DNA of 64,000 nucleotides from Haloarcula laminariae (GCF_025457605.1 NZ_JAMZFY010000002.1:124001-188000), one strand, 5' to 3'. Shown: positions 1 to 64,000, numbered from the stretch's first letter. Translations and numbers: made by a program. The notes: generated by a model not told the origin, from the letters alone.

Positions 1-192
1 CTGTACCGATTCTACGAGGTCCCACAGGTGTACGGGCCCGCGATGAAGGCGATCATGCACGAGGAGTTCGGCGACGGTATCATGAGCGCGATCGACTTCG
101 AAGTCAGCGTCGACAAGGAGATTCAGGACGGCGAGGAACACGTCGTCATCACCTACGACGGCAAGTTCCTCCCGTACAAGAAGTTCCCGTAA
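1..192 (+). CDS. cynS: Cyanate hydratase (cyanase), C-terminal part
   Basis: Cyanase converts cyanate plus bicarbonate to CO2 and carbamate, which decays to ammonia and more CO2. The window opens inside the gene; the last 63 residues are visible, running in frame from base 1 to a TAA stop. They match the catalytic domain: LYRFYE carries the Arg and Glu and GIMSAID the Ser that correspond to Arg96, Glu99 and Ser122 of the E. coli enzyme, and the family-typical ending ITYDGKFLPYKKFP follows. The start lies outside the window. The next gene is the bicarbonate-system gene dabA on the opposite strand, and bicarbonate is a cyanase substrate, so a functional link is plausible but inferred. Confidence 0.93.
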   Translation: MYRFYEVPQVYGPAMKAIMHEEFGDGIMSAIDFEVSVDKEIQDGEEHVVITYDGKFLPYKKFP

Positions 193-311
193 CCGAACAG
201 CTGAGCAGTTTTTTCGGCTCGATACGCGGCCGGACAGCGGCGTCGCTGTGCGGTATCGACTGCAAAACGGCGTGAGACGCGTACTACGATAGTCGGAGCC
301 GGCGTCCCGTC

Positions 312-2747
312 TCAGTCCGTACTCGGGACCGTTATCCTGGTCGTGAGCGTCGCGTCCAGCGGCTCCCACTCCATGCCCGGCTGGTACCGGAAGGTGGTGT
401 CGTCCTGCGTGGGGTCGATGACCAGCAGGGAGAGCCAGTTGTTGTCGAGCAGCGCCGCCAGGTCGGCGTTGCGGTCGAGGATGTCGGTGACGGTGTCGAC
501 CGGCGCGTGGATGACCGTCGAGAGCCGGACGGGCGTGTGGTAGGTCGTCCGGTCGTCGGCGTACAGCGACTGGAGGGGCAACCCCATCTGCAGGTCGCCG
601 CCGTTGCCCTGCAGGACGCCGACGTTGCCCACGGCGTTGTGGGTCGTCTTCGAGCCGCTCCCGTAGGTCTCGTTGTCGACCGTCGAGAAGTAGTACTGGG
701 CGTTTATCATCTGGCAGACGACCAGCGGCCCCGCCATGATGTTCTCCAGGGCCTCGCCCTCCGGGTCGTTGTTCCAGTCGTAGGAGTGGAGGAACGACCG
801 ACCGTCGAGGTCGACATCGGCGGTCAACGCCCGGGGCCCGATGACGAAGCCGGCGTTGCCGGACAGCCCGATTTCGGGCCGGGGCTGGGCCCAGTCCTCC
901 GTGCGGGTCTCGACCTCACGGACGCCGTCGTCAGCGTCGACGTCCAGCGTCTCCAGTCGCTCCTCGGCCGCGCCGGCCTGGGCCCGTTCGAGGTCCTCGC
1001 GGAGGTCGCCGACGACGGTCCGCTGGCGCTCGGTGAGGTCGTGGCCCTCGGTGTAGACGGTCACCTCGTCGGTCGTGGTGTTGTGCCGGCCGGCGAGGAA
1101 GACGGTGTCGTCCGGGACCTCGATACCGCGTTCGGCGAGCCGCTCGCGGACCTCGGGGTCGTTGCAGATGCTCGCGAGCACGCGCGCGTTCGGCGTGCCG
1201 GGGCTTCCGGAACAGGCCCCGCAGTCGATGCTGGACTTGTAGGGGTTGTTGACCGTCTCGCTCTCGTGGCCGGTGAACACGACCACGGGGGCGAAGTCGT
1301 CCCAGCCCATCAGGTCGAAAGCCGCCTCGGCGTAGAAGACCTTCTGGTCGGTGGAGATACCCATGGCGGGGGAGCGCTCGTCGTCGTCGTCCGGCTCATC
1401 GAGCGTCACCGACGAGAACCGCGCGGGGTGGTCCGGGCCGAGGCGCCCCCGCGCGTCGTGGACTTTCGACGGGAACAGCGTCCGGGACGCGAGCGCGGCC
1501 CCGAAGAACGTCCCGGAGGCCTCGACGAAGCCGAAGGCCGCGGCCAGGTCGTTTTTCAGGGCCTTGAGGAACTTGTTGCCGTCCGCCTTCAGCCGGTGCC
1601 AGCGCTCGTAGGACGCCGTCGCCGGGTCCTCGGCCGGCGGCCGCTCGGTGACGTGGTGTTTCGGGTCGACCATCACCGGGCAGGAGTCGGTCTGGACCTT
1701 GGACTCGTGGCCGCTGTACTCGATGGGGACGCCGAAGAAGCCGGCGTACCCGTGGGTCTCGTAGGCCCCGGTCGCTTCCAGGTGTCGCCGGATTATCTCC
1801 GACCGGGTGTCGATACAGAAGACCAGCTGGGCGTCGGGCCGGTCGGCGTCCAGTTCGGTGTTCGACGCCGCCAGCCCCTTGTTGATGTCCTCCAGCAGGT
1901 CCTCCTGATAGCTGCGCTCCCAGGCCGTCAGCCATATCTCCTGGAGGCGGAAGTCCGCCTGTTTGGGCCGCTCGGCGCCGTCGGTCTCGGGCAGTATCTC
2001 CGCCCCCATGTGCTTTGCCAGAATCAGCCGGACGGCGAGGTAGTCCGTCAGCGTGACCGGGTACTCGTCCTGCCAGGGGTTGTTGTTCGCCTCGGCCCGC
2101 TGTTTGATGAGACCGACCCAGCCCGGCAGCGCGGCCAGGTGGTGCTCGAAGATGGCCTCCCACTCGTCCTCGTCGTAGGCGCTGAGGACGGCATACAGGG
2201 CCTCCATGGCCGTCTCGGGCGCGTCGCTCAGCTGCTCGCGGTAGTACGTCGCGACGCTGGTCTCGGACTCCGGTATCCGCCTGTCGTAGGGCGCAATCTG
2301 ACGCCAGGACTGGTAGAAGCCTCGCTCGCGGTCGGGCATCGGCCAGCCGGCCTGCCCCTGGTCGAGGAAGGCCGCCAGCCACTTCGAGCACAGTCGGTTC
2401 AGCCGCTCGTCGTGGACGTCGGCGGTCGAGCGCTCCGCCTCCTCGTGGGCCATCCGCCGCAGGAGCATCCCGGGTTCGTCGTCGATACCGTGTTCGTCGA
2501 GCAGGTCGTTGAGGACGGTGGCGTCTATCTCGCCCGACTCCCAGGCCCGCCGGAACTGGTCGGCTGTCGGGTAACCGCGCCCGTCGAACAGCGCCTCGGC
2601 GTCCTCGACGGCCTGCCGGAAGGGCCTGTCCTCGAACCCGGAGAGGGGGTTGGCGGCCACGTCGGAGTACAGCGGCCAGACCCGACCCAGGCGGTCCGCC
2701 GCGTTATCTATATGCGTCCGAACGGTCGTCGGGTCGATATCAACCAT
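312..2747 (-). CDS. dabA: DabA, inorganic carbon uptake subunit (DUF2309)
   Basis: DabA is the carbonic-anhydrase-like cytoplasmic subunit of the DabAB complex, which hydrates CO2 to bicarbonate using energy coupled through the membrane subunit. The four expected zinc and catalytic residues are visible: Cys311 and Asp313 in LVFCIDTRSE, His494 in FTGHESET and Cys509 in DCGAC. The His-to-Cys spacing of 15 matches that of characterised DabA. I start at MVDIDPTT (811 aa), where family similarity begins; the reading frame stays open 65 codons further upstream, but that stretch is AT-rich and low in acidic residues, unlike haloarchaeal coding sequence. It is transcribed divergently from dabB rather than in one operon with it. 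Confidence 0.92.
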   Translation of the reverse strand: MVDIDPTTVRTHIDNAADRLGRVWPLYSDVAANPLSGFEDRPFRQAVEDAEALFDGRGYPTADQFRRAWESGEIDATVLNDLLDEHGIDDEPGMLLRRMAHEEAERSTADVHDERLNRLCSKWLAAFLDQGQAGWPMPDRERGFYQSWRQIAPYDRRIPESETSVATYYREQLSDAPETAMEALYAVLSAYDEDEWEAIFEHHLAALPGWVGLIKQRAEANNNPWQDEYPVTLTDYLAVRLILAKHMGAEILPETDGAERPKQADFRLQEIWLTAWERSYQEDLLEDINKGLAASNTELDADRPDAQLVFCIDTRSEIIRRHLEATGAYETHGYAGFFGVPIEYSGHESKVQTDSCPVMVDPKHHVTERPPAEDPATASYERWHRLKADGNKFLKALKNDLAAAFGFVEASGTFFGAALASRTLFPSKVHDARGRLGPDHPARFSSVTLDEPDDDDERSPAMGISTDQKVFYAEAAFDLMGWDDFAPVVVFTGHESETVNNPYKSSIDCGACSGSPGTPNARVLASICNDPEVRERLAERGIEVPDDTVFLAGRHNTTTDEVTVYTEGHDLTERQRTVVGDLREDLERAQAGAAEERLETLDVDADDGVREVETRTEDWAQPRPEIGLSGNAGFVIGPRALTADVDLDGRSFLHSYDWNNDPEGEALENIMAGPLVVCQMINAQYYFSTVDNETYGSGSKTTHNAVGNVGVLQGNGGDLQMGLPLQSLYADDRTTYHTPVRLSTVIHAPVDTVTDILDRNADLAALLDNNWLSLLVIDPTQDDTTFRYQPGMEWEPLDATLTTRITVPSTD

Positions 2748-3017
2748 CGTATAGATTACACCAGTTGTACTTGGAAACCGTGAGCCGTATCTTAATATCT
2801 TCGCATATATGTAGTCGTATCCGGCTGAATTCCTAAAACAACTCAAAGGCACTAGAGTGCCTTCGAACCGGGAACACCGCCGAGACACACGTCGCACAGT
2901 CTGTACAATGGTCGTCCACCGTTTCGGCCAGATACCTCCCATTTTAGGAATTATATCACCATATGCCAGTCAGGTACAGAAATTTTAAACGTATAAGTGG
3001 TTATCCTCCGATATCTG
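2748..3017. promoter_or_regulatory. Divergent dabA/dabB promoter region
   Basis: This AT-rich 270-bp gap separates the two oppositely directed dab genes. On the + strand a TATA-like aaattttaaac near 2979-2989 lies about 30 bp before the dabB ATG, which fits a leaderless transcript. On the - strand a possible TATA box lies in the AT-rich stretch around 2790-2800. Shared control of the two genes from this region is an inference. Confidence 0.5.
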
Positions 3018-4466
3018 ATGACCAGTACTAGTCAACAGTACAGCGCCGTCCCGGTCGTCTCGACGACCCTCGTCTGGACGCTGTTTGTCGGGAGCGTCGT
3101 CCTCGTCGCAGCCACCAGCTGGTTCAGCATCGAACTCGCGGCCGAGCCGCTGGTCCGCATCGACGGCCTGACGAAGGTGATGTGGGTCGCAGTGACATTC
3201 TTCAGCGGTATCGTCCAGAGCTTCTCGCGCCGGTACATGGCGGCAAACAGGGACGTGGACCTGTTTTTCGCGCGCATCATGCTGTTTACCGTCGTAGTGA
3301 TGGGGCTGGTCGCGGCCGACCACGTCGTTCTGTTTCTGGCGCTGTGGACGATAATGGGCCTGCTGATGGCGGAGCTCATCGGACACGTGGACGCCTGGCC
3401 CCAGGCGCGGGCGGCCAAGCGCCTCTCGCGGCGGTACTTCCTCGCCGGGAGCGTGCTGCTGGGCGTCGGCCTGCTCGCGCTGTCGGCGGGGGCCGAGAGC
3501 GGAACTATCTCGGGGATACTGGCGTCGGTCGACTCGCTGCCGCGGTCGACGCTGCTGTTGGGCGCGGCCCCCATCCTGCTCGGTGCGCTCGTCCAGTCGG
3601 CGCTGGTCCCGTTCCACGGCTGGCTGCTCTCCTCGATGACGGGACCGACCCCGGCCTCGGCCATCATGCACGCCGGCTTCGTCAACGCCGGCGGCGTCCT
3701 GCTCGCGCGGCTGGCCCCGGTGTTTGCGGTACAGCAAAACCTCATGTTGCTCATCGTCGCCCTGGGCGCGATAAGTTCCATCGCCGCGCAGGCGATGATG
3801 CTCGTCAAAGCCGACTACAAGGGTCGGCTGGGCTGTTCGACCGTGGCCCAGATGGGATTCATGATACTGCAGTGCGGGCTGGGCTTTTTCGCCGCGGCGG
3901 TGGCCCACCTCATCATCCACGGGTTCTACAAGGCGTATCTGTTCCTCTCGACCGGTTCACAAGTGGTCAAGAAAGCGCCGAAAAAGAAGAAACACGGCTA
4001 CCCCGCCGTCGTGACCACCGGCGTGGCGCTGCTGACGGCCGTCGCCGGCGGCGCGCTGTTTGCCGTCCTCACCGGGAAAGGGACCGCGCTCACCGACACC
4101 GGCATCTTCCTCGCCGTCATCGTCGTCGTGAGCGTGTTCCGCGGTGCGACCGAGCTGCTGGAGAACAAATCGCTGCCGGCCATCGTCCGGCTGGGCGGGA
4201 TGCCGCTTGTCATGCTCCCGGCGCTGACGCTGTACGCGGGCGTGTACAACGGCGTCTACACCCTGTTGCACGACCTGCCGATGGTCAAGACGGGCATGGC
4301 GATGACGCCCGCTCACTGGGGGCTGTTGGGCCTGTTCCTGCTGGGCCACCTCGCGGTCCAGCTCGGCTGGCTCCAGCGGAGCCGGCGCCTCTACGTCACG
4401 CTGCTGAACGCGGCACAGGCCGACCCCGCCACGATTCCGGGCCAGGCCGGCGAGTACGAGAACTGA
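3018..4466 (+). CDS. dabB: DabB, proton-channel membrane subunit (NuoL/MrpA-like)
   Basis: This integral membrane protein of 482 aa belongs to the proton-translocating quinone oxidoreductase/antiporter family (Proton_antipo_M). Family landmarks include the segment VPFHGWLLSSMTGPTPASA and MHAGFVNAGGVLLARLAP, with an internal lysine in VKADYKGRL, as in NuoL-type subunits. In DabAB this subunit supplies the ion gradient that drives DabA. The ATG at 3018 is preferred over the GTG at 2997 because the TATA-like box near 2985 would put the transcript start close to it. The pairing with dabA identifies it as DabB rather than an isolated complex I or Mrp subunit. A short CCCC/GGGG hairpin lies just after the stop at 4470-4481 but has no T-run. 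Confidence 0.9.
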   Translation: MTSTSQQYSAVPVVSTTLVWTLFVGSVVLVAATSWFSIELAAEPLVRIDGLTKVMWVAVTFFSGIVQSFSRRYMAANRDVDLFFARIMLFTVVVMGLVAADHVVLFLALWTIMGLLMAELIGHVDAWPQARAAKRLSRRYFLAGSVLLGVGLLALSAGAESGTISGILASVDSLPRSTLLLGAAPILLGALVQSALVPFHGWLLSSMTGPTPASAIMHAGFVNAGGVLLARLAPVFAVQQNLMLLIVALGAISSIAAQAMMLVKADYKGRLGCSTVAQMGFMILQCGLGFFAAAVAHLIIHGFYKAYLFLSTGSQVVKKAPKKKKHGYPAVVTTGVALLTAVAGGALFAVLTGKGTALTDTGIFLAVIVVVSVFRGATELLENKSLPAIVRLGGMPLVMLPALTLYAGVYNGVYTLLHDLPMVKTGMAMTPAHWGLLGLFLLGHLAVQLGWLQRSRRLYVTLLNAAQADPATIPGQAGEYEN

Positions 4467-4696
4467 GCGCCCCGAACGGGGTCGTCGGTCCGCAGACGTC
4501 CAGTCTCCTACCGTTTTCATCGCGAACAGCCGCGTCAGCACCGAATGGACGTATTTCACACACTACCCCCATATACCTTAAACACTCATAGGCCGCTATA
4601 ATTTTGAAAAATCAGATGAATGCCCGAATTAAATTACGAATGTGTTAAGGGATAGGTTTTTACTTAGTTGGACAGATGGTTGAGTCGAGAATAGTC

Positions 4697-4720
4697 GCAC
4701 AGAGTTAAACACCGCTGTGC
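4697..4720. promoter_or_regulatory. Inverted repeat upstream of nirA
   Basis: GCACAG at 4697-4702 is mirrored by CTGTGC at 4715-4720, with a 12-bp AT-rich centre containing ttaaac, a possible TATA box. It lies 27 bp before the nirA start. It could be an operator that places a regulator over the promoter, or a short leader hairpin. The 4467-4747 gap holds no other supported feature; a second TATA-like stretch lies at about 4653-4665. Confidence 0.4.
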
Positions 4721-4747
4721 CAGATTTCACTTCCGAGGTCACCAATA

Positions 4748-6514
4748 ATGGGAAACAAATCCGAGCTAATCAAAGACGAGATGTACGGCGACGAGGTGCG
4801 GGAAAAGCTAGAGGAGTTCGCGGCGGAAGGGTGGGAGAACATCCCGGAGGAGGAGCGCGACAAGTGGTTCAAGCGGTTCAAGTTCTGGGGCGTGTTCCAC
4901 CACCGCGGCGGCCAGGAGTCGTACTTCATGATGCGGCTGACAAACTGCGGCGGCGTGCTGGAGCCGGGTCAGCTCCGCGCCGTCGGTGAGGTCGCGGAGG
5001 AGTACGCCAGCGGCCCCGTCGACAACCCCGAGTTCGGCGACGCGTGGATCGATTTCACTACCCGCCAGTCCATCCAGCTCCACTGGCTCAAGCTCGAAGA
5101 CATCCCCGAGATATGGGAGAAGCTCGAAGGCGTCGGCCTCTCCTCCCGGTCGGCTGGGGGCGACACGATGCGGAACATCTCGGGCTGTCCGGTCGCGGGC
5201 AAGGGCGAGGAGTACATCGAGTCCCGGCCCATCCTCGACGAGATTCAGGAGACCATCCGCGGGGACGACGACCTCTCTAACATGCCCCGGAAGTTCAACA
5301 TCTCGGTGTCGGGGTGCAAGCAGGGGTGTGCCCAGGACGCCATCAACGACATCGGCCTCGAACCGGCCCGCAAGTTCATCGACGGGGAGGAGGTCAAGGG
5401 GTTCAACATCCGCGTCGGCGGGGGGCTGGGCGGCCGCGAACCGCGCAACGCCCGCCCGCTGAACCTGTTCATCGAGCCCGAACACGCCGTCGAGACCGTC
5501 CGTGAGTTCGTCGAGTACTACCACGAGAACGGCGACCGGACCAACCGCTCGAAGAACCGCGCTCGCTTCTTCGTCGACGAGCACGGCACCGAGAAGATCC
5601 GCGAGGACTTAGACGAGCGCCTCGACTTCGAGTTCGAGACCGCCGGGACGGACTTCCGCGGCGAGTACACCTACAACGCCGGCAAGAACACGGAGTACGG
5701 TGCCCACGACCACGTCGGCGTCTACGACCAGAAGGACGACAAGAACTACGTCGGGCTCTCGGTTCCGGTCGGTCGGCTCCCCGCCGAAGACGTCGTCGAA
5801 CTGGCCGACCTGGCCGAGGCCTACGGCTCGGGCGCGGTCCGGCTCACCCGCCGGCAGAACCCGCTCATCATGGACGTGCCGGACGGCAACCTGGCGAACC
5901 TGCTGAACGAGCCGTTCCTGGACAAGTACTCCCCTGAGCCGAACCCGTTCACGCAGGGCGCCGTGGCCTGTACCGGGACGGAGTTCTGCTCGCTGGCGCT
6001 CACCGAGACGAAGGCCCGGATGGCCCGGATGCTGCGCTGGCTGGGCGACAACGTCGAACTGCCGAGCGACGTCGACCGCATCAAGATGCACTACTCGGGC
6101 TGTACCGCCGACTGCGGGCAGGCCATGACCGGCGACATCGGGCTCCAGGGGATGCGCGCCCGCAAGGACGGCGAGATGGTCGAAGCCCTGGACGTCGGCG
6201 TCGGCGGCGGGATGGGCGAGGAGGCGGAGTTCACCGAGTGGGTCCGCCAGCGCGTCCCGGCCGACGAGGTCCCCGGCATGATTCGCAACATCGCCGAGGC
6301 CTACGCGGCGCTGCGCTCGGAGGGCCAGACCTTCAGCGACTGGGTCGCCGCCACCGGCCACGAGACGCTCGTCGAACTCGCCGAACCCGAGGAGGTCGAG
6401 GGGTACGAGGACCCCTGCCTCAACGACGCCAAGCAGTCGTGGTACCCCTTCGAGGACGGCGAGAGCCCCGCACCGACGGACGCCAGCGGCGACCCCATCT
6501 CGGCGGACGACTGA
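4748..6514 (+). CDS. nirA: Ferredoxin-dependent nitrite/sulfite reductase
   Basis: This siroheme and [4Fe-4S] enzyme performs a six-electron reduction of nitrite to ammonium (or sulfite to sulfide) with ferredoxin as donor. At 588 aa it shows the two half-domain repeats of the family. The cluster ligands are Cys408 and Cys414 in CTGTEFC (CX5C) and Cys452 and Cys456 in CTADC (CX3C). An earlier NISGCPVAG and SGCKQGCAQDAI belong to the equivalent N-terminal repeat. I favour assimilatory nitrite reductase because cyanase, Amt and GlnK are nearby, but sequence alone does not exclude sulfite reductase. No nitrate reductase gene is seen in the window. Confidence 0.88.
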   Translation: MGNKSELIKDEMYGDEVREKLEEFAAEGWENIPEEERDKWFKRFKFWGVFHHRGGQESYFMMRLTNCGGVLEPGQLRAVGEVAEEYASGPVDNPEFGDAWIDFTTRQSIQLHWLKLEDIPEIWEKLEGVGLSSRSAGGDTMRNISGCPVAGKGEEYIESRPILDEIQETIRGDDDLSNMPRKFNISVSGCKQGCAQDAINDIGLEPARKFIDGEEVKGFNIRVGGGLGGREPRNARPLNLFIEPEHAVETVREFVEYYHENGDRTNRSKNRARFFVDEHGTEKIREDLDERLDFEFETAGTDFRGEYTYNAGKNTEYGAHDHVGVYDQKDDKNYVGLSVPVGRLPAEDVVELADLAEAYGSGAVRLTRRQNPLIMDVPDGNLANLLNEPFLDKYSPEPNPFTQGAVACTGTEFCSLALTETKARMARMLRWLGDNVELPSDVDRIKMHYSGCTADCGQAMTGDIGLQGMRARKDGEMVEALDVGVGGGMGEEAEFTEWVRQRVPADEVPGMIRNIAEAYAALRSEGQTFSDWVAATGHETLVELAEPEEVEGYEDPCLNDAKQSWYPFEDGESPAPTDASGDPISADD

Positions 6515-6516
6515 CC

Positions 6517-6612
6517 ATGGACGAGCCCGAGTCACCCGAGGCGGAGCCGGACGGGCCGGCGACACACGCCCAGGAGGCGGCCTACGACGCCGCGCCGGAA
6601 CTCATCGAGTAG
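6517..6612 (+). CDS. Small acidic ORF behind nirA
   Basis: A 31-codon frame (MDEPESPEAEPDGPATHAQE and on to PELIE) begins two bases after the nirA stop and would be co-translated with it. It is rich in Glu, Asp, Pro and Ala, with no recognisable domain. The tight spacing and acidic composition favour a real small protein, but there is no independent support, and it could be chance reading of high-GC DNA. Confidence 0.4.
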   Translation: MDEPESPEAEPDGPATHAQEAAYDAAPELIE

Positions 6613-6759
6613 ACGGGCCATCGCGGCCCGTCAGCGCGGTCACCGGTCCGACACCGGAACCCCGGCGAGACAGCTCGTGTCCACCTGTGCCGTCGGTACG
6701 TCTTTTCGCGGTTCAGTCGAACCAGCCCCACGCTCGTCTACAGCCCGATAGCGACGCTT

Positions 6760-7746
6760 TCAGTCTCCCCGGTTCACAACGGTGTCGGGGACCAGATAGC
6801 GGGGCACGACCCGCGTCAGCACCACCATCCCCGACAGTTCGACGAGCGTCTGGGTCACGACGACGGCCGGGGCGAGCGCGTATCCCGGGGGCAGGGCGAG
6901 CGCGAGCGGCAACACGACCAGCGAGTTCCGCGTCACCGAGGTAAACAGGAGCGCGCGACTCTCGCCGGCGTCCATCCCGAGAGCGCCGGCGGCGAGTCGC
7001 CCGAGCAGGGGCATGATGACCAGGAACGCCACGTACACCGGGACGACGGCTGCTATCTGCCCGATGGCGTCGCGGACGCGGGGGAGCTGGGAGGCGATGA
7101 CGACGAACAGCGTCGCGCCCATCATCGGCACCGGGAGCCACTCCATGGCGTCCTGCCACGCCGCGCCGCGGGCGGACCGCTCGGCGACGGACTCGGTGGC
7201 CCACGCGAGCGAGAGCGGCAGGGCGATTATGACGACGAACGCCTCGACGAAGGGGCCGGCCTCGATGAACTCGGCGACCCGCTGGCCCATGAACAGCCAG
7301 AGGTACAGCGGGAGCACGAGCAGTTGCACGACCATCAACACCGGCGTCGCGGCGGTTATCTGCTCGGCGTCGCCGCCCGCGAGCTCGGTGAAGGTGATGA
7401 CGTAGTCGATACACGGCGTCAGCAACACCATAAAGACCCCGACGAGAACGACCGGCTCCTGCGGGAGGAGCCGCGTGAGTCCGAACACGACGGCCGGGAC
7501 GACGAGGAAGTTCATGCCCAGCGCCGCGAGCATGAACCGGCCGTTCCGGAACGCCCGCCGGATGCGGACGAACGGAATCTCCAGGAACGTGACGTAGAGC
7601 AAGACGGCGAGAACCGGATTTATCAGCGGTTCCAGCCGCCCGCTCGCCCCGAGTCGCCCGAGACCAACCCCGATGGCGAGGACGACGGCGACGGCGTACA
7701 GCGGGACCTGATTGTGCTGAACCCACTGCTTGGAGAGCCGTGTCAT
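6760..7746 (-). CDS. ACR3/bile-acid:sodium symporter family transporter
   Basis: This membrane protein of 328 aa has about ten hydrophobic segments and belongs to the BART superfamily (SBF/ACR3). The segment VLLTPCIDYVITFTELAGGD matches the conserved Pro-Cys helix of ACR3-like arsenite efflux proteins, where a membrane Cys is functionally important. Arsenite export is therefore the first guess, with organic-anion/sodium symport as the alternative. The start is set at MTRLSKQ; an in-frame ATG eight codons upstream is possible. No ars gene is adjacent; arsR-arsM lies about 26 kb away. Confidence 0.75.
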   Translation of the reverse strand: MTRLSKQWVQHNQVPLYAVAVVLAIGVGLGRLGASGRLEPLINPVLAVLLYVTFLEIPFVRIRRAFRNGRFMLAALGMNFLVVPAVVFGLTRLLPQEPVVLVGVFMVLLTPCIDYVITFTELAGGDAEQITAATPVLMVVQLLVLPLYLWLFMGQRVAEFIEAGPFVEAFVVIIALPLSLAWATESVAERSARGAAWQDAMEWLPVPMMGATLFVVIASQLPRVRDAIGQIAAVVPVYVAFLVIMPLLGRLAAGALGMDAGESRALLFTSVTRNSLVVLPLALALPPGYALAPAVVVTQTLVELSGMVVLTRVVPRYLVPDTVVNRGD

Positions 7747-7823
7747 GTGTGACCGGGGCCTCGCATACACCGGCGACTAGCCGTGGAGCGGCAAAGTCAC
7801 ACTGATATCCGCGTTCGGTCCCG

Positions 7824-8465
7824 TCAGACCAGGTCGTCGGCCTTCGTGTCCGCGGCCACGTCCGTATCGAGGTCGATGCCCTGGATGAGTTCGACGAGGT
7901 CCTCGAGTTCGGGGAAGGTGTAGACGGTCATCCCCAGGTCGCCGCCCTCGACGGTTATCTGTGAGTCGATGACGAAGACGAGTTCGGAGTCGGGCCAGCC
8001 GCCCATCTTCTCGATGATGTTACCGGCCGGACCGAGCACGAAGGTCGGCGTCCCCATGTCGATGGTCGTATCGAGGACGTTCGCCCAGCCGTCGATGAAG
8101 CCGCTGGTCATGATGTTGCCGATCTCCTGCATGGCCGACCGCTCCATCTCGGAGAACCCCTCGTCGTCGCCGTCCCCGCCCATGCCGCCCATCATCGCCC
8201 CCGCCAATCGCTTGCTGTCGGCCGGGTCGAGCATGAACAGGACGTAGCCGTAGGGCGGCTGGTTCAGCTCGACGTAGATGCCGACCTGCCGCTCGTCGCC
8301 GATGTGTGTCGTGACGTCGTCGATGTCGAGAAAGTTAATCTGAGAGGTGTGGACCGAGGCGTCCAGTCCCGTCAGCTGCCCGAGGTGGTCGGCGACGGTC
8401 TCCGACCCCTCCTTCGCCATCTGATTGAAGAGGTCGAGCTTTCGCACGTCGACTTGCAGGCCCAT
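7824..8465 (-). CDS. cheC: CheC-type CheY-P phosphatase
   Basis: CheC proteins dephosphorylate CheY-P and adapt the archaeal flagellar-motor signal. The central helix FSEMERSAMQEIGNIMTSGF holds the D/S-x3-E-x2-N phosphatase motif. In the first helix (FNQMAKEGSETVADHLGQL) the equivalent Glu-Asn pair is not clear, so probably only one active site is intact. The start is MGLQVDVRKL (213 aa); the frame remains open upstream, but that extension lacks family similarity. It lies alone, without cheA, cheY or cheD beside it, and close to the Htr-like protein gene at 11161. Confidence 0.82.
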   Translation of the reverse strand: MGLQVDVRKLDLFNQMAKEGSETVADHLGQLTGLDASVHTSQINFLDIDDVTTHIGDERQVGIYVELNQPPYGYVLFMLDPADSKRLAGAMMGGMGGDGDDEGFSEMERSAMQEIGNIMTSGFIDGWANVLDTTIDMGTPTFVLGPAGNIIEKMGGWPDSELVFVIDSQITVEGGDLGMTVYTFPELEDLVELIQGIDLDTDVAADTKADDLV

Positions 8466-8564
8466 ACCCCCACCGAACGGGGCGACCGGCTTAATCCCAC
8501 CGTCGTCGCTATCAGGACTGGAAAACGGAGAACACACGTTGCCGGCGCGCTGGCGCCGGCACCG

Positions 8565-9023
8565 TTACTCGCCGGTGTCGTCGACCGGGAACTGTTCGTG
8601 TTCGCGGACCGTGTTCAGCACCACCGACGTAGAGGCGGTACGGATGTCCGGGTCGGTCAGCAGTTCCTTGATGTGTGCGTTCATCTCCTCGGTGTCTCGG
8701 AACTTCCCGACGGCGACGATGTCGTGGCTACCGGTCACCTCGTACACCGCGACCATGTTGTCGAGGTCGCGGAGCCGCTCGGTCACCGTCTCGAGCCCGC
8801 TGCCATCGACCGACAGCTGGAAGACGGCAGTCACGTCGTACCCCAGTGCCTCGTAGTCGACGCGAGCGGTGTACTCCTCGATGATACCGGTCTCGACCAG
8901 CTGGTCCATCCGTCGCGACACCGTCGTCGCGGCGACACCGGTCTCGGCGGCGACATCGCGGGCACTCGCCCGACCGTCGCGGAGTAGGGCGTTCACCACC
9001 TGTCTGTCGATATCGTCGACCAT
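8565..9023 (-). CDS. Lrp/AsnC family transcriptional regulator
   Basis: This 152-aa DNA-binding protein has an N-terminal winged helix-turn-helix (about residues 3-60, with the recognition helix in VAATTVSRRMDQLVETGII) and a C-terminal RAM/AsnC ligand domain (about 65-145, with VYEVTGSHDIVAVGKF typical). Such proteins sense amino acids or nitrogen status as octamers. It starts 10 bp downstream of the glnK stop on the same strand, so it may be the last gene of an amt-glnK-lrp operon and control nitrogen genes. The ligand cannot be told from the sequence. Confidence 0.9.
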   Translation of the reverse strand: MVDDIDRQVVNALLRDGRASARDVAAETGVAATTVSRRMDQLVETGIIEEYTARVDYEALGYDVTAVFQLSVDGSGLETVTERLRDLDNMVAVYEVTGSHDIVAVGKFRDTEEMNAHIKELLTDPDIRTASTSVVLNTVREHEQFPVDDTGE

Positions 9024-9033
9024 CGACCGCCGC

Positions 9034-9396
9034 TCAGACTGCCTCGGGACCGGTCTTCCCTGTTCGGACCTGGTAGGCGTCGTCGACCGGGAGGACGAAT
9101 ATCTTCCCGTCGCCTTTCTCGCCCGTGTGAGCGCCGTCGGCGATGGCTTCGACCACGTCGTCGGCGGGGATGTCCGCGACGACCGTCTCGATTTTGACCT
9201 TCTGGTGGAGGTCGACGACGTACTCCTCGCCGCGCCACTGCCCCTTCTTGGCGGGCTGGGAGCCCCGCCCGGAGACGTTGGTCACTGTCAGCGAGGGCGC
9301 GCCGACCTCCGCCAGCGCCTGCTTCACGTCGCCGAGTTTGTCCGGCCGAATCATTGCCATTACCATCTTGATTTCGGATTCGTCAGTTTCAGTCAT
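9034..9396 (-). CDS. glnK: PII nitrogen-regulatory protein GlnK
   Basis: GlnK is a trimeric signal protein that binds ATP, ADP and 2-oxoglutarate and plugs the Amt channel when nitrogen is plentiful. The 120-aa protein has the T-loop with Tyr59 in [12 protein letters not shown] (the position uridylylated in bacteria) and the B-loop [14 protein letters not shown] that binds nucleotide phosphate. Its start overlaps the 3' end of amt by 8 nt, so the two are probably translationally coupled. This amt-glnK pairing is the classic arrangement. Confidence 0.97.
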
Positions 9397-10723
9397 CGTT
9401 GGAACCTCCGTCAGTTCGCACGTCTTCAGTCATCATACCACCGTCGGCGACGACGCTGTCACCGGAGCCGAATTCGGGGTACGTCTCGACGCCGTGTTCG
9501 CTGACGTCGAGCCCTTCCTGTTCGTGTTCGGGCGTGACTCGGGCCTGGCCGATGGCCTTGAGCACTGCCCAGACCGCAGCGGTCGCGACAATCGTCCAGG
9601 CGGCGATAGCGGCGACGCCGATGAGCTGGGCGATGAAGGCGTTCGCGACGGAATCGACGGCGCTTGGCACGGCGACGAAGGGGAACATGAGCGTCCCGAG
9701 CACGCCGGCGCTCCCGTGGACCGGGAAGACGGCACAGACGTCGTCGATCTTGAGGCGCTTCTCGACGAAGCTGAAGACGATGGGGAGCTGCGCGCCGGCC
9801 AGCCCGCCGACGAGGAACGCGCCCCACCAGGTGGTGGTGTCCGGAATCGCGGTGATGCCGACCAGCCCGGCCAGCAGCCCGTTTGCGACGTAGAGGGTGT
9901 CGACCTTGCCGGTTCGGGCCCAGGCGACGGCGGCGGCGCCGATGGCACCGCAGGCCATCGCGATGGTCGTCGTCATGGCGACGCGACCGACAGTGGCGAA
10001 GGCCCCGAGCGTAAGTTCACCCGCGTCGTTCAGCGCGAACACCGTCGCGGCGGTCCCGACGTTGAAGCCGTACCAGCCGAACGCGAGGATGAGCGTCCCC
10101 AGCACGGCGAAGGTCAGCGAGTGACCGGGGATGACGTTCGCGCTCCCGTCATCGTTGTACCGGCCCATGCGCGGCCCGAGGACGTAGGCGGCGGTGAGGC
10201 CGGCGATGCCGCCCATGCCGTGGACGATCATCCCGCCGGCGAAGTCGTGGAACGCCTCGCCGCCGTAGCTGATGTACGCGCCGGACCACGTGATACCCGT
10301 CACGAACGGGTAGATGACCGCGGCCAGCAGGAACGTGTAGGTCACGTACGCGCGGAGCTTCGCGCGGCCGGCGACGGCCCCGGAGACGATGGTCGCCGCC
10401 GTCATCGCGAAGACGGCGCCGAACAGCCAGCTGACCCAGCTGTTGGGGTCGGAGGTCTGGAAGGCCGGGACGAAGCCGCCCCCGCCGACCAGCGACGAGA
10501 AGCCGGCGCCGATGAGGAAGAACACCGTCACCCCGACCGACCAGGTGAGCAGGTTCTTCGTGAGCTGGTTCGCGACGTTCTTCGAGCGCACCTGCCCCGC
10601 CTCGAGCATGGCGAAGCCGGCGTGCATGAAGAAGATCAGGAACGTTACGACTAGGACCCACAGGAGGTTCACTCCCGTGACGAGCGTTTCGAGTTCCGCC
10701 GTTTGCAGTGGTTCGAGTACCAT
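9389..10723 (-). CDS. amt: Ammonium transporter Amt
   Basis: A 444-aa protein of the Amt/MEP/Rh family with about eleven membrane segments. Conserved elements include the first helix with [37 protein letters not shown] (the pore His region), and [16 protein letters not shown] with the second pore His. It conducts ammonium into the cell. A TATA-like cgataaagttgg (- strand, about 10751-10762) lies about 30 bp before the ATG, which suggests a leaderless amt-glnK(-lrp) transcript. The hydrophilic tail after the last helix is acidic, as is usual for haloarchaea. Confidence 0.97.
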
Positions 10724-11160
10724 GATTTCTGTGTTATTGCGTTTGAACGTCCAACTTTATCGGCGCAAGCACCAACTTCGTCAAGTCGTTCACGAGAAAA
10801 CCTCTGGCCAGAACACTACATAAAGATTTGCTTTACGAAATAGCAGTTTGAGCTGTTTAGGTAGACAAACGTCCGGACTATCACATGATATAATGCATTT
10901 AAGGTTGTTCTCCGTCAAGAAACTCGGTATCTGTCTACTTGGAATTTGGACGTTCGTAAACCGCGATTTCTCCGGTTCGAGGCCATAGCGGGGTGTTTCG
11001 CTTGCGCGCACCGGGGGACGGATGTTGCCAGCACCACCAGCGTTATGCCAGTAGAAAAGTCTGTTTCTTTTGAGGAAATGCCCGGATTGGACCCACATCG
11101 CTCGGAAATTCCGCCGTACAGTGACGATATAGGGCACATCTACCGGGTAGGATTGGAAAA
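10724..11160. promoter_or_regulatory. Amt / Htr-like divergent intergenic region
   Basis: This 437-bp gap has no supported gene. It is AT-richer than its surroundings. It holds the amt TATA-like box (- strand, about 10751-10762) and a TATA-like gatatagggc (+ strand, about 11124-11133) about 30 bp before the Htr-like start. Short frames within it lack haloarchaeal codon bias. The remaining ~300 bp may contain nitrogen-responsive operators, but I could not identify a specific one. Confidence 0.5.
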
Positions 11161-12753
11161 ATGGATGGAACTGTTGCCGACGATACGGTAGAGTCGAACG
11201 ACGAGCGAACTGTCGCGAACGCACAGGGCGCACTCGACGTGGTACAGACCGCCTCGGTGACCGTCGACGAGGAGCTTGCGGCTATCGACCAGCGGGCGAG
11301 CGAGCAGGCGAGCGACGCGGCGTGGGTCGTCGAGGAGATATCCACGCTCTCGGCGACCATCGAGGAGATAGCGGCGACCAGCCGGGAGGTCAGCGAGCAG
11401 AGCGAGCAGGCGGCCACGGAGGCCGCCGAGGGCCGGGAAGCGGCGGCAGCGGCGATAGATACCATGTCGGACGTGCAGGCGGTAAGCAGTGCCGTCGCCC
11501 AGGAGGTCGAGTCGCTCCGGGAGCGTATCGACCGCATCGCCGACGCGCTGGCCGGTATCGACCGCATCGCCGACCAGACGAACATGCTGGCGCTGAACGC
11601 CTCGATCGAGGCCGCCCGGAGCGACGGCGACGCCGACGGCTTCGCCGTCGTCGCCGACGAGATCAAACAGCTCGCAAGCGAGTCCCAGCAGCAGGCCGAG
11701 GAGATAGAGGAGGCGCTGTCGGCCGTCCGGACGGCGACCGACGAGACGGTCTCGGAGCTGGAGACCGCCGCCGAGGAGATAGAGAGCGGCGCCGACCAGG
11801 TCGCGGACGCGATGGCGAGCCTCGACGCGGTCGCCGACACCGTCGAGGAGACCGCGGACGGCATCACCAGCGTCTCCGACGCGACCGACGAGCAGGCCGC
11901 CACCAGCGAGGCCATCGCGGAGCGCTGTGAGACGCTGTCCGAGCGCGCGACCGCCATCGACGACGACCTCGCCTCGATACGTGGGGCCCGCTCCGAGCAG
12001 ACGGCGATGCTCGGGGAAATCGACGGGCTGCTCGACGATATCGACGCCGACCGCCGCGCCGGGCTGGCCGAGCGCCCGCGGCTGGCGACCGGTATCCCCG
12101 GGCTCGACGACTGCTGTGGCGGCGGGCTTGTCGTCGGGGGGCAGGCGGTGCTGCGGTACGGCCCCGAGGCGGACGTCGACGGGGCGCTCGCACAGCTCTG
12201 TGCGACGGCCGTCGCCGCCGGCACCGGCGTGTCGCTGATGCCGACGCCGACCCTCGACAGGGAGACGCTGGCGAGCGCGTTCGGGGGGACCGACCGCTCG
12301 CTGGCCGACGCGCTGTCCGACGACCGCCTGTTCGTCCTCGACGCCTTCGGGACGTGGCGCGACGAGTACAACGTCTTCGACATCGAGCGCCGGTCGCTGG
12401 CGTCGGTCAACGAGACGACCGTCGAGCGGCGGACCGCCCCGCTGCTGGTCGTCGGCAACATCGAGGGGGAGGTCGCCACCGTCGGCGAACAGGCCGCACG
12501 GGAGGCGCGCTACGAGAACGACGACGGCGTCTTCGCGGCCGAGGACACCGTGCTCAACGTCGTCGCCGACGACGCCGTCCCGGAGACGCTGTCGGCCTTT
12601 TACGTCGGGTCGGCCGACCAGACGCTCACGCTCGCCCGGGCGGACGGGCAGCTGTCGGTCGAACTCGACGCGGGGTCGGTCGGAGCGGACGGCACCAGAC
12701 GGCCGGCCTCGACCGTCCCCGAGCCGCCGTTCCTCCGCGTCGAGGCGCAGTGA
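11161..12753 (+). CDS. Soluble Htr-like (MCP) protein with RecA/KaiC-like C-terminal domain
   Basis: This 530-aa protein has no membrane segment, HAMP or sensor domain. Residues about 20-290 form a long coiled coil with the MCP signalling hairpin, including IADQTNMLALNASIEAARSD and GFAVVADEIKQLA, the site that contacts CheA and CheW. From about residue 305 a second domain starts with LATGIPGLDDCCGGGLVVGG, which resembles the start of KaiC/RadA-type ATPase domains, but the following loop (QAVLRYGPEADVDGA) lacks a canonical GKT/S Walker A. It probably relays or scaffolds a cytoplasmic signal. Its stop overlaps the start of the downstream kinase (TGATG), implying coupled expression. Confidence 0.8.
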   Translation: MDGTVADDTVESNDERTVANAQGALDVVQTASVTVDEELAAIDQRASEQASDAAWVVEEISTLSATIEEIAATSREVSEQSEQAATEAAEGREAAAAAIDTMSDVQAVSSAVAQEVESLRERIDRIADALAGIDRIADQTNMLALNASIEAARSDGDADGFAVVADEIKQLASESQQQAEEIEEALSAVRTATDETVSELETAAEEIESGADQVADAMASLDAVADTVEETADGITSVSDATDEQAATSEAIAERCETLSERATAIDDDLASIRGARSEQTAMLGEIDGLLDDIDADRRAGLAERPRLATGIPGLDDCCGGGLVVGGQAVLRYGPEADVDGALAQLCATAVAAGTGVSLMPTPTLDRETLASAFGGTDRSLADALSDDRLFVLDAFGTWRDEYNVFDIERRSLASVNETTVERRTAPLLVVGNIEGEVATVGEQAAREARYENDDGVFAAEDTVLNVVADDAVPETLSAFYVGSADQTLTLARADGQLSVELDAGSVGADGTRRPASTVPEPPFLRVEAQ

Positions 12754-14075
12754 TGTTCGGCGTCGACGGGGCGGGCACCATCGGCTTCGCGACCGAGTCG
12801 TTCGCGTCGCGGCTGGACACGACGCCGGCCCGCCTCGCGGGGACGCGGTTCGGGGCCGTCGTGGCGCCGGACAGCGACGACCCGCTCGCCGACGTCGAGA
12901 CGCTGCGCGGGCGGCCGGCCGGCGAGACGCGGCGCTGTCGGGCGTTCGTCCGCCGGGGCGAAGAGCCGGTCGCGGCGACCTTCGAGTTCGCCGCCACCGA
13001 GGGACGGCAGGTCGTCGGCACCGTCCGGGAACGGACCGAGCAGTACCGACACCTCTTCGAGCAGAGCCACGACGCCATCGTGCTGTTCGAGATAGTCGAC
13101 CGGTGTCCGGTCGTCCGCGCCGTCAACGCCGCCTTCGTCACGACGTTCGGGTACGGCCGCAGCGACATCGTCGGGGAGTCGCTCAACGAGTTCATCGTCC
13201 CGGACGAGCGCTGGAACGAGGCGACCGACTACGACCGGCGGACCGCCGCCGGCAAGACGAACCACGCCGTCGTCAGCCGGAAGACCGTCGACGGCCGCCG
13301 GGAGTTCGTCTACCGCGGACTCACCTACACGACGGCCGACGACCGCCGGTACGGCTTCGCCATCTACAGCGACGTGACCGACGACCGCCGTCGCCGCCGT
13401 CGGCTACAGGTGCTGCACCGGGTGTTGCGCCACAACATCAGAAACGACCTCTCGGTGGTCATCGGGACGGCCGACTACATCGAGCGGGCGAGCGGCGAGG
13501 CGAACCACCGCGAGGCCGCCGCGCGCATACTCACCGCCGCCGAGCGAATCGCCTCCATCAGCGAGCAGGCCCGCGCCGTCGAAGTCGCGCTGTCGAATCG
13601 GTCCGACAGGGCGATAGACGCCGCGGAAGTGGTCCGGTCGGTCGTCGAGACCTACGACGGCATCCGGACGACCGCGCCGACGGCCGCGCCGGTCACCGGC
13701 GGGGTGGCGGTGTACAGCGCCGTCGAGAACCTCGTCGAGAACGCCGTGGCCCACACCCCCGAGGGGACGGCCGTGCGGGTGACCGTCGCCGACGAGGGCG
13801 ACGAGTGGCGCATCCGAATCGCCGACGAGGGACCGGGAATCCCGGCCATCGAGCGGGGCGCGGTCTTCGACGACGAGGACATCACGACGCTCAGCCACGG
13901 CACCGGGCTGGGGCTCTGGCTGGCCCGCTGGGTCGCCGAGTCGGCCGGCGGTGCGCTCCGGTACGACCGCGACGACGGCTGGACGGTCGTGACGCTGGTG
14001 CTCCCGCGGGCCGACGATAGCGACGACGTGCTCAGCCCGCACAGCGTCGAGTTCGACCCGAACGCGACGTACTGA
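12753..14075 (+). CDS. PAS-domain sensor histidine kinase
   Basis: A 440-aa cytoplasmic kinase. Residues about 1-95 are a weak PAS-like region and 97-210 a clear PAS domain (HLFEQSHDAIVLFE, FGYGRSDIVGESLNEF). The phosphoacceptor is His227 in VLRHNIRNDL, the usual haloarchaeal form. The ATPase domain has an N-box (ENLVENAVAHTP), a G1 box (DEGPGIP) and a G2 box (GTGLGLWLARWVAESAGG). No receiver domain is present. The ATG overlaps the Htr-like stop, so both proteins are likely to work together. The partner response regulator is not in this window. Confidence 0.9.
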   Translation: MFGVDGAGTIGFATESFASRLDTTPARLAGTRFGAVVAPDSDDPLADVETLRGRPAGETRRCRAFVRRGEEPVAATFEFAATEGRQVVGTVRERTEQYRHLFEQSHDAIVLFEIVDRCPVVRAVNAAFVTTFGYGRSDIVGESLNEFIVPDERWNEATDYDRRTAAGKTNHAVVSRKTVDGRREFVYRGLTYTTADDRRYGFAIYSDVTDDRRRRRRLQVLHRVLRHNIRNDLSVVIGTADYIERASGEANHREAAARILTAAERIASISEQARAVEVALSNRSDRAIDAAEVVRSVVETYDGIRTTAPTAAPVTGGVAVYSAVENLVENAVAHTPEGTAVRVTVADEGDEWRIRIADEGPGIPAIERGAVFDDEDITTLSHGTGLGLWLARWVAESAGGALRYDRDDGWTVVTLVLPRADDSDDVLSPHSVEFDPNATY

Positions 14076-15056
14076 TTACAGCCGGTCGGCGATGTCCTCG
14101 GCGAAGTAGGTGAGGATGAGGTCGGCCCCGGCCCGCTTGATGGAGAGCAGTGACTCGTAGGCCACCTCGTCGAGTTGCAGCCACCCCTTCTCGGCGGCGG
14201 CGTGTAGCATGGCGTACTCCCCGGAGACGTTGTAGGCGGCCACGGGGTGGTCGTAGTCCTCGCGGACCTGGGCGACCACGTCGAGGTACGGCAGGGCGGG
14301 CTTGACCATCAGCACGTCCGCGCCCTGGGAAACGTCGAGTTCAACCTCGCGGCGGGCCTCCCGCGCGTTGGCGGGGTCCATCTGGTAGTGGCGCCGGTCG
14401 CCGAAGGCGGGCGCGCCGTCGGCGGCGTCCCGGAAGGGGCCGTAGAAGGCCGACTCGAACTTCGCGGCGTAGCTCATGATAGGCACCTCGCTGTGGCCGT
14501 CGGCGTCGAGCGCCTCGCGGATGGCGCCGACCATCCCGTCTAGCATCCCGGAGGGAGCGACCATGTCCGCCCCCGCGCGTGCGTGACTCACCGCGATGTC
14601 CCCGAGCAGGTCGAGGGTCTCGTCGTTGCGAACGGTCAGGTCGGGGTCGTCCTGTGCGTCTTCCTCCAGCAGTCCGCAGTGGCCGTGGCTGGTGTACTCA
14701 CAGAGGCAGACGTCCGTGATGACGTAGGCGTCGGTCGAGTCGGTGATTCGACGGACCGCATCCTGGACGACGCCGTCCTCGGCCCAGGCCCGCGAGCCCC
14801 GCTCGTCTTTCGACTCGGGGATGCCGAAGACCATGACGGCCTCGACGCCCGTCTCTATGACCTCCTCGACGCGGGCGACGCTCTCCTCGACCGGCACCCG
14901 TTCGTGGCCCGGCATCGTCTCGATGGGGACCCGCTCGTCGGCCGTCGCGTCCACGAACACCGGGGCTATCAGGTCCGACGCCGATACCTCCGTCTCCCGC
15001 ACCAGGGGCCGCACGCCGTCGGTCCGGAGCCGGCGTGGGCGACGCGTCATATCCAT
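14076..15056 (-). CDS. hemB: Porphobilinogen synthase (delta-aminolevulinate dehydratase)
   Basis: HemB condenses two 5-aminolevulinate molecules to porphobilinogen in tetrapyrrole (heme, siroheme, cobalamin) synthesis. The 326-aa sequence carries the zinc site DVCLCEYTSHGHC and both Schiff-base lysine motifs, in SYAAKFESAFYGPFRDA and VLMVKPALPYLD. The start is at MDMTRRPRRLR; the ATG two codons later is equally possible, and a longer frame upstream is not conserved. Its stop directly abuts the kinase gene on the other strand (convergent). Siroheme made through this route is the cofactor of the nitrite reductase at 4748. Confidence 0.96.
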   Translation of the reverse strand: MDMTRRPRRLRTDGVRPLVRETEVSASDLIAPVFVDATADERVPIETMPGHERVPVEESVARVEEVIETGVEAVMVFGIPESKDERGSRAWAEDGVVQDAVRRITDSTDAYVITDVCLCEYTSHGHCGLLEEDAQDDPDLTVRNDETLDLLGDIAVSHARAGADMVAPSGMLDGMVGAIREALDADGHSEVPIMSYAAKFESAFYGPFRDAADGAPAFGDRRHYQMDPANAREARREVELDVSQGADVLMVKPALPYLDVVAQVREDYDHPVAAYNVSGEYAMLHAAAEKGWLQLDEVAYESLLSIKRAGADLILTYFAEDIADRL

Positions 15057-15129
15057 GTGCGGGTGTGTGGCCCTGAGAGGCATGAACCCACCGCTCGCCG
15101 GAACGCAACTGATATGTCGCCGACGGGAT

Positions 15130-15777
15130 ATGTTCCGGTCGATGGTACCCGACAGCCCGGCGGCCACCGCCCGGGGCCCGGTCAGAGCGGCCGTCGAGGA
15201 CTACGGCCTGCTGGTCGTCGCCGGCCTCTTCGCCGCTCTGGGCGTCGCCGGTATCGCGCTGTACGTCGCCGACCCGGGCGCCGCCGAGTCGCTGTTGGAA
15301 CGGTACGGGCTGGTGGCGCTGCTGTTTGCCTTCGTCCTCGAAGGCGCGATGTTGCTGTATTTCGCGCCCAGCGAGGCGCTCGTCCCGGCGGCGGTCACGG
15401 TCCTCGCCCAGCGGGGCGAGGGGTACCACCTCCCGACGGTCCTCGCCATTCTGCTGGTGGCCGTCGTCGGCGCTACCGTCGGCCAGACCACGCTGTTCCT
15501 GCTGGCGAAGCGGGGCGGTCGGGAGTGGCTGCTGGAGCGCCCGTGGTTCCGGGTCGACGAAGCGCGACTCGACCGCTTCGGCGAGGCCTTCGACACCTAC
15601 GGTGTGCTCGCTGTCCCCGCGAGCAACACGCTGCTTTTCACCCGCGGCATGTTGACCGTGCCCGCGGGGATTGCGGGCATGACGACCCGCCGCTTCGTCG
15701 CCCTCTCGGCGCTGGGAACCCTCTCGTTCGAGCTGTTGCTCGCGGGGGCCGCGATGGGCGTTCTCGAACTGCTCTAG
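15130..15777 (+). CDS. DedA-type (VTT domain) membrane protein
   Basis: This 215-aa protein has about five hydrophobic segments. The central region, with FAPSEALVPAAVTVLAQRG and then a long helix before FDTYGVLAVPASNTLLFTRG, resembles the SNARE-associated/DedA (VTT) family, whose members move lipids or support envelope homeostasis. The start is MFRSMVPD; a second ATG four codons later could be used. It begins 73 bp from hemB on the opposite strand, so the two are divergent. The exact substrate is unknown. Confidence 0.72.
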   Translation: MFRSMVPDSPAATARGPVRAAVEDYGLLVVAGLFAALGVAGIALYVADPGAAESLLERYGLVALLFAFVLEGAMLLYFAPSEALVPAAVTVLAQRGEGYHLPTVLAILLVAVVGATVGQTTLFLLAKRGGREWLLERPWFRVDEARLDRFGEAFDTYGVLAVPASNTLLFTRGMLTVPAGIAGMTTRRFVALSALGTLSFELLLAGAAMGVLELL

Positions 15778-15794
15778 GCGCGGTGCGTACCGGC

Positions 15795-16724
15795 TCAGGC
15801 GCCGCCGTAGTACTCGCCGGCGTCGCGGGTGCCGGTGATGATGCCCTTCCGGCCCTCCTTGGCGTAGTCGACGCCCTCGACCGCCGCAAACCGGGCGCCC
15901 ACCCCCTCGGAGCTGTTGTCGTTGGCTTCCACGTACGCCTCCAGCGCCGCCGTGTCGACGTCCCGCGGGCGGTCGTAGAGGTAGACCCACTTCTCCTCGA
16001 CGGTCGCCCCGTCGACGACGCTGCGGGCGCCCTCGGCGACCAGGTTCTCGAACCGGCCGCTCCGGGCGGCGGCCGACTCGGGTTCGTCCATGGTTCTGCC
16101 GCCGACCAGCGTGGCCGCCCCCAGTTCCGCGACGAGCGTCGCCATGTCCTCGTTCGCCTCGGCGTAGCGGTCCACGTCGCCGGTCGCCGCGTCGACCACC
16201 GCCTCGATGCGGCTCGTGGGGTCGACCGACTCCGTGCCGTACCGGTCCACCGCCGAGACGAGCAGCGTCCCGTCGGTGACGGCGACCACCCTCCCCGCGT
16301 CGGCGTTGCGGTACCGGGCGTACCCCTTGTACTCGCCCGCGCGGTCGTACCCCGCCCCCTGCAGGTCCGAGACGGCGGCGTCGCGGTCGAACTCGGCGGT
16401 GACGACGTCGACCGGTCCGGCGGTGACGACGGCCGTGGCCTCGTCCCAGCGCATATCGACGGGCTCCCACGTCCGCTCGAAGACGGTCGGTTCGCCGCCG
16501 AGGTTCTCCAGCTGGGCCGCGAGGGCCCCCAGGTCGTAGTAATCAAAGGAGTAGTGGGCCACCTCGTCGACGGCCGACGGCGCCGGGAGCCACTTCGTGA
16601 ACACGTCCGTGTCGCCGCCGTCGGACCCGAGCAGCGCCGAACAGCCGGCGCTGGCCGCCGCGGCGCCGGCCGCGGCCACACTCCGCCGGAGCATCGCCCG
16701 CCTCGTCAGCGTACCGCGGGACAT
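15795..16724 (-). CDS. Tat-exported lipoprotein of unknown function
   Basis: A 309-aa protein beginning MSRGTLTRRAMLRRSV, with an Arg-rich n-region, an Ala-rich h-region and a lipobox ending AASAGC. It is therefore probably exported by the Tat pathway and lipid-anchored on the outer face. The mature part is acidic and has no domain I can name; it contains repeated VVTAGPVDVVTAEFDRD-type alpha/beta segments. The start is chosen at the signal peptide; an open frame continues 49 codons upstream but encodes a basic, non-haloarchaeal-like sequence. Convergent with the DedA-type gene. Confidence 0.72.
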   Translation of the reverse strand: MSRGTLTRRAMLRRSVAAAGAAAASAGCSALLGSDGGDTDVFTKWLPAPSAVDEVAHYSFDYYDLGALAAQLENLGGEPTVFERTWEPVDMRWDEATAVVTAGPVDVVTAEFDRDAAVSDLQGAGYDRAGEYKGYARYRNADAGRVVAVTDGTLLVSAVDRYGTESVDPTSRIEAVVDAATGDVDRYAEANEDMATLVAELGAATLVGGRTMDEPESAAARSGRFENLVAEGARSVVDGATVEEKWVYLYDRPRDVDTAALEAYVEANDNSSEGVGARFAAVEGVDYAKEGRKGIITGTRDAGEYYGGA

Positions 16725-16908
16725 AGCCTGGAGGATAGCTGCGAGCCAGTTGACGCTTGTGATACGGCGAGGACCGTCCCCGGTGGTCCGCTCCCGCCGT
16801 TCGGCCCGCGCCGCCGCCCCGACAGCGTCGGACCGGAGGGAGCCGACGGGACGGGCCCGCCGAGCTACCAAACAGGTATATATGCCGGCGTGGCAAGTTC
16901 AAGGTCGA

Positions 16909-17529
16909 ATGGACGAGAAAACCGAGCACCTCCGAGATATCTTCATGGACGTCTCCGACGAGGGGTCGGTGACGGAGTCACAGACGGCCGGACGGGGGTC
17001 GCTGACCGACGCCGACGAGGCGACGGTCAGGGCGCGGCTGGGCGAGACCGTCGCGCGGATGCGCGAGCGCTACGAGTTCCGGACCGACCTCGACGACGAA
17101 GCGCTGGTCACGCTGGTCCGGGAGTTCTACGGCGGCAGCAGCGACGGGGCGATGGCCGACGAACTCGGCGTCGACGAGGCGGCCGTCGTTGAGGCCCGGC
17201 TGGACTTGCATCTCCTTCGGGAAGCCGACGACGACGTCACCTTCGACGCGGCCGCGTTCCGGAAACGCGTCGTCGAGGGAGACGCGACCGACGACGACCT
17301 GGCCGCGGCGTTCGACACCGACGCCGAGACTGCCGCCCGCTATCGCCGCGTGGTCGAGGCCCAGCAGGCCGCTCGGCAGGTGAGCCGGCGCTTTACCAGC
17401 GCGTTCGAGGACGCGCTGGCCGAGGCGGGCCTGGCCACGCAGCTGACCGCAGCCACCCGGGAGACGGGGCTGGACGAGGCCACCGAGGACATCGACTCGC
17501 TCGACTCCGACGCCGACGTGTCGATGTGA
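16909..17529 (+). CDS. Conserved acidic haloarchaeal protein (possible Cmi4)
   Basis: A soluble, mostly helical protein of 206 aa with a helix-turn-helix-like middle (FYGGSSDGAMADELGVDEAAVVEARLDLHLL) and no membrane segment. It looks like the haloarchaeal family annotated as conditioned-medium-induced protein 4, but that is from memory of its N-terminus (MDEKTEHLRDIF) and is not proof. A TATA box ggtatatatg lies about 30 bp before the ATG at 16909, which supports this start and a leaderless transcript. The Cas4-like gene follows 42 bp later on the same strand. Confidence 0.7.
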   Translation: MDEKTEHLRDIFMDVSDEGSVTESQTAGRGSLTDADEATVRARLGETVARMRERYEFRTDLDDEALVTLVREFYGGSSDGAMADELGVDEAAVVEARLDLHLLREADDDVTFDAAAFRKRVVEGDATDDDLAAAFDTDAETAARYRRVVEAQQAARQVSRRFTSAFEDALAEAGLATQLTAATRETGLDEATEDIDSLDSDADVSM

Positions 17530-17571
17530 GCGGGCGAACTTTTTTGACCCATCGTGGGACCAGCCCGGGCC

Positions 17572-18231
17572 ATGGCCGACCACACCTTCCGCGAGCTGGA
17601 GACAGCGGCCTACTGCCCGCGAAAACTCTACTACCGCCGCCGGGACGGGGCGCCCGACGTGCCGGCGGAGGTCGAACGAATCAGACGGCTGGCCCGCGAG
17701 TACGAGCGCCTGCTGACCGACGACGCGGCGCTACTCGCGGCGCCCGTCGAGCCCGACCCCGCCACCGTCCGCGAGCGGTTGCGGGCGGCGCGGGACCGCC
17801 TCGACGAGTGGGACGGGCTGGCCGACCCCGCCGAGACGGACGTCTACCTCGGGGGCAAGGACGCCCGCGGCGTCGCTCACAAGCTCGTCGAGACCGACAG
17901 CGGGACCGTCCCCTCGCTGGTCTTCACCGGCCGTCCGCCCGAACAGGGCATCTGGGAACCCCAGAGCGTGCGGCTGGTCGCCGCCGCGAAGGCGCTGTCC
18001 TGGGAGCGCGAGCGGGCGGTCGAGCGGGCCATCGCCGAGTACCCGGCCTACGGCGTCGTTCGAGCGGTGGAGGTGACGGCGAGGCGAAGCGGGCAGTACC
18101 GGCGGGCCCTGCGGGTCGCCGAGAGCATCGACGGCCCACCCAGCAGAGCCGACAGCGACGCCAAATGTGACCCCTGTGAGTTCCGCGAGAGCTGCGGCGT
18201 CACCACGCGGTCCCTGCGGTCGCTCCTCTAG
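17572..18231 (+). CDS. Standalone Cas4-like protein, active site apparently lost
   Basis: The 219-aa sequence has the Cas4-type four-cysteine Fe-S arrangement: Cys15 in AAYCPRKLYYRR, and Cys199, Cys202 and Cys208 in CDPCEFRESC. Between them, the region that should hold the PD-(D/E)XK nuclease residues (Asp, then Glu-x-Lys) reads GVAHKLVETDSG and PSLVFTGRPPEQGIWEP. By eye, the metal-binding Asp, Glu and Lys are missing. No cas1, cas2 or CRISPR array is nearby. It may be a structural Fe-S DNA-binding protein descended from a Cas4/RecB nuclease. The start is MADHTFRELE; it overlaps the 3' end of the sua5 gene by 4 bp. Confidence 0.75.
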   Translation: MADHTFRELETAAYCPRKLYYRRRDGAPDVPAEVERIRRLAREYERLLTDDAALLAAPVEPDPATVRERLRAARDRLDEWDGLADPAETDVYLGGKDARGVAHKLVETDSGTVPSLVFTGRPPEQGIWEPQSVRLVAAAKALSWERERAVERAIAEYPAYGVVRAVEVTARRSGQYRRALRVAESIDGPPSRADSDAKCDPCEFRESCGVTTRSLRSLL

Positions 18232-18878
18232 TGGTCGGCCAGCCACTGCTCGACGGCGTCGGCCTCGGCTCCCCGGCGGTGAATCGTGTCCGCCTCGACG
18301 TCGACGACGGTCGAGCCGGTTCCGCCGGTCTCGCCGCCGTCGAGGACCACAGCCGCCATCTCGGTGATGGCGTCCAGCTCGCCGACGGTGGTGGCGCTTG
18401 GCTGTCCGCTGACGTTCGCGCTGGTCGCGGTCAGGGGCGCGACCGCTTCCAGCAGCGCAAGCGCCACGAGGTGGTCGGGGACGCGGACGCCGACGCGGGG
18501 GGCGCCGGCGGTCAGCGCGTCGGGCACCGACGCGCGGGCCTCGGTGACGACGGTGACCGGCCCGGGGAGGAACGTGCGCATGAACCGCTCCTCGCGGTCG
18601 GTCGGGTCGACGTAGTCGAGCGCGCTCGCCACGTCCGGCACCGCGAGCGAGACGGGCTCGTCGCGGTCCCGGCCTTTCGCCTCAAACACCCGCTCGACGG
18701 CGTCGGGGTCGGTCGCGTCGGCGGCCAGCCCGTACACCGTCTCGGTCGGGTAGACCACGAGCTCGCCGTCGCGGATGGCCGCCGCCGCGTCGTCGATGTC
18801 CGCGGCCGCGTCGAACGCGGCCGGGTCGACGGCGTCCGTCAGGTCGCTACCGTCGCCCGCTCCGCTGTCGTCGCTCAC
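18228..18878 (-). CDS. sua5: L-threonylcarbamoyladenylate synthase (Sua5/TsaC)
   Basis: Makes threonylcarbamoyl-AMP from threonine, bicarbonate and ATP for the t6A modification of ANN-decoding tRNAs. The 216-aa single YrdC domain shows KGRDRDEPVSLAV (KxR...S) and TSANVSGQPS. A GTG start at 18878 is chosen because it sits in a GTGA overlap with the stop of the upstream redoxin gene. The frame is open further upstream, but that part overlaps the redoxin gene. An acidic linker of about 30 residues precedes the domain. It lacks the C-terminal Sua5 domain. Confidence 0.93.
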   Translation of the reverse strand: MSDDSGAGDGSDLTDAVDPAAFDAAADIDDAAAAIRDGELVVYPTETVYGLAADATDPDAVERVFEAKGRDRDEPVSLAVPDVASALDYVDPTDREERFMRTFLPGPVTVVTEARASVPDALTAGAPRVGVRVPDHLVALALLEAVAPLTATSANVSGQPSATTVGELDAITEMAAVVLDGGETGGTGSTVVDVEADTIHRRGAEADAVEQWLADH

Positions 18879-19390
18879 AGCTGCGCTTCGACGGCGTCGT
18901 AGTCGGGGAAGGCGGGCCACTCCTCGCCCACCCACGCGTACTCGACTGTGCGGTCCGAGTCGAGGAGGAAGACGGCGGGCCGGGGCTCGGCGAGGCCCTC
19001 CATCCCGTCGATGTCCATGTCGATGCCGTAGGCCTCGGCGACTCCGTTTTTCGGGTCGGAGAACAGCCGGGCCTGCCCAGCGACGCCGCGTTCCTCGAGC
19101 AGGTCCTTGTGGGCGTAGGGCGTCGAGATGGAGACGCCGACGACGGTGGCGTCCTCGTGCCACGCCCGGTCCCGGACCTCGTTCCAGAGGTACGTCGCCG
19201 GGAACGCCCCGTCCATCGGGTGAAAGAGGACGAGAACGGGGTCGTCGCTCTCGGCACAGACCGCCGAGAGCGAGGTGTCAGCCCAGTACTCGTCGTTGAC
19301 CAGCGGGCGGGTGAAGTCGGGCGCCTGTTCGCCCTCCTCGGGGTGGTCGGCCGGCCCCAGTTCCACCACGTCGAAGTCGAATTCGGCCAT
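18875..19390 (-). CDS. Peroxiredoxin-like redoxin without the peroxidatic Cys
   Basis: A 171-aa thioredoxin-fold protein of the AhpC/TSA type (APDFTRPLVND, VVGVSISTPYAHKDLLEE, PAVFLLDSDRTVEYAWVG). At the place where peroxiredoxins have PxxxTxxC the sequence reads FHPMDGAFPATYLWNEVRD, with no cysteine. The only Cys is Cys45, in SLSAVCAESDD. It is unlikely to be a standard peroxidase; a chaperone or regulatory role is possible. It lies between a glutaredoxin-like gene and sua5, with 1-nt and 4-nt overlaps, so all three form one operon. Confidence 0.85.
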   Translation of the reverse strand: MAEFDFDVVELGPADHPEEGEQAPDFTRPLVNDEYWADTSLSAVCAESDDPVLVLFHPMDGAFPATYLWNEVRDRAWHEDATVVGVSISTPYAHKDLLEERGVAGQARLFSDPKNGVAEAYGIDMDIDGMEGLAEPRPAVFLLDSDRTVEYAWVGEEWPAFPDYDAVEAQL

Positions 19391-19653
19391 CAGGCGACCC
19401 CCTCCTCGGCCTGTCCGTACGTCCGCTCCAGATACGCGACGATGTTGGCGCTCTCGCTCATCGTCACGCCCGTGGATTCGTCGACGATAGCGGGAACGGT
19501 CCGCTTACCGGTGAGCCGCTTGACCGCGTCGCGCTCGGAGTGCATCGGTTCGATGAACCGCGACCGGTAGGAGAGCCCGAGGTCGTCGAGCGTCCGGACC
19601 ACCCGCTCACAGAACGGACAGGCCTGCAGCCGGTAGAGTGTGATGTCGCTCAT
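19390..19653 (-). CDS. Glutaredoxin-like / GST N-terminal-type protein
   Basis: An 87-aa thioredoxin-fold protein with the redox motif Cys12-Pro-Phe-Cys15 near its start, a cis-Pro in KRTVPAIVD, and ESANIVAYLERTYG, which is typical of glutaredoxin and GST N-terminal domains. It probably reduces disulfides; haloarchaea use gamma-glutamylcysteine rather than glutathione. It is the first gene of the grx-redoxin-sua5 operon, and its stop overlaps the next ATG by one base. Confidence 0.9.
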   Translation of the reverse strand: MSDITLYRLQACPFCERVVRTLDDLGLSYRSRFIEPMHSERDAVKRLTGKRTVPAIVDESTGVTMSESANIVAYLERTYGQAEEGVA

Positions 19654-19753
19654 ACGGCCACAGGTAGGAGCGAGACACCCCTAAGGGCTTCGCCACGGAG
19701 CGCAAGCGGTGACGACAAGGCTTAATCCCCGGCGAGGACAACTCCGACCGTTG

Positions 19754-21124
19754 ATGGCCTCACCCACGGCGGTCACGTTGTCAGCGGTGCCGCTCCAGAC
19801 GTTCGACGTCGTCGGCGTCGCCGTTCCCGAAAGCGCCGTCCTCGTCGGCGGCATCGTCACCATACTCCTTCTCATCGTCCTGTCGGCGTTTTTCTCCTCC
19901 TCGGAGATAGCGATGTTCTCCCTGCCGGCCCACCGGACCGAGGCGCTTGTCGAGGACGGCGTCCCCGGCGCACGCACGCTCAAGGCGCTCAAATCCGACC
20001 CGCACCGTCTCCTCGTGACGATTCTCGTCGGGAACAACCTCGTCAACATCGCGATGTCCTCCATCGCGACGGGGCTGCTCGGCTTTTACCTCTCGCGGGG
20101 GCAGGCCGTGCTCGCGGCGACCTTCGGCGTCACCGCCATCGTCCTGCTGTTCGGCGAGAGCGCCCCCAAGAGCTACGCCGTCGAGAACACCGAGTCGTGG
20201 GCGCTTCGCATCTCGAAGCCGCTGCAGGTCTCGGAGAAGGTCCTGCTCCCGCTCATCCTCTTTTTCGACTACCTGACCCGCGTCGTCAACAAGATAACCG
20301 GCGGCCGGTCGGCCATCGAGACCTCCTACGTCACCCGCGAGGAGATACAGGACATCATCGAGACGGGCGAGCGGGAGGGCGTCCTGGACGAGGAGGAACG
20401 GGAGATGCTCCAGCGCACGCTCCGGTTCAACGACACCATCGCCAAGGAGGTGATGACCCCGCGCCTGGACATGACCGCCGTCGCCAAGGACGACTCCATC
20501 CGTGAGGCCCTCGAAACGGCCATCCAGAGCGGCCACGCCCGCCTGCCCGTCTACGAGGGGAGCCTGGACAACGTCATCGGCGTCGTCCACATCCGCGACC
20601 TCGTCCGGGACTTAGACTACGGGGAGACGTTCGCCGAGGACATCGTCCTCGAAGACCTCATCGAACCCACCCTCCACGTCCCCGAGTCGAAGAACGTCGA
20701 CGACCTGCTGACCGAGATGCGGGCCGAACGCCTGCATATGGTCATCGTCATCGACGAGTTCGGCACCACGGAGGGGCTGGTGACGATGGAGGACCTCACC
20801 GAGGAGATCGTCGGCGAGATACTCGAAGGCGAGGAGGAAGAGCCGATCGAGTACATCGGCGACGACACGGTCACGGTCAAAGGCGAGGTCAACATCGAGG
20901 AGGTCAACGAGGCGCTGGAGCTTGAGCTCCCCGAGGGCGAGGAGTTCGAGACCATCGCCGGCTTCATCTTCAACCGCGCCGGCCGGCTCGTCGAGGAGGG
21001 CGAGACCATCACCTTCGAGGGCGTCGAGATACGCATCGAGCAGGTCGAGAACACCCGCATCATGAAGGCCCGCATCGTCAAGCTCGATTCCGAGGAAGGG
21101 ACAGAGGAAGCCCAGGTCGAGTAG
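19754..21124 (+). CDS. CNNM/CorC-type membrane protein (DUF21-CBS-CorC_HlyC)
   Basis: A 456-aa protein with an N-terminal DUF21/CNNM membrane domain (about residues 25-190, FFSSSEIAMFSLPAHRT typical), a paired CBS domain (about 205-330, KEVMTPRLDMTAV and MVIVIDEFGTTEGLVTMEDL), and a C-terminal CorC_HlyC domain (about 365-445, FETIAGFIFNRAGRLVEEGE). Such proteins are linked to Mg2+ or Na+ transport, with the CBS pair sensing ATP/Mg. The start is MASPTAVT; an in-frame ATG 15 codons upstream lacks family support. Convergent with the next PiT gene. Confidence 0.93.
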   Translation: MASPTAVTLSAVPLQTFDVVGVAVPESAVLVGGIVTILLLIVLSAFFSSSEIAMFSLPAHRTEALVEDGVPGARTLKALKSDPHRLLVTILVGNNLVNIAMSSIATGLLGFYLSRGQAVLAATFGVTAIVLLFGESAPKSYAVENTESWALRISKPLQVSEKVLLPLILFFDYLTRVVNKITGGRSAIETSYVTREEIQDIIETGEREGVLDEEEREMLQRTLRFNDTIAKEVMTPRLDMTAVAKDDSIREALETAIQSGHARLPVYEGSLDNVIGVVHIRDLVRDLDYGETFAEDIVLEDLIEPTLHVPESKNVDDLLTEMRAERLHMVIVIDEFGTTEGLVTMEDLTEEIVGEILEGEEEEPIEYIGDDTVTVKGEVNIEEVNEALELELPEGEEFETIAGFIFNRAGRLVEEGETITFEGVEIRIEQVENTRIMKARIVKLDSEEGTEEAQVE

Positions 21125-21163
21125 GGACGGCGCCGCGAGCGCTCGATACTCGTGAGGTACTAG

Positions 21164-22363
21164 TCAGACGACCGAATCGACGGCGAAGAAGACGCCGTAC
21201 GAGAGCGCGAACGCGAGGACGAGCGAGCCGAGCCACGCCAGCACCGTCTTGCCCATCTTCCCGCGGCTGACCTCGCCGTCGCCGGCCGCGGCGCCGGAGC
21301 CGACGATGGCCGAGACGATTATCTCGTTGAAGGAGACCGGCAGCCCGAAAAACACCGCCGTCTGGGCGATGAGGAAACTCGGGATGAGCGCGGCGATAGA
21401 GCGCCGGGGGCCGAGCGAGGAGTAGTCCTGGGCGATGGCCTTTATCATCCGCGGGGCGCCGGTCCAGGAGCCGATGAGCAGGCCGAGCCCGCCGAACAGC
21501 AGGACGCCGGTGATGGGGATGACCGACGCCGGCCCGGTGTCCAGCAGCGGGAGCAGCGGGCCCAGCGCGAGCCCGACCTGGCTCCCGCCCGCGGAGAACG
21601 CGACCAGGCCGCCGAGTACGAGCAGGAAGTGCCGCTGGCCGGCCGCGGTGTCGGCTTGAACATCTCGGTAGAGCAGGCCTCCGCCGAGCAGCGCCGCCAG
21701 GAGCGTGACGGCGGCTATCGTCGGTAGTATCGGCGTCCCGAGCGTCCGGCCGACCGCTCGCGCGACGGAGGCCTGCGCGGAGCCCGGCGCGAGCAGGACG
21801 AAGCGGACGTTCGCGAGCAGCGCGGCGACGAGCGCTCCCAGCAGTGGGACCACCACGTCTTCGGGGACGGACTCGTTGCGCAACAGCGAGGCCGTCGCGT
21901 AGGCGATGCCGCCGCCGACGAAGGGGACCGCGACCCACAGCGAGACGATTTCGACGTACTTGGCCGTCGCCGGCTGGCCGCCCATCGCCAGCCCGACGCC
22001 GACGACGGCGCCGGTGACGGTAAAGGCCGTCGCGATGGGGTAGCCGGTGAAGATGCCGAAGGCCACCAGCAGCGCCGCGGTCACGAGCGCGACGATGGCC
22101 GCTATCGCGGAGAGCCCGCCGCCGTCCGGGAAGAGGACGAGGCCGCCGCCGACGGTCTCGGTGACGTTCGCACCCTGTAACACCGCGCCGGCCAGCCCGA
22201 GGATACCGACCAGAAAGCCGGCCCGCATCACGGATATCGCGTTGGCGCCGACCGCCGGCGCGAAGGGTGTCGAGCCGGAGGAGCCCGCCCCGATAGCCCA
22301 GGCCATGAACAGGCTCGCCGCCGACGCCACGATCAGCGTCACTAGTACGCTCGTCGCTACCAT
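21164..22363 (-). CDS. PiT-family inorganic phosphate transporter (first copy)
   Basis: A 399-aa membrane protein of the PHO-4/PiT family. Both duplicated halves carry the family signature: GSTPFAPAVGANAISVMRAG in the first half and LVAFSAGGSQVGLALGPLL in the second. It imports phosphate coupled to Na+ or H+. Gene direction is opposite to the second PiT gene, 265 bp away, and the pair is divergent. Together with the copies at 22629 and 35354, this window has three paralogues. Confidence 0.92.
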   Translation of the reverse strand: MVATSVLVTLIVASAASLFMAWAIGAGSSGSTPFAPAVGANAISVMRAGFLVGILGLAGAVLQGANVTETVGGGLVLFPDGGGLSAIAAIVALVTAALLVAFGIFTGYPIATAFTVTGAVVGVGLAMGGQPATAKYVEIVSLWVAVPFVGGGIAYATASLLRNESVPEDVVVPLLGALVAALLANVRFVLLAPGSAQASVARAVGRTLGTPILPTIAAVTLLAALLGGGLLYRDVQADTAAGQRHFLLVLGGLVAFSAGGSQVGLALGPLLPLLDTGPASVIPITGVLLFGGLGLLIGSWTGAPRMIKAIAQDYSSLGPRRSIAALIPSFLIAQTAVFFGLPVSFNEIIVSAIVGSGAAAGDGEVSRGKMGKTVLAWLGSLVLAFALSYGVFFAVDSVV

Positions 22364-22628
22364 CTACACCGGCGTTTGCCCTACCGACGCATCAGCCTAC
22401 CGTTCCCTGCATCATCTCCACCCGAAGCGGAGGGGTGAGAGGTGGTGACATGCCACAGTCGAAGAGTGGCACCGGTCGGTGTACTGCCGCGGTGGGAGTC
22501 TGCGCGATGACGGCCACCAGGCGCCGCCCGGCATCCGTGTGTATGAGACAGCGGCCAACGGAGACCGCCTGTCGGTCGGTGGTGTCAGAAACTATAACAC
22601 TGAGTCCGATGATGTTGACGCAACTACG

Positions 22629-23873
22629 ATGGTAGAACTTCTGACCGTCGTCGGTATCGCCGTCGCTGTGTTTGTCGGGTTCAACATCGGCGGGTCATCG
22701 ACGGGCGTCGCGTTCGGTCCGGCCGTCGGCTCACGCCTCGTTCGGAAGACGACTGCGGGCGCCCTGTTCGTTGGCTTTGGCTTTCTCGGAGCGTGGACCG
22801 TCGGCCGGAACGTCATCGCGACGATGAGCAGCAGTATCGTGCCGGCGACGCAGTTCACGCCCATCGCAAGCGTCGCCGTTCTGTTTTTCACCGGCGCGTC
22901 GCTGCTGGTGTCGAATCTTTACGGCGTCCCCGCCTCGACCTCGATGACCGCTGTTGGCGCCATCGTCGGACTCGGGCTGGCCTCGGGCACTCTCAATCAG
23001 GCGCTGATGTTCGTCATCGTCTCGGCCTGGATCGTCGCCCCGCTGGTGTGTCTGGTCATCGGGGTCGTGGTCGGCCGCTATCTGTACCCGTATCTCGACC
23101 GCTATATCGCGTTCACGACGTTCAGGCTCCACTTCATCCAGCTCGACCGGTCGGGCGTCGTTCCCCGGCCGTACGTAAACCGGAACGCGTCGCTGCAGGA
23201 TACAATCGGCTCCCTATCGGTGGTCGTCATCGGCTGTTATATGGCGTTTTCGGCGGGGGCGTCGAACGCGGCAAACGCCGTCGCCCCACTGGTCGGTACG
23301 GGAGGGTCGCTCACCGTCGACCAGGGCGTCCTGCTCGCGGTGGCGGCCTTCGGGCTGGGGAGTTTCACAATCGCCCGGCGCACGCTGGAGACGGTCGGGG
23401 ACGATATCACGGAGCTGCCGATTCTCGCGTCGCTGATAGTCTCCGTGGTCGGTGGGACGGTCATCACAGTGCTCTCGTACTTCGGAATTCCAGCGAGTCT
23501 GGCAGTCAGTACGACATCGACAATCATCGGGCTCGGCTGGGGCCGGGCGAGCCGTGCGGCGACACTGGCCGAGCTAGCGAAACCAGCGCCTGAGGGGCCG
23601 AGTCTGGACGTGACGACCGGCGCGCTAGTCACGTCGCGGGCCGAGGACGCCCCCGCCGGGCCGACGATCGGGGATATCGCCCGACACGAGCAACCGGCCG
23701 AGAAGCCAGACGAGACGCCGGCGGTCCCGGATGTCGGCGCGGAGGGGCCGGCAGACCTCGACGAGCGGAGCCTCTTCGACCCGGCGGCGGCCAAGCGTAT
23801 CGTGCTGATGTGGGTGTTGACGCCGTCGCTGGCGATCGTCGCCTCGTATCCGGTGTTTGTGTTCTTGCTGTGA
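22629..23873 (+). CDS. PiT-family inorganic phosphate transporter (second copy)
   Basis: A 414-aa paralogue with the PiT motifs FNIGGSSTGVAFGPAVGSRL and FSAGASNAANAVAPLVGTGG. It differs from the other two copies by a hydrophilic, acidic, Pro-rich loop of about 75 residues before a last hydrophobic segment (KRIVLMWVLTPSLAIVASYP). The start is at MVELLTVVGI; a TATA-like ctataac about 33 bp upstream supports it. In other archaea such longer PiT proteins transport phosphate or sulfate, so the substrate is not certain. Confidence 0.88.
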   Translation: MVELLTVVGIAVAVFVGFNIGGSSTGVAFGPAVGSRLVRKTTAGALFVGFGFLGAWTVGRNVIATMSSSIVPATQFTPIASVAVLFFTGASLLVSNLYGVPASTSMTAVGAIVGLGLASGTLNQALMFVIVSAWIVAPLVCLVIGVVVGRYLYPYLDRYIAFTTFRLHFIQLDRSGVVPRPYVNRNASLQDTIGSLSVVVIGCYMAFSAGASNAANAVAPLVGTGGSLTVDQGVLLAVAAFGLGSFTIARRTLETVGDDITELPILASLIVSVVGGTVITVLSYFGIPASLAVSTTSTIIGLGWGRASRAATLAELAKPAPEGPSLDVTTGALVTSRAEDAPAGPTIGDIARHEQPAEKPDETPAVPDVGAEGPADLDERSLFDPAAAKRIVLMWVLTPSLAIVASYPVFVFLL

Positions 23874-23903
23874 CGGACGGTTCGACAAAACGACGGCGGC
23901 GAG

Positions 23904-24091
23904 CTTCGTACGATATCGCTTCTCGGACCCCAGACCGATGCCGGCGGCACAACCGCCGCTTAGTTCGATTTGGCGTCGGCGATGCCGGAAGCCGACGTTG
24001 CTCGCACGGCGACGAGCTTAGTTCGACTTCGCCTCTCGAACACCAAACCGACGCCGAACAGATGAACTGCTCTTAGTTCGACTTCGCATCG
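23904..24091. repeat. Four degenerate ~56-bp repeats carrying the stop codon of the 24073 gene
   Basis: Units start at about 23904, 23959, 24017 and 24072, at intervals of 55, 58 and 55 bp, and share the core cttagttcgacttcgc. The first pair (23904-24016) aligns with the second pair (24017-24090 onward) over most of its length, for example ccagaccgatgccgg and ccaaaccgacgccga. Three units carry the same TAA stop of the - strand DAKSN or EAKSN tail. They look like tandem duplications of the 3' end of the - strand gene that have since diverged. No gene is otherwise supported between 23874 and 24072. Confidence 0.7.
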
Positions 24092-24783
24092 GTTTCCTCG
24101 CCCGGCTCGACCGCCTCGACGCCCTCGGCGGCCTCGACCGCGTCGGTCACCTTCTCGGTGTCGACGTGCCAGCGGTCGACGTCGGAGTCGTAGTCGGCCA
24201 GCCGGTTCGAGACGCGCACCTTCAGGTCGTCGTCGTTGACGTTGACCTCGAAGACGTACTCGGGTGCCTCCTCGTCGCCGATGCGCTGGAGGTTCGCGCT
24301 CACGAGTGGGTTGTCGAAGTAGTAGGGCGCAATCTGGGTCATCACGTTGCGATAGACGGTGTCCTCGACCTTGCGCAGCGCCTTCCGGCCCGCGGAGTCG
24401 GCCGCGCGGGCGACGTAGTCGACCGATTCGCCCCACTTGTCGATGGCCTCGTCGGGCTCGTCGAGGCTCTCGTAGGACTCGGTGAGCTTCTCGCCGGCCT
24501 TCTGGAGGTCCTCGTCGGGGTCTTTCCCCGCCCGCTCCCCCTTGCCCTCGTCGATGCTCGCCTGCTCGGCCGTCTTCTCGTTGACGTCCTCATCGAGGCG
24601 CTCGTGGCTCTTCGGCCGCCACTCGTCGAACTCTTCGAGGGCCTCGTCGTCGATGTCCGTCTCGACGGAGTCGTCCTCGAACAGCTCCTTCAGTGCCTGC
24701 GTGATGCGCTCGCCGTGCTCGACGACGTCGACCCAGCCGCCGTGTGTCTTGAATCCAGAGACGCTCTCTTCGATATCTGCCAT
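24073..24783 (-). CDS. Conserved haloarchaeal protein (DUF5828-like)
   Basis: A 236-aa soluble, strongly acidic protein. The N-terminal part (MADIEESVSGFKTHGGWVDV) and the middle (YVARAADSAGRKALRKVEDTVYRNVMTQ) look like the haloarchaeal family usually labelled DUF5828, named from memory. A central region is rich in Glu, Lys and Asp and probably helical; the C-terminal third is alpha/beta (YVFEVNVNDDDLKVRVSNRL). It ends in ETDAKSN, and copies of this tail sequence are repeated just downstream. The start is at the first ATG behind the AT-rich gap at 24784-24900. Function unknown. Confidence 0.7.
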   Translation of the reverse strand: MADIEESVSGFKTHGGWVDVVEHGERITQALKELFEDDSVETDIDDEALEEFDEWRPKSHERLDEDVNEKTAEQASIDEGKGERAGKDPDEDLQKAGEKLTESYESLDEPDEAIDKWGESVDYVARAADSAGRKALRKVEDTVYRNVMTQIAPYYFDNPLVSANLQRIGDEEAPEYVFEVNVNDDDLKVRVSNRLADYDSDVDRWHVDTEKVTDAVEAAEGVEAVEPGEETDAKSN

Positions 24784-24933
24784 TGTAGAAGGTACGGACG
24801 GTGTGGTACCGTGTGGTCGGTAGTTGACGCTGGGGCTGGTTAAGCGTTTCCGCCGTCGCCCGGGCGGTCGACGCGACGGAGGAGTCAGCGGTGCGTGCGA
24901 ACACTTATCCGACAGATATCGGTATGCAGTCGC

Positions 24934-25419
24934 ATGCTTCCGCGTCGTCGACTGCTGGCACTGACCGGGTCGTTGATAGTCGGAGCGGGCTGTAGCGGGA
25001 CGAGTTCCGAGAGCGGTCCGCAAGTGGTGTGTGACTCCGGCGTCCTCGCCGGCGGCGGGGAGGTCGTCTTCGGGCTGACGCCGCAGGTGTCCAGCTACGG
25101 GCGAAGCGACAGCCCGGTCGTCGAACTGACCGTGCCGGTCCGGCAGTCGGTGCTGACCGAGGAGAACGTCGACCGCATCGAGATTCGGCGCGGCGGGGAG
25201 ACCGAGTACATCGTTCCGGTCAACCCCGAGAACGACGAGCCGGTCGGCGACAGCGGGCGCTACGACGTCGACGACGTCGTCGAGTACACCCAGTCGCTGG
25301 GCCACGTCCCGCAGAACGGCCGGCCATGGTTGGTCGCGTTCGACGCCGAGGGCGAACAACTGGACGAGCTCCGAATCGAGTTTCGCTGTTACCGACGGCC
25401 CGAGCGACAGACGAGCTAG
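24934..25419 (+). CDS. Small lipoprotein of unknown function
   Basis: A 161-aa protein starting [20 protein letters not shown]: Arg-rich n-region, hydrophobic core and lipobox, so an exported, probably Tat-dependent lipoprotein. The mature part is a beta-rich domain with two cysteines ([13 protein letters not shown] near the start, EFRCYRRP at the end) that might form a disulfide. An ATG 13 codons upstream is in frame but would bury the signal peptide, so I do not use it. No function is recognisable. Confidence 0.72.
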
Positions 25420-25461
25420 AGGTTGTTGCGCTTATCAGTCTCGCTCCCATATCCGATAGCG

Positions 25462-26154
25462 ATGCCATCCGCACTGTTCGTAGTCAGCGAAGAGGGGTAC
25501 TGGGGCGAGGAATGTATCGAGCCGCTCACGACACTCACCGACGCCGGCGTCGACATCGAGGTCGCGACGCCGAGCGGGTCGCCGCCGGTCATCGACGAGC
25601 GCTCCGTCGACCCCGAGGAGGTCGGCGAGGAGACGGCCGAACACGTGATGGAGGTCCACGAGAGCGACGAGCGGCTCAACGACCCCTCCCCGGTCGCACA
25701 GGTCGACGCCATCGACTACGACGCCGTCGTCTTCCCCGGCGGCCACGGCACCGCGTGGGACGTCAACCAGGACCGGGACGCCCGCCGGCTGCTGCGGGAC
25801 GCCGTCGCCCACGAGGACGGCAAGGCGCTGGTCGTCTGTCACGCCGTCGGGATTCTGGCCTTCACCCGGGAGAGCGCCGGCGACTTCCTCGTCGACGGGC
25901 GCTCGGTCACCGGCTTCCCCAACGAGTGGGAGGAGGGCATCGTCGACGACAACGGCGTGATGCCCGACGGCCGCAAGCTCCCCTACTGGGTCGAGGACGA
26001 GGTCATCGCCGCCGGCGGCGACTGGGACGCCGAACTCGACGACGACACCAGCGTCACCGTCGACGGCGACCTCATCACGGCCCGAGGCCCCCCCTCCTCG
26101 GCCGAAGCGGCGCGGACGCTGCTCGAGGAGCTGGGCGTCGAGCAGCCGGCCTGA
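25462..26154 (+). CDS. DJ-1/PfpI family protein (Hsp31/glyoxalase III-like)
   Basis: A 230-aa protein of the type 1 glutamine amidotransferase-like superfamily. The nucleophile elbow is Cys126 in ALVVCHAVG, and the conserved acidic position is in SEEGYWGEE near the N-terminus. [14 protein letters not shown] and [12 protein letters not shown] match the Hsp31-like class, which has chaperone, deglycase or glutathione-independent glyoxalase activity. It starts 42 bp after the lipoprotein gene; a link between them is uncertain. Confidence 0.87.
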
Positions 26155-26207
26155 GGCTGGCGCGTCGCTGTCGTCAACGTTTACTTCCCACCCGTCAAGG
26201 CCACCGT

Positions 26208-26885
26208 ATGGCACTCGAACAGCGCGGTGACGCCTCGATAGTCACCCACGCGCTCGCGCAGGACGAACTTTCCCGACTGCGCGAGAAGGAGACCGAACAG
26301 GTCGAGTTCCGGAAGGGGCTCGTCCGGCTGGGACGGCTCTGTGGCTACGAGATCATCGACGGGCGCATGGAGACCGAGTACGTCGAGATAGAGACCCCCC
26401 TGACCACGACGATGGGCGAGCGGGTGACGGGCCTGGACGACGTGGTCATCGTCAACGTCCTCCGGGCGGCGACGCCGTTCGTCGAGGGGCTCCTGAAGGC
26501 GTTCCCCCGCGCCCGCCAGGGCGTCATCTCGGCGAGCCGGGACGAGTCCGCGGGGATGGACGACGACGGCGAGTTCCCGATCTCCGTCGACTACGTCAAA
26601 CTGCCCGACATCGACCCCGAGGACACCGTCATCGTCGCCGACCCGATGCTGGCGACGGGGTCGACGATGTCCACCGTGCTCTCCTACATCACCGAGCAGG
26701 AAGCCGACCCCGAGCGTCTGATTGCGCTCTCGGCGGTAGCCGCTCCGCCCGGTATCGTACGGGTCTCGGAGTCCGTCCCCGAGGCCGACCTGCTGACCGT
26801 CGCCATCGACGACGAACTCAACGAGGACGGCTTTATCGTGCCGGGACTGGGCGACGCCGGGGACCGAGCGTTCCGGACGACCTGA
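26208..26885 (+). CDS. upp: Uracil phosphoribosyltransferase
   Basis: Salvages uracil with PRPP to UMP. The 225-aa sequence has the PRPP-binding loop [15 protein letters not shown] and the C-terminal uracil-binding [10 protein letters not shown], and family length is normal. The ATG at 26208 is about 30 bp behind a possible TATA box (gtttactt), consistent with a leaderless start. It lies 53 bp behind the DJ-1 gene on the same strand and is convergent with the next cluster. Confidence 0.97.
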
Positions 26886-27082
26886 GCCGTCGAGCACTGC
26901 GAGGCCCGCGCGGCGGGAGTCGAAACGTCTTTGAGGCGGGTCGGACTACGGATAGCACTGCGACGGTTCGCCGACCGTACAACCCCCTTGCTTCTGCTGG
27001 AAACCGATAGACTGCGGACGTATTTCTCTCCAGTTGAAACAATTGTCGTGACCGAGACGGGTGTGGCGGCGACCGGCCTCGG

Positions 27083-27688
27083 TCAAACGTCGACGTCGAT
27101 GTCGGCCCGGCCGCTGGTCGCGCTGCGGACGCGGTCCCGCAGTTCGCTCCCCTCAGCTGTCGGTACCCGGACCGCGAACGTCACCTCGGCTCCGTAGTCC
27201 GCGGTGAACTCCACGTCGGCCGACTCCAGCAGTCCGCGGACGCTGCCGGAGTCGTCGTATTCGACGGTTATGTCGAACCGCTCGTGGGGGACCGACTCGA
27301 CGACGCCGGCGGCGTCGACCCCCTCCTTGACCGCCCGCGAGTACGCCCGTGCCAGCCCGCCGACGCCGAGGTTCGTCCCGCCGTAGTAGCGGGTGACCAC
27401 GGCGGCGACGTTCTCTATCTCGCGTTGCTGGAGGACGTTCAGGGCCGGCTTGCCCGCGCTGCCGCTGGGTTCGGCGTCGTCGCTCGAATACTCCCGGAAC
27501 GGGGAGGCCCGCACCCGGTAGGCCGGGACGTTGTGGGTCGCGTCGGCGTAGTCGGCGCGAATCTCGTCGACGAACGCCTCGGCCGCGTCGACCGTCTCCG
27601 CGGGGGCGACGTGGCCGATGAACTGAGAGCCCTGCACCTCGAAGCTCGCGGCGGCGCGCTCGGCGACGGTCCGGAAGCGCTCTGTCAC
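27083..27688 (-). CDS. IMPACT family protein (YigZ-like)
   Basis: A 201-aa member of the UPF0029/YigZ family. The signature EPSGSAGKPALNVLQ is followed by VVTRYYGGTNLGVGGL, and the C-terminal DUF1949-like domain (about residues 130-200) resembles an EF-G domain V. Family members are linked to translational control or tRNA binding, but the biochemical role is unclear. A GTG start (VTERFRTV) is chosen because it begins the conserved region; the frame extends upstream without family support. It is the last gene of the hisB-led string. Confidence 0.87.
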   Translation of the reverse strand: MTERFRTVAERAAASFEVQGSQFIGHVAPAETVDAAEAFVDEIRADYADATHNVPAYRVRASPFREYSSDDAEPSGSAGKPALNVLQQREIENVAAVVTRYYGGTNLGVGGLARAYSRAVKEGVDAAGVVESVPHERFDITVEYDDSGSVRGLLESADVEFTADYGAEVTFAVRVPTAEGSELRDRVRSATSGRADIDVDV

Positions 27689-27720
27689 ACCGGCCGGTTG
27701 GGCCGGCGGGCGAATAGCCC

Positions 27721-28065
27721 TTACCGTTGGGCGCTCCCGCCGCGCTCCCGGCTCCCCCACACCCGCTTGTCGAGCAGCCGTACGGCCATCCCGTCGCGTA
27801 CCCGGAGCTGGCAGGACAGCCGGGGATAGCCAAAGCGGTCGGCCAGGTCGTCGTGCCAGTGGTCGGCCTCGGGCGGCTCGGCCAGCCGGACGCCGCAGGT
27901 CGCACAGAGCCCGCGGCCGCCGCAGTTGAGCCCCCGGGCGTAGCGGCCGTGCGGGGTGATGTCGGCGTCGAGGAGGACGTCACGGAGGACAGCCCCCTCG
28001 GATGCCGTCAGTTCGACCCGCTCGCCGTCGGGCGTCTCGACGGTGATGGTGACAGGGACAGACAC
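27721..28065 (-). CDS. [2Fe-2S] ferredoxin
   Basis: A 114-aa ferredoxin with cluster ligands Cys48, Cys54, Cys57 and Cys85, the spacing C-x5-C-x2-C-x27-C of plant-type and adrenodoxin-type folds. Its N-terminal beta-grasp begins VTITVETPDGERVEL. I chose GTG at 28065 (VSVPVTI); an ATG nine codons upstream is possible. It is an electron carrier for an unknown partner. The nitrite reductase at 4748 also needs ferredoxin but is far away. The gene is the fourth in the - strand string from hisB. Confidence 0.86.
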   Translation of the reverse strand: MSVPVTITVETPDGERVELTASEGAVLRDVLLDADITPHGRYARGLNCGGRGLCATCGVRLAEPPEADHWHDDLADRFGYPRLSCQLRVRDGMAVRLLDKRVWGSRERGGSAQR

Positions 28066-28106
28066 ATCAGACGGTGGGCCCGCGAGCGGCAAAAGCCCAC
28101 AGGTCG

Positions 28107-28307
28107 CTATGGCTCGAAGCGGTCGTCTTCCAGTTCCTCGACGCGGCGTTCGAGTTCGGCGATGCGCTTCTGATAGCCGCGCTTGCCGTCGAGGAAGTTG
28201 TAGACGACGACGATGAGCAACACGGGCAGGGCGAGGTAGACGACAAGCACCAACAGCAGGATGACGAGCTCGGGACCGCCGGGCAGTCCCATCTGGAGGA
28301 GGGCCAT
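28107..28307 (-). CDS. Small membrane protein with coiled-coil tail
   Basis: A 66-aa protein: a short N-terminal stretch, one hydrophobic helix (about residues 13-40, LVILLLVLVVYLALPVLLIV), then a charged coiled-coil tail (KRIAELERRVEELEDDRF). The topology suggests a single-pass membrane protein with a cytoplasmic coil. No family is recognised. It is spaced 41 bp from its neighbours on both sides in the hisB-ACT-ferredoxin string, which supports it being a real, co-transcribed gene. Confidence 0.75.
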   Translation of the reverse strand: MALLQMGLPGGPELVILLLVLVVYLALPVLLIVVVYNFLDGKRGYQKRIAELERRVEELEDDRFEP

Positions 28308-28348
28308 AGGCGGCCTACCGACAGAGCGCGAATAGGTCTTGTGCCCGG

Positions 28349-28852
28349 TCAGGCCAGTTCGATGGTCCGGACGAACGACATCTCGCGCAGTTCGTTGATG
28401 AGGTCGCCGGGGAGCACTTCCTCGGTGATGACGTAGAGCCGGGGGTCGTCGGTGAACTCCGGGTCCTCGCTGAGGACCTGCCGGATGGAGATGTCCCGCT
28501 CGGCGATGGCCGCCGTCACCCGCGAGACGATGCCCGACTCGTCGGCCGCCCGCACGGAGATGGTGACGGCGGTGAGGTCGAGCACGGGCGCGAGGTCGAG
28601 GAGGCTCGGCACGGCGGAGATGTTGCGGAAGATGCGGCGCAGTTCGTCGTCGGCGAGGATGGCGTCGGTCGTGGCGTTGACCACCCGGCGGTCGACGCCG
28701 GCCTCGCGGGCGATGCCCGTGTTGGGAATCTCGATGCCGCCCGAGACGACGCGCCCGTCCTCGTTGACCGAGAACCCCCGTTCGAGCAGCAGGCGGATGA
28801 CGGCCTGCTGGCCCGGGGAGTCCTCGAACTTCCCCATTATCTCGTCGAACAT
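28349..28852 (-). CDS. ACT-domain regulator with N-terminal HTH
   Basis: A 167-aa protein with a winged-helix-like N-terminus (about residues 12-70, IPNTGIAREAGVDRRVVNAT) and a C-terminal ACT domain (about 92-160, AVTISVRAADESGIVSRVTA). Archaeal proteins of this kind are described as regulators of amino acid metabolism that bind an amino acid. Its start lies immediately after the hisB stop, so they are co-expressed. Sensing of histidine or a related amino acid is an inference. Confidence 0.85.
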   Translation of the reverse strand: MFDEIMGKFEDSPGQQAVIRLLLERGFSVNEDGRVVSGGIEIPNTGIAREAGVDRRVVNATTDAILADDELRRIFRNISAVPSLLDLAPVLDLTAVTISVRAADESGIVSRVTAAIAERDISIRQVLSEDPEFTDDPRLYVITEEVLPGDLINELREMSFVRTIELA

Positions 28853-29440
28853 CTACAGCTCGCCTTTCGTGCTGGCCACGTCGCCGCGGCGTTCGTCGAG
28901 TCGGGTCGCGTCGTCCAGGGCCCGCGCGAGCCCCTTGAACAGCGCCTCTATCTCGTGGTGGGCGTTCTCCCCGGAGACGCCACAGTGCAGCGTCAGCCCG
29001 GCGTTCATCGCCAGCGAGCGCCCGAAGTGTTTCGCCATGTGGCTGGTCATCCCGCCGACCTCGGCCTGGGAGAACGCCCCCTCGAACTCGTAGTACGGGC
29101 GCCCGGAGATGTCGACGACGACGCTGGCGACGGCCTCGTCCAGGGGCACCTTCCGGTCGGCGAAGCGGACGATGCCGCGTTTCTCACCCAGGGCCGTCTC
29201 GAAGGCCTCCCCCAGCGTGATGGCCACGTCCTCGACGGTGTGGTGGTCGTCGATGTCCAGGTCGCCGTCGCACTGCACGGTGAGGTCGAACAGGCCGTGC
29301 GTCGAGAACGCGTCCAGCATGTGGTCGAAGAAGCCGATACCGGTGTCGACGGTCGAGTCGCCGTCGCCGTCGATGTCCAGGGTCACCTCGATGTCCGTCT
29401 CGGCCGTCTCCCGGGTGACGGCCGCCGTGCGGTCGGTCAT
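28853..29440 (-). CDS. hisB: Imidazoleglycerol-phosphate dehydratase
   Basis: Catalyses the sixth step of histidine synthesis, dehydrating imidazole glycerol phosphate. The 195-aa archaeal single-domain form shows the metal-ligand motifs DHMLDAF and [11 protein letters not shown] in the first half and [16 protein letters not shown] in the second half, each from one of the two internal repeats. It stands alone as the only his gene in the window and leads the string hisB-ACT-small membrane protein-ferredoxin-IMPACT. Confidence 0.97.
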
Positions 29441-29551
29441 ACCCGGAGTTGTGCGGGCCGCCTATTTGGGGATTGTGTCCCACAGAGAGTCACAAGCTAT
29501 ATTCGGTGCGCAACAAATTACGGACGTAGTTACGGGAAATATTGTAGCAAG

Positions 29552-30481
29552 ATGGTGCCACGAGACTCCGTGAGCGACCGGCGCCTCCTGGTCGCCGGCG
29601 CCCTCGCCGCCCTGGCCGTTACCGCCGCCCACAGCGTCGTCTACACCGGTGTGGCGTCGTTCGGCCCGAGCGAGTTCGTGGTGCCGGGCGAGGGCGGGCC
29701 CGCGGGGGTCGCCCTCGCCGTCCTCGGAACCTGGGTTACGGGAGCGTTGTGGTACGTGCCGTATCTGGCGGTCGTACTCCGGTTCCTCGCCGAGCCGAGC
29801 GGAGAGAGCGCCCTGACCGGAGCCATCATCATCTACGCCGCGGGGCTGCTGTTCGCCTGGGTGCCGACGCGGGTACTTGGTACCGAGGCGACGCTCGCGA
29901 CGGCGGTTGTCCCGCTGGGCGACGTGGCCGCGTATCTCGCGGTTGTGGCGGCGGTGTGGCTCGCCTACCACGGCGGCGCCGAGCGGGTCGTCGAGGGCGT
30001 CTCCCACCCTGTCGCGGCAATCGGTTCGGACGCGCGGCTGACCCCCGACCTGCCCCTCCAGCGCGGCCTCTTCGCCGCGACGGCCGCCGCAGCGCTCGGG
30101 ACCGGCGGACGGGTGCTGACCGGCGTCCTCCACGAGCAGGTACGGGCCGCAACGACGACGGGGTTCGGGGTCAGTTTTACCACGGGCGTCGGCGTCCCGC
30201 CCGAACGAGTCCCCGTGGAACTGGCGTTCGAGGCGGCGTTCCTGCTCGGGGTCGTACTGGTCACCGGCCCCCGGCTGAAGTGGCGGACCGTACTGAAAGC
30301 GGTAGGCGTCGTCGTCGGCGTGCAGGTGACGGCGGCGCTCCTGAACGCCCTGTTCGTCGACATCGAACTCGTGGCGAGTGGGCTGCTGTTGCGACCGGTG
30401 GCCGGAGCGGGCACGCTCCTCGCCGTCGCCGCCGCCGTCTGGCTCGCCTTTCACGACGGCCTCGAGCGGGTCGGGCTGTAG
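29552..30481 (+). CDS. Multi-pass membrane protein of unknown function
   Basis: A 309-aa protein with about eight hydrophobic segments, in which two similar halves appear to repeat: LAVVAAVWLAYHGGAERVV around residue 130-150 and LAVAAAVWLAFHDGLERVG at the very end. This suggests an internal duplication. No transport family is recognised. The start is MVPRDSVSD; the open frame continues upstream but runs through the hisB gene's antisense strand. Convergent with leuS. Confidence 0.7.
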   Translation: MVPRDSVSDRRLLVAGALAALAVTAAHSVVYTGVASFGPSEFVVPGEGGPAGVALAVLGTWVTGALWYVPYLAVVLRFLAEPSGESALTGAIIIYAAGLLFAWVPTRVLGTEATLATAVVPLGDVAAYLAVVAAVWLAYHGGAERVVEGVSHPVAAIGSDARLTPDLPLQRGLFAATAAAALGTGGRVLTGVLHEQVRAATTTGFGVSFTTGVGVPPERVPVELAFEAAFLLGVVLVTGPRLKWRTVLKAVGVVVGVQVTAALLNALFVDIELVASGLLLRPVAGAGTLLAVAAAVWLAFHDGLERVGL

Positions 30482-30538
30482 CGGGCGGCCGCGACAGCAG
30501 GACCGGACGGGGGCGGCCGGGCCGCGGACGGCGAGAGC

Positions 30539-33220
30539 TCAGGAGATGTGAATCGCGGGCTTGTTCGGTTTGGCCTTCGCGGCCAGGTCGTCGTCCTCGG
30601 TCGCCCGCCGCACCGTCACCTCGGCGCCGAACTCGTCCTCGAAGAGCCAGGCGGCCTGCTGTAGCACGTCGAGTTCCCGCTCGCCGTCGACGATGGGTTC
30701 GAGCCCCTCGCTCCGGTCGGCGAGGTCGGCGGCGTAGTCCGCTGCGGCGTCGCCCCGTTCCTGCATCGACTCCCGACCCATGATTTCGCCGACGATGGCG
30801 TCGTCGGGGTCGGCGGCCTGGGCGATGCGGTAGGCCTCGTACTTCCACTCGGCGGCGACGGCGAGCTCGATGTGGTCGGGGTCCGAGATGTCGACGACGT
30901 CGGTGATGTCGCGCACGTCGGCCAGCGTCGTCCGGACGAGCCCCCGCTCGATGCGGTGGTCGTCGACGTCCCGGAGCGGCTCGGGCCAGTCGGCCTCGGC
31001 GACGAGCCCGTCCTCCTCCAGCAGGTGCCACAGCTCCTCGGCCAGATAGGGGGCGATGGGTGCGAGCAGTTTCGCCAGGGTCCGCAGGCCGCGGCTGTAG
31101 GCGAACAGGTAGGGAGGCTCGTACGCCGCGTACCGGCGCAACAGCCGGGCGAAGCGCTGGAGTTCGCCGACGACCCGGTGGTATCGGAAGCGGTCGTACT
31201 CCTCGGTGACGGCGGCGACGGTACGGTCGATTTCGCGTTCGAGATAGGCGTCGTGGGGGTCGCTCTCGGTGCGGACTGGCGCGGTCTCCTGGGAGCGTCG
31301 GCGTCGCTCGCGCCCCTCGGCGAACTCGGCGACCATCCCGTAGACGTCCTGCTGGAACTCGTAGGCCGTCGAGACGTCCTTGACCGTCCACTCGAAGTCC
31401 TGGGCGGGGTGGGCCGCCGAGAGGACGAACAGCCGGGTGGTCTCGGCGCCGTACTCGTGGGGCGCGACGGCGTTGCCCGCGGACTTTGACATCTTCTTTC
31501 CGCTGTGGAGGACGGTTCCCTGGTTGATGAGCCGCTCGACCGGTTCGCGCCGGTCCAGCAGGCCGAGGTCCGCGAGCGCCCGCGCGAAAAAGCGGATGTA
31601 CAGCAGGTGCAAGACGGCGTGTTCCTCGCCGCCGACGTAGACGTCGACGGGGAGCCACTCGTCGGCGACCGCCTGGTCGAAGGGCGCGTCCTCGAAGTGC
31701 GGCGAGAGAAAGCGCAGGAAGTACCACGACGAGTCGACGAAGGTGTCCATCGTGTCCGTCTCGCGGGTGGCCTCGCCGCCACAGTCCGGGCACGCGGTCC
31801 GCTTCCACTCCTCGGCGGCGTCCAGCGGGTTCCCGGTCGTCTGGACGTAGTCGGGCAGTTCGACGGGGAGGTCCTCGTCGGGGACAGGGACAGCCCCACA
31901 GTCGTCACAGTGGACGATGGGAATCGGCGTCCCCCAGTAGCGCTGGCGGGAGATGAGCCAGTCCCGGAGCCGGTAGGTCGTCGCCTCCTCGACGCCGTCG
32001 TGGTCGAGCAGGCGCTCCCGGGCGGCCGTGCTGGCCAGTCCGTCGTACTCGCCGCTCGCGGTCAACATGCCGTCCTCGGTGTAGGGGTCGTCGGGCAGGT
32101 TCGTGCCGCTGCCGTCGACGGGTTCGACGACCTGCGAGAGGGACAGGTCGTGGCGGTCGGCGAAAGCGTGGTCCCGGTCGTTGTGGGCGGGCACGCCCAT
32201 CACCGCGCCGGTGCCCACGTCGTCCAGCACGTAGGCGGCGACGTAGACGGGAATCTCCGCGCCGGTGAAGGGGTGGGTCGCGGTCACGTCCGTCTCGACG
32301 CCGGAGAGCCCGGCGTCGTCGGTGTTGGCCACTTCCTCCAGGTAGGTCGCCACGTCGTCGTCTCTTTCCGCGAGGTCGCTCACGAGGTCGTGTCCCGGCG
32401 CCAGCGCGAGGTAGGTCGCGCCGTAGACGGTGTCCAGCCGCGTGGTGAAGGCCGAGACCTCGCCGTACTCGCCCACGTCGAAGGCGACGCGGGCGCCCTC
32501 CTGACGGCCTATCCAGTTTCGCTGGCTGTCCCTGACGCCGTCGGGCCACCCGTCGAGGTCATCCAGCCCGTCGTAGAGCTCGTCGGCGTAGTCGGTGATG
32601 GTGAAGAACCACTGGTCGAGGTCGCGCTGGGTGACGGGGGTGCCACAGCGCCAGCAGACGCCGCCGGCCGCGTGGGCGTGGGCAGCCCCCTCGTCGGTCT
32701 CGACCTGCGCGTCCGCGAGGACGGTCTCGCAGTCCGGACACCAGTTGACCGTCGCCGAGTCGTACTCGACGAGTCCCTCGTCGTGTAGCCGGGTGAAGAG
32801 CCACTGGTTCCAGCGGTAGTAGTCGGGGTCACAGGTCGTTATCTCGCGGGACCAGTCGTAGCCAAAGCCCATCTCCGCCAGGTCGTCGCGCATCCGCTCG
32901 ATGCAGGCGCGGGTCCACGATTCGGGGTCCGTGTCGCGCTCGTAGGCCGCATTCTCGGCCGGGAGGCCGAAGGCGTCCCACCCCATCGGGTGGAGGACGT
33001 CGTCGCCGGCCATCCGCCGGTAGCGGGCGTGGGCGTCGGTGATGGCGTAGTTCCGGACGTGGCCCATATGCAGCGAGCCCGAGGTGTAGGGGAACATCCC
33101 CAGGACGTAGGTCGTGTCCTCGCCCCCCGCTCCCCCCGAGGGCGTCCCGTAGACCCCCTCTCGCTCCCAGACGTGCTGCCAGTACTCCTGGACCCGTGCG
33201 TGGTCGTAGCGGCGCGACAT
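30539..33220 (-). CDS. leuS: Leucyl-tRNA synthetase
   Basis: Charges tRNA-Leu. The 893-aa class I synthetase has HMGH at residues 51-54 in place of HIGH and KMSKS at 576-580. The editing CP1 domain is present (about 220-420, including [19 protein letters not shown]). The Cys4-type zinc motif CPDC with CWRC lies around 160-190, and a second CPDC near residue 475. Length and layout match bacterial-type/haloarchaeal LeuRS. A run of about 110 residues in the C-terminal part is a less conserved anticodon-binding region. Confidence 0.97.
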
Positions 33221-33285
33221 TCGATAGTGGGAGTGGGTCGTCGTGCCACATGAGTGTTCGGCTCACGGCGGCGCCGACCCGCCGC

Positions 33286-34122
33286 TCACTCGGGCTTTCG
33301 CGCCTCGATGGTCGCGGAGACGAGGTAGTCGCTGGGGTCGTAGTCGTCGGCCCACTCGCGGATGAACCGCTCGCTGTCGTCCTTCGGGGCGATGTCGACG
33401 GCCTCGAAGCCGGCCTCGGCGAGCATCCGTTCGAGCGCGTCGACGGTCGCCGCGCCGGCGACACACGCCGACAGCGAGTCCGGGTCGCGGGTCACGTCCG
33501 GGGGGAACGGCGCCGTCTGCACCACGTCGGCGATGGCGAGTCGCCCGCCGGGGCGGAGCACCCGGAACGCCTCGCGGAACACCTGTGGTTTGTCCGGCGA
33601 GAGGTTGACGACGCAGTTCGAGATGACCACGTCGACGCTGGCGTCGGGGACGGGGAGGTGTTCGATTTCCCCGAGGCGGAACTCGACGTTGGCGGCGTCG
33701 TTCTCCCCGGCGTTCTCGCGGGCTTTCTCGACCATGTCGGGCGTCATGTCGACGCCGACGACGCGGCCCTCGGGCCCGACGGCGTCGGCCGCGAGGAAGC
33801 AGTCGAAGCCGGCGCCGGACCCGAGGTCCAGCACCGCTTCGCCGGGGTCGAGGTCCGCGATGGCCTGCGGGTTCCCACAGCCGAGCCCGAGGTTCGCGTC
33901 GCCGGCCACGGCGTCGACCTCGTCGTCGTCGTAGCCGAGTTCGCGCGCCGTCGCGTCGGCGTCTCCGGCGGTGCCGTCCGTTCCGTCACAGCACCCATCG
34001 CTGTCGTCGGGTTCGGGGTCACAGCAGCCGCCGCTGTCGGTGGCGATGTCCGCGTATCGCTCGCGAACGATACGGCGCTGTTCGCCGTCGGTTCTGTCGG
34101 TCGGGGTGTCGGTGTCAGTCAT
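33286..34122 (-). CDS. arsM: Arsenite S-adenosylmethionine methyltransferase
   Basis: Methylates As(III), using SAM, to volatile or less toxic species. The 278-aa protein has the SAM-binding motif VLDLGSGAGFDC (97-108) and cysteines at 82 (LGCGNP), 170 (ISNCVVNLSPDK) and 220 (SACVAG), matching the As-binding triad of ArsM. Two N-terminal Cys-Cys pairs (33-34 and 44-45) in an acidic stretch are additional. The ORF overlaps the arsR stop by 8 nt, so the two genes are coupled. Confidence 0.92.
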   Translation of the reverse strand: MTDTDTPTDRTDGEQRRIVRERYADIATDSGGCCDPEPDDSDGCCDGTDGTAGDADATARELGYDDDEVDAVAGDANLGLGCGNPQAIADLDPGEAVLDLGSGAGFDCFLAADAVGPEGRVVGVDMTPDMVEKARENAGENDAANVEFRLGEIEHLPVPDASVDVVISNCVVNLSPDKPQVFREAFRVLRPGGRLAIADVVQTAPFPPDVTRDPDSLSACVAGAATVDALERMLAEAGFEAVDIAPKDDSERFIREWADDYDPSDYLVSATIEARKPE

Positions 34123-34450
34123 CGGTGTGTAGGGTTTCCAGCAGCGCCTCGGCCGCCGGAGTCAGGTCGTAGTAGCGCCAGCGGCCGTCCTTCTCGCGGG
34201 TGACGAGGCCGGCGTCGAACAGTTTCGACAGCGCGTGGCTCACGGCGCTCTGGCTCAGCCCGACGGCCTCGGGGAGCTCACAGGCACAGACGGCGCCGTC
34301 GGCGGCCGAGAGCAACAACAGCAGTTCGTATCTGGTGTCGTTGGCGGCGCCGGAGAGCAGGCGCACGTCGGCGGCGAGTTGCTCGTCGGCCACGTCGTGT
34401 GTCAGCGGACCACAGCAGCTTCGGGCGTCGGGCGGTTCGGTCGTTCCCAT
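34115..34450 (-). CDS. arsR: ArsR-family arsenic-responsive repressor
   Basis: An ArsR/SmtB winged-helix repressor (111 aa). Metal-sensing Cys candidates are Cys12-Cys13 in RSCCGP and Cys55 and Cys57 in GAVCACELP, at the start of helix 3 as in ArsR proteins. The DNA-reading helix is LSQSAVSHALSKLFDAG. The start is MGTTEPPD; upstream codons are open but lie in the promoter. A palindrome immediately upstream is the likely operator, so it probably controls arsR-arsM by autoregulation. Confidence 0.93.
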   Translation of the reverse strand: MGTTEPPDARSCCGPLTHDVADEQLAADVRLLSGAANDTRYELLLLLSAADGAVCACELPEAVGLSQSAVSHALSKLFDAGLVTREKDGRWRYYDLTPAAEALLETLHTDD

Positions 34451-34460
34451 CGAGTGTATG

Positions 34461-34478
34461 TATGAGCATATGTTCATA
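34461..34478 (-). promoter_or_regulatory. Probable ArsR operator
   Basis: The palindrome tatgagcatatgttcata (9-bp half-sites with 8 of 9 matching) sits 11-28 bp before the arsR start, overlapping the AT-rich promoter and likely transcription start. Its position and symmetry suit a dimeric ArsR-family repressor. This is inference from sequence and context. Confidence 0.65.
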
Positions 34479-34567
34479 TAACGTTTCGCCCCGATGGTGG
34501 CGTCAGTGTTACCCGGTAACAGCGGTGTCCGGGAGCGCTTATCGGCCGGGGACGCCATTCTCACCAC

Positions 34568-35224
34568 ATGGCATCGAACAAGGACGGCTACGCCGAGACG
34601 GTCGACTACGACGAATCACTGGACCAGCACCCGACGGACGAGGAGCTCGACGCCGCCGTCGAGAGCCTCGAAGAGCGCGGCTTCGACGTGGTCGTCGTCG
34701 ACGACGCGGACGCGGCACTGGATGAACTCACATCGCAGATTCCGGCCGGTGCCGGCGTGATGGACGGCCACTCCACGACGCTGGAGGAAATCGGCTTCAT
34801 GGACCACCTCATGGAGGGGGACCACGACTGGGACAACCGCCACGCCGAGGTGTACGGCATCGACGACGACGCCGAGCGCCAGCGCGCCCGCCGCGAGGCC
34901 CAGGCCAGCGACTACTTCGTCGGGAGCGTCAACGCCATCGCCGCCACCGGCGAGCTCGTCGCCGCCGACGCCTCCGGCAGCCGCGTCGGGGCCTACCCCT
35001 TCGCCGCCGCGAACCTCCTGCTCGTCGCCGGCACCAACAAAATCGTCGACGACCTCGACGCCGCGCTCGACCGACTGGAGAACGTCGCCTACCCGCTCGA
35101 AGACGCCCGCGCACAGGACGCCTACGGCGCCGGGAGCATGATAGGCAAGCAGCTCATCTACCGGCAGGAAGCCGAAGAGGGCCGCACGACGCTGGTCCTG
35201 GTTCGGGAGTCGCTGGGGTACTAG
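34568..35224 (+). CDS. LUD-domain protein (LutC/YkgG-like)
   Basis: A 218-aa LUD domain protein (formerly DUF162). The segment VVVVDDADAALDELTSQIPAGAGVMDGHSTTLEEIG and the later SVNAIAATGELVAADASGSR match the family's ligand-binding region. LutC-type proteins take part in lactate oxidation with LutA and LutB, which are not seen here, so the role is uncertain. It is divergent from arsR, sharing a 117-bp intergenic region. Confidence 0.85.
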   Translation: MASNKDGYAETVDYDESLDQHPTDEELDAAVESLEERGFDVVVVDDADAALDELTSQIPAGAGVMDGHSTTLEEIGFMDHLMEGDHDWDNRHAEVYGIDDDAERQRARREAQASDYFVGSVNAIAATGELVAADASGSRVGAYPFAAANLLLVAGTNKIVDDLDAALDRLENVAYPLEDARAQDAYGAGSMIGKQLIYRQEAEEGRTTLVLVRESLGY

Positions 35225-35353
35225 ACGGGGAGCTCCCCACTCTCCGGACAGCAGGGTGACAGGGACCCAGCCGTAGCGAGGCGCGAACGCTTATCGGGCC
35301 CGCGCGTGAACGAAGCCCATGCAGCGCCGGCACGCTGGGAGCCCTGACTTGCC

Positions 35354-36538
35354 GTGGTAGATATCCTCTTCTGGGCGCTCGTCGCCGTCGCCACGGTGAC
35401 GGGGCTGGTCACCGCGTGGACGCTGGGCGCAAACAGCAACTCCCCGCCCTTCGCACCGGCCATCGGCGCCAACGCCATCTCGACGATGCGAGCGGCCTTT
35501 CTCATCGGTATCCTCGCCGCGCTGGGGGCGCTGACTCAGGGCGGCGCCATCTCCGAGACCGTCGGTGCGGGACTAACCGAGGGGGTCACAATCACCTCGC
35601 TTGCGGCCACAGCCGGTCTGCTGACCGCGACGCTGTTCATGGCCTTCGGCATCTACAGCGGCTACCCCGTCCCCGCCGCGTTCGCCACGACCGGCGCGAT
35701 GGTCGGCGTCGGGCTCTCGCTCGGCGGCGAACCCGTCTTCGGCACCTACCGGCGCATCGCCCTCTTCTGGGCGCTCGTCCCGCCGGTGTCGGGCGGACTG
35801 GCCTACCTCACCGCCACGATACTGCGCCGGGACGACATCCCCGAGACCGTCGGGGTGCCGCTGCTGGCGGCCGTCGTCGGCGGCATCGTCGCCAACGTCC
35901 AGTTGAGTATCGTCCCCGCGCCGCCGGGCGAGACGCAGAACTCCCTGGCCGGCCTGGCGGCCATGGTGGTCCCGCTGCCCGGCGTCACGGTCGCCGCGAC
36001 GCTGCTGCTGGCCGCCGTCAGTTTCGCCTACATCCGACGCAAGACGCAGGCCTCCGTCGACGACGGCATCAGGACCTTCCTCGTGGTGCTTGGCAGCGTC
36101 GTCGCCTTCTCCAGCGGCGGGAGCCAGGTCGGGCTCGCGACCGGCCCGCTGGAGAACCTCTACACGGCCGAACTGGGGGTGCCGGGTGTCCTCCTGCTCG
36201 GGCTCGGCGCCGTCGGGATTCTGGGCGGCGCGTGGATGGGCGCGCCCCGCCTCCTCCAGGCCACCGCGCGTGAGTACGCCCAGCTGGGCGTCCGTCGCTC
36301 CATCGCCGCTCTGGTGCCCGGCTTCATCATCGCCCAGACCGCCATCGCGCTGGGCATCCCCATCTCGTTCAACAACATCATCATCTCCGGCGTCATCGGC
36401 GGCGGGCTGGCCGGCGGCTCGGCGGGCGTCTCCCGGCGGAAAATCGGCGTCACCGTCGGCTTCTGGCTCGTCACGCTGGTCACCTCCATCGTCGTCGGCT
36501 TCGCGCTCTACCGGGCGCTCGCGCTGGTGCTCGCGTGA
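35354..36538 (+). CDS. PiT-family inorganic phosphate transporter (third copy)
   Basis: A 394-aa PiT/PHO-4 transporter with both half-repeats: ANSNSPPFAPAIGANAISTM in the first and AFSSGGSQVGLATGPLEN in the second. It is closer to the 21164 copy than to the 22629 copy (both have the short C-terminal form). GTG at 35354 is the start codon. The adjacent Usp gene is convergent and only 4 bp away. Its substrate is taken as phosphate from the family. Confidence 0.92.
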   Translation: MVDILFWALVAVATVTGLVTAWTLGANSNSPPFAPAIGANAISTMRAAFLIGILAALGALTQGGAISETVGAGLTEGVTITSLAATAGLLTATLFMAFGIYSGYPVPAAFATTGAMVGVGLSLGGEPVFGTYRRIALFWALVPPVSGGLAYLTATILRRDDIPETVGVPLLAAVVGGIVANVQLSIVPAPPGETQNSLAGLAAMVVPLPGVTVAATLLLAAVSFAYIRRKTQASVDDGIRTFLVVLGSVVAFSSGGSQVGLATGPLENLYTAELGVPGVLLLGLGAVGILGGAWMGAPRLLQATAREYAQLGVRRSIAALVPGFIIAQTAIALGIPISFNNIIISGVIGGGLAGGSAGVSRRKIGVTVGFWLVTLVTSIVVGFALYRALALVLA

Positions 36539-36542
36539 CTCG

Positions 36543-36974
36543 CTACCGGACGACCGTCACCGTCACCGGCGCCTCGCCCACGACGGCCGTCGCTACCGTC
36601 CCGAGGAGCCGCCGCGCGATGGCGTTCCGGGCCCCGCCGTGGCCACCCATCACCACGTGGTCGACGTCGGTGTCGTCGACGTACCCGAGGATGGCGTCGG
36701 CCGGGTCGCCCGTCTCCACGGCCGTCTCGACAGTTCTGTCGACGGCGGCGGCCTGCTCGCGGGCCCGTTCGACGAGCCGGTCGGCCCGTTCGCTCGCCGC
36801 CCCGCGGCGGGCCTCGCCCGGCTCCAGTACGCCCCCCTCGCTCATCGAGCCGTCGAGCGGCACGACGACGTTCAACACGGTGACCCGACAGTCGAACGTC
36901 TCCAGAGCGTGTTCCAAGGCGTCGTCGGCCAGCGGCGACCCGTCCAGCGGGACGAGTACGTGAGCGGGCGGCAT
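36543..36974 (-). CDS. Universal stress protein (UspA family)
   Basis: A 143-aa UspA domain protein. ATP-binding residues are in VLVPLDGSPLADDAL and in DHVVMGGHGGARNAIARRLLGT, the G-2x-G-9x-G(S/T) region. Such proteins bind ATP and are induced by stress. The start MPPAHVLV is preferred over an upstream ATG because it begins the conserved strand. It is convergent with the third PiT gene; an operon partner is not visible. Confidence 0.88.
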   Translation of the reverse strand: MPPAHVLVPLDGSPLADDALEHALETFDCRVTVLNVVVPLDGSMSEGGVLEPGEARRGAASERADRLVERAREQAAAVDRTVETAVETGDPADAILGYVDDTDVDHVVMGGHGGARNAIARRLLGTVATAVVGEAPVTVTVVR

Positions 36975-37063
36975 GGGTGTACTGGGTCGGCGAGGGACAA
37001 GTAGCCGATGGCTGGCGTGGGACGCCAGCGCCGTCACTCGGGGATTCGTTCGCGGAAAGAGAG

Positions 37064-37136
37064 TAGTTCCACCAGGATTCGAACCTGGGTCGAAGCCCCC
37101 AGAAGGCTTCAGGATTGGCCGCTACCCCATGGAACT
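37064..37136 (-). tRNA. tRNA-Gln (anticodon CUG)
   Basis: Read on the - strand, the 73-nt sequence folds into a cloverleaf: acceptor AGTTCCA pairs with TGGAACT and is followed by discriminator A (37064). The anticodon stem is AAGCC/GGCTT around the loop TTCTGGG, giving anticodon CTG, and the T loop is GTTCGAATCC in the stem CCAGG/CCTGG. The D stem and loop with AGCGGCCA is typical of archaeal tRNA-Gln. CCA is not encoded. A short pyrimidine run follows the 3' end. Confidence 0.95.
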
Positions 37137-37226
37137 TTGACAGGTTCGTCGCCGGCCGCAGTTGGCGACGTGTATACCAAAATACCCGTGTGTCGTATTT
37201 CAGTGTTGCGGAGTGGTCGGGTTGTG

Positions 37227-37823
37227 TCATTCGTCGGCATTCCGCATCTCGTTGCCGCCTGTCCGAACGGCGTCGGGAACCTCGTAGTGTTCCTTTCTGT
37301 GGCAGTTCGCACAGAGGAGGTCGCACTTTGCAATCTCGGTACGGAGTTTCTCCTTCGAGTAGCCGTGTGTGACCATCTCGCAGATAGTCATCTCTTTCTC
37401 GGTGTCGTCGCGATGGTGATAGTCGAGACACGCCGGGTCATCTTCACCACAGCGTACACACCCAGTACTCTCGTACTTCCGTTCGTACACCCAGGCACGA
37501 TGACGGGCGCGCCTGTCCAATGTCCGTTCGCGGTTCCAGTCCCGGTTCCTGTAGTGCCAGCGCTGGTCCTGGCTGAGTTCGGCCCACTCTAGACCGTCGG
37601 GCAGGTCGACATCGTCCGGTTTCGGGTCGACACGTGTCCCCGTCGAGGTGTTCGTCGCCAGCCCGGCCGCCTCCTTCGCGGCGTTCCACCCGCCCATCAC
37701 GCGCTGGATGGTCGCCGAGGCGGGCGTCAGCCCCAGGTCCTCGTAGGCCGCTTTGCTTGGGGACTCGTCCAGCCGGTCGGCCGCCTCGCGCAGCGCCCGG
37801 ATGCAGTCGTCCTCGCTCGTCAC
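37227..37823 (-). CDS. HNH-type protein with homing-endonuclease-associated repeat
   Basis: A 198-aa protein. The N-terminus (about residues 3-50, [28 protein letters not shown]) resembles the homing-endonuclease-associated repeat, a DNA-binding helical module. The C-terminus (about 120-185) is HNH/zinc-finger-like: [13 protein letters not shown], then [13 protein letters not shown], which supplies zinc Cys pairs and the catalytic His candidates. The GTG start at 37823 is chosen because the TATA-like aatattga (- strand, about 37852-37859) lies about 28 bp upstream. It ends 90 bp from tRNA-Gln. Function as a DNA endonuclease is inferred. Confidence 0.82.
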
Positions 37824-37909
37824 GGCGGGGGTGGGCTCGCCCCCGTACTTCAATATTCGGCGCGAAACACATCGACACGGCTTTGCCACGCTGGGCGCGA
37901 AAGCCCTGT

Positions 37910-38518
37910 ATGTACGTCGGACGCTTCGTCGTCGTCGGCCCAACGGTCGGCGCGTACCGTGTCTCCTCGCGCTCGTTCCCGAACCGCCAGGCAGTGCGGC
38001 GAGCGGATACCGTCACCGTCGAGCCGACGCCGGACGCCCCCGAGACGGACAACCCCTACATCTCCTACAACGGGGTGCGACTCACCGAGCGGGGCGCGGT
38101 CGTGGGCAACGGCTCCCACGTCGACCCCATCGCGGAGAAGCTCGAACTGGGGTACCCCGCGCGGGACGCCATCGCCGAGGCGCTGCTCGCGCTGGACTTC
38201 GAGAAGGACGACTACGACACGCCGCGCATCGCGGGTATCGTCGGCGTCGACGCGTCGGACCCGACGACCCGGGCCGACGGGCCGGGCGCGGTCATCGGCA
38301 CCGTCCGCCGGGACGCGCTCCTCGTCGAGGAGGTCACCGAGCCGACGCTCGTGGCGACCTACGAGGAGGACAGCCCGACGGCCTTCGACCTCGGGGCAGA
38401 GACCGCCGAGGCGGTCGCCCGCGAGGTGTACGACCACGAGTTCGAACACGCCGTCTGTTCGGCCGGCGTCGCGGGCGAGGCGGGCGAGTTCGACCTCTCG
38501 GTGTACAACGGGGCGTAG
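37910..38518 (+). CDS. purO: Archaeal IMP cyclohydrolase
   Basis: PurO closes the purine ring, converting FAICAR to IMP in the archaeal purine pathway. The 202-aa sequence opens [20 protein letters not shown] and contains RSFPNRQAV and [17 protein letters not shown], all typical of the family, and has normal length. The start codon is the first ATG in the frame that begins the conserved sequence. It is divergent from the HNH gene and continues + strand transcription into the phosphoesterase gene 53 bp away. Confidence 0.95.
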
Positions 38519-38571
38519 GTCGCCCGAACGATGGCGGACACTCAAGGCCCCACACCGGGTAGTGACACAGT

Positions 38572-39267
<696 letters not shown>

Positions 39268-39320
39268 CCCACTGGACCGACATATTTACCCTTTCGGCGG
39301 AAGCATCGGCCGGCTGACGG

Positions 39321-39653
39321 ATGAACCCGTACGCCCTCCTCCTCGCCGCGATACTGTCGGAACTGGCCGGCACGACCGCTCTGAAACTCTCCGACGGCTT
39401 CTCGAAGCCGTTGCCCAGCCTCGTCGTCGTCGCCGGCTACGGACTGGCGTTTTACCTCCTCTCGCTGACGCTCGAGGAACTGCCCGTCGGCCCCGTCTAT
39501 GCGACCTGGGCCGCGCTGGGCATCGTCGGCGTGACGGTCGTCGGCGTCGTCGGCTTCGGCGAACGGCTCGACGGGCCGGCCATCGTCGGGCTCGCGTTCA
39601 TCCTCGCCGGCGTCTACTGCCTCAACGTCGTCTCGGAGATATCCGTACACTGA
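39321..39653 (+). CDS. SMR-family multidrug/cation transporter
   Basis: A 110-aa four-helix membrane protein of the small multidrug resistance family. The essential Glu14 falls exactly in place in LLAAILSELAGTTALKLSDG. Conserved WAALGIVGV and YCLNVV follow. It is an H+-coupled exporter of lipophilic cations or guanidinium-like compounds. As with EmrE-type proteins, it probably works as a dimer. It starts 53 bp after the phosphoesterase gene. Confidence 0.94.
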   Translation: MNPYALLLAAILSELAGTTALKLSDGFSKPLPSLVVVAGYGLAFYLLSLTLEELPVGPVYATWAALGIVGVTVVGVVGFGERLDGPAIVGLAFILAGVYCLNVVSEISVH

Positions 39654-39748
39654 ACGCGTGGCGTCTGGCCGTGAGCGGCCTGCGTGCCGCGAAGACGGGG
39701 GAGGGCAGGCAGTCGGCGGGTTTTGAAACGTCAATCGGTGGTGGACAT

Positions 39749-39767
39749 CCGGCGGCGAAGCCGCCGG
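39749..39767. terminator. Hairpin between convergent SMR and lysC genes
   Basis: CCGGCGGC (39749-39756), loop gaa and GCCGCCGG (39760-39767) form an 8-bp stem in the gap between the two convergent genes. It could help end transcription from either side. No T-run follows, so it may be only a stable palindrome. Confidence 0.4.
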
Positions 39768-39886
39768 TTCGAACGCAACGTGCGGACTGGAGCACCGCTT
39801 TGTGGCGCGAGAGGAGCACGCAGCGATTGTCCCCTGTTTTTGACGAGTGAGAGCGCCGTCGGCGCTGAGAGGTCGCAGAAAGTGGC

Positions 39887-41062
39887 CTAGAAGACGCCCT
39901 GGACGAGTTTCAGGGCCTGCTCGCGGTCGTCCCACGGGACGAACACGGAGACGGAGGTCGCGGAGGTGACCACGTCGTAGATGTGGATGTGGGCGTCGGC
40001 GAGCGGGTCGATGACGCGGTAGGGGAGCGCGTGCTCGCTCGGGTCGCCGCCGGTGACGCGGATGACGGCGATGCCGTCCTCGACGGTGACGGAGGAGAGG
40101 GTGTCGTCGTCGACGATGCGGTCGTGCAGCAGCGTCTCGACCTCGTCGGCGTCGTCCTCGCCGACGTAGAAGGTCAGCGAGTCCATGCCCGAGGAGTTGG
40201 CGTCGATGTTGATGCCTGCGTCGCCGATGGCGGAGGCGAGGTCGGCGAGGATGCCGGGGCTGTTGCGGATGGCGCGACCGGCGACGGTGACACAGGCGAC
40301 GGGCCCCTCGTGGAGGTCGATGAGGTTCTCGAACTCGCCCTCGATGGAGGTGCCGCCGGTGAGGAGGTCGCCGTGCTGGTAGTGGGCGACGCGGACCACG
40401 AGGTCGGCGCCCTTGTACGAGAGTGCGGAAGGAGCGACGACTTCGGCCCCGCGGAAGGAGAGCGAGCGGAGCTCGTCGACGCTGATTTTGCCGACGTTGC
40501 GGGCGCCCTCGACGACGCGGGGGTCGCCGGTCATGACGCCCTCGACGTCGGTGACGATGACGACCTCGTCGGCGTCCATGTAGTTGCCCAGCATGACGGC
40601 GGTGGTGTCGGAGCCGCCCCGTCCCAGCGTCGTCACGTTGCCCTCGTGGTCCTCGGCGAGGAAGCCGGTGATGACCGGGACGACGTCTTTCATCTGGCCC
40701 GCCAGCGCGTGGGCCCGTTTCTTCGTCTCCTCGACGTCGACCTCGCCGTACTCGTCGGTGATGATGGGCCAGTCCTCGCTGCCGGGTTCGAGGAAGACGG
40801 CCTCGATGCCGCGGGCGTTCAGCGCGCCCTTGAGCATCCGGACGGAGATGCGCTCGCCCATTGAGACGATCTCCGCGCGGTCCTCGTCGGCGGCGTTGTA
40901 CTCGATGTCGTCGAGCAGTTCGTCGGTCGTGTTACCCATCGCCGAGGCGACGACGCCGACCTCGTGGCCCTGCTGGACTGCGGCGGCGATGGAGTCCGCG
41001 GCCCGGTTGATACGGTCGCCGCTTCCCAGACTAGTGCCGCCGAACTTCGCGATTACGCGCAT
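39887..41062 (-). CDS. lysC: Aspartate kinase
   Basis: First step from aspartate to lysine, threonine and methionine: phosphorylates aspartate. The 391-aa sequence starts MRVIAKFGGTSLGSGDRI, has the amino acid kinase domain (LGRGGSDTTAVMLG, VIVTDVEGVMTGDP), and ends in two ACT domains (about residues 255-390, with VAGRAIRNSPGILADLASAI), so feedback inhibition by lysine or threonine is likely. The upstream open frame is excluded because the conserved KFGGTS begins at MRV. It supplies the pathway of the threonine synthase at 44221. Confidence 0.95.
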   Translation of the reverse strand: MRVIAKFGGTSLGSGDRINRAADSIAAAVQQGHEVGVVASAMGNTTDELLDDIEYNAADEDRAEIVSMGERISVRMLKGALNARGIEAVFLEPGSEDWPIITDEYGEVDVEETKKRAHALAGQMKDVVPVITGFLAEDHEGNVTTLGRGGSDTTAVMLGNYMDADEVVIVTDVEGVMTGDPRVVEGARNVGKISVDELRSLSFRGAEVVAPSALSYKGADLVVRVAHYQHGDLLTGGTSIEGEFENLIDLHEGPVACVTVAGRAIRNSPGILADLASAIGDAGINIDANSSGMDSLTFYVGEDDADEVETLLHDRIVDDDTLSSVTVEDGIAVIRVTGGDPSEHALPYRVIDPLADAHIHIYDVVTSATSVSVFVPWDDREQALKLVQGVF

Positions 41063-41198
41063 TCGACCACCCTGTGTCCGTGAGTCATGCACGCGGGTTT
41101 GCCGTCGCTCGGGATAACTGTGTTCATCTTCCTTGCCCCCGGTCAGCATGGGACCGGGCGACACACCGTTTATTTGCGTGGGGCACACAGTGTCTGGC

Positions 41199-41600
41199 AT
41201 GGAGATACGTGACGCCGTCGAGGCCGACGCCGGGCGTCTCGCCGAACTCGCGGACAGTCCGCCCGACGTGATGCGTAACCTCGTCCACGACCGGACGGTC
41301 CGGGTGGCGACCGAGGGCGAGGAGGACGTCGTGGGCTTTGTCAGCTACGACGCCAAGCAGGGGACGGTCCACGTGACACAGCTCGCCGGCTCGACGGAAG
41401 TCTGTGAGCGCTTGCTAAAAGAGCCGATAACCTTCGCCCGGCGGGAACACATGGCCGTCGAGTTGCTCGTCCCGGCCGACGAGTCCGATGTCGAGGCCGC
41501 CGTCGAAGCCACCGGCTTCACCGATTCGGGGTCGGGGCCGAAGTTCGCCGGGGAGTCGACGGTCCGGTATCGGCTGGAGCCCGAGGCCGCGGAGCAGTAG
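41199..41600 (+). CDS. GNAT-type acetyltransferase
   Basis: A 133-aa protein beginning MEIRDAVEADAGRLAELADS, the typical first strand and helix of GNAT enzymes. The acetyl-CoA binding region is abbreviated and lacks a clear R/Q-x-x-G-x-G/A motif, but later VVGFVSYDAKQGTVHV and AVELLVPADESDVEAAVEATGF fit the fold. A TATA-like gtttatttg about 29 bp before the ATG supports this start and a leaderless transcript. Divergent from lysC; substrate unknown. Confidence 0.75.
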   Translation: MEIRDAVEADAGRLAELADSPPDVMRNLVHDRTVRVATEGEEDVVGFVSYDAKQGTVHVTQLAGSTEVCERLLKEPITFARREHMAVELLVPADESDVEAAVEATGFTDSGSGPKFAGESTVRYRLEPEAAEQ

Positions 41601-41804
41601 CGAGACGCCGACCAGCGGGAGGCGTCTCCGAAACAGCGAGCGGGGAGAGCGAGGGGTGAGCGGGGCGAACGCCTCGAAAGCGAACGGTGAAACCGTGAGC
41701 GGAACGACCCGCGAGTAGCGAGGACCCGAACGGAGTAAGGGACCTCGAAGTGATGCGGCGAACATAGTGAGCCGCGGAACAGCGGCGAGGAAGCGACGGT
41801 ACCC

Positions 41805-42761
41805 CTACGGAACTTCGAGTCGCCAGCCGACCAGCCCCAGCAGCGCGAAGCCGAAGGCGTTGAGCGAGCCGTGCAAGGCGACCATCGTGGCGATGTCGAG
41901 ACCGAGGGCCAGTCCGGAGAAGGTGGCGACGCCGTAGCCCAGCGCCAGCGCCATCGACAGCGGGAGCGCCACCGCCGACGCGCCAAGCAGGACGGCCTGC
42001 CGGCGGGACCGAGTCGGCGCGATACGGAGCAGGACAAACCAGCCAAACAGCGCGACGGCGACGGTGAAGCCACCGACGGCAACCACCTCGATGAGCGGCG
42101 AGAAGGAGATGCCGATGGCGATGATGGCCGGCCCGGCGAGAATCACGCCGACGAGAGAACGCCACAGTGGGGAGTCGAGATGGCCGCTGCGACCGGTGAG
42201 ACCGGTGACAACGGGCAGGACGAAGCCGGCGTAGTGGAAGTGGACGGCCGTCAGGAGGATGATGGTCGGGCCGAAGTAGAAGGTGATATCCAGGTGGTAC
42301 AGCAGCAGGGCGACGGCGGCGACGGAGACGTACGCCAGCCCGGCATCGATGGCCGTCTCGGGCAGCGCGACGCCGCCCCGCTCCGCGGTCCGAGCGAGCG
42401 CGGCCAATCCCAGCAGGCCGGTGACGAGGAGCCACGGGGCGGCCAGTGCGGCGGCCACGGGGCCGACCACATCGAGCGCGAGCGAGGCGGTGAGGAGGAG
42501 CGCGCCGACGGGCTGGCACCACACCGCCGCGCGGAGGCAGCGGCCGGCGGGACCCGGGAACGGGCCGTGGCCGGCCATGCCGACACCGAGCGGGACCAGC
42601 ACCAGTGGCGCGAGTGCGAGCGCCCGCGGGACGGTGCCGAGCGCACCGGCGGCCACGGCCGCGACCCAGACGACGGCGCCGAGGCCGGCGCTCAGGTCGG
42701 GGACGGCGACGCCGCCGATAGTCGGAACGGCCCCGGTGTCGTCCCGCCGGACGACGCTCAT
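41805..42761 (-). CDS. YndJ-like membrane protein
   Basis: A 318-aa protein with about ten hydrophobic segments. The conserved motif TAVHFHYAGFVLPVV and the later ALHGSLNAFGFALLGLVGW match the YndJ family, whose function is unknown. Two His in FHYAGF and His in LHGSLNA could bind metal or heme. The start is MSVVRRDD, in a 4-bp ATGA overlap with the preceding DUF4166 gene. Gene fusion or adjacency of these two families is known in other organisms. Confidence 0.78.
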   Translation of the reverse strand: MSVVRRDDTGAVPTIGGVAVPDLSAGLGAVVWVAAVAAGALGTVPRALALAPLVLVPLGVGMAGHGPFPGPAGRCLRAAVWCQPVGALLLTASLALDVVGPVAAALAAPWLLVTGLLGLAALARTAERGGVALPETAIDAGLAYVSVAAVALLLYHLDITFYFGPTIILLTAVHFHYAGFVLPVVTGLTGRSGHLDSPLWRSLVGVILAGPAIIAIGISFSPLIEVVAVGGFTVAVALFGWFVLLRIAPTRSRRQAVLLGASAVALPLSMALALGYGVATFSGLALGLDIATMVALHGSLNAFGFALLGLVGWRLEVP

Positions 42762-43429
42762 ACCGGCGGGAGTTTCGGGAGCCCCGCCATCGGTTTGAGC
42801 CGCTCGACGGCGGAGTCTTCGCGGGCCTCGCTGGCCTGTGTGAACGTCCCGCGGTAGCTGAGGACGTGGCCCGCGAGCGGGTTCTCGACGGTCGCCAGCA
42901 CGTGGTAGCGCTCGCCGGCCTCGTCGTAGCGGTCCCGGACTTCGACGCCGGCCGCCACCGCGTCGGGCAGCGCGACGTAGCGGCCCTTGCGGTGGAGCCA
43001 CTGCCGGCCGGCCTCGACGACGAGCGCGCCGTCCTCGACGCGGGGGTGCAGTTCCGTCGCGACGAGGCCGCCCCTGCCGAGGTAGTCCAGCAGCCGCTCG
43101 TTTTCGGCGTCCCAGACGGTCACGCTGTCGAACCGGCGGCGGGTACCGTCGAAGTTGAACACCCTGCGGGTCGTCATCGCCTCGTGCCCGCTCAGTTCGT
43201 AGCCGGCCGTGGTCACCGCAAACCGGATGTCGTGGCCGGCCTCGGGGAACAGCATGTCCCGGCTCGTCATCGCGTACAGCGCGGGCAGCGTGTGGACCCC
43301 GCGGGTGATGTCCATCCGGCCCCGGCCGACGGTGACGCCGTCACCGGGGCCGAGACTGTACCGCTCGCGGACCTTCGGATGGAGGTCGTCGGCCGCCGCG
43401 CCCAGCGCCCGCTCGTAGACGCCGGTCAT
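42758..43429 (-). CDS. DUF4166-type protein
   Basis: A 223-aa soluble protein. Segments such as VYERALGAAADDLHPKVRERY at the start, GRGRMDITRGVHTLPALYAM and TVENPLAGHVLSYRGTFTQ resemble DUF4166 proteins (assigned by pattern and context, not by search). In other genomes DUF4166 is next to or fused with YndJ, and here its stop overlaps the YndJ start by 4 bp. The pair is probably one functional unit of unknown role. Confidence 0.7.
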   Translation of the reverse strand: MTGVYERALGAAADDLHPKVRERYSLGPGDGVTVGRGRMDITRGVHTLPALYAMTSRDMLFPEAGHDIRFAVTTAGYELSGHEAMTTRRVFNFDGTRRRFDSVTVWDAENERLLDYLGRGGLVATELHPRVEDGALVVEAGRQWLHRKGRYVALPDAVAAGVEVRDRYDEAGERYHVLATVENPLAGHVLSYRGTFTQASEAREDSAVERLKPMAGLPKLPPV

Positions 43430-43629
43430 ACGTCCGTCCAGGTGCCGGCGGCGGTCGTCGACGTGGCGCTCCGCGGACTGGTGTGTGGGACCATCGTACG
43501 CCTTGATTTCGGTCCGGCGGCGGATAAAATTGTGTGAGGAGACACCGCAGGGCCTCGTGGCCGGCCGCCACGGTCAGACGGCTGTCGAAAGTTATTTTTC
43601 GGCATATGACAGATTATGCATGAGAGCTA

Positions 43630-44160
43630 ATGCGTGAGGGGGACTCGCGGGGCGTGGCGTCGCTTATCGGAGTGTTGCTGATGGTCGGGGTCGTGGTCAT
43701 CGTCGCCGCGGCGATGACAGTCTTCGTCTTCGACATCGGCTCCGGGGTGGAGTCGCCGGCCCCGAAGATGGACACCGACTACGAACTCGTGGCCGACGGC
43801 GGCGAGCGGACCGTCGCGATTACGCTCACGACCGGCGACGCGGTGGCGACGGAGAAACTCTACGTTGTCGGTTCGAAGGATATCGACATCGGCGGGGCGC
43901 CGGGGAGTTCCACGCCGGCACAGGAGCGGTACTCGTCGGAGCGGGAGACGTTCACGGAGTCCAGCGGCGGGAACCCGCCACAGGTCGGCATCGGGGAGAC
44001 GTGGGACGCCGGCGAAACGGTGTACGTCGACCCGGACGGCGGCATCGATGGGGTCAGGATTACGGTCTACTGGACGAGCGAGTCGGTCGAGGGCATCAAT
44101 CCGGGCCAGCCGGAGGGCGAGTACTCCTACAAGGTCAGCGAGTTCACGGTCGAGGGGTGA
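43630..44160 (+). CDS. Type IV pilin-like surface protein
   Basis: A 176-aa protein with a class III prepilin-type N-terminus: short charged leader, then RGVASLIGVLLMVGVVVIVA, a 20-residue hydrophobic helix typical of archaeal pilins processed by PibD. The mature part is beta-rich and acidic (YELVADGGERTVAITLTTGD). It probably assembles in adhesion pili. A TATA-like ttattttt about 30 bp before the ATG fits a leaderless start. No pilus assembly ATPase is in the window. Confidence 0.88.
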   Translation: MREGDSRGVASLIGVLLMVGVVVIVAAAMTVFVFDIGSGVESPAPKMDTDYELVADGGERTVAITLTTGDAVATEKLYVVGSKDIDIGGAPGSSTPAQERYSSERETFTESSGGNPPQVGIGETWDAGETVYVDPDGGIDGVRITVYWTSESVEGINPGQPEGEYSYKVSEFTVEG

Positions 44161-44220
44161 CCGGCCCGGGTCGTCCCGACGGCGACACGTGCGACGGGAC
44201 GCCACGCCGACGCAGAACCG

Positions 44221-45600
44221 TCACTCCTTCGAGCGGAGCTTCCGGTAGAGGTACGCGACGCCGAGCCCGCCGGCGAGCAGCGCCAGCGGCGAGGTAGCTG
44301 CCTTCGACGCCCGTTCGCGAACTGACCGGCCGACGGAGGACGACGCGCCGATGTGGTCGAGCACCGCTTCAGTGCTGTTTGCGACCGGTTCGGGGTCGTT
44401 GCCGGCCGCGGCGGCCGCGTCGGGGTCCTTGAGGAGATGGCCCGTCGTCAGGCAGACGACCGACTCGTCGGCCCCGATAACGCCCTCCTCGCGGAGCTTG
44501 TGCAGGCCGGCGATGGAGGCCGCGGAGGCCGGTTCGACGCCGACGCCCTCTCCGGCTATCTCGCGCTGGGCGTCGGTTATCTCGTCGTCGGAGACGGCGA
44601 CGGCGGTGCCGCCGGTCTCCCGAATCCCGGGCAGCGCCTTCGGGGCGTTGACGGGGTTGCCGATGCGGATGGCCGTCGCGATGGTTTCGACGTCGTCCCA
44701 GCGGCGGACCTCGTCGTTGCCCTCCTCGACGGCCTCGACCATCGGCGCCGCGCCCTCGGCCTGGACGCCGGTGAGCTTGGGCACCTGGTCTTCGGTGATG
44801 GCGCCCGACTTGACGAGCTCGCGGAAGCATTTGTACAGCGCGGCGGTGTTGCCCGCGTTGCCGACGGGGAGGACGATGCGGTCCGGGTACTCGCCGTAGT
44901 CCTCGTAGTGTTCCTCCATGATTTCCAGGCCGATGGTCTTCTGGCCCTCCAGACGGAACGGGTTCAGCGAGTTCAGGAGGTAGGCCTCGCCGCGCTCGGC
45001 GAGGTCCTGGACGATGTCGAGACACTGGTCGAAGTTGCCGTCGACCTCGAGGATGCGGGCCCGGTGGAGAGCCGCCTGGGCTATCTTGCCTGCGGCGACC
45101 TTCCCCGCCGGCAGCAGGACGAGCGTCTCGAGCCCGGCGCGGGCGCCGTAGGCCGCAAGCGCCGCGGAGGTGTTGCCCGTCGAGGCACACGCCAGCCGGT
45201 CGACGCCGACCTCCTGGGCGACCCGGACGCCGACAGTCATTCCCCGGTCCTTGAAGCTCCCGGTGGGGTTCATCCCCTCGTGTTTCACGCGCAGGCTGTC
45301 GACGCCGGCCGAGTCCTCGATACGCGGGACGCGATGCAGCGGCGTGTTCCCCTCCGGGAGCGTGACGCCCACGTCGAAGGGCAGGGCGGCGTGGTAGCGC
45401 CAGACGCCCGACCCCTCGCCCTCGAAGTCCTCGAAGGTCGGCAGGTCGCCGTAGCGCACTTCCAACAGCCCGTCGCAGTCGTCGCAGGTGTAGCGGATGT
45501 CGTCGAACGGGGCGAACGTCTCCCCACACTCGATGCAGGTGAGCCAGACGCCGTCGTCGGCCTCCGGGGGTACGTCGTCGGTGAGTTGCAGGTCGGCCAT
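44221..45600 (-). CDS. thrC: Threonine synthase with C-terminal hydrophobic tail
   Basis: Converts O-phosphohomoserine to threonine with PLP. The PLP lysine is in NPTGSFKDRGMT. An N-terminal zinc-ribbon, with CIECG and CDDC, is typical of this archaeal form. The 459-aa sequence ends in an unusual tail of about 40 residues with a hydrophobic stretch (SPLALLAGGLGVAYLYRKL), which could be a membrane anchor. The start is MADLQLTDD; the upstream open frame is basic and unlike the family. An alternative is that the tail came from a fused neighbour. Confidence 0.93.
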   Translation of the reverse strand: MADLQLTDDVPPEADDGVWLTCIECGETFAPFDDIRYTCDDCDGLLEVRYGDLPTFEDFEGEGSGVWRYHAALPFDVGVTLPEGNTPLHRVPRIEDSAGVDSLRVKHEGMNPTGSFKDRGMTVGVRVAQEVGVDRLACASTGNTSAALAAYGARAGLETLVLLPAGKVAAGKIAQAALHRARILEVDGNFDQCLDIVQDLAERGEAYLLNSLNPFRLEGQKTIGLEIMEEHYEDYGEYPDRIVLPVGNAGNTAALYKCFRELVKSGAITEDQVPKLTGVQAEGAAPMVEAVEEGNDEVRRWDDVETIATAIRIGNPVNAPKALPGIRETGGTAVAVSDDEITDAQREIAGEGVGVEPASAASIAGLHKLREEGVIGADESVVCLTTGHLLKDPDAAAAAGNDPEPVANSTEAVLDHIGASSSVGRSVRERASKAATSPLALLAGGLGVAYLYRKLRSKE

Positions 45601-46227
45601 TACCGGAGGGACGGCCCCATCGGGCAAAAGTCGGACGGTTACGGGCTGGAAGCGTCGGTCTCGTCGGGCGGCGATGAACAGGCGGAACACTGGTAGCGAC
45701 GGCTCCGCCGGCACATCGCCTCATAGTGATCCGTGTGCCGATTTACCGGGATGCGCCGACCCCGAGGTCAGTGCTATCCGGAAATAGTTAACAATAACCA
45801 TAATCACGGTGCATCTGGCTACCACCACACGCCAAATGCACGGCGAAGTTCCGGATTTCGACGGGTTACTTGAAGCCGGTCTCGACCCCCAGCACAGGAC
45901 TGGACTACCGCATAGACGGACTTCGGTCAGCAACATCGGCAAGTCGAATTTTACCGAGCCCCTGGTTCAGTGAGAGGGTCCCAAATCTAAAGACTGATTG
46001 AATAGGGTTCTGCCGGAATTGGTGATTCCGGAGTTTGTCGAACCGTATCGCTTTCGAATAGGCCCGGAAGAAGAGTTGATACTCGCGCTCGGTGTGGGTT
46101 TCAGTAATAATATAGGCCGTCTTCTCTCGAAGGAATATCCGCACTATAGCGGATAGACAGGAGTGCACCGGCCGATAGCCGAACAGGTTTCCTCACCAAG
46201 CAGCGGCCCGGACTAATCGTGATAGTC
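45601..46227. other. AT-richer gap without a supported gene
   Basis: This 627-bp gap becomes clearly AT-richer from about 45780, unlike the surrounding coding DNA. I see no long frame with haloarchaeal codon bias. Two short + strand frames, 45836-45973 (45 codons) and 45998-46156 (open, no ATG), follow each other and may be remnants of a decayed gene, but nothing recognisable is encoded. A TATA-like gttaacaataacc lies at about 45787-45799. Confidence 0.5.
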
Positions 46228-47205
46228 TCAGGCTGGGTCGAAGGTCAAAGAGCTTCCCCTGGTGTGGTTATTGATTCTAAACTGTCGGTTTGTCTCCGAA
46301 CCGAAAGCCTGTGCCGGAGTAGCTTGAACGCTAACGTCTCTTGTCAGGAATCGCCCGGCCGTGCTACCACTCGTCCCTCCGCCATGACCACTTGACTCTA
46401 TACTCAGTCCATTACCAGACAACTGTTGGGGGTCAGTCACCTGTGTTGCGGACGTATTAGCAATTACCCCCGCAGTTTGGATCGCTTCTTCGCTGCTCGG
46501 GAATCCGCTTTCGTCGTTCGGGTCAACAGATATTAGCGTCTCGTTGAATGTCCCGATTTCAATCGTGTAACTGTTCGGCGGGGTGATCTCTAAAATCCAT
46601 TCATACCGACCGGGCTCGATATCTGAATCGGAGAAATTGAATTCGAAGACGCCATCATCTGGCCGAATTGTCGGCGTGACTGTCTCTTCGCTATTTGGAT
46701 AAGATAACCGCAGTGTACGGTCCCACTCCGGTTGAACTGACGGGTGGTAGGTAATATACGCCGCCTCCGCTGATTGTTGGAGTTCGTATTGATATCCATA
46801 TATGAGTATTTCTTCGTCACTTGAGGCGATTTGTGACCCATTTTCGAGGAGATCAAACGAGTATCTCGCACATGCCTGCTCCGACATTATATTGACGTTT
46901 CCGCGCCACGTACCCGGAATCTCTACTCTCTTGTCTGTTTGCGCGTTTAGCAATGAATCATCTTCAAGCTCCCCGTCGTCAAAGTAATCCATGTAGAATT
47001 TCCTGATATCGTATGTGCCCACCGAGTCCTCACCCGAGGACGGTTCTCTTTCTTCATCAGTGGCGGTTGGGGTATCGTCATTTTGAGCGCCAGGAGTTCC
47101 GGTACTACTCTCGCCCTCACTGTTGAAACGGAGACAGCCAGTAAGTCCAGCTATCCCAGTGGCGCCTCCTAAACGCAGGAAACGCCTCCGTGTAGAATTA
47201 GTCAC
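46228..47205 (-). CDS. Tat lipoprotein in a low-GC region
   Basis: A 325-aa protein with a textbook Tat signal and lipobox: TRRRFLRLGGATGIAGLTGC, then a Ser/Thr/Glu-rich linker. The mature domain is beta-rich and acidic; no family is recognised. I start at the GTG at 47205 (VTNSTRRRFLR) because it fits the twin-arginine n-region; a longer frame is open upstream. Base composition is markedly more AT-rich than neighbouring genes, with A/T at third positions common, which suggests recent horizontal origin. The gene is isolated from other coding regions on both sides. Confidence 0.78.
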   Translation of the reverse strand: MTNSTRRRFLRLGGATGIAGLTGCLRFNSEGESSTGTPGAQNDDTPTATDEEREPSSGEDSVGTYDIRKFYMDYFDDGELEDDSLLNAQTDKRVEIPGTWRGNVNIMSEQACARYSFDLLENGSQIASSDEEILIYGYQYELQQSAEAAYITYHPSVQPEWDRTLRLSYPNSEETVTPTIRPDDGVFEFNFSDSDIEPGRYEWILEITPPNSYTIEIGTFNETLISVDPNDESGFPSSEEAIQTAGVIANTSATQVTDPQQLSGNGLSIESSGHGGGTSGSTAGRFLTRDVSVQATPAQAFGSETNRQFRINNHTRGSSLTFDPA

Positions 47206-47617
47206 TATGCACCGGTATTCAATACCAAAACACAATATACTTTTTCATCTTCCAATTCAATTACATAGATAGAGTGGCCGTAACTGAGGTTCACAGTACA
47301 CTCGTCGGCCTTCGGATTCACATCTATCCGCTGTATCTTGCACGGCGATTCTGATGGTTTACTGAGAGTAAGCGCTCTTCGCCAGCCACTATATTACAGG
47401 TGCTGACCTAACCACGACTAATTGGATAAGTCGTTACTGTTGAAATTGCTTTGTATCAAATTTGTGTGGGAAACCTGCCGCTCACTAGACCTGCGCAGCG
47501 AGCGGTTGGTTCATGAAAACGTGTCCGGAACGAATGAAGCTGTTACGCTGATATGAAAGCTGGATTCAACACGGTGTCCGTAGTGGCTAAGGAGCGGTGT
47601 GACAGGGCTAGCCCCTA
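47206..47617. other. AT-rich gap without a supported gene
   Basis: This 412-bp gap continues the low-GC composition of the lipoprotein gene. A short TATA-like stretch (aatatacttttt, about 47233-47244) lies upstream of the lipoprotein on its - strand. No frame of convincing length or codon bias was found. The last 100 bp contain a small + strand frame of 22 codons ending at about 47621, too short to support. Confidence 0.5.
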
Positions 47618-48016
47618 TTAGGTGCCGTCGACAGGCGTCCCACCATCGAAGGCATCGATTCGGTCGTGGACCGCCGACGCCCACGCTTCCAGGGCCTCGT
47701 GCAGCAGCTCGCGGGCCTCGTCGAGCGGCGTCGCGGTGTACTGGTAGACGTGGCCGCCGCCGTCGAGCAGGCGGCGTTCGCGCTCGGCCAGCCCCTTCTC
47801 CCGCAGCGTCGACAGCGAGCGGTTGACGTTCGACCGGTCCCGCTCCAGCGCGGACGCGAGCTCCGCGACGGTGCTGCCCGGCGCGGACAGTAGCGTCCGG
47901 TACGTCCGGACCTCGTGGCGGTGGACGCCGAAGACACACGCCATCACCTCCGCGAGGTCCGGCTCCTCGGTGGCCATCAGGTCGCGGAACTGCTCGGGCG
48001 AGGGGTCGAGGCTCAT
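47618..48016 (-). CDS. TrmB/MarR-like HTH regulator
   Basis: A 132-aa protein with a winged helix-turn-helix (about residues 30-95): VRTYRTLLSAPGSTVAELASAL, then RDRSNVNRSLSTLREKGLAERE, with the wing in GGGHVYQYTATP. The C-terminal helix (ARELLHEALEAWASAVHDRI) probably mediates dimer contact. It belongs to the broad TrmB/MarR group; the effector is unknown. Base composition is again that of a normal haloarchaeal gene, so the low-GC island ends before it. Confidence 0.82.
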   Translation of the reverse strand: MSLDPSPEQFRDLMATEEPDLAEVMACVFGVHRHEVRTYRTLLSAPGSTVAELASALERDRSNVNRSLSTLREKGLAERERRLLDGGGHVYQYTATPLDEARELLHEALEAWASAVHDRIDAFDGGTPVDGT

Positions 48017-48206
48017 ATGCGGGCCGGTAGGGCCGCCGGGCGCATAAACGGGGCCGTTACTTCGGGCTCACCCGCTCTCGGCGCGGTTGCGCTGTCGCCA
48101 CAGCCACCGTCGCATCGCCTCGCGCGTGCGGGTTCCGTGACAGCGGGGCCGAGAGCGTAGCCGCGGAAAAGTGTGCTGAAATGTCACATCAATAGCAAAA
48201 AGGGTA

Positions 48207-48363
48207 GTGTTTCGACTGGAACACCCGTGAGTCCCGGTCCCGAACGGCGTGGCGCGGGAACTGTTTCGAGTGGAAACGGAGGGTTGGGCGGCGAATCCGT
48301 GCCGTCTCGTGTGAGAGTCACTCACAAACGTAGCCGAAAGGGCAGCGTTTCGGGTGGAGACGC
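48207..48363. repeat. Three ORB-like imperfect palindromes
   Basis: Three copies of a palindromic motif lie in the gap before the SDR gene: 48207-48225 (gtgtttcgactggaacacc), 48263-48277 (gtttcgagtggaaac) and 48345-48363 (gcgtttcgggtggagacgc). The first and third also share a run similar to aaagggtag/aaagggcag upstream. The middle unit, with GTTTCGAGTGGAAAC then ggaggg, resembles the archaeal origin-recognition (mini-ORB) consensus TTCCASTGGAAAC. No orc1/cdc6 gene is in the window. They could also be regulator binding sites. The rest of 48017-48408 has no gene. Confidence 0.5.
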
Positions 48364-48408
48364 CGCGCCGACAGAAGTTCTATGGGCGTCTCGGTCGGGG
48401 ATGGGACC

Positions 48409-49137
48409 ATGGGAGACCAGACTGTGCTCGTGACCGGCGCGAGTTCGGGTATCGGCGCGGCGACGGTCCGTCGGGTGGCCGCGGACGGGGCCGACGTGGC
48501 CCTGCTGGCGCGGAGCGAGGCCCGGCTGCGGGAGCTGGCCGACGCCGTCGCCGCCGACCACGGCGTCGAAACCCACGTCGTTCCGGCCGACGTGCGCGAG
48601 TCGCCCGAGGTCGCGGCCGCCGTCGAGTCGACGGTGGAGGCGCTCGGCCCGCTCACCGGCGTTGTCGTCAACGCCGGGTTGGCCCGGGGGAGCGAGGTCG
48701 AGAGCATGACCGACGACGAGTTCCTGACGATGCAGCGGGTCAACGTCAACGGCGCGTTCTACACCGTCCGCGAGGCGGTGCCCCATCTCCGCGAGACGGC
48801 CGGCAACGTCGTCTTCATCGGGAGCTTCGCCGGCAAGTACCCCCGGCCGTTCAACCCGGTCTACGCCGCGACCAAGTGGTGGGTCCGCGGGTTCGCGATG
48901 AGCCTCGCCGCACAGGTCGGCGAGGAGGACATCGGCGTCACCGTCGTCAACCCCGCGGAGGTCCGCACGGAGTTCGAGAGCGCCGACGGCACCCCCTTCG
49001 CCGAGGTGTTCGAGGAAGGCGAGGTGACCGAACCGGAGGAGGTCGCCGACGCCGTCGCCTTCGCGCTCGGGCAAGCGCCGCCGACGACGGTCAACGAACT
49101 CGACGTGTATCGGCGCGACAAGTTCTCGCACTTCTAA
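48409..49137 (+). CDS. Short-chain dehydrogenase/reductase
   Basis: A 242-aa classical SDR: NAD(P)-binding TGASSGIG near residue 10, NAG in VVVNAGLARG, catalytic Ser in VVFIGSFAG, and the YAATK (YxxxK) active site. It oxidises or reduces an unknown alcohol or carbonyl substrate. The start MGDQTVLVTGASSGIG is chosen; an ATG nine codons upstream is in frame but not supported by the family. The ORB-like repeats end 45 bp before it. Confidence 0.92.
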   Translation: MGDQTVLVTGASSGIGAATVRRVAADGADVALLARSEARLRELADAVAADHGVETHVVPADVRESPEVAAAVESTVEALGPLTGVVVNAGLARGSEVESMTDDEFLTMQRVNVNGAFYTVREAVPHLRETAGNVVFIGSFAGKYPRPFNPVYAATKWWVRGFAMSLAAQVGEEDIGVTVVNPAEVRTEFESADGTPFAEVFEEGEVTEPEEVADAVAFALGQAPPTTVNELDVYRRDKFSHF

Positions 49138-49156
49138 AGAACCTTTTTCTGCGTCG

Positions 49157-49260
49157 GGTGCGCTCGCTTCGCTCGCGCACCACTCCTTGAAAAACGTTCG
49201 CGAAAAAGGCCGGAATCTCGCTACGCTCGATTCCGGTGAAGCGCGGCGCGAAGCGCCGCG
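49157..49260. terminator. Three hairpins between convergent SDR and argF genes
   Basis: Stem 1: GGTGCGC (49157-49163) with GCGCACC (49175-49181). Stem 2: CCGGAATC (49210-49217) with GATTCCGG (49229-49236). Stem 3: CGCGGCGC (49242-49249) with GCGCCGCG (49253-49260). Together they fill the gap between the convergent SDR and argF genes, and may terminate transcripts from both directions. A short T-run (cctttttct) lies just before the first stem, and an A-rich stretch between stems 1 and 2 would read as a T-run on the - strand. Confidence 0.5.
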
Positions 49261-49278
49261 TATGCTCTGTCAGCAGTG

Positions 49279-50172
49279 CTAGTCCTGCTCAGACAGCCAC
49301 GCCAGCAGCCCCTTCTGGGCGTGCAGGCGGTTCTCGGCCTGGTCCCAGACGACAGCGTTGTCGCTCTCGATGGCGTCGTCGGTGACCTCCTCGCCGCGGT
49401 GGGCGGGCAGGCAGTGCATCAGCGTGCGGTCGCCCAGTAGCTCCGTCGTAATCTGGAACCCGTCGAACTCCGCGAGTTTCTCCTCGCGCTCGTCCTCCTC
49501 GCCCATGCTGACGAAGACGTCGGTGTAGACCACGTCGGTCCCGGAGACGGCCGCCTCGGGGTCGTGGGTCGTCTCGGGGGCGGTGCCGAGGTCCCCGGCG
49601 CGGGCCAGCACGTCGTCGTCGACCTCGTACCCCTCGGGCGTGGCGACGGTGAGGTCGAGGCCGACCATCGCCGCGCCCAGGACGAACGACTGACAGACGT
49701 TGTTGCCGTCGCCGACCCAGGCCACCGAGACGTCGTCGAACCCGCCGAACCGCTCCCGCACCGTCAGCAGGTCCGCCAGCGTCTGGCAGGGGTGGGCGTC
49801 GTCGGTCAGGGCGTTGATGACCGGCACGTCGCTGTATTCGGCCAGTTCCTCGACGTCCCCGTGGTCGTAGACGCGGGCCATCACGAAATCGACGTACCGG
49901 GCCAGCGCCCGGGCGGTGTCCTTGACGGGCTCGCCGTGACCCAGGTGGATGTCGTCGGGGCCCAGGAAGATGGCGTGTCCCCCAAGCTGTGTCATCCCGG
50001 TCTCGAAGGACACTCTGGTCCGGGTCGAGGGCTTCTCGAATATCATCCCCAGCGTCTGCTGGTCGAGCAGGTCGCTGGCGTCCTCGCCGTCCGGGCCCTT
50101 TATCGCGGCGGCGCGGTCCAGGACGGCGGTCAGTTCATCGGTCGTGAGGTCGTCGACATCGAGCAAGTGCAT
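49279..50172 (-). CDS. argF: Ornithine carbamoyltransferase
   Basis: Joins carbamoyl phosphate and ornithine to citrulline. The 297-aa sequence has the carbamoyl-phosphate motif PSTRTRVSFE near residue 50, and MHCLPAHRGEEV with the catalytic Cys of the ornithine-binding loop. It is the last gene of the arginine operon, starting 2 bp after the argE stop. A convergent SDR gene follows with hairpins between. Confidence 0.96.
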   Translation of the reverse strand: MHLLDVDDLTTDELTAVLDRAAAIKGPDGEDASDLLDQQTLGMIFEKPSTRTRVSFETGMTQLGGHAIFLGPDDIHLGHGEPVKDTARALARYVDFVMARVYDHGDVEELAEYSDVPVINALTDDAHPCQTLADLLTVRERFGGFDDVSVAWVGDGNNVCQSFVLGAAMVGLDLTVATPEGYEVDDDVLARAGDLGTAPETTHDPEAAVSGTDVVYTDVFVSMGEEDEREEKLAEFDGFQITTELLGDRTLMHCLPAHRGEEVTDDAIESDNAVVWDQAENRLHAQKGLLAWLSEQD

Positions 50173-50174
50173 GG

Positions 50175-51230
50175 TTACAGCAGGCGTTCGGTCACGTCCG
50201 TGAGGACGCTCACCGCGCGGTCGTACTCCGCGAGGCGGATGTGTTCGTTCGGCGCGTGGTCGAGGTCGGAGTCGCCCGGCCCGTAGGTGACCATCGGGCA
50301 GTCCCAGGCCTTCGCGTAGACGTTCATGTCGCTGGTCCCGGTCTTGCGAAGGAGCGTCGGGTCGCCGCCGTGGTCGCGGATTGCCGTCCGGAACGCCCGG
50401 CCGACGCTGGTCCGCGGGCTCTGCATCACGGGTTCGATTTTGTCGTCCCAGTTGACGGTGCCGTTGTCCAGATGGCCGTCGGCCATCTCGCGTATCTCGT
50501 CGGTCGAGTACTCGGGGGGGACCCGCAACTGGACGCGCATGGTTGTCTCAACCGAGAGGCCGTCGTCGGAGATCCCGCCGCGGAAGTCGACGGGCTTGCA
50601 GGTGACCCGCTCGAAGACGGGGTGCCACTCGTCCCTGGCGAACTCGTCCTCGACGGCGGCCCACCAGTCCATCGCGTCCTGGATGGCGTTGTTCTCCGGG
50701 CGCGAAGAGTGACCGGACTCGCTCGTGGCGACGTAGGTGCCACCGAGCAGGCCCCGGTAGCCCAGCGTGATGCCCTCCCAGCCGGAGGGTTCGCCGTTGA
50801 TGACCGCGCCGGGCTCGCTGTCGCGGTCCTCGACCAGGTAGTGTCCGCCCTTCGAGTCGACCTCCTCGCCGACGACGCCGACGAAGGAGGCCCCGGTGCG
50901 GACGGCGGCGACGGCCATCGAACACAGCGGCCCCTTCGCGTCGACGGAGCCACGGCCCCACAGCACCTCGCCGTCGTCGGTCTCCTCGACCCGCACCGGG
51001 ATGTCGCCCGGGACGGTGTCGATGTGGGAGGTCAGCAGGACGCCGTCGTCGGCCGGCGCGCGGACGTTGCCGACCCCGTCGAGCCACACCTCGCGGTCGT
51101 GGGCCTCGAAGAAGGCCACGAGGCGCTGGGCGGCCTCGCGTTCCTCGCGCGAGACGGAGGGGATGCGGACCACGTCCTCCAGCAGGTCCCGGGCCTCCGT
51201 GTCGGCCTCGTGGGCCTGGGCTTCGCTCAT
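50175..51230 (-). CDS. argE: ArgE/LysK-type carrier-protein hydrolase
   Basis: Releases ornithine (or lysine) from the ArgW carrier protein. The 351-aa M20-family metallopeptidase has metal-ligand motifs SHIDTVPGDI, GRGSVDAKGPL and GEEVDSKGG. The start MSEAQAHEAD overlaps the argD stop by 4 bp; the frame continues far upstream, but that overlaps argD. Together with ArgW and ArgX it marks the carrier-protein pathway rather than the acetylated one. Confidence 0.9.
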   Translation of the reverse strand: MSEAQAHEADTEARDLLEDVVRIPSVSREEREAAQRLVAFFEAHDREVWLDGVGNVRAPADDGVLLTSHIDTVPGDIPVRVEETDDGEVLWGRGSVDAKGPLCSMAVAAVRTGASFVGVVGEEVDSKGGHYLVEDRDSEPGAVINGEPSGWEGITLGYRGLLGGTYVATSESGHSSRPENNAIQDAMDWWAAVEDEFARDEWHPVFERVTCKPVDFRGGISDDGLSVETTMRVQLRVPPEYSTDEIREMADGHLDNGTVNWDDKIEPVMQSPRTSVGRAFRTAIRDHGGDPTLLRKTGTSDMNVYAKAWDCPMVTYGPGDSDLDHAPNEHIRLAEYDRAVSVLTDVTERLL

Positions 51231-52354
51231 CCCACCACCTCGGCCATGGCCTCGACCACCTCGTCGGCGTGTGACTCGTCGATGGTCAGCGGCGGGAGCA
51301 GGCGCACGACCGTGCGGCCGGCCGGCAGCGCCAGGATGCCGTGGTTCAGCGCGAGCTGTTTCAGGGCCTTGTTCGCGCCCCGACCGACCTCGACGCCGAC
51401 CATCAGCCCCTCGCCGCGGATGTCGCGGACCTCGTCGCCGATGGCGGCCGTCAGCTCCGTCTGGAGGTAGTCGCCCACCGCGGCGGCGTTCTCGGGGACG
51501 CCTTCTTCGACGATGGTCGAGACGGTCGCGCCGGCGGCCGCGGAGATGACCGGCCCGCCCGAGAACGTCGAGGCGTGGGAGCCGTAGTTCTCGGCGATCC
51601 AGTCCCGACACAGCGTCGCGCCGACGGGCAGGCCGTTTCCGAGTCCCTTGGCGGACGTTATCATGTCGGGGGCCACGTCGGCCCGCTGGGAGTTCCACAG
51701 CGCGCCGGTGCGGCCCATCCCGGTCTGGACCTCGTCGAAGATGAGCGCCGCGCCCGCGTCCTCGGTTATCTCGCGGGCGGCTTCGAGGTAGCCGTCGGAG
51801 GCGGGGTTGATGCCGCCCTCGCCCTGGACCGGCTCGACGATGAAGGCCGCCGTGTCCTCGTCGACGGCCTCGTCGAGCGCCTCGCTGTCGTCGTAGGGAA
51901 CGAACTCCACGTCGCCGATGAGCGGCTCGTAGGGCTCCTTGTACTTGTTCTTCCAGGTGGTCGCGAGCGACCCCATGGTGCGGCCGTGAAAGCCCTGCAT
52001 CGTGGCGACGATTTTGGAGTTCCCAGTGGCCGACCGGGCGAACTTCAGCGCCGCCTCGTTGGCCTCCGTCCCGGAGTTACAGAGCCAGGTCTTGTCGATT
52101 GGGTCGGGCGCGGTGTCGGCGAGCAGGTCGTACAGCGCCGTCCGCTCGGCGTTGGGGTAGGAAGCCTGGACGTACGTGATTTGCTCCAGTTGCTCGGCAA
52201 CGGCGGACTGGACGGCCTCGTGGCCGTGGCCCAGCGGGACGCAGGCGTAGGACGCGCCCATGTCCAGATACTCCGTGCCGCTGTCGTCGTAGACGTAGGC
52301 GCCGTCGCCGCGCTCGATGCGAATCGGCTTCTCGTTGAAGACGAAACCGCTCAC
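51227..52354 (-). CDS. argD: ArgD/LysJ-type aminotransferase
   Basis: PLP aminotransferase acting on the carrier-bound glutamate semialdehyde. The 375-aa sequence shows FHGRTMGSLATTWK, LIFDEVQTGMGRTG and the PLP lysine in SAKGLGNGLPVGA. It overlaps argE by 4 bp. Family is class III aminotransferase, and operon context assigns it to arginine rather than another omega-amino acid substrate. Confidence 0.94.
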   Translation of the reverse strand: MSGFVFNEKPIRIERGDGAYVYDDSGTEYLDMGASYACVPLGHGHEAVQSAVAEQLEQITYVQASYPNAERTALYDLLADTAPDPIDKTWLCNSGTEANEAALKFARSATGNSKIVATMQGFHGRTMGSLATTWKNKYKEPYEPLIGDVEFVPYDDSEALDEAVDEDTAAFIVEPVQGEGGINPASDGYLEAAREITEDAGAALIFDEVQTGMGRTGALWNSQRADVAPDMITSAKGLGNGLPVGATLCRDWIAENYGSHASTFSGGPVISAAAGATVSTIVEEGVPENAAAVGDYLQTELTAAIGDEVRDIRGEGLMVGVEVGRGANKALKQLALNHGILALPAGRTVVRLLPPLTIDESHADEVVEAMAEVVG

Positions 52355-52397
52355 AGCGACGCACCTCCGGCGGCGTCGACACGTGTCGTGTACACAG

Positions 52398-53234
52398 TCA
52401 TTGTTCCTCCGTTACAGCCCCGGCCTTGATATGTGTCCCGTCACCGTCCAGCGCCGACAGAATCGGCTCGTCGGCGTTGGCGTCGGCGACGACCACCTCG
52501 CCGGCCCCGCCGGTGAGGGCCTCCCGGGCGGCCATAATCTTCCGGCCCATGAACCCCTCGGCGGCGGCCTCCAGGTCGGCCCAGTCCTCGCCCGTCTCGA
52601 CCGATTCGATGAGCGTCGACGGGTCGTCGGGGTCCCCGTAGACCCCCTCCACGTCGGTCAGCAAGACCAGCGTCGCGTCGAGTTCGCCGGCTATCGCGGC
52701 CGCCGAGCGGTCGGCGTCGGTGTTGACGGGAACGATTTCCCCGTCGTCGTCTCCGGCCATGGGCGGTGCGGCAACCGGGGTGTATCCGTCACCGAGCAGC
52801 GACCGGAGCAGGTCGCCGTTGACCCGCTTGATGGTGCCGGAGTGGTCCCCGCGGCGGATTTTCTTCTTGCCGTCCTCGACCACGCGGACGGCGGATTTGC
52901 GGGGGCCGTAGAGCAGCTTCCCGTCGACGCCGTTGAGGCCGACGGCGTCGACCCCCTCGCTCTGGAGGCCCGCGACGAGCTGGGTGTTGAGGTGACCGAA
53001 GGCCATCTCGAACACCTCCATCGTCGCCTCGTCGGTGAAGCGGCCGACGACGCCGCTCGGCGTCTCGACGTACTCCGGGTCGATGCCGAGCCGTTCGAGC
53101 GTCTCGTCGACCTTGGTGGAGCCGCCGTGAACGACGACGACCTGTTTACCCTGCTCGACGAGCGATGCGACGTCCGCCAGCGCGCCCGCGGGGTCGACCG
53201 CACGAGCGCCGCCTACCTTGATTACTACGGTCAT
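52398..53234 (-). CDS. argB: ArgB/LysZ-type kinase
   Basis: Phosphorylates the carrier-bound glutamate (or alpha-aminoadipate). The 278-aa amino acid kinase shows VIKVGGARAVDP at its start, VVVHGGSTKVDETL and NTDADRSAAAIAGELDATL. It belongs to the acetylglutamate kinase fold. It lies 19 bp after argC and 43 bp before argD. A role in lysine synthesis is possible for the family in other archaea but not supported here, where all other genes are arginine type. Confidence 0.93.
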   Translation of the reverse strand: MTVVIKVGGARAVDPAGALADVASLVEQGKQVVVVHGGSTKVDETLERLGIDPEYVETPSGVVGRFTDEATMEVFEMAFGHLNTQLVAGLQSEGVDAVGLNGVDGKLLYGPRKSAVRVVEDGKKKIRRGDHSGTIKRVNGDLLRSLLGDGYTPVAAPPMAGDDDGEIVPVNTDADRSAAAIAGELDATLVLLTDVEGVYGDPDDPSTLIESVETGEDWADLEAAAEGFMGRKIMAAREALTGGAGEVVVADANADEPILSALDGDGTHIKAGAVTEEQ

Positions 53235-53253
53235 GAAAAGCTCTGTCCAGGTG

Positions 53254-54291
53254 TCAGGGTGCGCCGACGGGGTGGAGCCCCTGGAACTCCAGCCCCGCCG
53301 TCTCCTCGATGCCGAGCGCGACGTTCGCGGCGTGGACGGCCTGGCCGGCCGACCCCTTCATCATGTTGTCGATGGCCGAGAAGACGACCAGTCGCTTGTT
53401 GCCGGGGTCGAGTTCGAAGCCGACCTCCGCGCGGTTCGTGCCCGCGACGGCCTTCGGCTCGGGGTAGCGGTAGACGCCGCCACCGCCGGAGACGAGTTCG
53501 ACGAACGGTTCGTCCTCGTACTGGCCGCGATAGGCGCCCCAGAGGTCCCCCTTCGAGACCGGGCCGTCGGGGAAGACGTGGCAGGTCGCGCTGGCGCCGC
53601 GGACCATGTCCACCGCGTGGACGGTAAAGGAGACGTCGACGCCGAGGAACTGCTGAATCTCGGCCTCGTGGCGGTGGCCCGTCGGGGCGTACGGGCGGAC
53701 GACGCCCGAGCGCTCGGGGTGGCTGGAGGCCTCGCCGCCGCCGGCGCCGCCCTCGCTGGAGCCGACCTTCACGTCGACGACTATCTGCTCGTCGCCGCTG
53801 AGGACGCCGTGCTCGAACAGCGGCAGCAAGCCCAGGATGGTCGCCGTAGCGTTGCAGCCGCCCGACGCGATGAGGTCCGCGCCTTCGAGGTTCTCGCGGT
53901 TGAGTTCGGGCAGCGCGTACTCGCTGTCGGCCAGCAGTTCCGGACGGACGTGGCCGTCGTACCACTCCTCGTACTGGGCCTCGCTGTCCAGCCGGAAGTC
54001 CGCCGAGAGGTCGACCACGGTGTCGGCGGCGTCCTGGAAGTCGTCTATCTGTTCCATCGAGACGCCGTGGGGCGTCGCCGCGAACAGGACGTCGACGCTC
54101 TCCAAGTCGCTCGGGTCCGAGAAACGGAGGTCCGAGTGCCGGAGGTTCGGGTGCTGGTGCCCGATTGTCTTGTTCGCCTTCGAGCGGCTGGTGGCCTGTA
54201 CGAGTTCGAACTCGGGGTGGCCGTCCAGCAGGCGAAGCAGCTCGCCGCCGGTGAAGCCCGAGCCCCCGACGACGCTGGCTGAGTAGGTCAT
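53254..54291 (-). CDS. argC: ArgC/LysY-type phosphate reductase
   Basis: Reduces the carrier-bound glutamyl phosphate to the semialdehyde with NADPH. The 345-aa sequence has the Rossmann start SASVVGGSGFTGGELLRLL and the catalytic Cys in LIASGGCNATATILGLLP. It overlaps argX by 4 bp (ATGA). Family length is typical. Confidence 0.95.
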   Translation of the reverse strand: MTYSASVVGGSGFTGGELLRLLDGHPEFELVQATSRSKANKTIGHQHPNLRHSDLRFSDPSDLESVDVLFAATPHGVSMEQIDDFQDAADTVVDLSADFRLDSEAQYEEWYDGHVRPELLADSEYALPELNRENLEGADLIASGGCNATATILGLLPLFEHGVLSGDEQIVVDVKVGSSEGGAGGGEASSHPERSGVVRPYAPTGHRHEAEIQQFLGVDVSFTVHAVDMVRGASATCHVFPDGPVSKGDLWGAYRGQYEDEPFVELVSGGGGVYRYPEPKAVAGTNRAEVGFELDPGNKRLVVFSAIDNMMKGSAGQAVHAANVALGIEETAGLEFQGLHPVGAP

Positions 54292-55184
54292 GCTGTCGTC
54301 TCTGTACCGCTCTCGCTTCCCGCCTTCGATTCGAGCCAGTCGACGACCTTCGCGGGCACGTCGACGTCAGCGACCTCGTTGAGCGCCTTGAACTCGACGG
54401 TGTGGTTGACTTCGTGGACGGTGTAGTCGTCCGGCTCTGGGTCGTCTTCCGACACCCCGACCTCCATCAAGTCGATACCGAGCAGGCCGCCGCCGACCGC
54501 GTCGGAGGCTTTCTCGACCAGTTCCAGCGCGCGGTCGTCCAGTTCGAAGGGGTCGGTCTCGGCGCCCTTCGCCGCGTTGGTGAGCCAGTGGTCCGACGAG
54601 CGGACCATCGCCGCTATCGGCTCGCCGTCGACAGCCAGCACGCGGATGTCGCGGCCGGGCTTGTCGACGAACTCCTGGACGTAGAATATCTTGTGCTCGT
54701 AGTGGCCGAGCGTCTCCTTGTGTTCGAGGATGGCCTCGGCCGCGTCGCGGGAGTCGATTTTCGCCATCAGGCGGCCCCACGAGCCGACGACCGGCTTCAG
54801 GACGCAGGGGTAGCCGAAGTCCTCGATGGACTCCAGCGCGGCGTCCTTGGTGAATGCCACGTCGGTGTCGGGCGTCGGGACGCCCGCCTCGACCAAGGCG
54901 AGGCTGTTTTTCACCTTGTCCGAACAGACCTCGGCCACGTCGGGCCCGTTGACCACGGGCACGTCGTAGGCCCGCGCGAACTTCGTCGCGTAGACGGACC
55001 GGGAGGTCGAGAGACAGCGGTCGACGACAAGGTCGAGGTCCTCGAAGGCCTCGGGGGCCTCGCTGATGTTGAACTGCTGTTTGCGGACGTCTATCTTCTC
55101 GATGTCGTGGTCGCGCTCGCGCAGTTCCGAGAGCAGGAGCTTCTCGTCCTTGCGGATACGCGAGTAGAGGAGGCCGATGTTCAT
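54288..55184 (-). CDS. argX: Glutamate-[ArgW] ligase (ATP-grasp)
   Basis: ATP-grasp ligase of the ArgX/LysX family that links glutamate (or alpha-aminoadipate) to the carrier's C-terminal Glu. The 298-aa sequence shows CVLKPVVGSWGRLMAK (the phosphate loop region), QEFVDKPGRDIRVLAV and HEVNHTVEFKALNE at the metal site. It starts 69 bp after the argW stop. Context (argG, argH, argF) favours the arginine substrate. Confidence 0.9.
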   Translation of the reverse strand: MNIGLLYSRIRKDEKLLLSELRERDHDIEKIDVRKQQFNISEAPEAFEDLDLVVDRCLSTSRSVYATKFARAYDVPVVNGPDVAEVCSDKVKNSLALVEAGVPTPDTDVAFTKDAALESIEDFGYPCVLKPVVGSWGRLMAKIDSRDAAEAILEHKETLGHYEHKIFYVQEFVDKPGRDIRVLAVDGEPIAAMVRSSDHWLTNAAKGAETDPFELDDRALELVEKASDAVGGGLLGIDLMEVGVSEDDPEPDDYTVHEVNHTVEFKALNEVADVDVPAKVVDWLESKAGSESGTETTA

Positions 55185-55253
55185 GCTGTTGGCTCCGTGA
55201 AGTCGTGGGTCACGGTGTCACGGCGATTGGTCGGCCGCGCCACCGGGGACACC

Positions 55254-55418
55254 TCACTCACCCCAGTCCTCTTCGAGCTCGGGAGCGCTGTCGAGCTCTA
55301 CGGGGTCGGTACCGATGACTTCGAGCTCGGCGCCGCAGGTGGAACAGTCGACGATCTCTCCGACTTCGAGGCTGTCGTGCAGGGAGACCTCCGCCCCGCA
55401 CTCGATGCAGTCTGCCAT
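55254..55418 (-). CDS. argW: ArgW/LysW amino-group carrier protein
   Basis: A 54-aa zinc-ribbon protein, MADCIECGAEVSL then CSTCGAELEVI, with an acidic tail ending EDWGE. The C-terminal Glu is where glutamate is attached by ArgX, so the whole pathway runs while bound to this protein. The start is supported by a TATA-like box about 30 bp upstream. It is the first gene of the argW-X-C-B-D-E-F transcription unit, and is easily missed because it is short. Confidence 0.95.
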   Translation of the reverse strand: MADCIECGAEVSLHDSLEVGEIVDCSTCGAELEVIGTDPVELDSAPELEEDWGE

Positions 55419-55439
55419 TGTACCTGTCTATGACCCACG

Positions 55440-55455
55440 TACCCACTTAAATCCA
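55440..55455 (-). promoter_or_regulatory. argW operon promoter
   Basis: On the - strand, ggatttaagtggg (about 55442-55454) fits a haloarchaeal TATA box, about 28 bp before the argW ATG. It separates the argW-F unit from argG-argH, which lie 162 bp upstream on the same strand. An independent transcript is inferred. Confidence 0.55.
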
Positions 55456-55580
55456 CCGGACTTGTCAAGTAAAATTACACACCTACACGCCGCTCTAGAG
55501 GAGTAACAAGCCCGTCATCCGCATGTGACCGAATTCAATATCAGGTTTCTGGTATAATTGCCCCGAGGAGGGGTCGTCGT

Positions 55581-57068
55581 TTACACATACGTCTCGACCT
55601 CCGCCTGTAGGCGGTCGCGTGCGCCCGAAACCGTCGCCTCGGCCGCGTCGAGCCGGTCGCCGTGGTTCGCCAACACGTCGTCGGCGGCCGCCAGCTGGTC
55701 GGCGACCGCCTCGGGCGCCGGCCCGCCCCGGGAGTCCCGCATCGCGACACTCTCGGTCGGGTCGAGCGCGCGTTCGACGGCCTCGCGGTCGACGTACTGG
55801 TCGAGCGGGGCGTCGAGCACGCCCTGGGCGACCGCCGAGAGGGCGTCGTAGTCGGGGGCGTCCGCGTCGGCGTCGAGGTCGGCCGCGGCCTCCGCGACGA
55901 CTTCGTGGGCCGTGCGGAACGGGACCCCGGCCATCGCCAGCAGGTCGGCGACGCCGGTCGCGGTGGCAAAGCCCGCCGTGGCGGCGGCTTCCAGCCGTTC
56001 GGCCGGCCAGTCGGCCGTCGCGACGGCGCCCGCGGCCACCTCGACGCTCTCCGTGGCGCTGTCGATGGCGTCCCAGGCGTGGCGCCCGGCCCGCTGCAGG
56101 TCGCGGTTGTACGCGCGGGGCTGGCCCTTGAGGTTGGTCAACAGCCCGTTGAGCCCGGCGGTCGCGTCGCCGGTGCGTCCGCGGACCAGTTCCAGCGTGT
56201 CCGGGTTCTTCTTCTGGGGCATGATGGAACTGGTCGAGGCGTAGTCATCGTCGAGTTCGACGTGGCCCTTGCTGGCCATCACGACCACGTCCTCCGCTAG
56301 CTGGGAGAGCGTCGTCGCCAGCCCGGCCACGGCGCTCGTCGTCTCGACGAGGAAGTCCCGCGTCGCGGAGGCGTCCATCGAGTTCTCCGCGACCGAATCG
56401 AAGCCCAGCAGCTCGGCGGTGCGCTCGCGGTCCACGTCGAAGGGCGTCCCGGCGAAGGCCGCCGCCCCGAGCGGGTTCTGGTTGATTCGCCCGTAGGCAT
56501 CGAGCAGCCGCGCCGTGTCCCGCTGGAGGGCCTGCTCGTAGGAGAGCGCCCAGTGGGCGACGGTCGTCGGCTGAGCGGGCTGGAGATGCGTATATCCCGG
56601 CATCACCGTCCCGGTCTGTGCGCGGGCCACGTCGAGCAGCTGTTCGCGGGCGCCCAGGAGCGTCCCGACCAGTTCGAGCACGTCCGAGCGCAGGCGGTAG
56701 CGGATACAGGCCGCCACCTCGTCGTTGCGCGAGCGGGCGGTGTGCATCTTCCCGCCCTCGGGCCCGACGCGGTCGATGACCGCGCTCTCGATGGCCTCGT
56801 GGACGTCCTCGCCGTCGGCCAGTGCGCCGTGGCCGGCGTCCTCGATGTCGTCGAGGGCAGTCAGAATCTCGCCGGCGGTGTCGGCCTCGACGACGCCCTG
56901 CTCGACGAGCATCACGACGTGGGCGCGGTCGACGGCCAGGTCGGCCGCGAAGATGCGCTCGTCGTCGGCGAGCGAGGAGAGAAACGAGCGGGCGGGGCCG
57001 CCGCTGAAGCGGTCGCGGCGGACGGCCCCGCTCGCGGCGTCGCCGCCGTCCGTTTCGTCCTCGCTCAT
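55581..57068 (-). CDS. argH: Argininosuccinate lyase
   Basis: Splits argininosuccinate into arginine and fumarate. The 495-aa sequence has the family signature TSSIMPQKKNPDTLE (usual GSS replaced by TSS) and, near its start, FSGGPARSFLSSLADDERIF. It starts 4 bp after argG ends, so argG-argH is one unit. An N-terminal acidic extension of about 20 residues precedes the conserved part. Confidence 0.96.
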   Translation of the reverse strand: MSEDETDGGDAASGAVRRDRFSGGPARSFLSSLADDERIFAADLAVDRAHVVMLVEQGVVEADTAGEILTALDDIEDAGHGALADGEDVHEAIESAVIDRVGPEGGKMHTARSRNDEVAACIRYRLRSDVLELVGTLLGAREQLLDVARAQTGTVMPGYTHLQPAQPTTVAHWALSYEQALQRDTARLLDAYGRINQNPLGAAAFAGTPFDVDRERTAELLGFDSVAENSMDASATRDFLVETTSAVAGLATTLSQLAEDVVVMASKGHVELDDDYASTSSIMPQKKNPDTLELVRGRTGDATAGLNGLLTNLKGQPRAYNRDLQRAGRHAWDAIDSATESVEVAAGAVATADWPAERLEAAATAGFATATGVADLLAMAGVPFRTAHEVVAEAAADLDADADAPDYDALSAVAQGVLDAPLDQYVDREAVERALDPTESVAMRDSRGGPAPEAVADQLAAADDVLANHGDRLDAAEATVSGARDRLQAEVETYV

Positions 57069-57072
57069 CCGT

Positions 57073-58356
57073 CTAGTCCTCCTGTCCGGTCTCGCTCGCG
57101 GTTTCCGGGGTCGTCCCCTCGGCCTCGCTACCCCCGTCCGCGGCGGCCTTCCCCGACTTCGCGTCTTCGAGGATATCGTTGGCCAGGCGGGACTGGAAGC
57201 CGTGGTACTTCGCGACGCCGGTGGCGTCCTGCTGGGTGATGCCGCCGGAGACCGCTTCCTCGTTGAACGAGGCCGCGGACTCGCTGTAGACGGCGTAGTC
57301 GGACTCGCGCGAGACCGGGCGGCAGTGGCCGCCCTCCATCTTCACCGTCACGGTCCCGGTGACGCGCTCGTTCGTGTCGTCGATGAAGGCCTCAAGCGCG
57401 CTGACGAGCGGGGCGTCGACGAGCCCCTGGTAGGCCTTCTGGGACCACTGCTGGTCGACCTGGACCTTGAACTGGCGCTCCTCCTGGGTGAGGACGAGCC
57501 CCTCAAGGGCCTCGTGTGCGGTGAGGAGGACGGTCGCCGCGGGGTGTTCGTAGTTCTCGCGGACCTTCAGGCCGAGCATGCGGTCCTCCATCATGTCCGT
57601 GCGGCCGATGCCGTGGGCGCCGGCCCGCTCGTTGAGCTGTTCGACCAGCTCGACCGAGCCCAGCTCCTCGCCGTCGACGGCGACGGGCTCGCCGTCCTCG
57701 AAGGCGATGTCGACGAGTTCGGGCTCCTTCCCGGAGGGGTTCTCGGTCCACTTGTAGATGTCGTCGGACGGTATCTCGGCGGGGTCTTCGAGTTCGGAGC
57801 CCTCGATGGAGCGGCTCCAGAGGTTCGTGTCGATGGAGTAGCGGCCGCCGTCGCCGCCCTCGACGGGGAGACCCTTCTCGCGGGCGTACTCGTTCTCCCA
57901 CTCGCGGGTCAGACCGAGTTCGCGGACCGGGGCGATGACCTCCAGGTCCGAGTCGCGCCAGATGGCCTCGAAGCGCAGCTGGTCGTTGCCCTTGCCGGTA
58001 CAGCCGTGGGCGATGCCGTCACACCCCTCTTCCTCGGCGACGGAGAGGATGGCCTTGGCGATGACCGGGCGCGCGAGCGCGGTCCCGAGCGGGTAGCCCT
58101 GGTAGTCGGCGTTGGCCTTCACGGCCTGCAGGCAGAGGTCCGCGAACTCCTCTTTGGCGTCAACGACGTACTGCTCGACGCCCAGCGCCTCGGCGGTCTC
58201 CTCGGCCTCCTCGAACTCGTAGTCGGGCTGGCCGACGTCGACCGTGACGCCGATGACCTCGTCGTAGCCGTACTCCTCTTTCAAGAGCGATACGCAGACC
58301 GTCGTGTCGAGCCCGCCCGAGAAGGCGAGCGCGACGGTGCCGTTTCCGTCTGTCAT
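57073..58356 (-). CDS. argG: Argininosuccinate synthase
   Basis: Joins citrulline and aspartate with ATP. The 427-aa sequence starts with the ATP-pyrophosphatase motif ALAFSGGLDTTVCVSLL and contains HGCTGKGNDQLRFE. The C-terminal ~30 residues are acidic and variable. It is the first gene of the argG-argH pair. The upstream 315-bp gap holds two stem-loops that may be in its leader. Confidence 0.97.
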   Translation of the reverse strand: MTDGNGTVALAFSGGLDTTVCVSLLKEEYGYDEVIGVTVDVGQPDYEFEEAEETAEALGVEQYVVDAKEEFADLCLQAVKANADYQGYPLGTALARPVIAKAILSVAEEEGCDGIAHGCTGKGNDQLRFEAIWRDSDLEVIAPVRELGLTREWENEYAREKGLPVEGGDGGRYSIDTNLWSRSIEGSELEDPAEIPSDDIYKWTENPSGKEPELVDIAFEDGEPVAVDGEELGSVELVEQLNERAGAHGIGRTDMMEDRMLGLKVRENYEHPAATVLLTAHEALEGLVLTQEERQFKVQVDQQWSQKAYQGLVDAPLVSALEAFIDDTNERVTGTVTVKMEGGHCRPVSRESDYAVYSESAASFNEEAVSGGITQQDATGVAKYHGFQSRLANDILEDAKSGKAAADGGSEAEGTTPETASETGQED

Positions 58357-58671
58357 GGATGGGTAGTCGTTTGTTACCGTGGTGTGACTGTCGGTTTGGA
58401 GTGACGAGCCGGACAGCCGACCGGCCGTAGTCTGAGACGAACCGAACCGTCGAGAGGAGAAGTAGTAGTGGGCCTAACGGAGGGCCCGCCGTCGGGTCGG
58501 GAGAGAATGGGACCCGGCGCTGGCGGCTGCGAGCGCGCCAGTGTCGAACGGCCGCGTCATATACCAGCGACTACCGTAGTTCGCGTACAAATAGCTTCCG
58601 AGTCCGCGAGGCCGTGTCTCTAGTTCACACACGGACCGTCAGAGACGGGACCGGGTCGACACTGTGCCGTC
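58357..58671 (-). promoter_or_regulatory. argG leader/promoter region with two hairpins
   Basis: No gene is supported in this 315-bp gap. A TATA-like gtatatgac (- strand, about 58557-58565) would place the argG start of transcription near 58533, giving a leader of about 175 nt, unusual in haloarchaea. The leader contains two stems: GGGCC/GGCCC (58470-58474 with 58483-58487) and CGGGTC/GACCCG (58493-58498 with 58511-58516). They may regulate argG or be incidental high-GC pairing. The last ~100 bp (58570-58671) hold the tail of the downstream cluster's gap. Confidence 0.4.
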
Positions 58672-59403
58672 TCAGTCGCGACGGCCGGCAAACAGCCCGG
58701 CCGCCGCCAGGGCCGCAAGCGCGCCGACGGCGCCGAACCCGGGTCCGCTCCCGCCGGTCGTCCCGGCCGCAGTCGCCGTCGGGCTCGGCGCGGGCGTCCC
58801 GTCGGGCGCCGTCGACGACGTGGCGACGACGCTGAGACCGTCGAGCTCCGCGTCGGCGGCGTAGACGAGACGGCCGTCGCTGCTGTTGGCCGGCCCGGGC
58901 GAGACGCTCGTCACCTGATACCCCGCCGGGAACACGACGACGAGCGGGCGGTCGAGCCCGTCGCTGCTGGCGAAGGGCTCGCCGAACGTCAACAGCCCGT
59001 CTTCGGCCGCCGCGAGCCCCGTCCACGTGACCGAGTAGGTCGCGACGCCGGTCGCGTTCGTCCGTGAGAGCGTCAGCGAGCTGTTGGTCACGGCCATCTC
59101 GCGGTCGGTCCGGGCGGACGTGTTCTCGGCGAGCGACTGCCAGCGGGCCGTCTGTCGCTGCTCGTAGGCGTCTCGGGCCGTCTCGTTGCTTCGGAGGTCG
59201 TCGAAGGCCGCCTGCTCGCTCTCGTCGTCGAGGTCGTACGTCGAGACGAGCGTCAGCCGCGCGTCGCCGTCGGCGGCGAGGTCGACGGTCAGCGACGGCT
59301 CGGGCGGCGCATCAGTCTGGGCCGCCGCGGCCGGCCCCGCGACTGCACCGACCAGCAGCGCGCTCAGAGCGACACTCGTCAGCAGTGTGTGGCGGCCGGA
59401 CAT
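58672..59403 (-). CDS. PGF-CTERM surface protein sharing an ectodomain with the 60265 regulator
   Basis: A 243-aa exported protein: Sec-type signal peptide (about 1-28, ends in AAAAQT), an ectodomain (about 38-185), a Thr/Pro/Ala-rich linker (about 195-215, PAPSPTATAAGTTGG) and a C-terminal PGF-CTERM-like tripartite signal (GSGPGFGAVGALAALAAAGL then GRRD). It is probably cut and lipid-anchored by archaeosortase A. The ectodomain matches that of the 60265 protein (DREMAVTNSSL/GREMAVDNVSV and similar flanks), a family I recall as DUF7345. It starts 3 bp after the middle gene. Confidence 0.82.
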   Translation of the reverse strand: MSGRHTLLTSVALSALLVGAVAGPAAAAQTDAPPEPSLTVDLAADGDARLTLVSTYDLDDESEQAAFDDLRSNETARDAYEQRQTARWQSLAENTSARTDREMAVTNSSLTLSRTNATGVATYSVTWTGLAAAEDGLLTFGEPFASSDGLDRPLVVVFPAGYQVTSVSPGPANSSDGRLVYAADAELDGLSVVATSSTAPDGTPAPSPTATAAGTTGGSGPGFGAVGALAALAAAGLFAGRRD

Positions 59404-59406
59404 TAG

Positions 59407-60153
59407 CTAGTCTTGGCCGTCCGGACTGGTAGTCTCATTGGTTCCGGTGGAACTGTCGCCGTCGGCGGGCCCCGGCTCGTCGGGGGTCGACGGCGCCGTG
59501 TCGCCAGTCCGGTCCGCTCCGTTTTCGGTCCGGTTGCCGGGCGCCCCGGTCCGGTCGTCGGGGCCGCCCGCCTGTCCGACTCCCTCACCGGCGATACCGC
59601 GCGCGATTTCGGCCGTCTCCGGTCCCGTGAGGTTCGCGGTGCGGTCCGAGAGCGTCCGGATGGCGGTGGCGTTGACGCCGTTGGCCTCGAGCGTCTCGGC
59701 GGGCAGCCCGCTCGCCGTCTCGTTGGTCCGGTCGACCATGCGCTCGGCGTTCCGGCTCTCCGCGACCAGTCCGGCGATGCGGGCGCGGTACTCACCCTGG
59801 CTCAGGGTGCCGTTCGCGCGGGCCTGTTCGAGCGCCTGACGCCGGTCTTCGAGGGCCGCGACGCGCTCGCTCGTCCTGTTGAGCTGGTCGGCCACGACGG
59901 CGGCTTTCGCGTCCGAGCTGTTGGCCCGGGCGACGCGGATGCCGTAGGCGCGGTCCGCTATCTCGCCGTCGAGTTCGGCCTCGCCGACGGCGACGACGCC
60001 CGAAAGCTGGGCGCCGGGCGCAACGCTCTCGTTGCCGGTCGTGTTCTCGCTTGCCTGTTCAGTGTCGGTCTGTTGGGCCATGACGAATGGCACCGCCGTG
60101 AGCGCACCCACCACGAGTACCAGCGCGACCACGGTCGAAATCGTCCGTCTCAT
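59407..60153 (-). CDS. Exported coiled-coil protein of the same cluster
   Basis: A 248-aa protein with an N-terminal signal peptide (about 1-26, TVVALVLVVGALTAVPFVMA), a coiled-coil region (about 85-150, RTSERVAALEDRRQALEQA) and a low-complexity Gly/Thr/Asp/Pro-rich C-terminus. No family is certain. Tight spacing (3 bp to the next gene, 111 bp from the previous one) and shared direction place it in the cluster. Its acidic, Thr-rich tail suits an S-layer-facing linker. No sorting motif is visible at its end. Confidence 0.75.
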   Translation of the reverse strand: MRRTISTVVALVLVVGALTAVPFVMAQQTDTEQASENTTGNESVAPGAQLSGVVAVGEAELDGEIADRAYGIRVARANSSDAKAAVVADQLNRTSERVAALEDRRQALEQARANGTLSQGEYRARIAGLVAESRNAERMVDRTNETASGLPAETLEANGVNATAIRTLSDRTANLTGPETAEIARGIAGEGVGQAGGPDDRTGAPGNRTENGADRTGDTAPSTPDEPGPADGDSSTGTNETTSPDGQD

Positions 60154-60264
60154 CTCACTCGGGCATTGGCCCCGTATCAGTATATAAACCGCCGACGGTC
60201 AGCCCGGTTTGCGGACGATTAAGCCGAATTAAATCGCCCGACAGCGGCGAGTCGAGGGACGGTG

Positions 60265-61314
60265 TTACGAGTCGTCGTCCACGTCGGTCAGGTCCGTGTC
60301 CGGGAGCGTCACGACGTTCTCCCGGCCGATGCGGAACGTCTCCAAGTCGCCGTCCTCGCGGAGGCCGCCGACGACCTGGCTGGTCTTTGCGGCCGTCCAG
60401 TCCAGTTCGCTCGCGACGCGCTGTTGCTTGATGCGGCCGCCGTTCTCGCGGAGGAGTTTGAGCACCTGCTCCTCGTTGCTGAGCAGCTCCGCGGGCGGTG
60501 TCTCGTCGGTGTCGGCGGTTCCGCCCGCGCCGTCGTCCGTCGCTGGCGTGTCCGCGGCCGTCTCGTCGGCGACCGCGTCGTCGCGGACGTACCGGTAGAC
60601 GCCGTAGCCGCCGGCGGCGAGTATCAGAACCGCGACCACGGCGAGGAGCGCGTCCACCAGCCCCGAGCCGCCGACAGCGTCCCCGAAGGGCTTGGACTCG
60701 TTGGTGACGACGACGCGGGGTTCGTCGTCGCCGAATGACTGGGGCCCGCGCCACGTGACCGACCGGTCGCTCCGCTCGTCGGCCGACGGGCGGACGCTCG
60801 CGCGCCGGTACTCGTCGGGCCACTGCATCGTCAGGGTCGCGTTGCGGTCGAGATACAGCCCGGCGACGGCGTCCCCGGCCCGGATGTGGGTGTCGTTGAC
60901 CGCCGCGAAGTTCGTCCACCGGAACTCGTAGGTGACGACGCCGTAGGACTGGCCGACGTCTTCCCGGGTGGTCTCGACGGAGACGTTGTCGACGGCCATC
61001 TCCCGCCCGGTCGCGTTCTCGCCGGCCCGGGCAGTCCGGGTCATCCGGTCGCGGAACCTGTCGGTGTAGACCGATTCGTTCGCCCGGATGTCCGCCCGCA
61101 GGTCCTCGAAGGCCTGCGTCTCGTTGTCGTCGGTCAGACGGACGCGGTAGTCGATTGTCCACACCGCGTCGCCACTCGCCGTCACGTCGGCGGTCATCAC
61201 GACCACGTCGGCGTCGACGGACTGCTGGGCGAGGCCGCCGAAGGCGGCGCCGGCCGCCGTCGGCGCCAGCGCCGCCGCCAGCAACAGCCCCAGGACGATA
61301 CCCACTCGTCGCAT
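60265..61314 (-). CDS. Membrane-anchored winged-helix regulator with ectodomain
   Basis: A 349-aa protein: signal peptide (about 1-24), an exported domain (about 33-205) homologous to that of the 58672 surface protein, one transmembrane helix (about 218-236, VDALLAVVAVLILAAGGYG), an acidic linker (about 240-268), then a cytoplasmic winged helix (about 275-335, NEEQVLKLLRENGGRIKQQR and SELDWTAAKTSQVVGGLRE). The layout is that of a one-component transmembrane transcription regulator. It is the first gene of the cluster; the divergent small membrane protein gene starts 89 bp upstream. Confidence 0.84.
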   Translation of the reverse strand: MRRVGIVLGLLLAAALAPTAAGAAFGGLAQQSVDADVVVMTADVTASGDAVWTIDYRVRLTDDNETQAFEDLRADIRANESVYTDRFRDRMTRTARAGENATGREMAVDNVSVETTREDVGQSYGVVTYEFRWTNFAAVNDTHIRAGDAVAGLYLDRNATLTMQWPDEYRRASVRPSADERSDRSVTWRGPQSFGDDEPRVVVTNESKPFGDAVGGSGLVDALLAVVAVLILAAGGYGVYRYVRDDAVADETAADTPATDDGAGGTADTDETPPAELLSNEEQVLKLLRENGGRIKQQRVASELDWTAAKTSQVVGGLREDGDLETFRIGRENVVTLPDTDLTDVDDDS

Positions 61315-61403
61315 TCGTGTTCCCGTTTTCCCGTCACCGACTATATGGCTTGTTGCCGCGAGCGGGCCACAAGGGGTTTGCCCGTCTGCCGGAAAGACCC
61401 TGT

Positions 61404-61592
61404 ATGGACCGTGGGAAACTCGACGTCGACACGCTGCTCAAGATTCTGCTCGTGCTCATCGTCGTCTGGATAGCGCTGGAGGTCATCGGCGAAGTGCTCG
61501 GACTGTTCGCTGCGGTGCTCGGGCCGCTCCAGCCGCTACTGGGCCTCGTGTTGATTGTCCTTATCGTGCTCTATCTGACCGGCCGGCTCTGA
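61404..61592 (+). CDS. Small two-helix membrane protein
   Basis: A 62-aa protein: MDRGKLDVDTLLKILLVLIV at the start, then LGPLQPLLGLVLIVLIVLYL. Two hydrophobic segments suggest a hairpin membrane protein. It resembles small haloarchaeal membrane proteins of a DUF7554-like kind (from memory). It is divergent from the 60265 regulator gene across 89 bp and may share its promoter region, but is otherwise alone. Confidence 0.7.
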   Translation: MDRGKLDVDTLLKILLVLIVVWIALEVIGEVLGLFAAVLGPLQPLLGLVLIVLIVLYLTGRL

Positions 61593-61683
61593 GCGGAGCC
61601 ACCGGCACGGCGAGGGTCGGGAGACCACAGCGTCTCCAGAAACTGAACGCGCTCCTTTTGTCCCCGCCGCGCCTGCCCCCGGT

Positions 61684-62196
61684 GTGTACAGTCTGAACGT
61701 CTCGCTGCCGTCGTCGGTCACCTCGCTCGCGGGCCGGCTTGCGCGTGACCTCCCGCGGGCGCGGTCCAGACCGCGCGGGGAACACACGCTGGTGGTCAAG
61801 CGACTGGGCAGTGGCGACCACGCGGCCTACGCCCGCATCGAGGCCCGCGCCCGCGACGCCGTCCGGGGGACCGATCCCTTCGGCGTCCGCGTCACCGGCG
61901 TCGACTGCTTCGAGACGGCCGAGACCGGCCCCTCGCCGGTCGTCTATCTGGCCGTCGAGAGCCCGCAGTTGCGGGCGCTCCACCAGCGGCTCTGCGACGA
62001 GTTCGACCCCGTTGCGGGGATGGAAGGCCCGGACGACTACGTTCCCCACGTGACGATAGCCCGGGGTGGCGACCCCGAAGCGGCCCGGCGGCTGACCGAG
62101 CGGGAGATAGAACCCGTCGAATGGGCCGTCGAGGAACTGGTCTTTTTCGACGCCGAGCGGGGCCAGTCGGTGAGTCGGGTGTCGCTCCCGGCGTGA
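61684..62196 (+). CDS. 2'-5' RNA ligase/phosphoesterase family protein
   Basis: A 170-aa member of the 2H phosphoesterase superfamily. The second catalytic motif is clear (YVPHVTIARGG); the first reads EHTLVVKRLG, which is HTL rather than the usual HxT, so activity may be altered. A GTG start (61684) is used. Function in RNA 2',3'-cyclic phosphate processing is known for the family but not shown here. The 195 bp after it have no supported gene. Confidence 0.82.
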   Translation: MYSLNVSLPSSVTSLAGRLARDLPRARSRPRGEHTLVVKRLGSGDHAAYARIEARARDAVRGTDPFGVRVTGVDCFETAETGPSPVVYLAVESPQLRALHQRLCDEFDPVAGMEGPDDYVPHVTIARGGDPEAARRLTEREIEPVEWAVEELVFFDAERGQSVSRVSLPA

Positions 62197-62390
62197 GCCG
62201 ATTTGTCGGAGAGTCGGTCCGGGCTGTGGCGAACAGGCGGCACACGAGGACCCGGAGCGTCGTGCCGCGCACCCGCGTTCCGCTCCGGGGCAGTGGTCAG
62301 CGCATAGTCGGAGGTGGTCCCGCCATCACCCATGAACCTCCGGAGGCGACGTAGCAACGCTTTTGCCGCCGCCCACCCTCGGCATCACGT

Positions 62391-62813
62391 ATGGATTATC
62401 GGTCCGTCGAGACTTCGGAGGAGTACGTCTGCCGGCTGGACCACGGCGCGGACTGGCGCGCCGAAATCGAGTCGCTGGCCGACGACGAAGGAATAGACGC
62501 CGCGTTCTTCTACGGCCTGGGGGCCGTCAAGGACGCCGAGGTGTGGTTCTACGACCAGGACCGGATGGAGTACGACTCGATGGTCTTCTCGGAGCCGCTG
62601 GAGGTCGCCGCCTGTATGGGGAACGTCTCGTGGCTCGACGGGGAGCGGTTCGCCCACACCCACGCCGTCCTCTCCCGTCCCGACGGCGAGGCCATCGCGG
62701 GCCACCTCAACAGCGCGACAGTCTGGGCCGGCGAGCTGTACGTGCGCGCGTTCGACGCGGAGCTGGAGCGAGTCCACGACGAGCCGACCGACCTGGACCT
62801 CTGGGAGCTGTAG
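62391..62813 (+). CDS. PPC/DUF296 DNA-binding-type protein
   Basis: A 140-aa single PPC domain, typical for archaea: GIDAAFFYGLGAVKDAEVWF, then GERFAHTHAVLSRPDGEAIAGHL with the His cluster (HTH...H) that binds a metal. Homologues form trimers; the plant versions are attached to AT-hooks. A DNA-binding role is inferred from family. Its stop directly abuts the start codon of the PolD large-subunit gene (TAGATG), so the two may be co-translated. Confidence 0.9.
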   Translation: MDYRSVETSEEYVCRLDHGADWRAEIESLADDEGIDAAFFYGLGAVKDAEVWFYDQDRMEYDSMVFSEPLEVAACMGNVSWLDGERFAHTHAVLSRPDGEAIAGHLNSATVWAGELYVRAFDAELERVHDEPTDLDLWEL

Positions 62814-64000
62814 ATGCGCGAGGCCGACGAGCGCTACTTCGAGACGCTCGAAACGGAGCTCGACTCGGCCATGCGCGTCGCCGAGCGCGCCCGCGAGCGC
62901 GGCGGCGACCCGAAGCCGGAGGTGGAGATTCCGACCGCCCGCGACATGGCCGACCGCGTCGAGAACATCCTCGGCATCGACGGCGTCGCCGAGCGGGTCC
63001 GCGAACTCGAAGGCGAGATGTCCCGCGAGGAGGCCGCCCTCGAACTCGTCGACGACTTCGTCGAGGGCACCGTCGGCGACTACGACACCCGCGAGGGGAA
63101 AGTCGAGGGCGCGGTCCGCACCGCGGTCGCCCTGCTGACCGAGGGCGTCGTCGCGGCCCCCATCGAGGGCATCGACCGCGTCGAGTTGCTCGAAAACGAC
63201 GACGGGACGGAGTTCATCAACGTCTACTACGCCGGCCCGATTCGCTCCGCCGGCGGGACGGCACAGGCGCTCTCAGTCCTCGTCGCCGACTACGCCCGTG
63301 CGCTGCTTGGCATCGAGCAGTACAACGCCCGCGAGGAGGAGGTCGGCCGCTACGCCGAGGAGATAGACCTCTACGACAAGGACACCGGCTTGCAGTACTC
63401 GCCCAAGGAAAAGGAGACGAAGTTCATCGCCGAGCACATGCCGATTATGCTGGACGGCGAGGCCACCGGCGACGAGGAGGTGTCGGGCTACCGGGACCTC
63501 GAACGGGTGGACTCCAACTCCGCCCGCGGCGGCATGTGTCTGGTGCTGGCGGAGGGTATCGCGCTGAAGGCGCCCAAGATTCAGCGCTACACTCGCAACC
63601 TGGACGAGGTCGACTGGCCCTGGCTCCAGGACCTCATCGACGGCACCATCGGCGAAGACAGCGAGGCCGACGAGGGGGAGGACGCGGACGACGGGGGCGA
63701 CGACGCGAGCGAGGATGGGGCCGACGATACTGACGAGCGGGCCGGCCCGCCACGGGTCGACCCGGCCAAGAAGTACCTCCGGGACCTCATCGCCGGCCGC
63801 CCCGTCTTCTCCCATCCCTCCAAGTCCGGGGGCTTCCGCCTGCGCTACGGCCGCGCCCGGAACCACGGCTTCGCGACCGCCGGGGTACATCCGGCGACGA
63901 TGCATCTCGTCGACGACTTCCTCGCCACCGGGACGCAGATAAAGACCGAGCGCCCGGGCAAGGCCGCCGGGGTCGTCCCCGTCGACAGCATCGAGGGGCC
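62814..64000 (+). CDS. polC: DNA polymerase D large subunit (DP2), N-terminal part
   Basis: The replicative archaeal family D polymerase's catalytic subunit. Only the first 395 codons are inside the window; the ORF is open to the end. Family sequences include [21 protein letters not shown] and [20 protein letters not shown]. An acidic, low-complexity insertion (about residues 280-316, [20 protein letters not shown]) lies before [22 protein letters not shown]2 genes in haloarchaea often carry inteins further on, which cannot be checked here. Confidence 0.96.

Follow-up and report, generated by a model that had tools for sequence, protein, structure and literature searches.

A predicted membrane-anchored winged-helix regulator, its putative exported partner and a conserved promoter repeat array in haloarchaea

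Introduction

How information flows from the haloarchaeal cell surface to a promoter is poorly known. In a 64,000-nt stretch of Haloarcula laminariae DNA (hereafter the window), three consecutive genes, which we call P1, P2 and P3, raise this question at a locus that is class-wide and experimentally tractable. An earlier note on this DNA had read them as a single surface-sensing switch, in which a membrane-spanning regulator (P1) acts directly on DNA and shares its outer domain with a surface-anchored protein (P3). Here we ask which of these genes belong together, which protein is the likely partner of the regulator, and on which DNA the regulator would act.

Results

The three reading frames are intact, and all lie on the minus strand at the coordinates given in the earlier note. 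P1 (60265..61314, 349 aa) encodes a predicted membrane winged-helix regulator with its exported part outside. It comprises, in order, a signal peptide, a DUF7345 ectodomain (residues 42-169, 60808..61191; PF24036, 112.7 bits against a gathering cut-off of 27.5), a single membrane helix (residues 218-243, 60586..60663), an acidic linker and a DUF7343 winged helix (residues 277-338, 60301..60486; PF24034, 95.8 bits against a gathering cut-off of 27.6). In the structural model, strands and two long helices form the ectodomain (~37-205), with pLDDT values of ~97 over most of the DUF7345 region. The membrane helix, modelled at the same residues, is hydrophobic and followed by basic residues, and the winged helix (280-336) has MarR/ArsR/HsmR-type domains as Foldseek neighbours. 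The domain scores and the model bear out the description of P1 as a signal peptide, an outside domain, one membrane helix and a winged helix.

Foldseek matches to the P1 ectodomain were weak and consisted of FMO antenna proteins, at E 3e-6 yet a TM-score of 0.19, and Mycobacterium LppM, with a TM-score of 0.38 on the target. A distant fold link between DUF7345 and FMO or LppM is possible. The P3 profile also matched FMO weakly by sequence (E 0.05). A search of the PDB for sequence relatives of P1, P2 and P3 gave none that was convincing. P1 is 75% identical to the protein of its closest named relative, H. rara, and DUF7345 was present in 292 of 292 Halobacteria genomes sampled, plus part of the remaining phylum.

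P2 (59407..60153, minus strand, 248 aa) encodes an exported helical DUF7096-like protein with a signal peptide, a helical domain (residues 46-188, 59590..60018; AlphaFold2 pLDDT >90 over most) and an acidic disordered tail at its end. It scores 25.9 bits against PF23379 (DUF7096), compared to a curated cut-off of 27. This cut-off is passed by some P2 homologues and by the partner proteins of two further regulators described below, P1b and P1d; the scores were 35.4 bits for the homologue L038, 49.5 for the P2 of a divergent locus and 107 for the P1b partner. A C-terminal membrane helix is absent from P2 and from the homologues inspected, and a fold search of the P2 model against the PDB gave no match with E <0.3. 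P2 had been described as an exported coiled-coil protein; export and an all-helical model hold, and we amend the description by the lack of a membrane anchor and the acidic disordered tail.

P3 (58672..59403, minus strand, 243 aa) starts 3 nt past the P2 stop and is followed on the same strand by argG, argH and more arginine genes. It combines a DUF7345 ectodomain (residues 39-161, 58921..59289; PF24036, 83.8 bits) with a PGF-CTERM sorting signal (residues 216-243, 58675..58758; TIGR04126, 31.2 bits against a cut-off of 24.5) that has the PGF motif, a hydrophobic stretch and a basic end. The cognate archaeosortase ArtA is encoded in the same genome (TIGR04125, 337 bits against 75). These scores agree with the earlier reading of P3 as a P1-like ectodomain carrying a PGF-CTERM signal. 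By BLASTP, the P1 and P3 ectodomains share 33% identity over ~173 residues (E = 5e-15), and at this level of sequence similarity they are true homologues, the shared blocks seen earlier reflecting real homology and not chance.

To determine which genes travel together, we searched one set of 116 haloarchaeal genomes separately for P1, P2 and P3 and paired the matches by coordinates. Among 81 strong P2 genes, 58 lie by P1 only, 7 stand in the order P1-P2-P3, 7 in P2-P3 pairs without P1 nearby and 9 by neither; 72 of the 81 are within 2.5 kb of P1 or P3. P2 is found just 5' of P3 in 21 of 25 P3 cases, and at eight loci in named genomes the gap between them is only -26 to 54 nt, which suggests that P2 and P3 form one message. 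A set of named genomes (Haloarcula, Halosimplex, Halorientalis, Halorubrum, Natrinema and others), which overlaps partly in species with the 116-genome sample, has P2 near P1 at 67 of 79 P1 loci. Counted by genome, P1 and a strong P2 were both present in 75, P2 only in 1, P1 only in 15 and neither in 25 (Fisher p = 5e-14, uncorrected for phylogeny). On these neighbourhood and co-occurrence counts, we regard P2 as the hub of the gene neighbourhoods. The conserved core is P1 plus P2, and it is P2, rather than P3, that stays constant as a partner.

The view of the locus as a single system therefore stands in part: functional linkage of P1, P2 and P3 is supported, but the trio is not a unit, given its full order at 7 of the 81 P2 loci. 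Regular co-occurrence of all three genes in other genomes was not borne out. P3 is patchy and absent from all eight congeners compared, each of which has the order P1-P2-argG, and P2-P3 pairs occur without P1. This patchiness rules out an obligatory three-gene unit. At two loci that lack P1 and P2, a P3-like gene lies directly 5' of argG (L044:7852-8532 and L053:7203-8201), which looks like a remnant of a P1-P2-P3-argG order.

The H. laminariae genome has four DUF7345 genes, namely P1, P3 and two P1 paralogues. The paralogue P1b is divergent to a gene for an exported DUF7096-DUF7094-Fn3 protein (Fn3_arc; L035:5277-7771, C2, ~577-580 kb), so the pairing of a DUF7345 regulator with DUF7096 is found twice in this genome. 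The subfamily P1d, likewise divergent to a DUF7096 protein, is a further independent pairing. No DUF7096 neighbour was seen beside a third regulator, P1c, also DUF7345-DUF7343 (L036:6092-7201, C1). The divergent P1b layout recurs in many haloarchaea, in some with a TGACGTTTTAT-like element and without a 10-bp array; none of the P1b/DUF7096 divergent promoters scored high for such arrays.

We observed a conserved stretch in the P1-P2 intergenic region, 5' of the TATA box of P2 itself (TTTATATA, 60181..60188, minus strand). In the window, it is an operator-like array of 10-nt direct repeats, TTTAATTCGG CTTAATCGTC CGCAAACCGG GCTGACCGTC (60194..60233, minus strand), and it is conserved class-wide. 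P2 promoters carry 3-5 copies of the 10-bp-phased unit GTTAATCCGG, the array typically ending ~15 nt 5' of the TATA box. A palindromic operator, which a dimeric winged helix would lead one to expect, was considered and rejected, as an imperfect inverted repeat in the window resolved into direct repeats across homologues.

A position weight matrix (PWM) of the array was trained on 62 P1-P2 loci and tested on 40 held-out P2 promoters from other contexts. The median score was 24.8 bits in the held-out promoters, compared to -11.5 bits in 910 other promoters, whose 99th percentile was 8.3 bits. A scan of the repeat period peaked at 10 (26.6 bits, versus ~16 at 9 and 11). When only Haloarcula loci were used for training, 78% of 81 other loci exceeded the control 99th percentile. 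The P2 array is kept with P1 upstream (P1-P2), downstream (P2-P1) or unlinked, and in P2-P3 pairs without P1. Seven later loci, six with P2 far from P1 and one from the genome G065, scored 30.0-32.5 bits. In Halosimplex pelagicum (L092:9127-12727), the order is P1-P2-P3-P2', and the second P2, after P3, has its own array.

Within the window, the three-copy core at 60233-60204 scored 28.3 bits, whereas the best of the other, non-overlapping sites reached ~5 bits. The exact P2 site is unique in its genome, and a pattern search allowing up to 3 mismatches returned this site and one weak three-mismatch site only, which speaks against a wide regulon there. The array is very rare outside P2 and the X genes described below and is nearly private to these. 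At the promoter of P1 itself, only BRE/TATA-like elements are conserved in the Haloarcula alignment, among them CATATAG (61341..61347, minus strand) in the region divergent to the small91/ligT side. Plain autoregulation of P1 is thus not indicated, because its own promoter, in the arrangement of the window, has no array.

The subfamily P1d offers a comparison between regulators. Its recognition region is typically WS[KA]SKTSRV, the P1 counterpart being WTDAKTSQV, and its genes are divergent to P2 genes that P3 follows. In the 10-nt arrays at P1d promoters, the unit is a different one, GTGCAAACGG. In cross-validation, the P1 unit was preferred at 94 of 97 P1-type loci and the P1d unit at 18 of 19 P1d loci. 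One of the three P1-type exceptions, L047, is probably P1d-type: its P2 is long, P1 does not lie nearby, and the P1d unit gives a score of 32.4. The two types also stay distinct inside one genome (30.0/-5.3 vs 4.9/26.8 in G097; 28.8/-2.6 vs 11.0/27.7 in G072) and coexist with a less clear separation in G078. Of all the evidence, this matching of operator type to regulator type speaks most strongly for the view that the arrays would be read by P1 and P1d themselves. A conserved operator-like array that changes with the regulator subfamily gives strong indirect support to the earlier proposal that P1 may act directly on DNA.

A strict genus-wide array search gave 31 matches in 21 genomes, compared to 1 for the reversed control. 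It revealed a second recurrent site, between a bifunctional-nuclease gene and the gene of a small exported acidic protein, X (L191:840-2171, with equivalents at L194, L195, L198, L201, L204-L206, L212, L215 and L216). The divergent promoter of X has P1-type arrays, often two in the same orientation and ~41 nt apart. None of the X members tested reaches any Pfam cut-off; they share the core LPxQVPDxVxxIHxxIxxFL...LSDLTPGD, and several of their genes are near P1. Arrays exceeding the 99th percentile of the controls were present in 26 of 34 X genes, and in 13 of the 19 outside the seeds and the pattern search, two of these 19 having already been among the top-scoring controls of the PWM test. The X candidate of the H. 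laminariae genome is a weak one, at 12.5 bits and without a clear signal peptide.

Discussion

We propose that P1 is a membrane-anchored activator of P2, and of P3 where it follows, through the array, with P2 as partner and P3 as an optional anchored copy, a reading in which we have moderate confidence. As a one-component transcription factor, P1 would sense outside the cell through its ectodomain, and its cytoplasmic winged helix would bind the 10-bp-phased direct repeats that immediately precede the BRE/TATA region of the P2(-P3) promoter. Judged from promoter architecture, it probably activates that promoter; activation is favoured because the array lies just upstream of BRE/TATA, where archaeal activators usually bind (PMC5512572). 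The exported P2 would most likely bind DUF7345 outside the cell and modulate P1. We infer this binding because P2 regularly accompanies both DUF7345 proteins and because DUF7096 partners lie beside three regulator subfamilies. By analogy, P2 might be a co-sensor like ToxS or a feedback inhibitor like CpxP. P3, probably made from the P2 message where present, would be a surface-anchored copy of DUF7345 that holds P2 or competes for it, and in some genomes the X family would be added to the regulon. As to the signal, our guess is the state of the envelope or of export. Counting against this proposal, 15 genomes hold P1 without a strong P2. More tentatively, and with some doubt, DUF7345-TM-DUF7343 activators on phased arrays may express a DUF7096 partner, P3 as decoy or scaffold, and X. 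Haloarchaea would then have an envelope-sensing circuit complete in itself, of which at least two orthogonal regulator/operator types can coexist in one genome.

P1 might instead repress through the array, or another regulator might bind the array with P1 as a co-inherited neighbour. Repression is known for some archaeal regulators, P1's own promoter has no array, and in G065 a P2 gene has a perfect P1-type array (L231, C2 779500-783500; 30.0 bits) while that genome gave no P1 match at E 1e-30. The latter could reflect a lost regulator, an assembly gap or another binder, so this array may be served by a different regulator. However, the array type tracks P1 versus P1d even inside one genome, the P2 array persists whether P1 is upstream, downstream or unlinked, and its site upstream of BRE/TATA favours activation; we consider repression or another binder unlikely, while giving it an appreciable chance. 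The proposal of the earlier note, that P3 binds the P1 ectodomain or shares an external ligand with it, P2 being incidental, draws on their homologous ectodomains and on complete P1-P2-P3 sets in several genera. Yet most P1 loci lack P3, including those of the eight congeners, P2-P3 pairs occur with no P1 nearby, and the constant member, which also bears the conserved promoter array, is P2. The arrangement of the loci is more readily explained by P2 as a shared partner than by direct pairing of P1 with P3, and we regard the earlier proposal as improbable.

We give very little credence to either of two further explanations. The genes could be unrelated neighbours held together by general synteny upstream of argG, as the conserved order DP2-PPC-ligT-P1-P2-argG in the Haloarcula group might suggest, but the same genes are paired again at unrelated genomic positions in Halorubrum, Natrinema, Halobellus and others, as P1-P2, P2-P1, P2-P3 and divergent arrangements. 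Alternatively, the repeats could be a histone or DNA-bending signal and no operator. Periodic AA/TT steps can position archaeal histones, and the array has such a 10-bp AA periodicity. This periodicity was absent, however, from 910 upstream regions of the same loci (lag-10 0.05 vs 0.21 and 0.37), and the motif has specific letters, TTAATCCGG or GTGCAAACGG, and hardly occurs outside P2 and X genes.

On our preferred reading of P1 as an activator acting through the array, the locus offers a membrane-bound factor, a predicted DNA site and a predicted extracellular partner. It also has a built-in control, in that another type of regulator can occur in the same genome with a site of its own. Three domains, each so far without an assigned function, would thereby become testable parts of one circuit. 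DUF7345, DUF7343 and DUF7096 were named in no paper of the open-access literature searched, an absence that is no proof of novelty.

Among archaeal regulators, P1 has the anatomy of the transmembrane transcription regulator (TTR) class, with a DNA-binding domain and a transmembrane region in one chain; a survey of this class, in which single-pass forms predominate, is a bioinformatic census by domain (PMC10269533). ArnR and ArnR1 of Sulfolobus are likewise membrane-bound one-component regulators, activators that bind promoter DNA (PMC6396743). Unlike P1, they have an N-terminal HTH (PMC13286277). They control archaellum and pili genes, and the parts of these accounts that we consulted describe no exported partner or anchored homologue. 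EarA, which acts on a Methanococcus archaellum promoter, is a winged-helix activator with four short sites right upstream of BRE/TATA, similar to the arrangement proposed here, but its sites are 6 bp long and the protein is unrelated and lacks a DUF7345 sensor (PMC5512572). In E. coli, the outer domain of the sensor CpxA is the target of CpxP, a small exported protein whose own promoter CpxA controls (PMC4160245). This parallels our proposal for P2, although CpxA-CpxP is a two-component kinase system and we found no homology.

The closest likeness in working is to ToxR/ToxS, TcpP/TcpH and VtrA/VtrC of enteric bacteria (PMC9214523). These too have a single-pass membrane factor with a cytoplasmic winged helix, and an adjacent gene encodes an extracytoplasmic partner, as P2 would at most P1 loci; a feature of ToxR-type systems (PMC10467113) is comparable in style to the 10-nt array. 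However, the topology of P1 is reversed, with signal peptide and sensor first and the winged helix C-terminal, and its sensor is DUF7345 and not the VtrA/VtrC fold. We found no homology, and the 50 Foldseek matches listed for the DUF7345 model included no VtrA, VtrC or ToxR periplasmic domain. In co-component systems the partner is tethered, whereas P2 is all-helical and without a membrane anchor. Because of this untethered partner and the non-homologous sensor fold, we do not file the locus as a co-component system and consider it similar in working only. A surface-anchored copy of the sensor domain, P3, also sets it apart. In conclusion, the locus may be an archaeal counterpart to bacterial ToxR-like sensing, and one that is directly testable.
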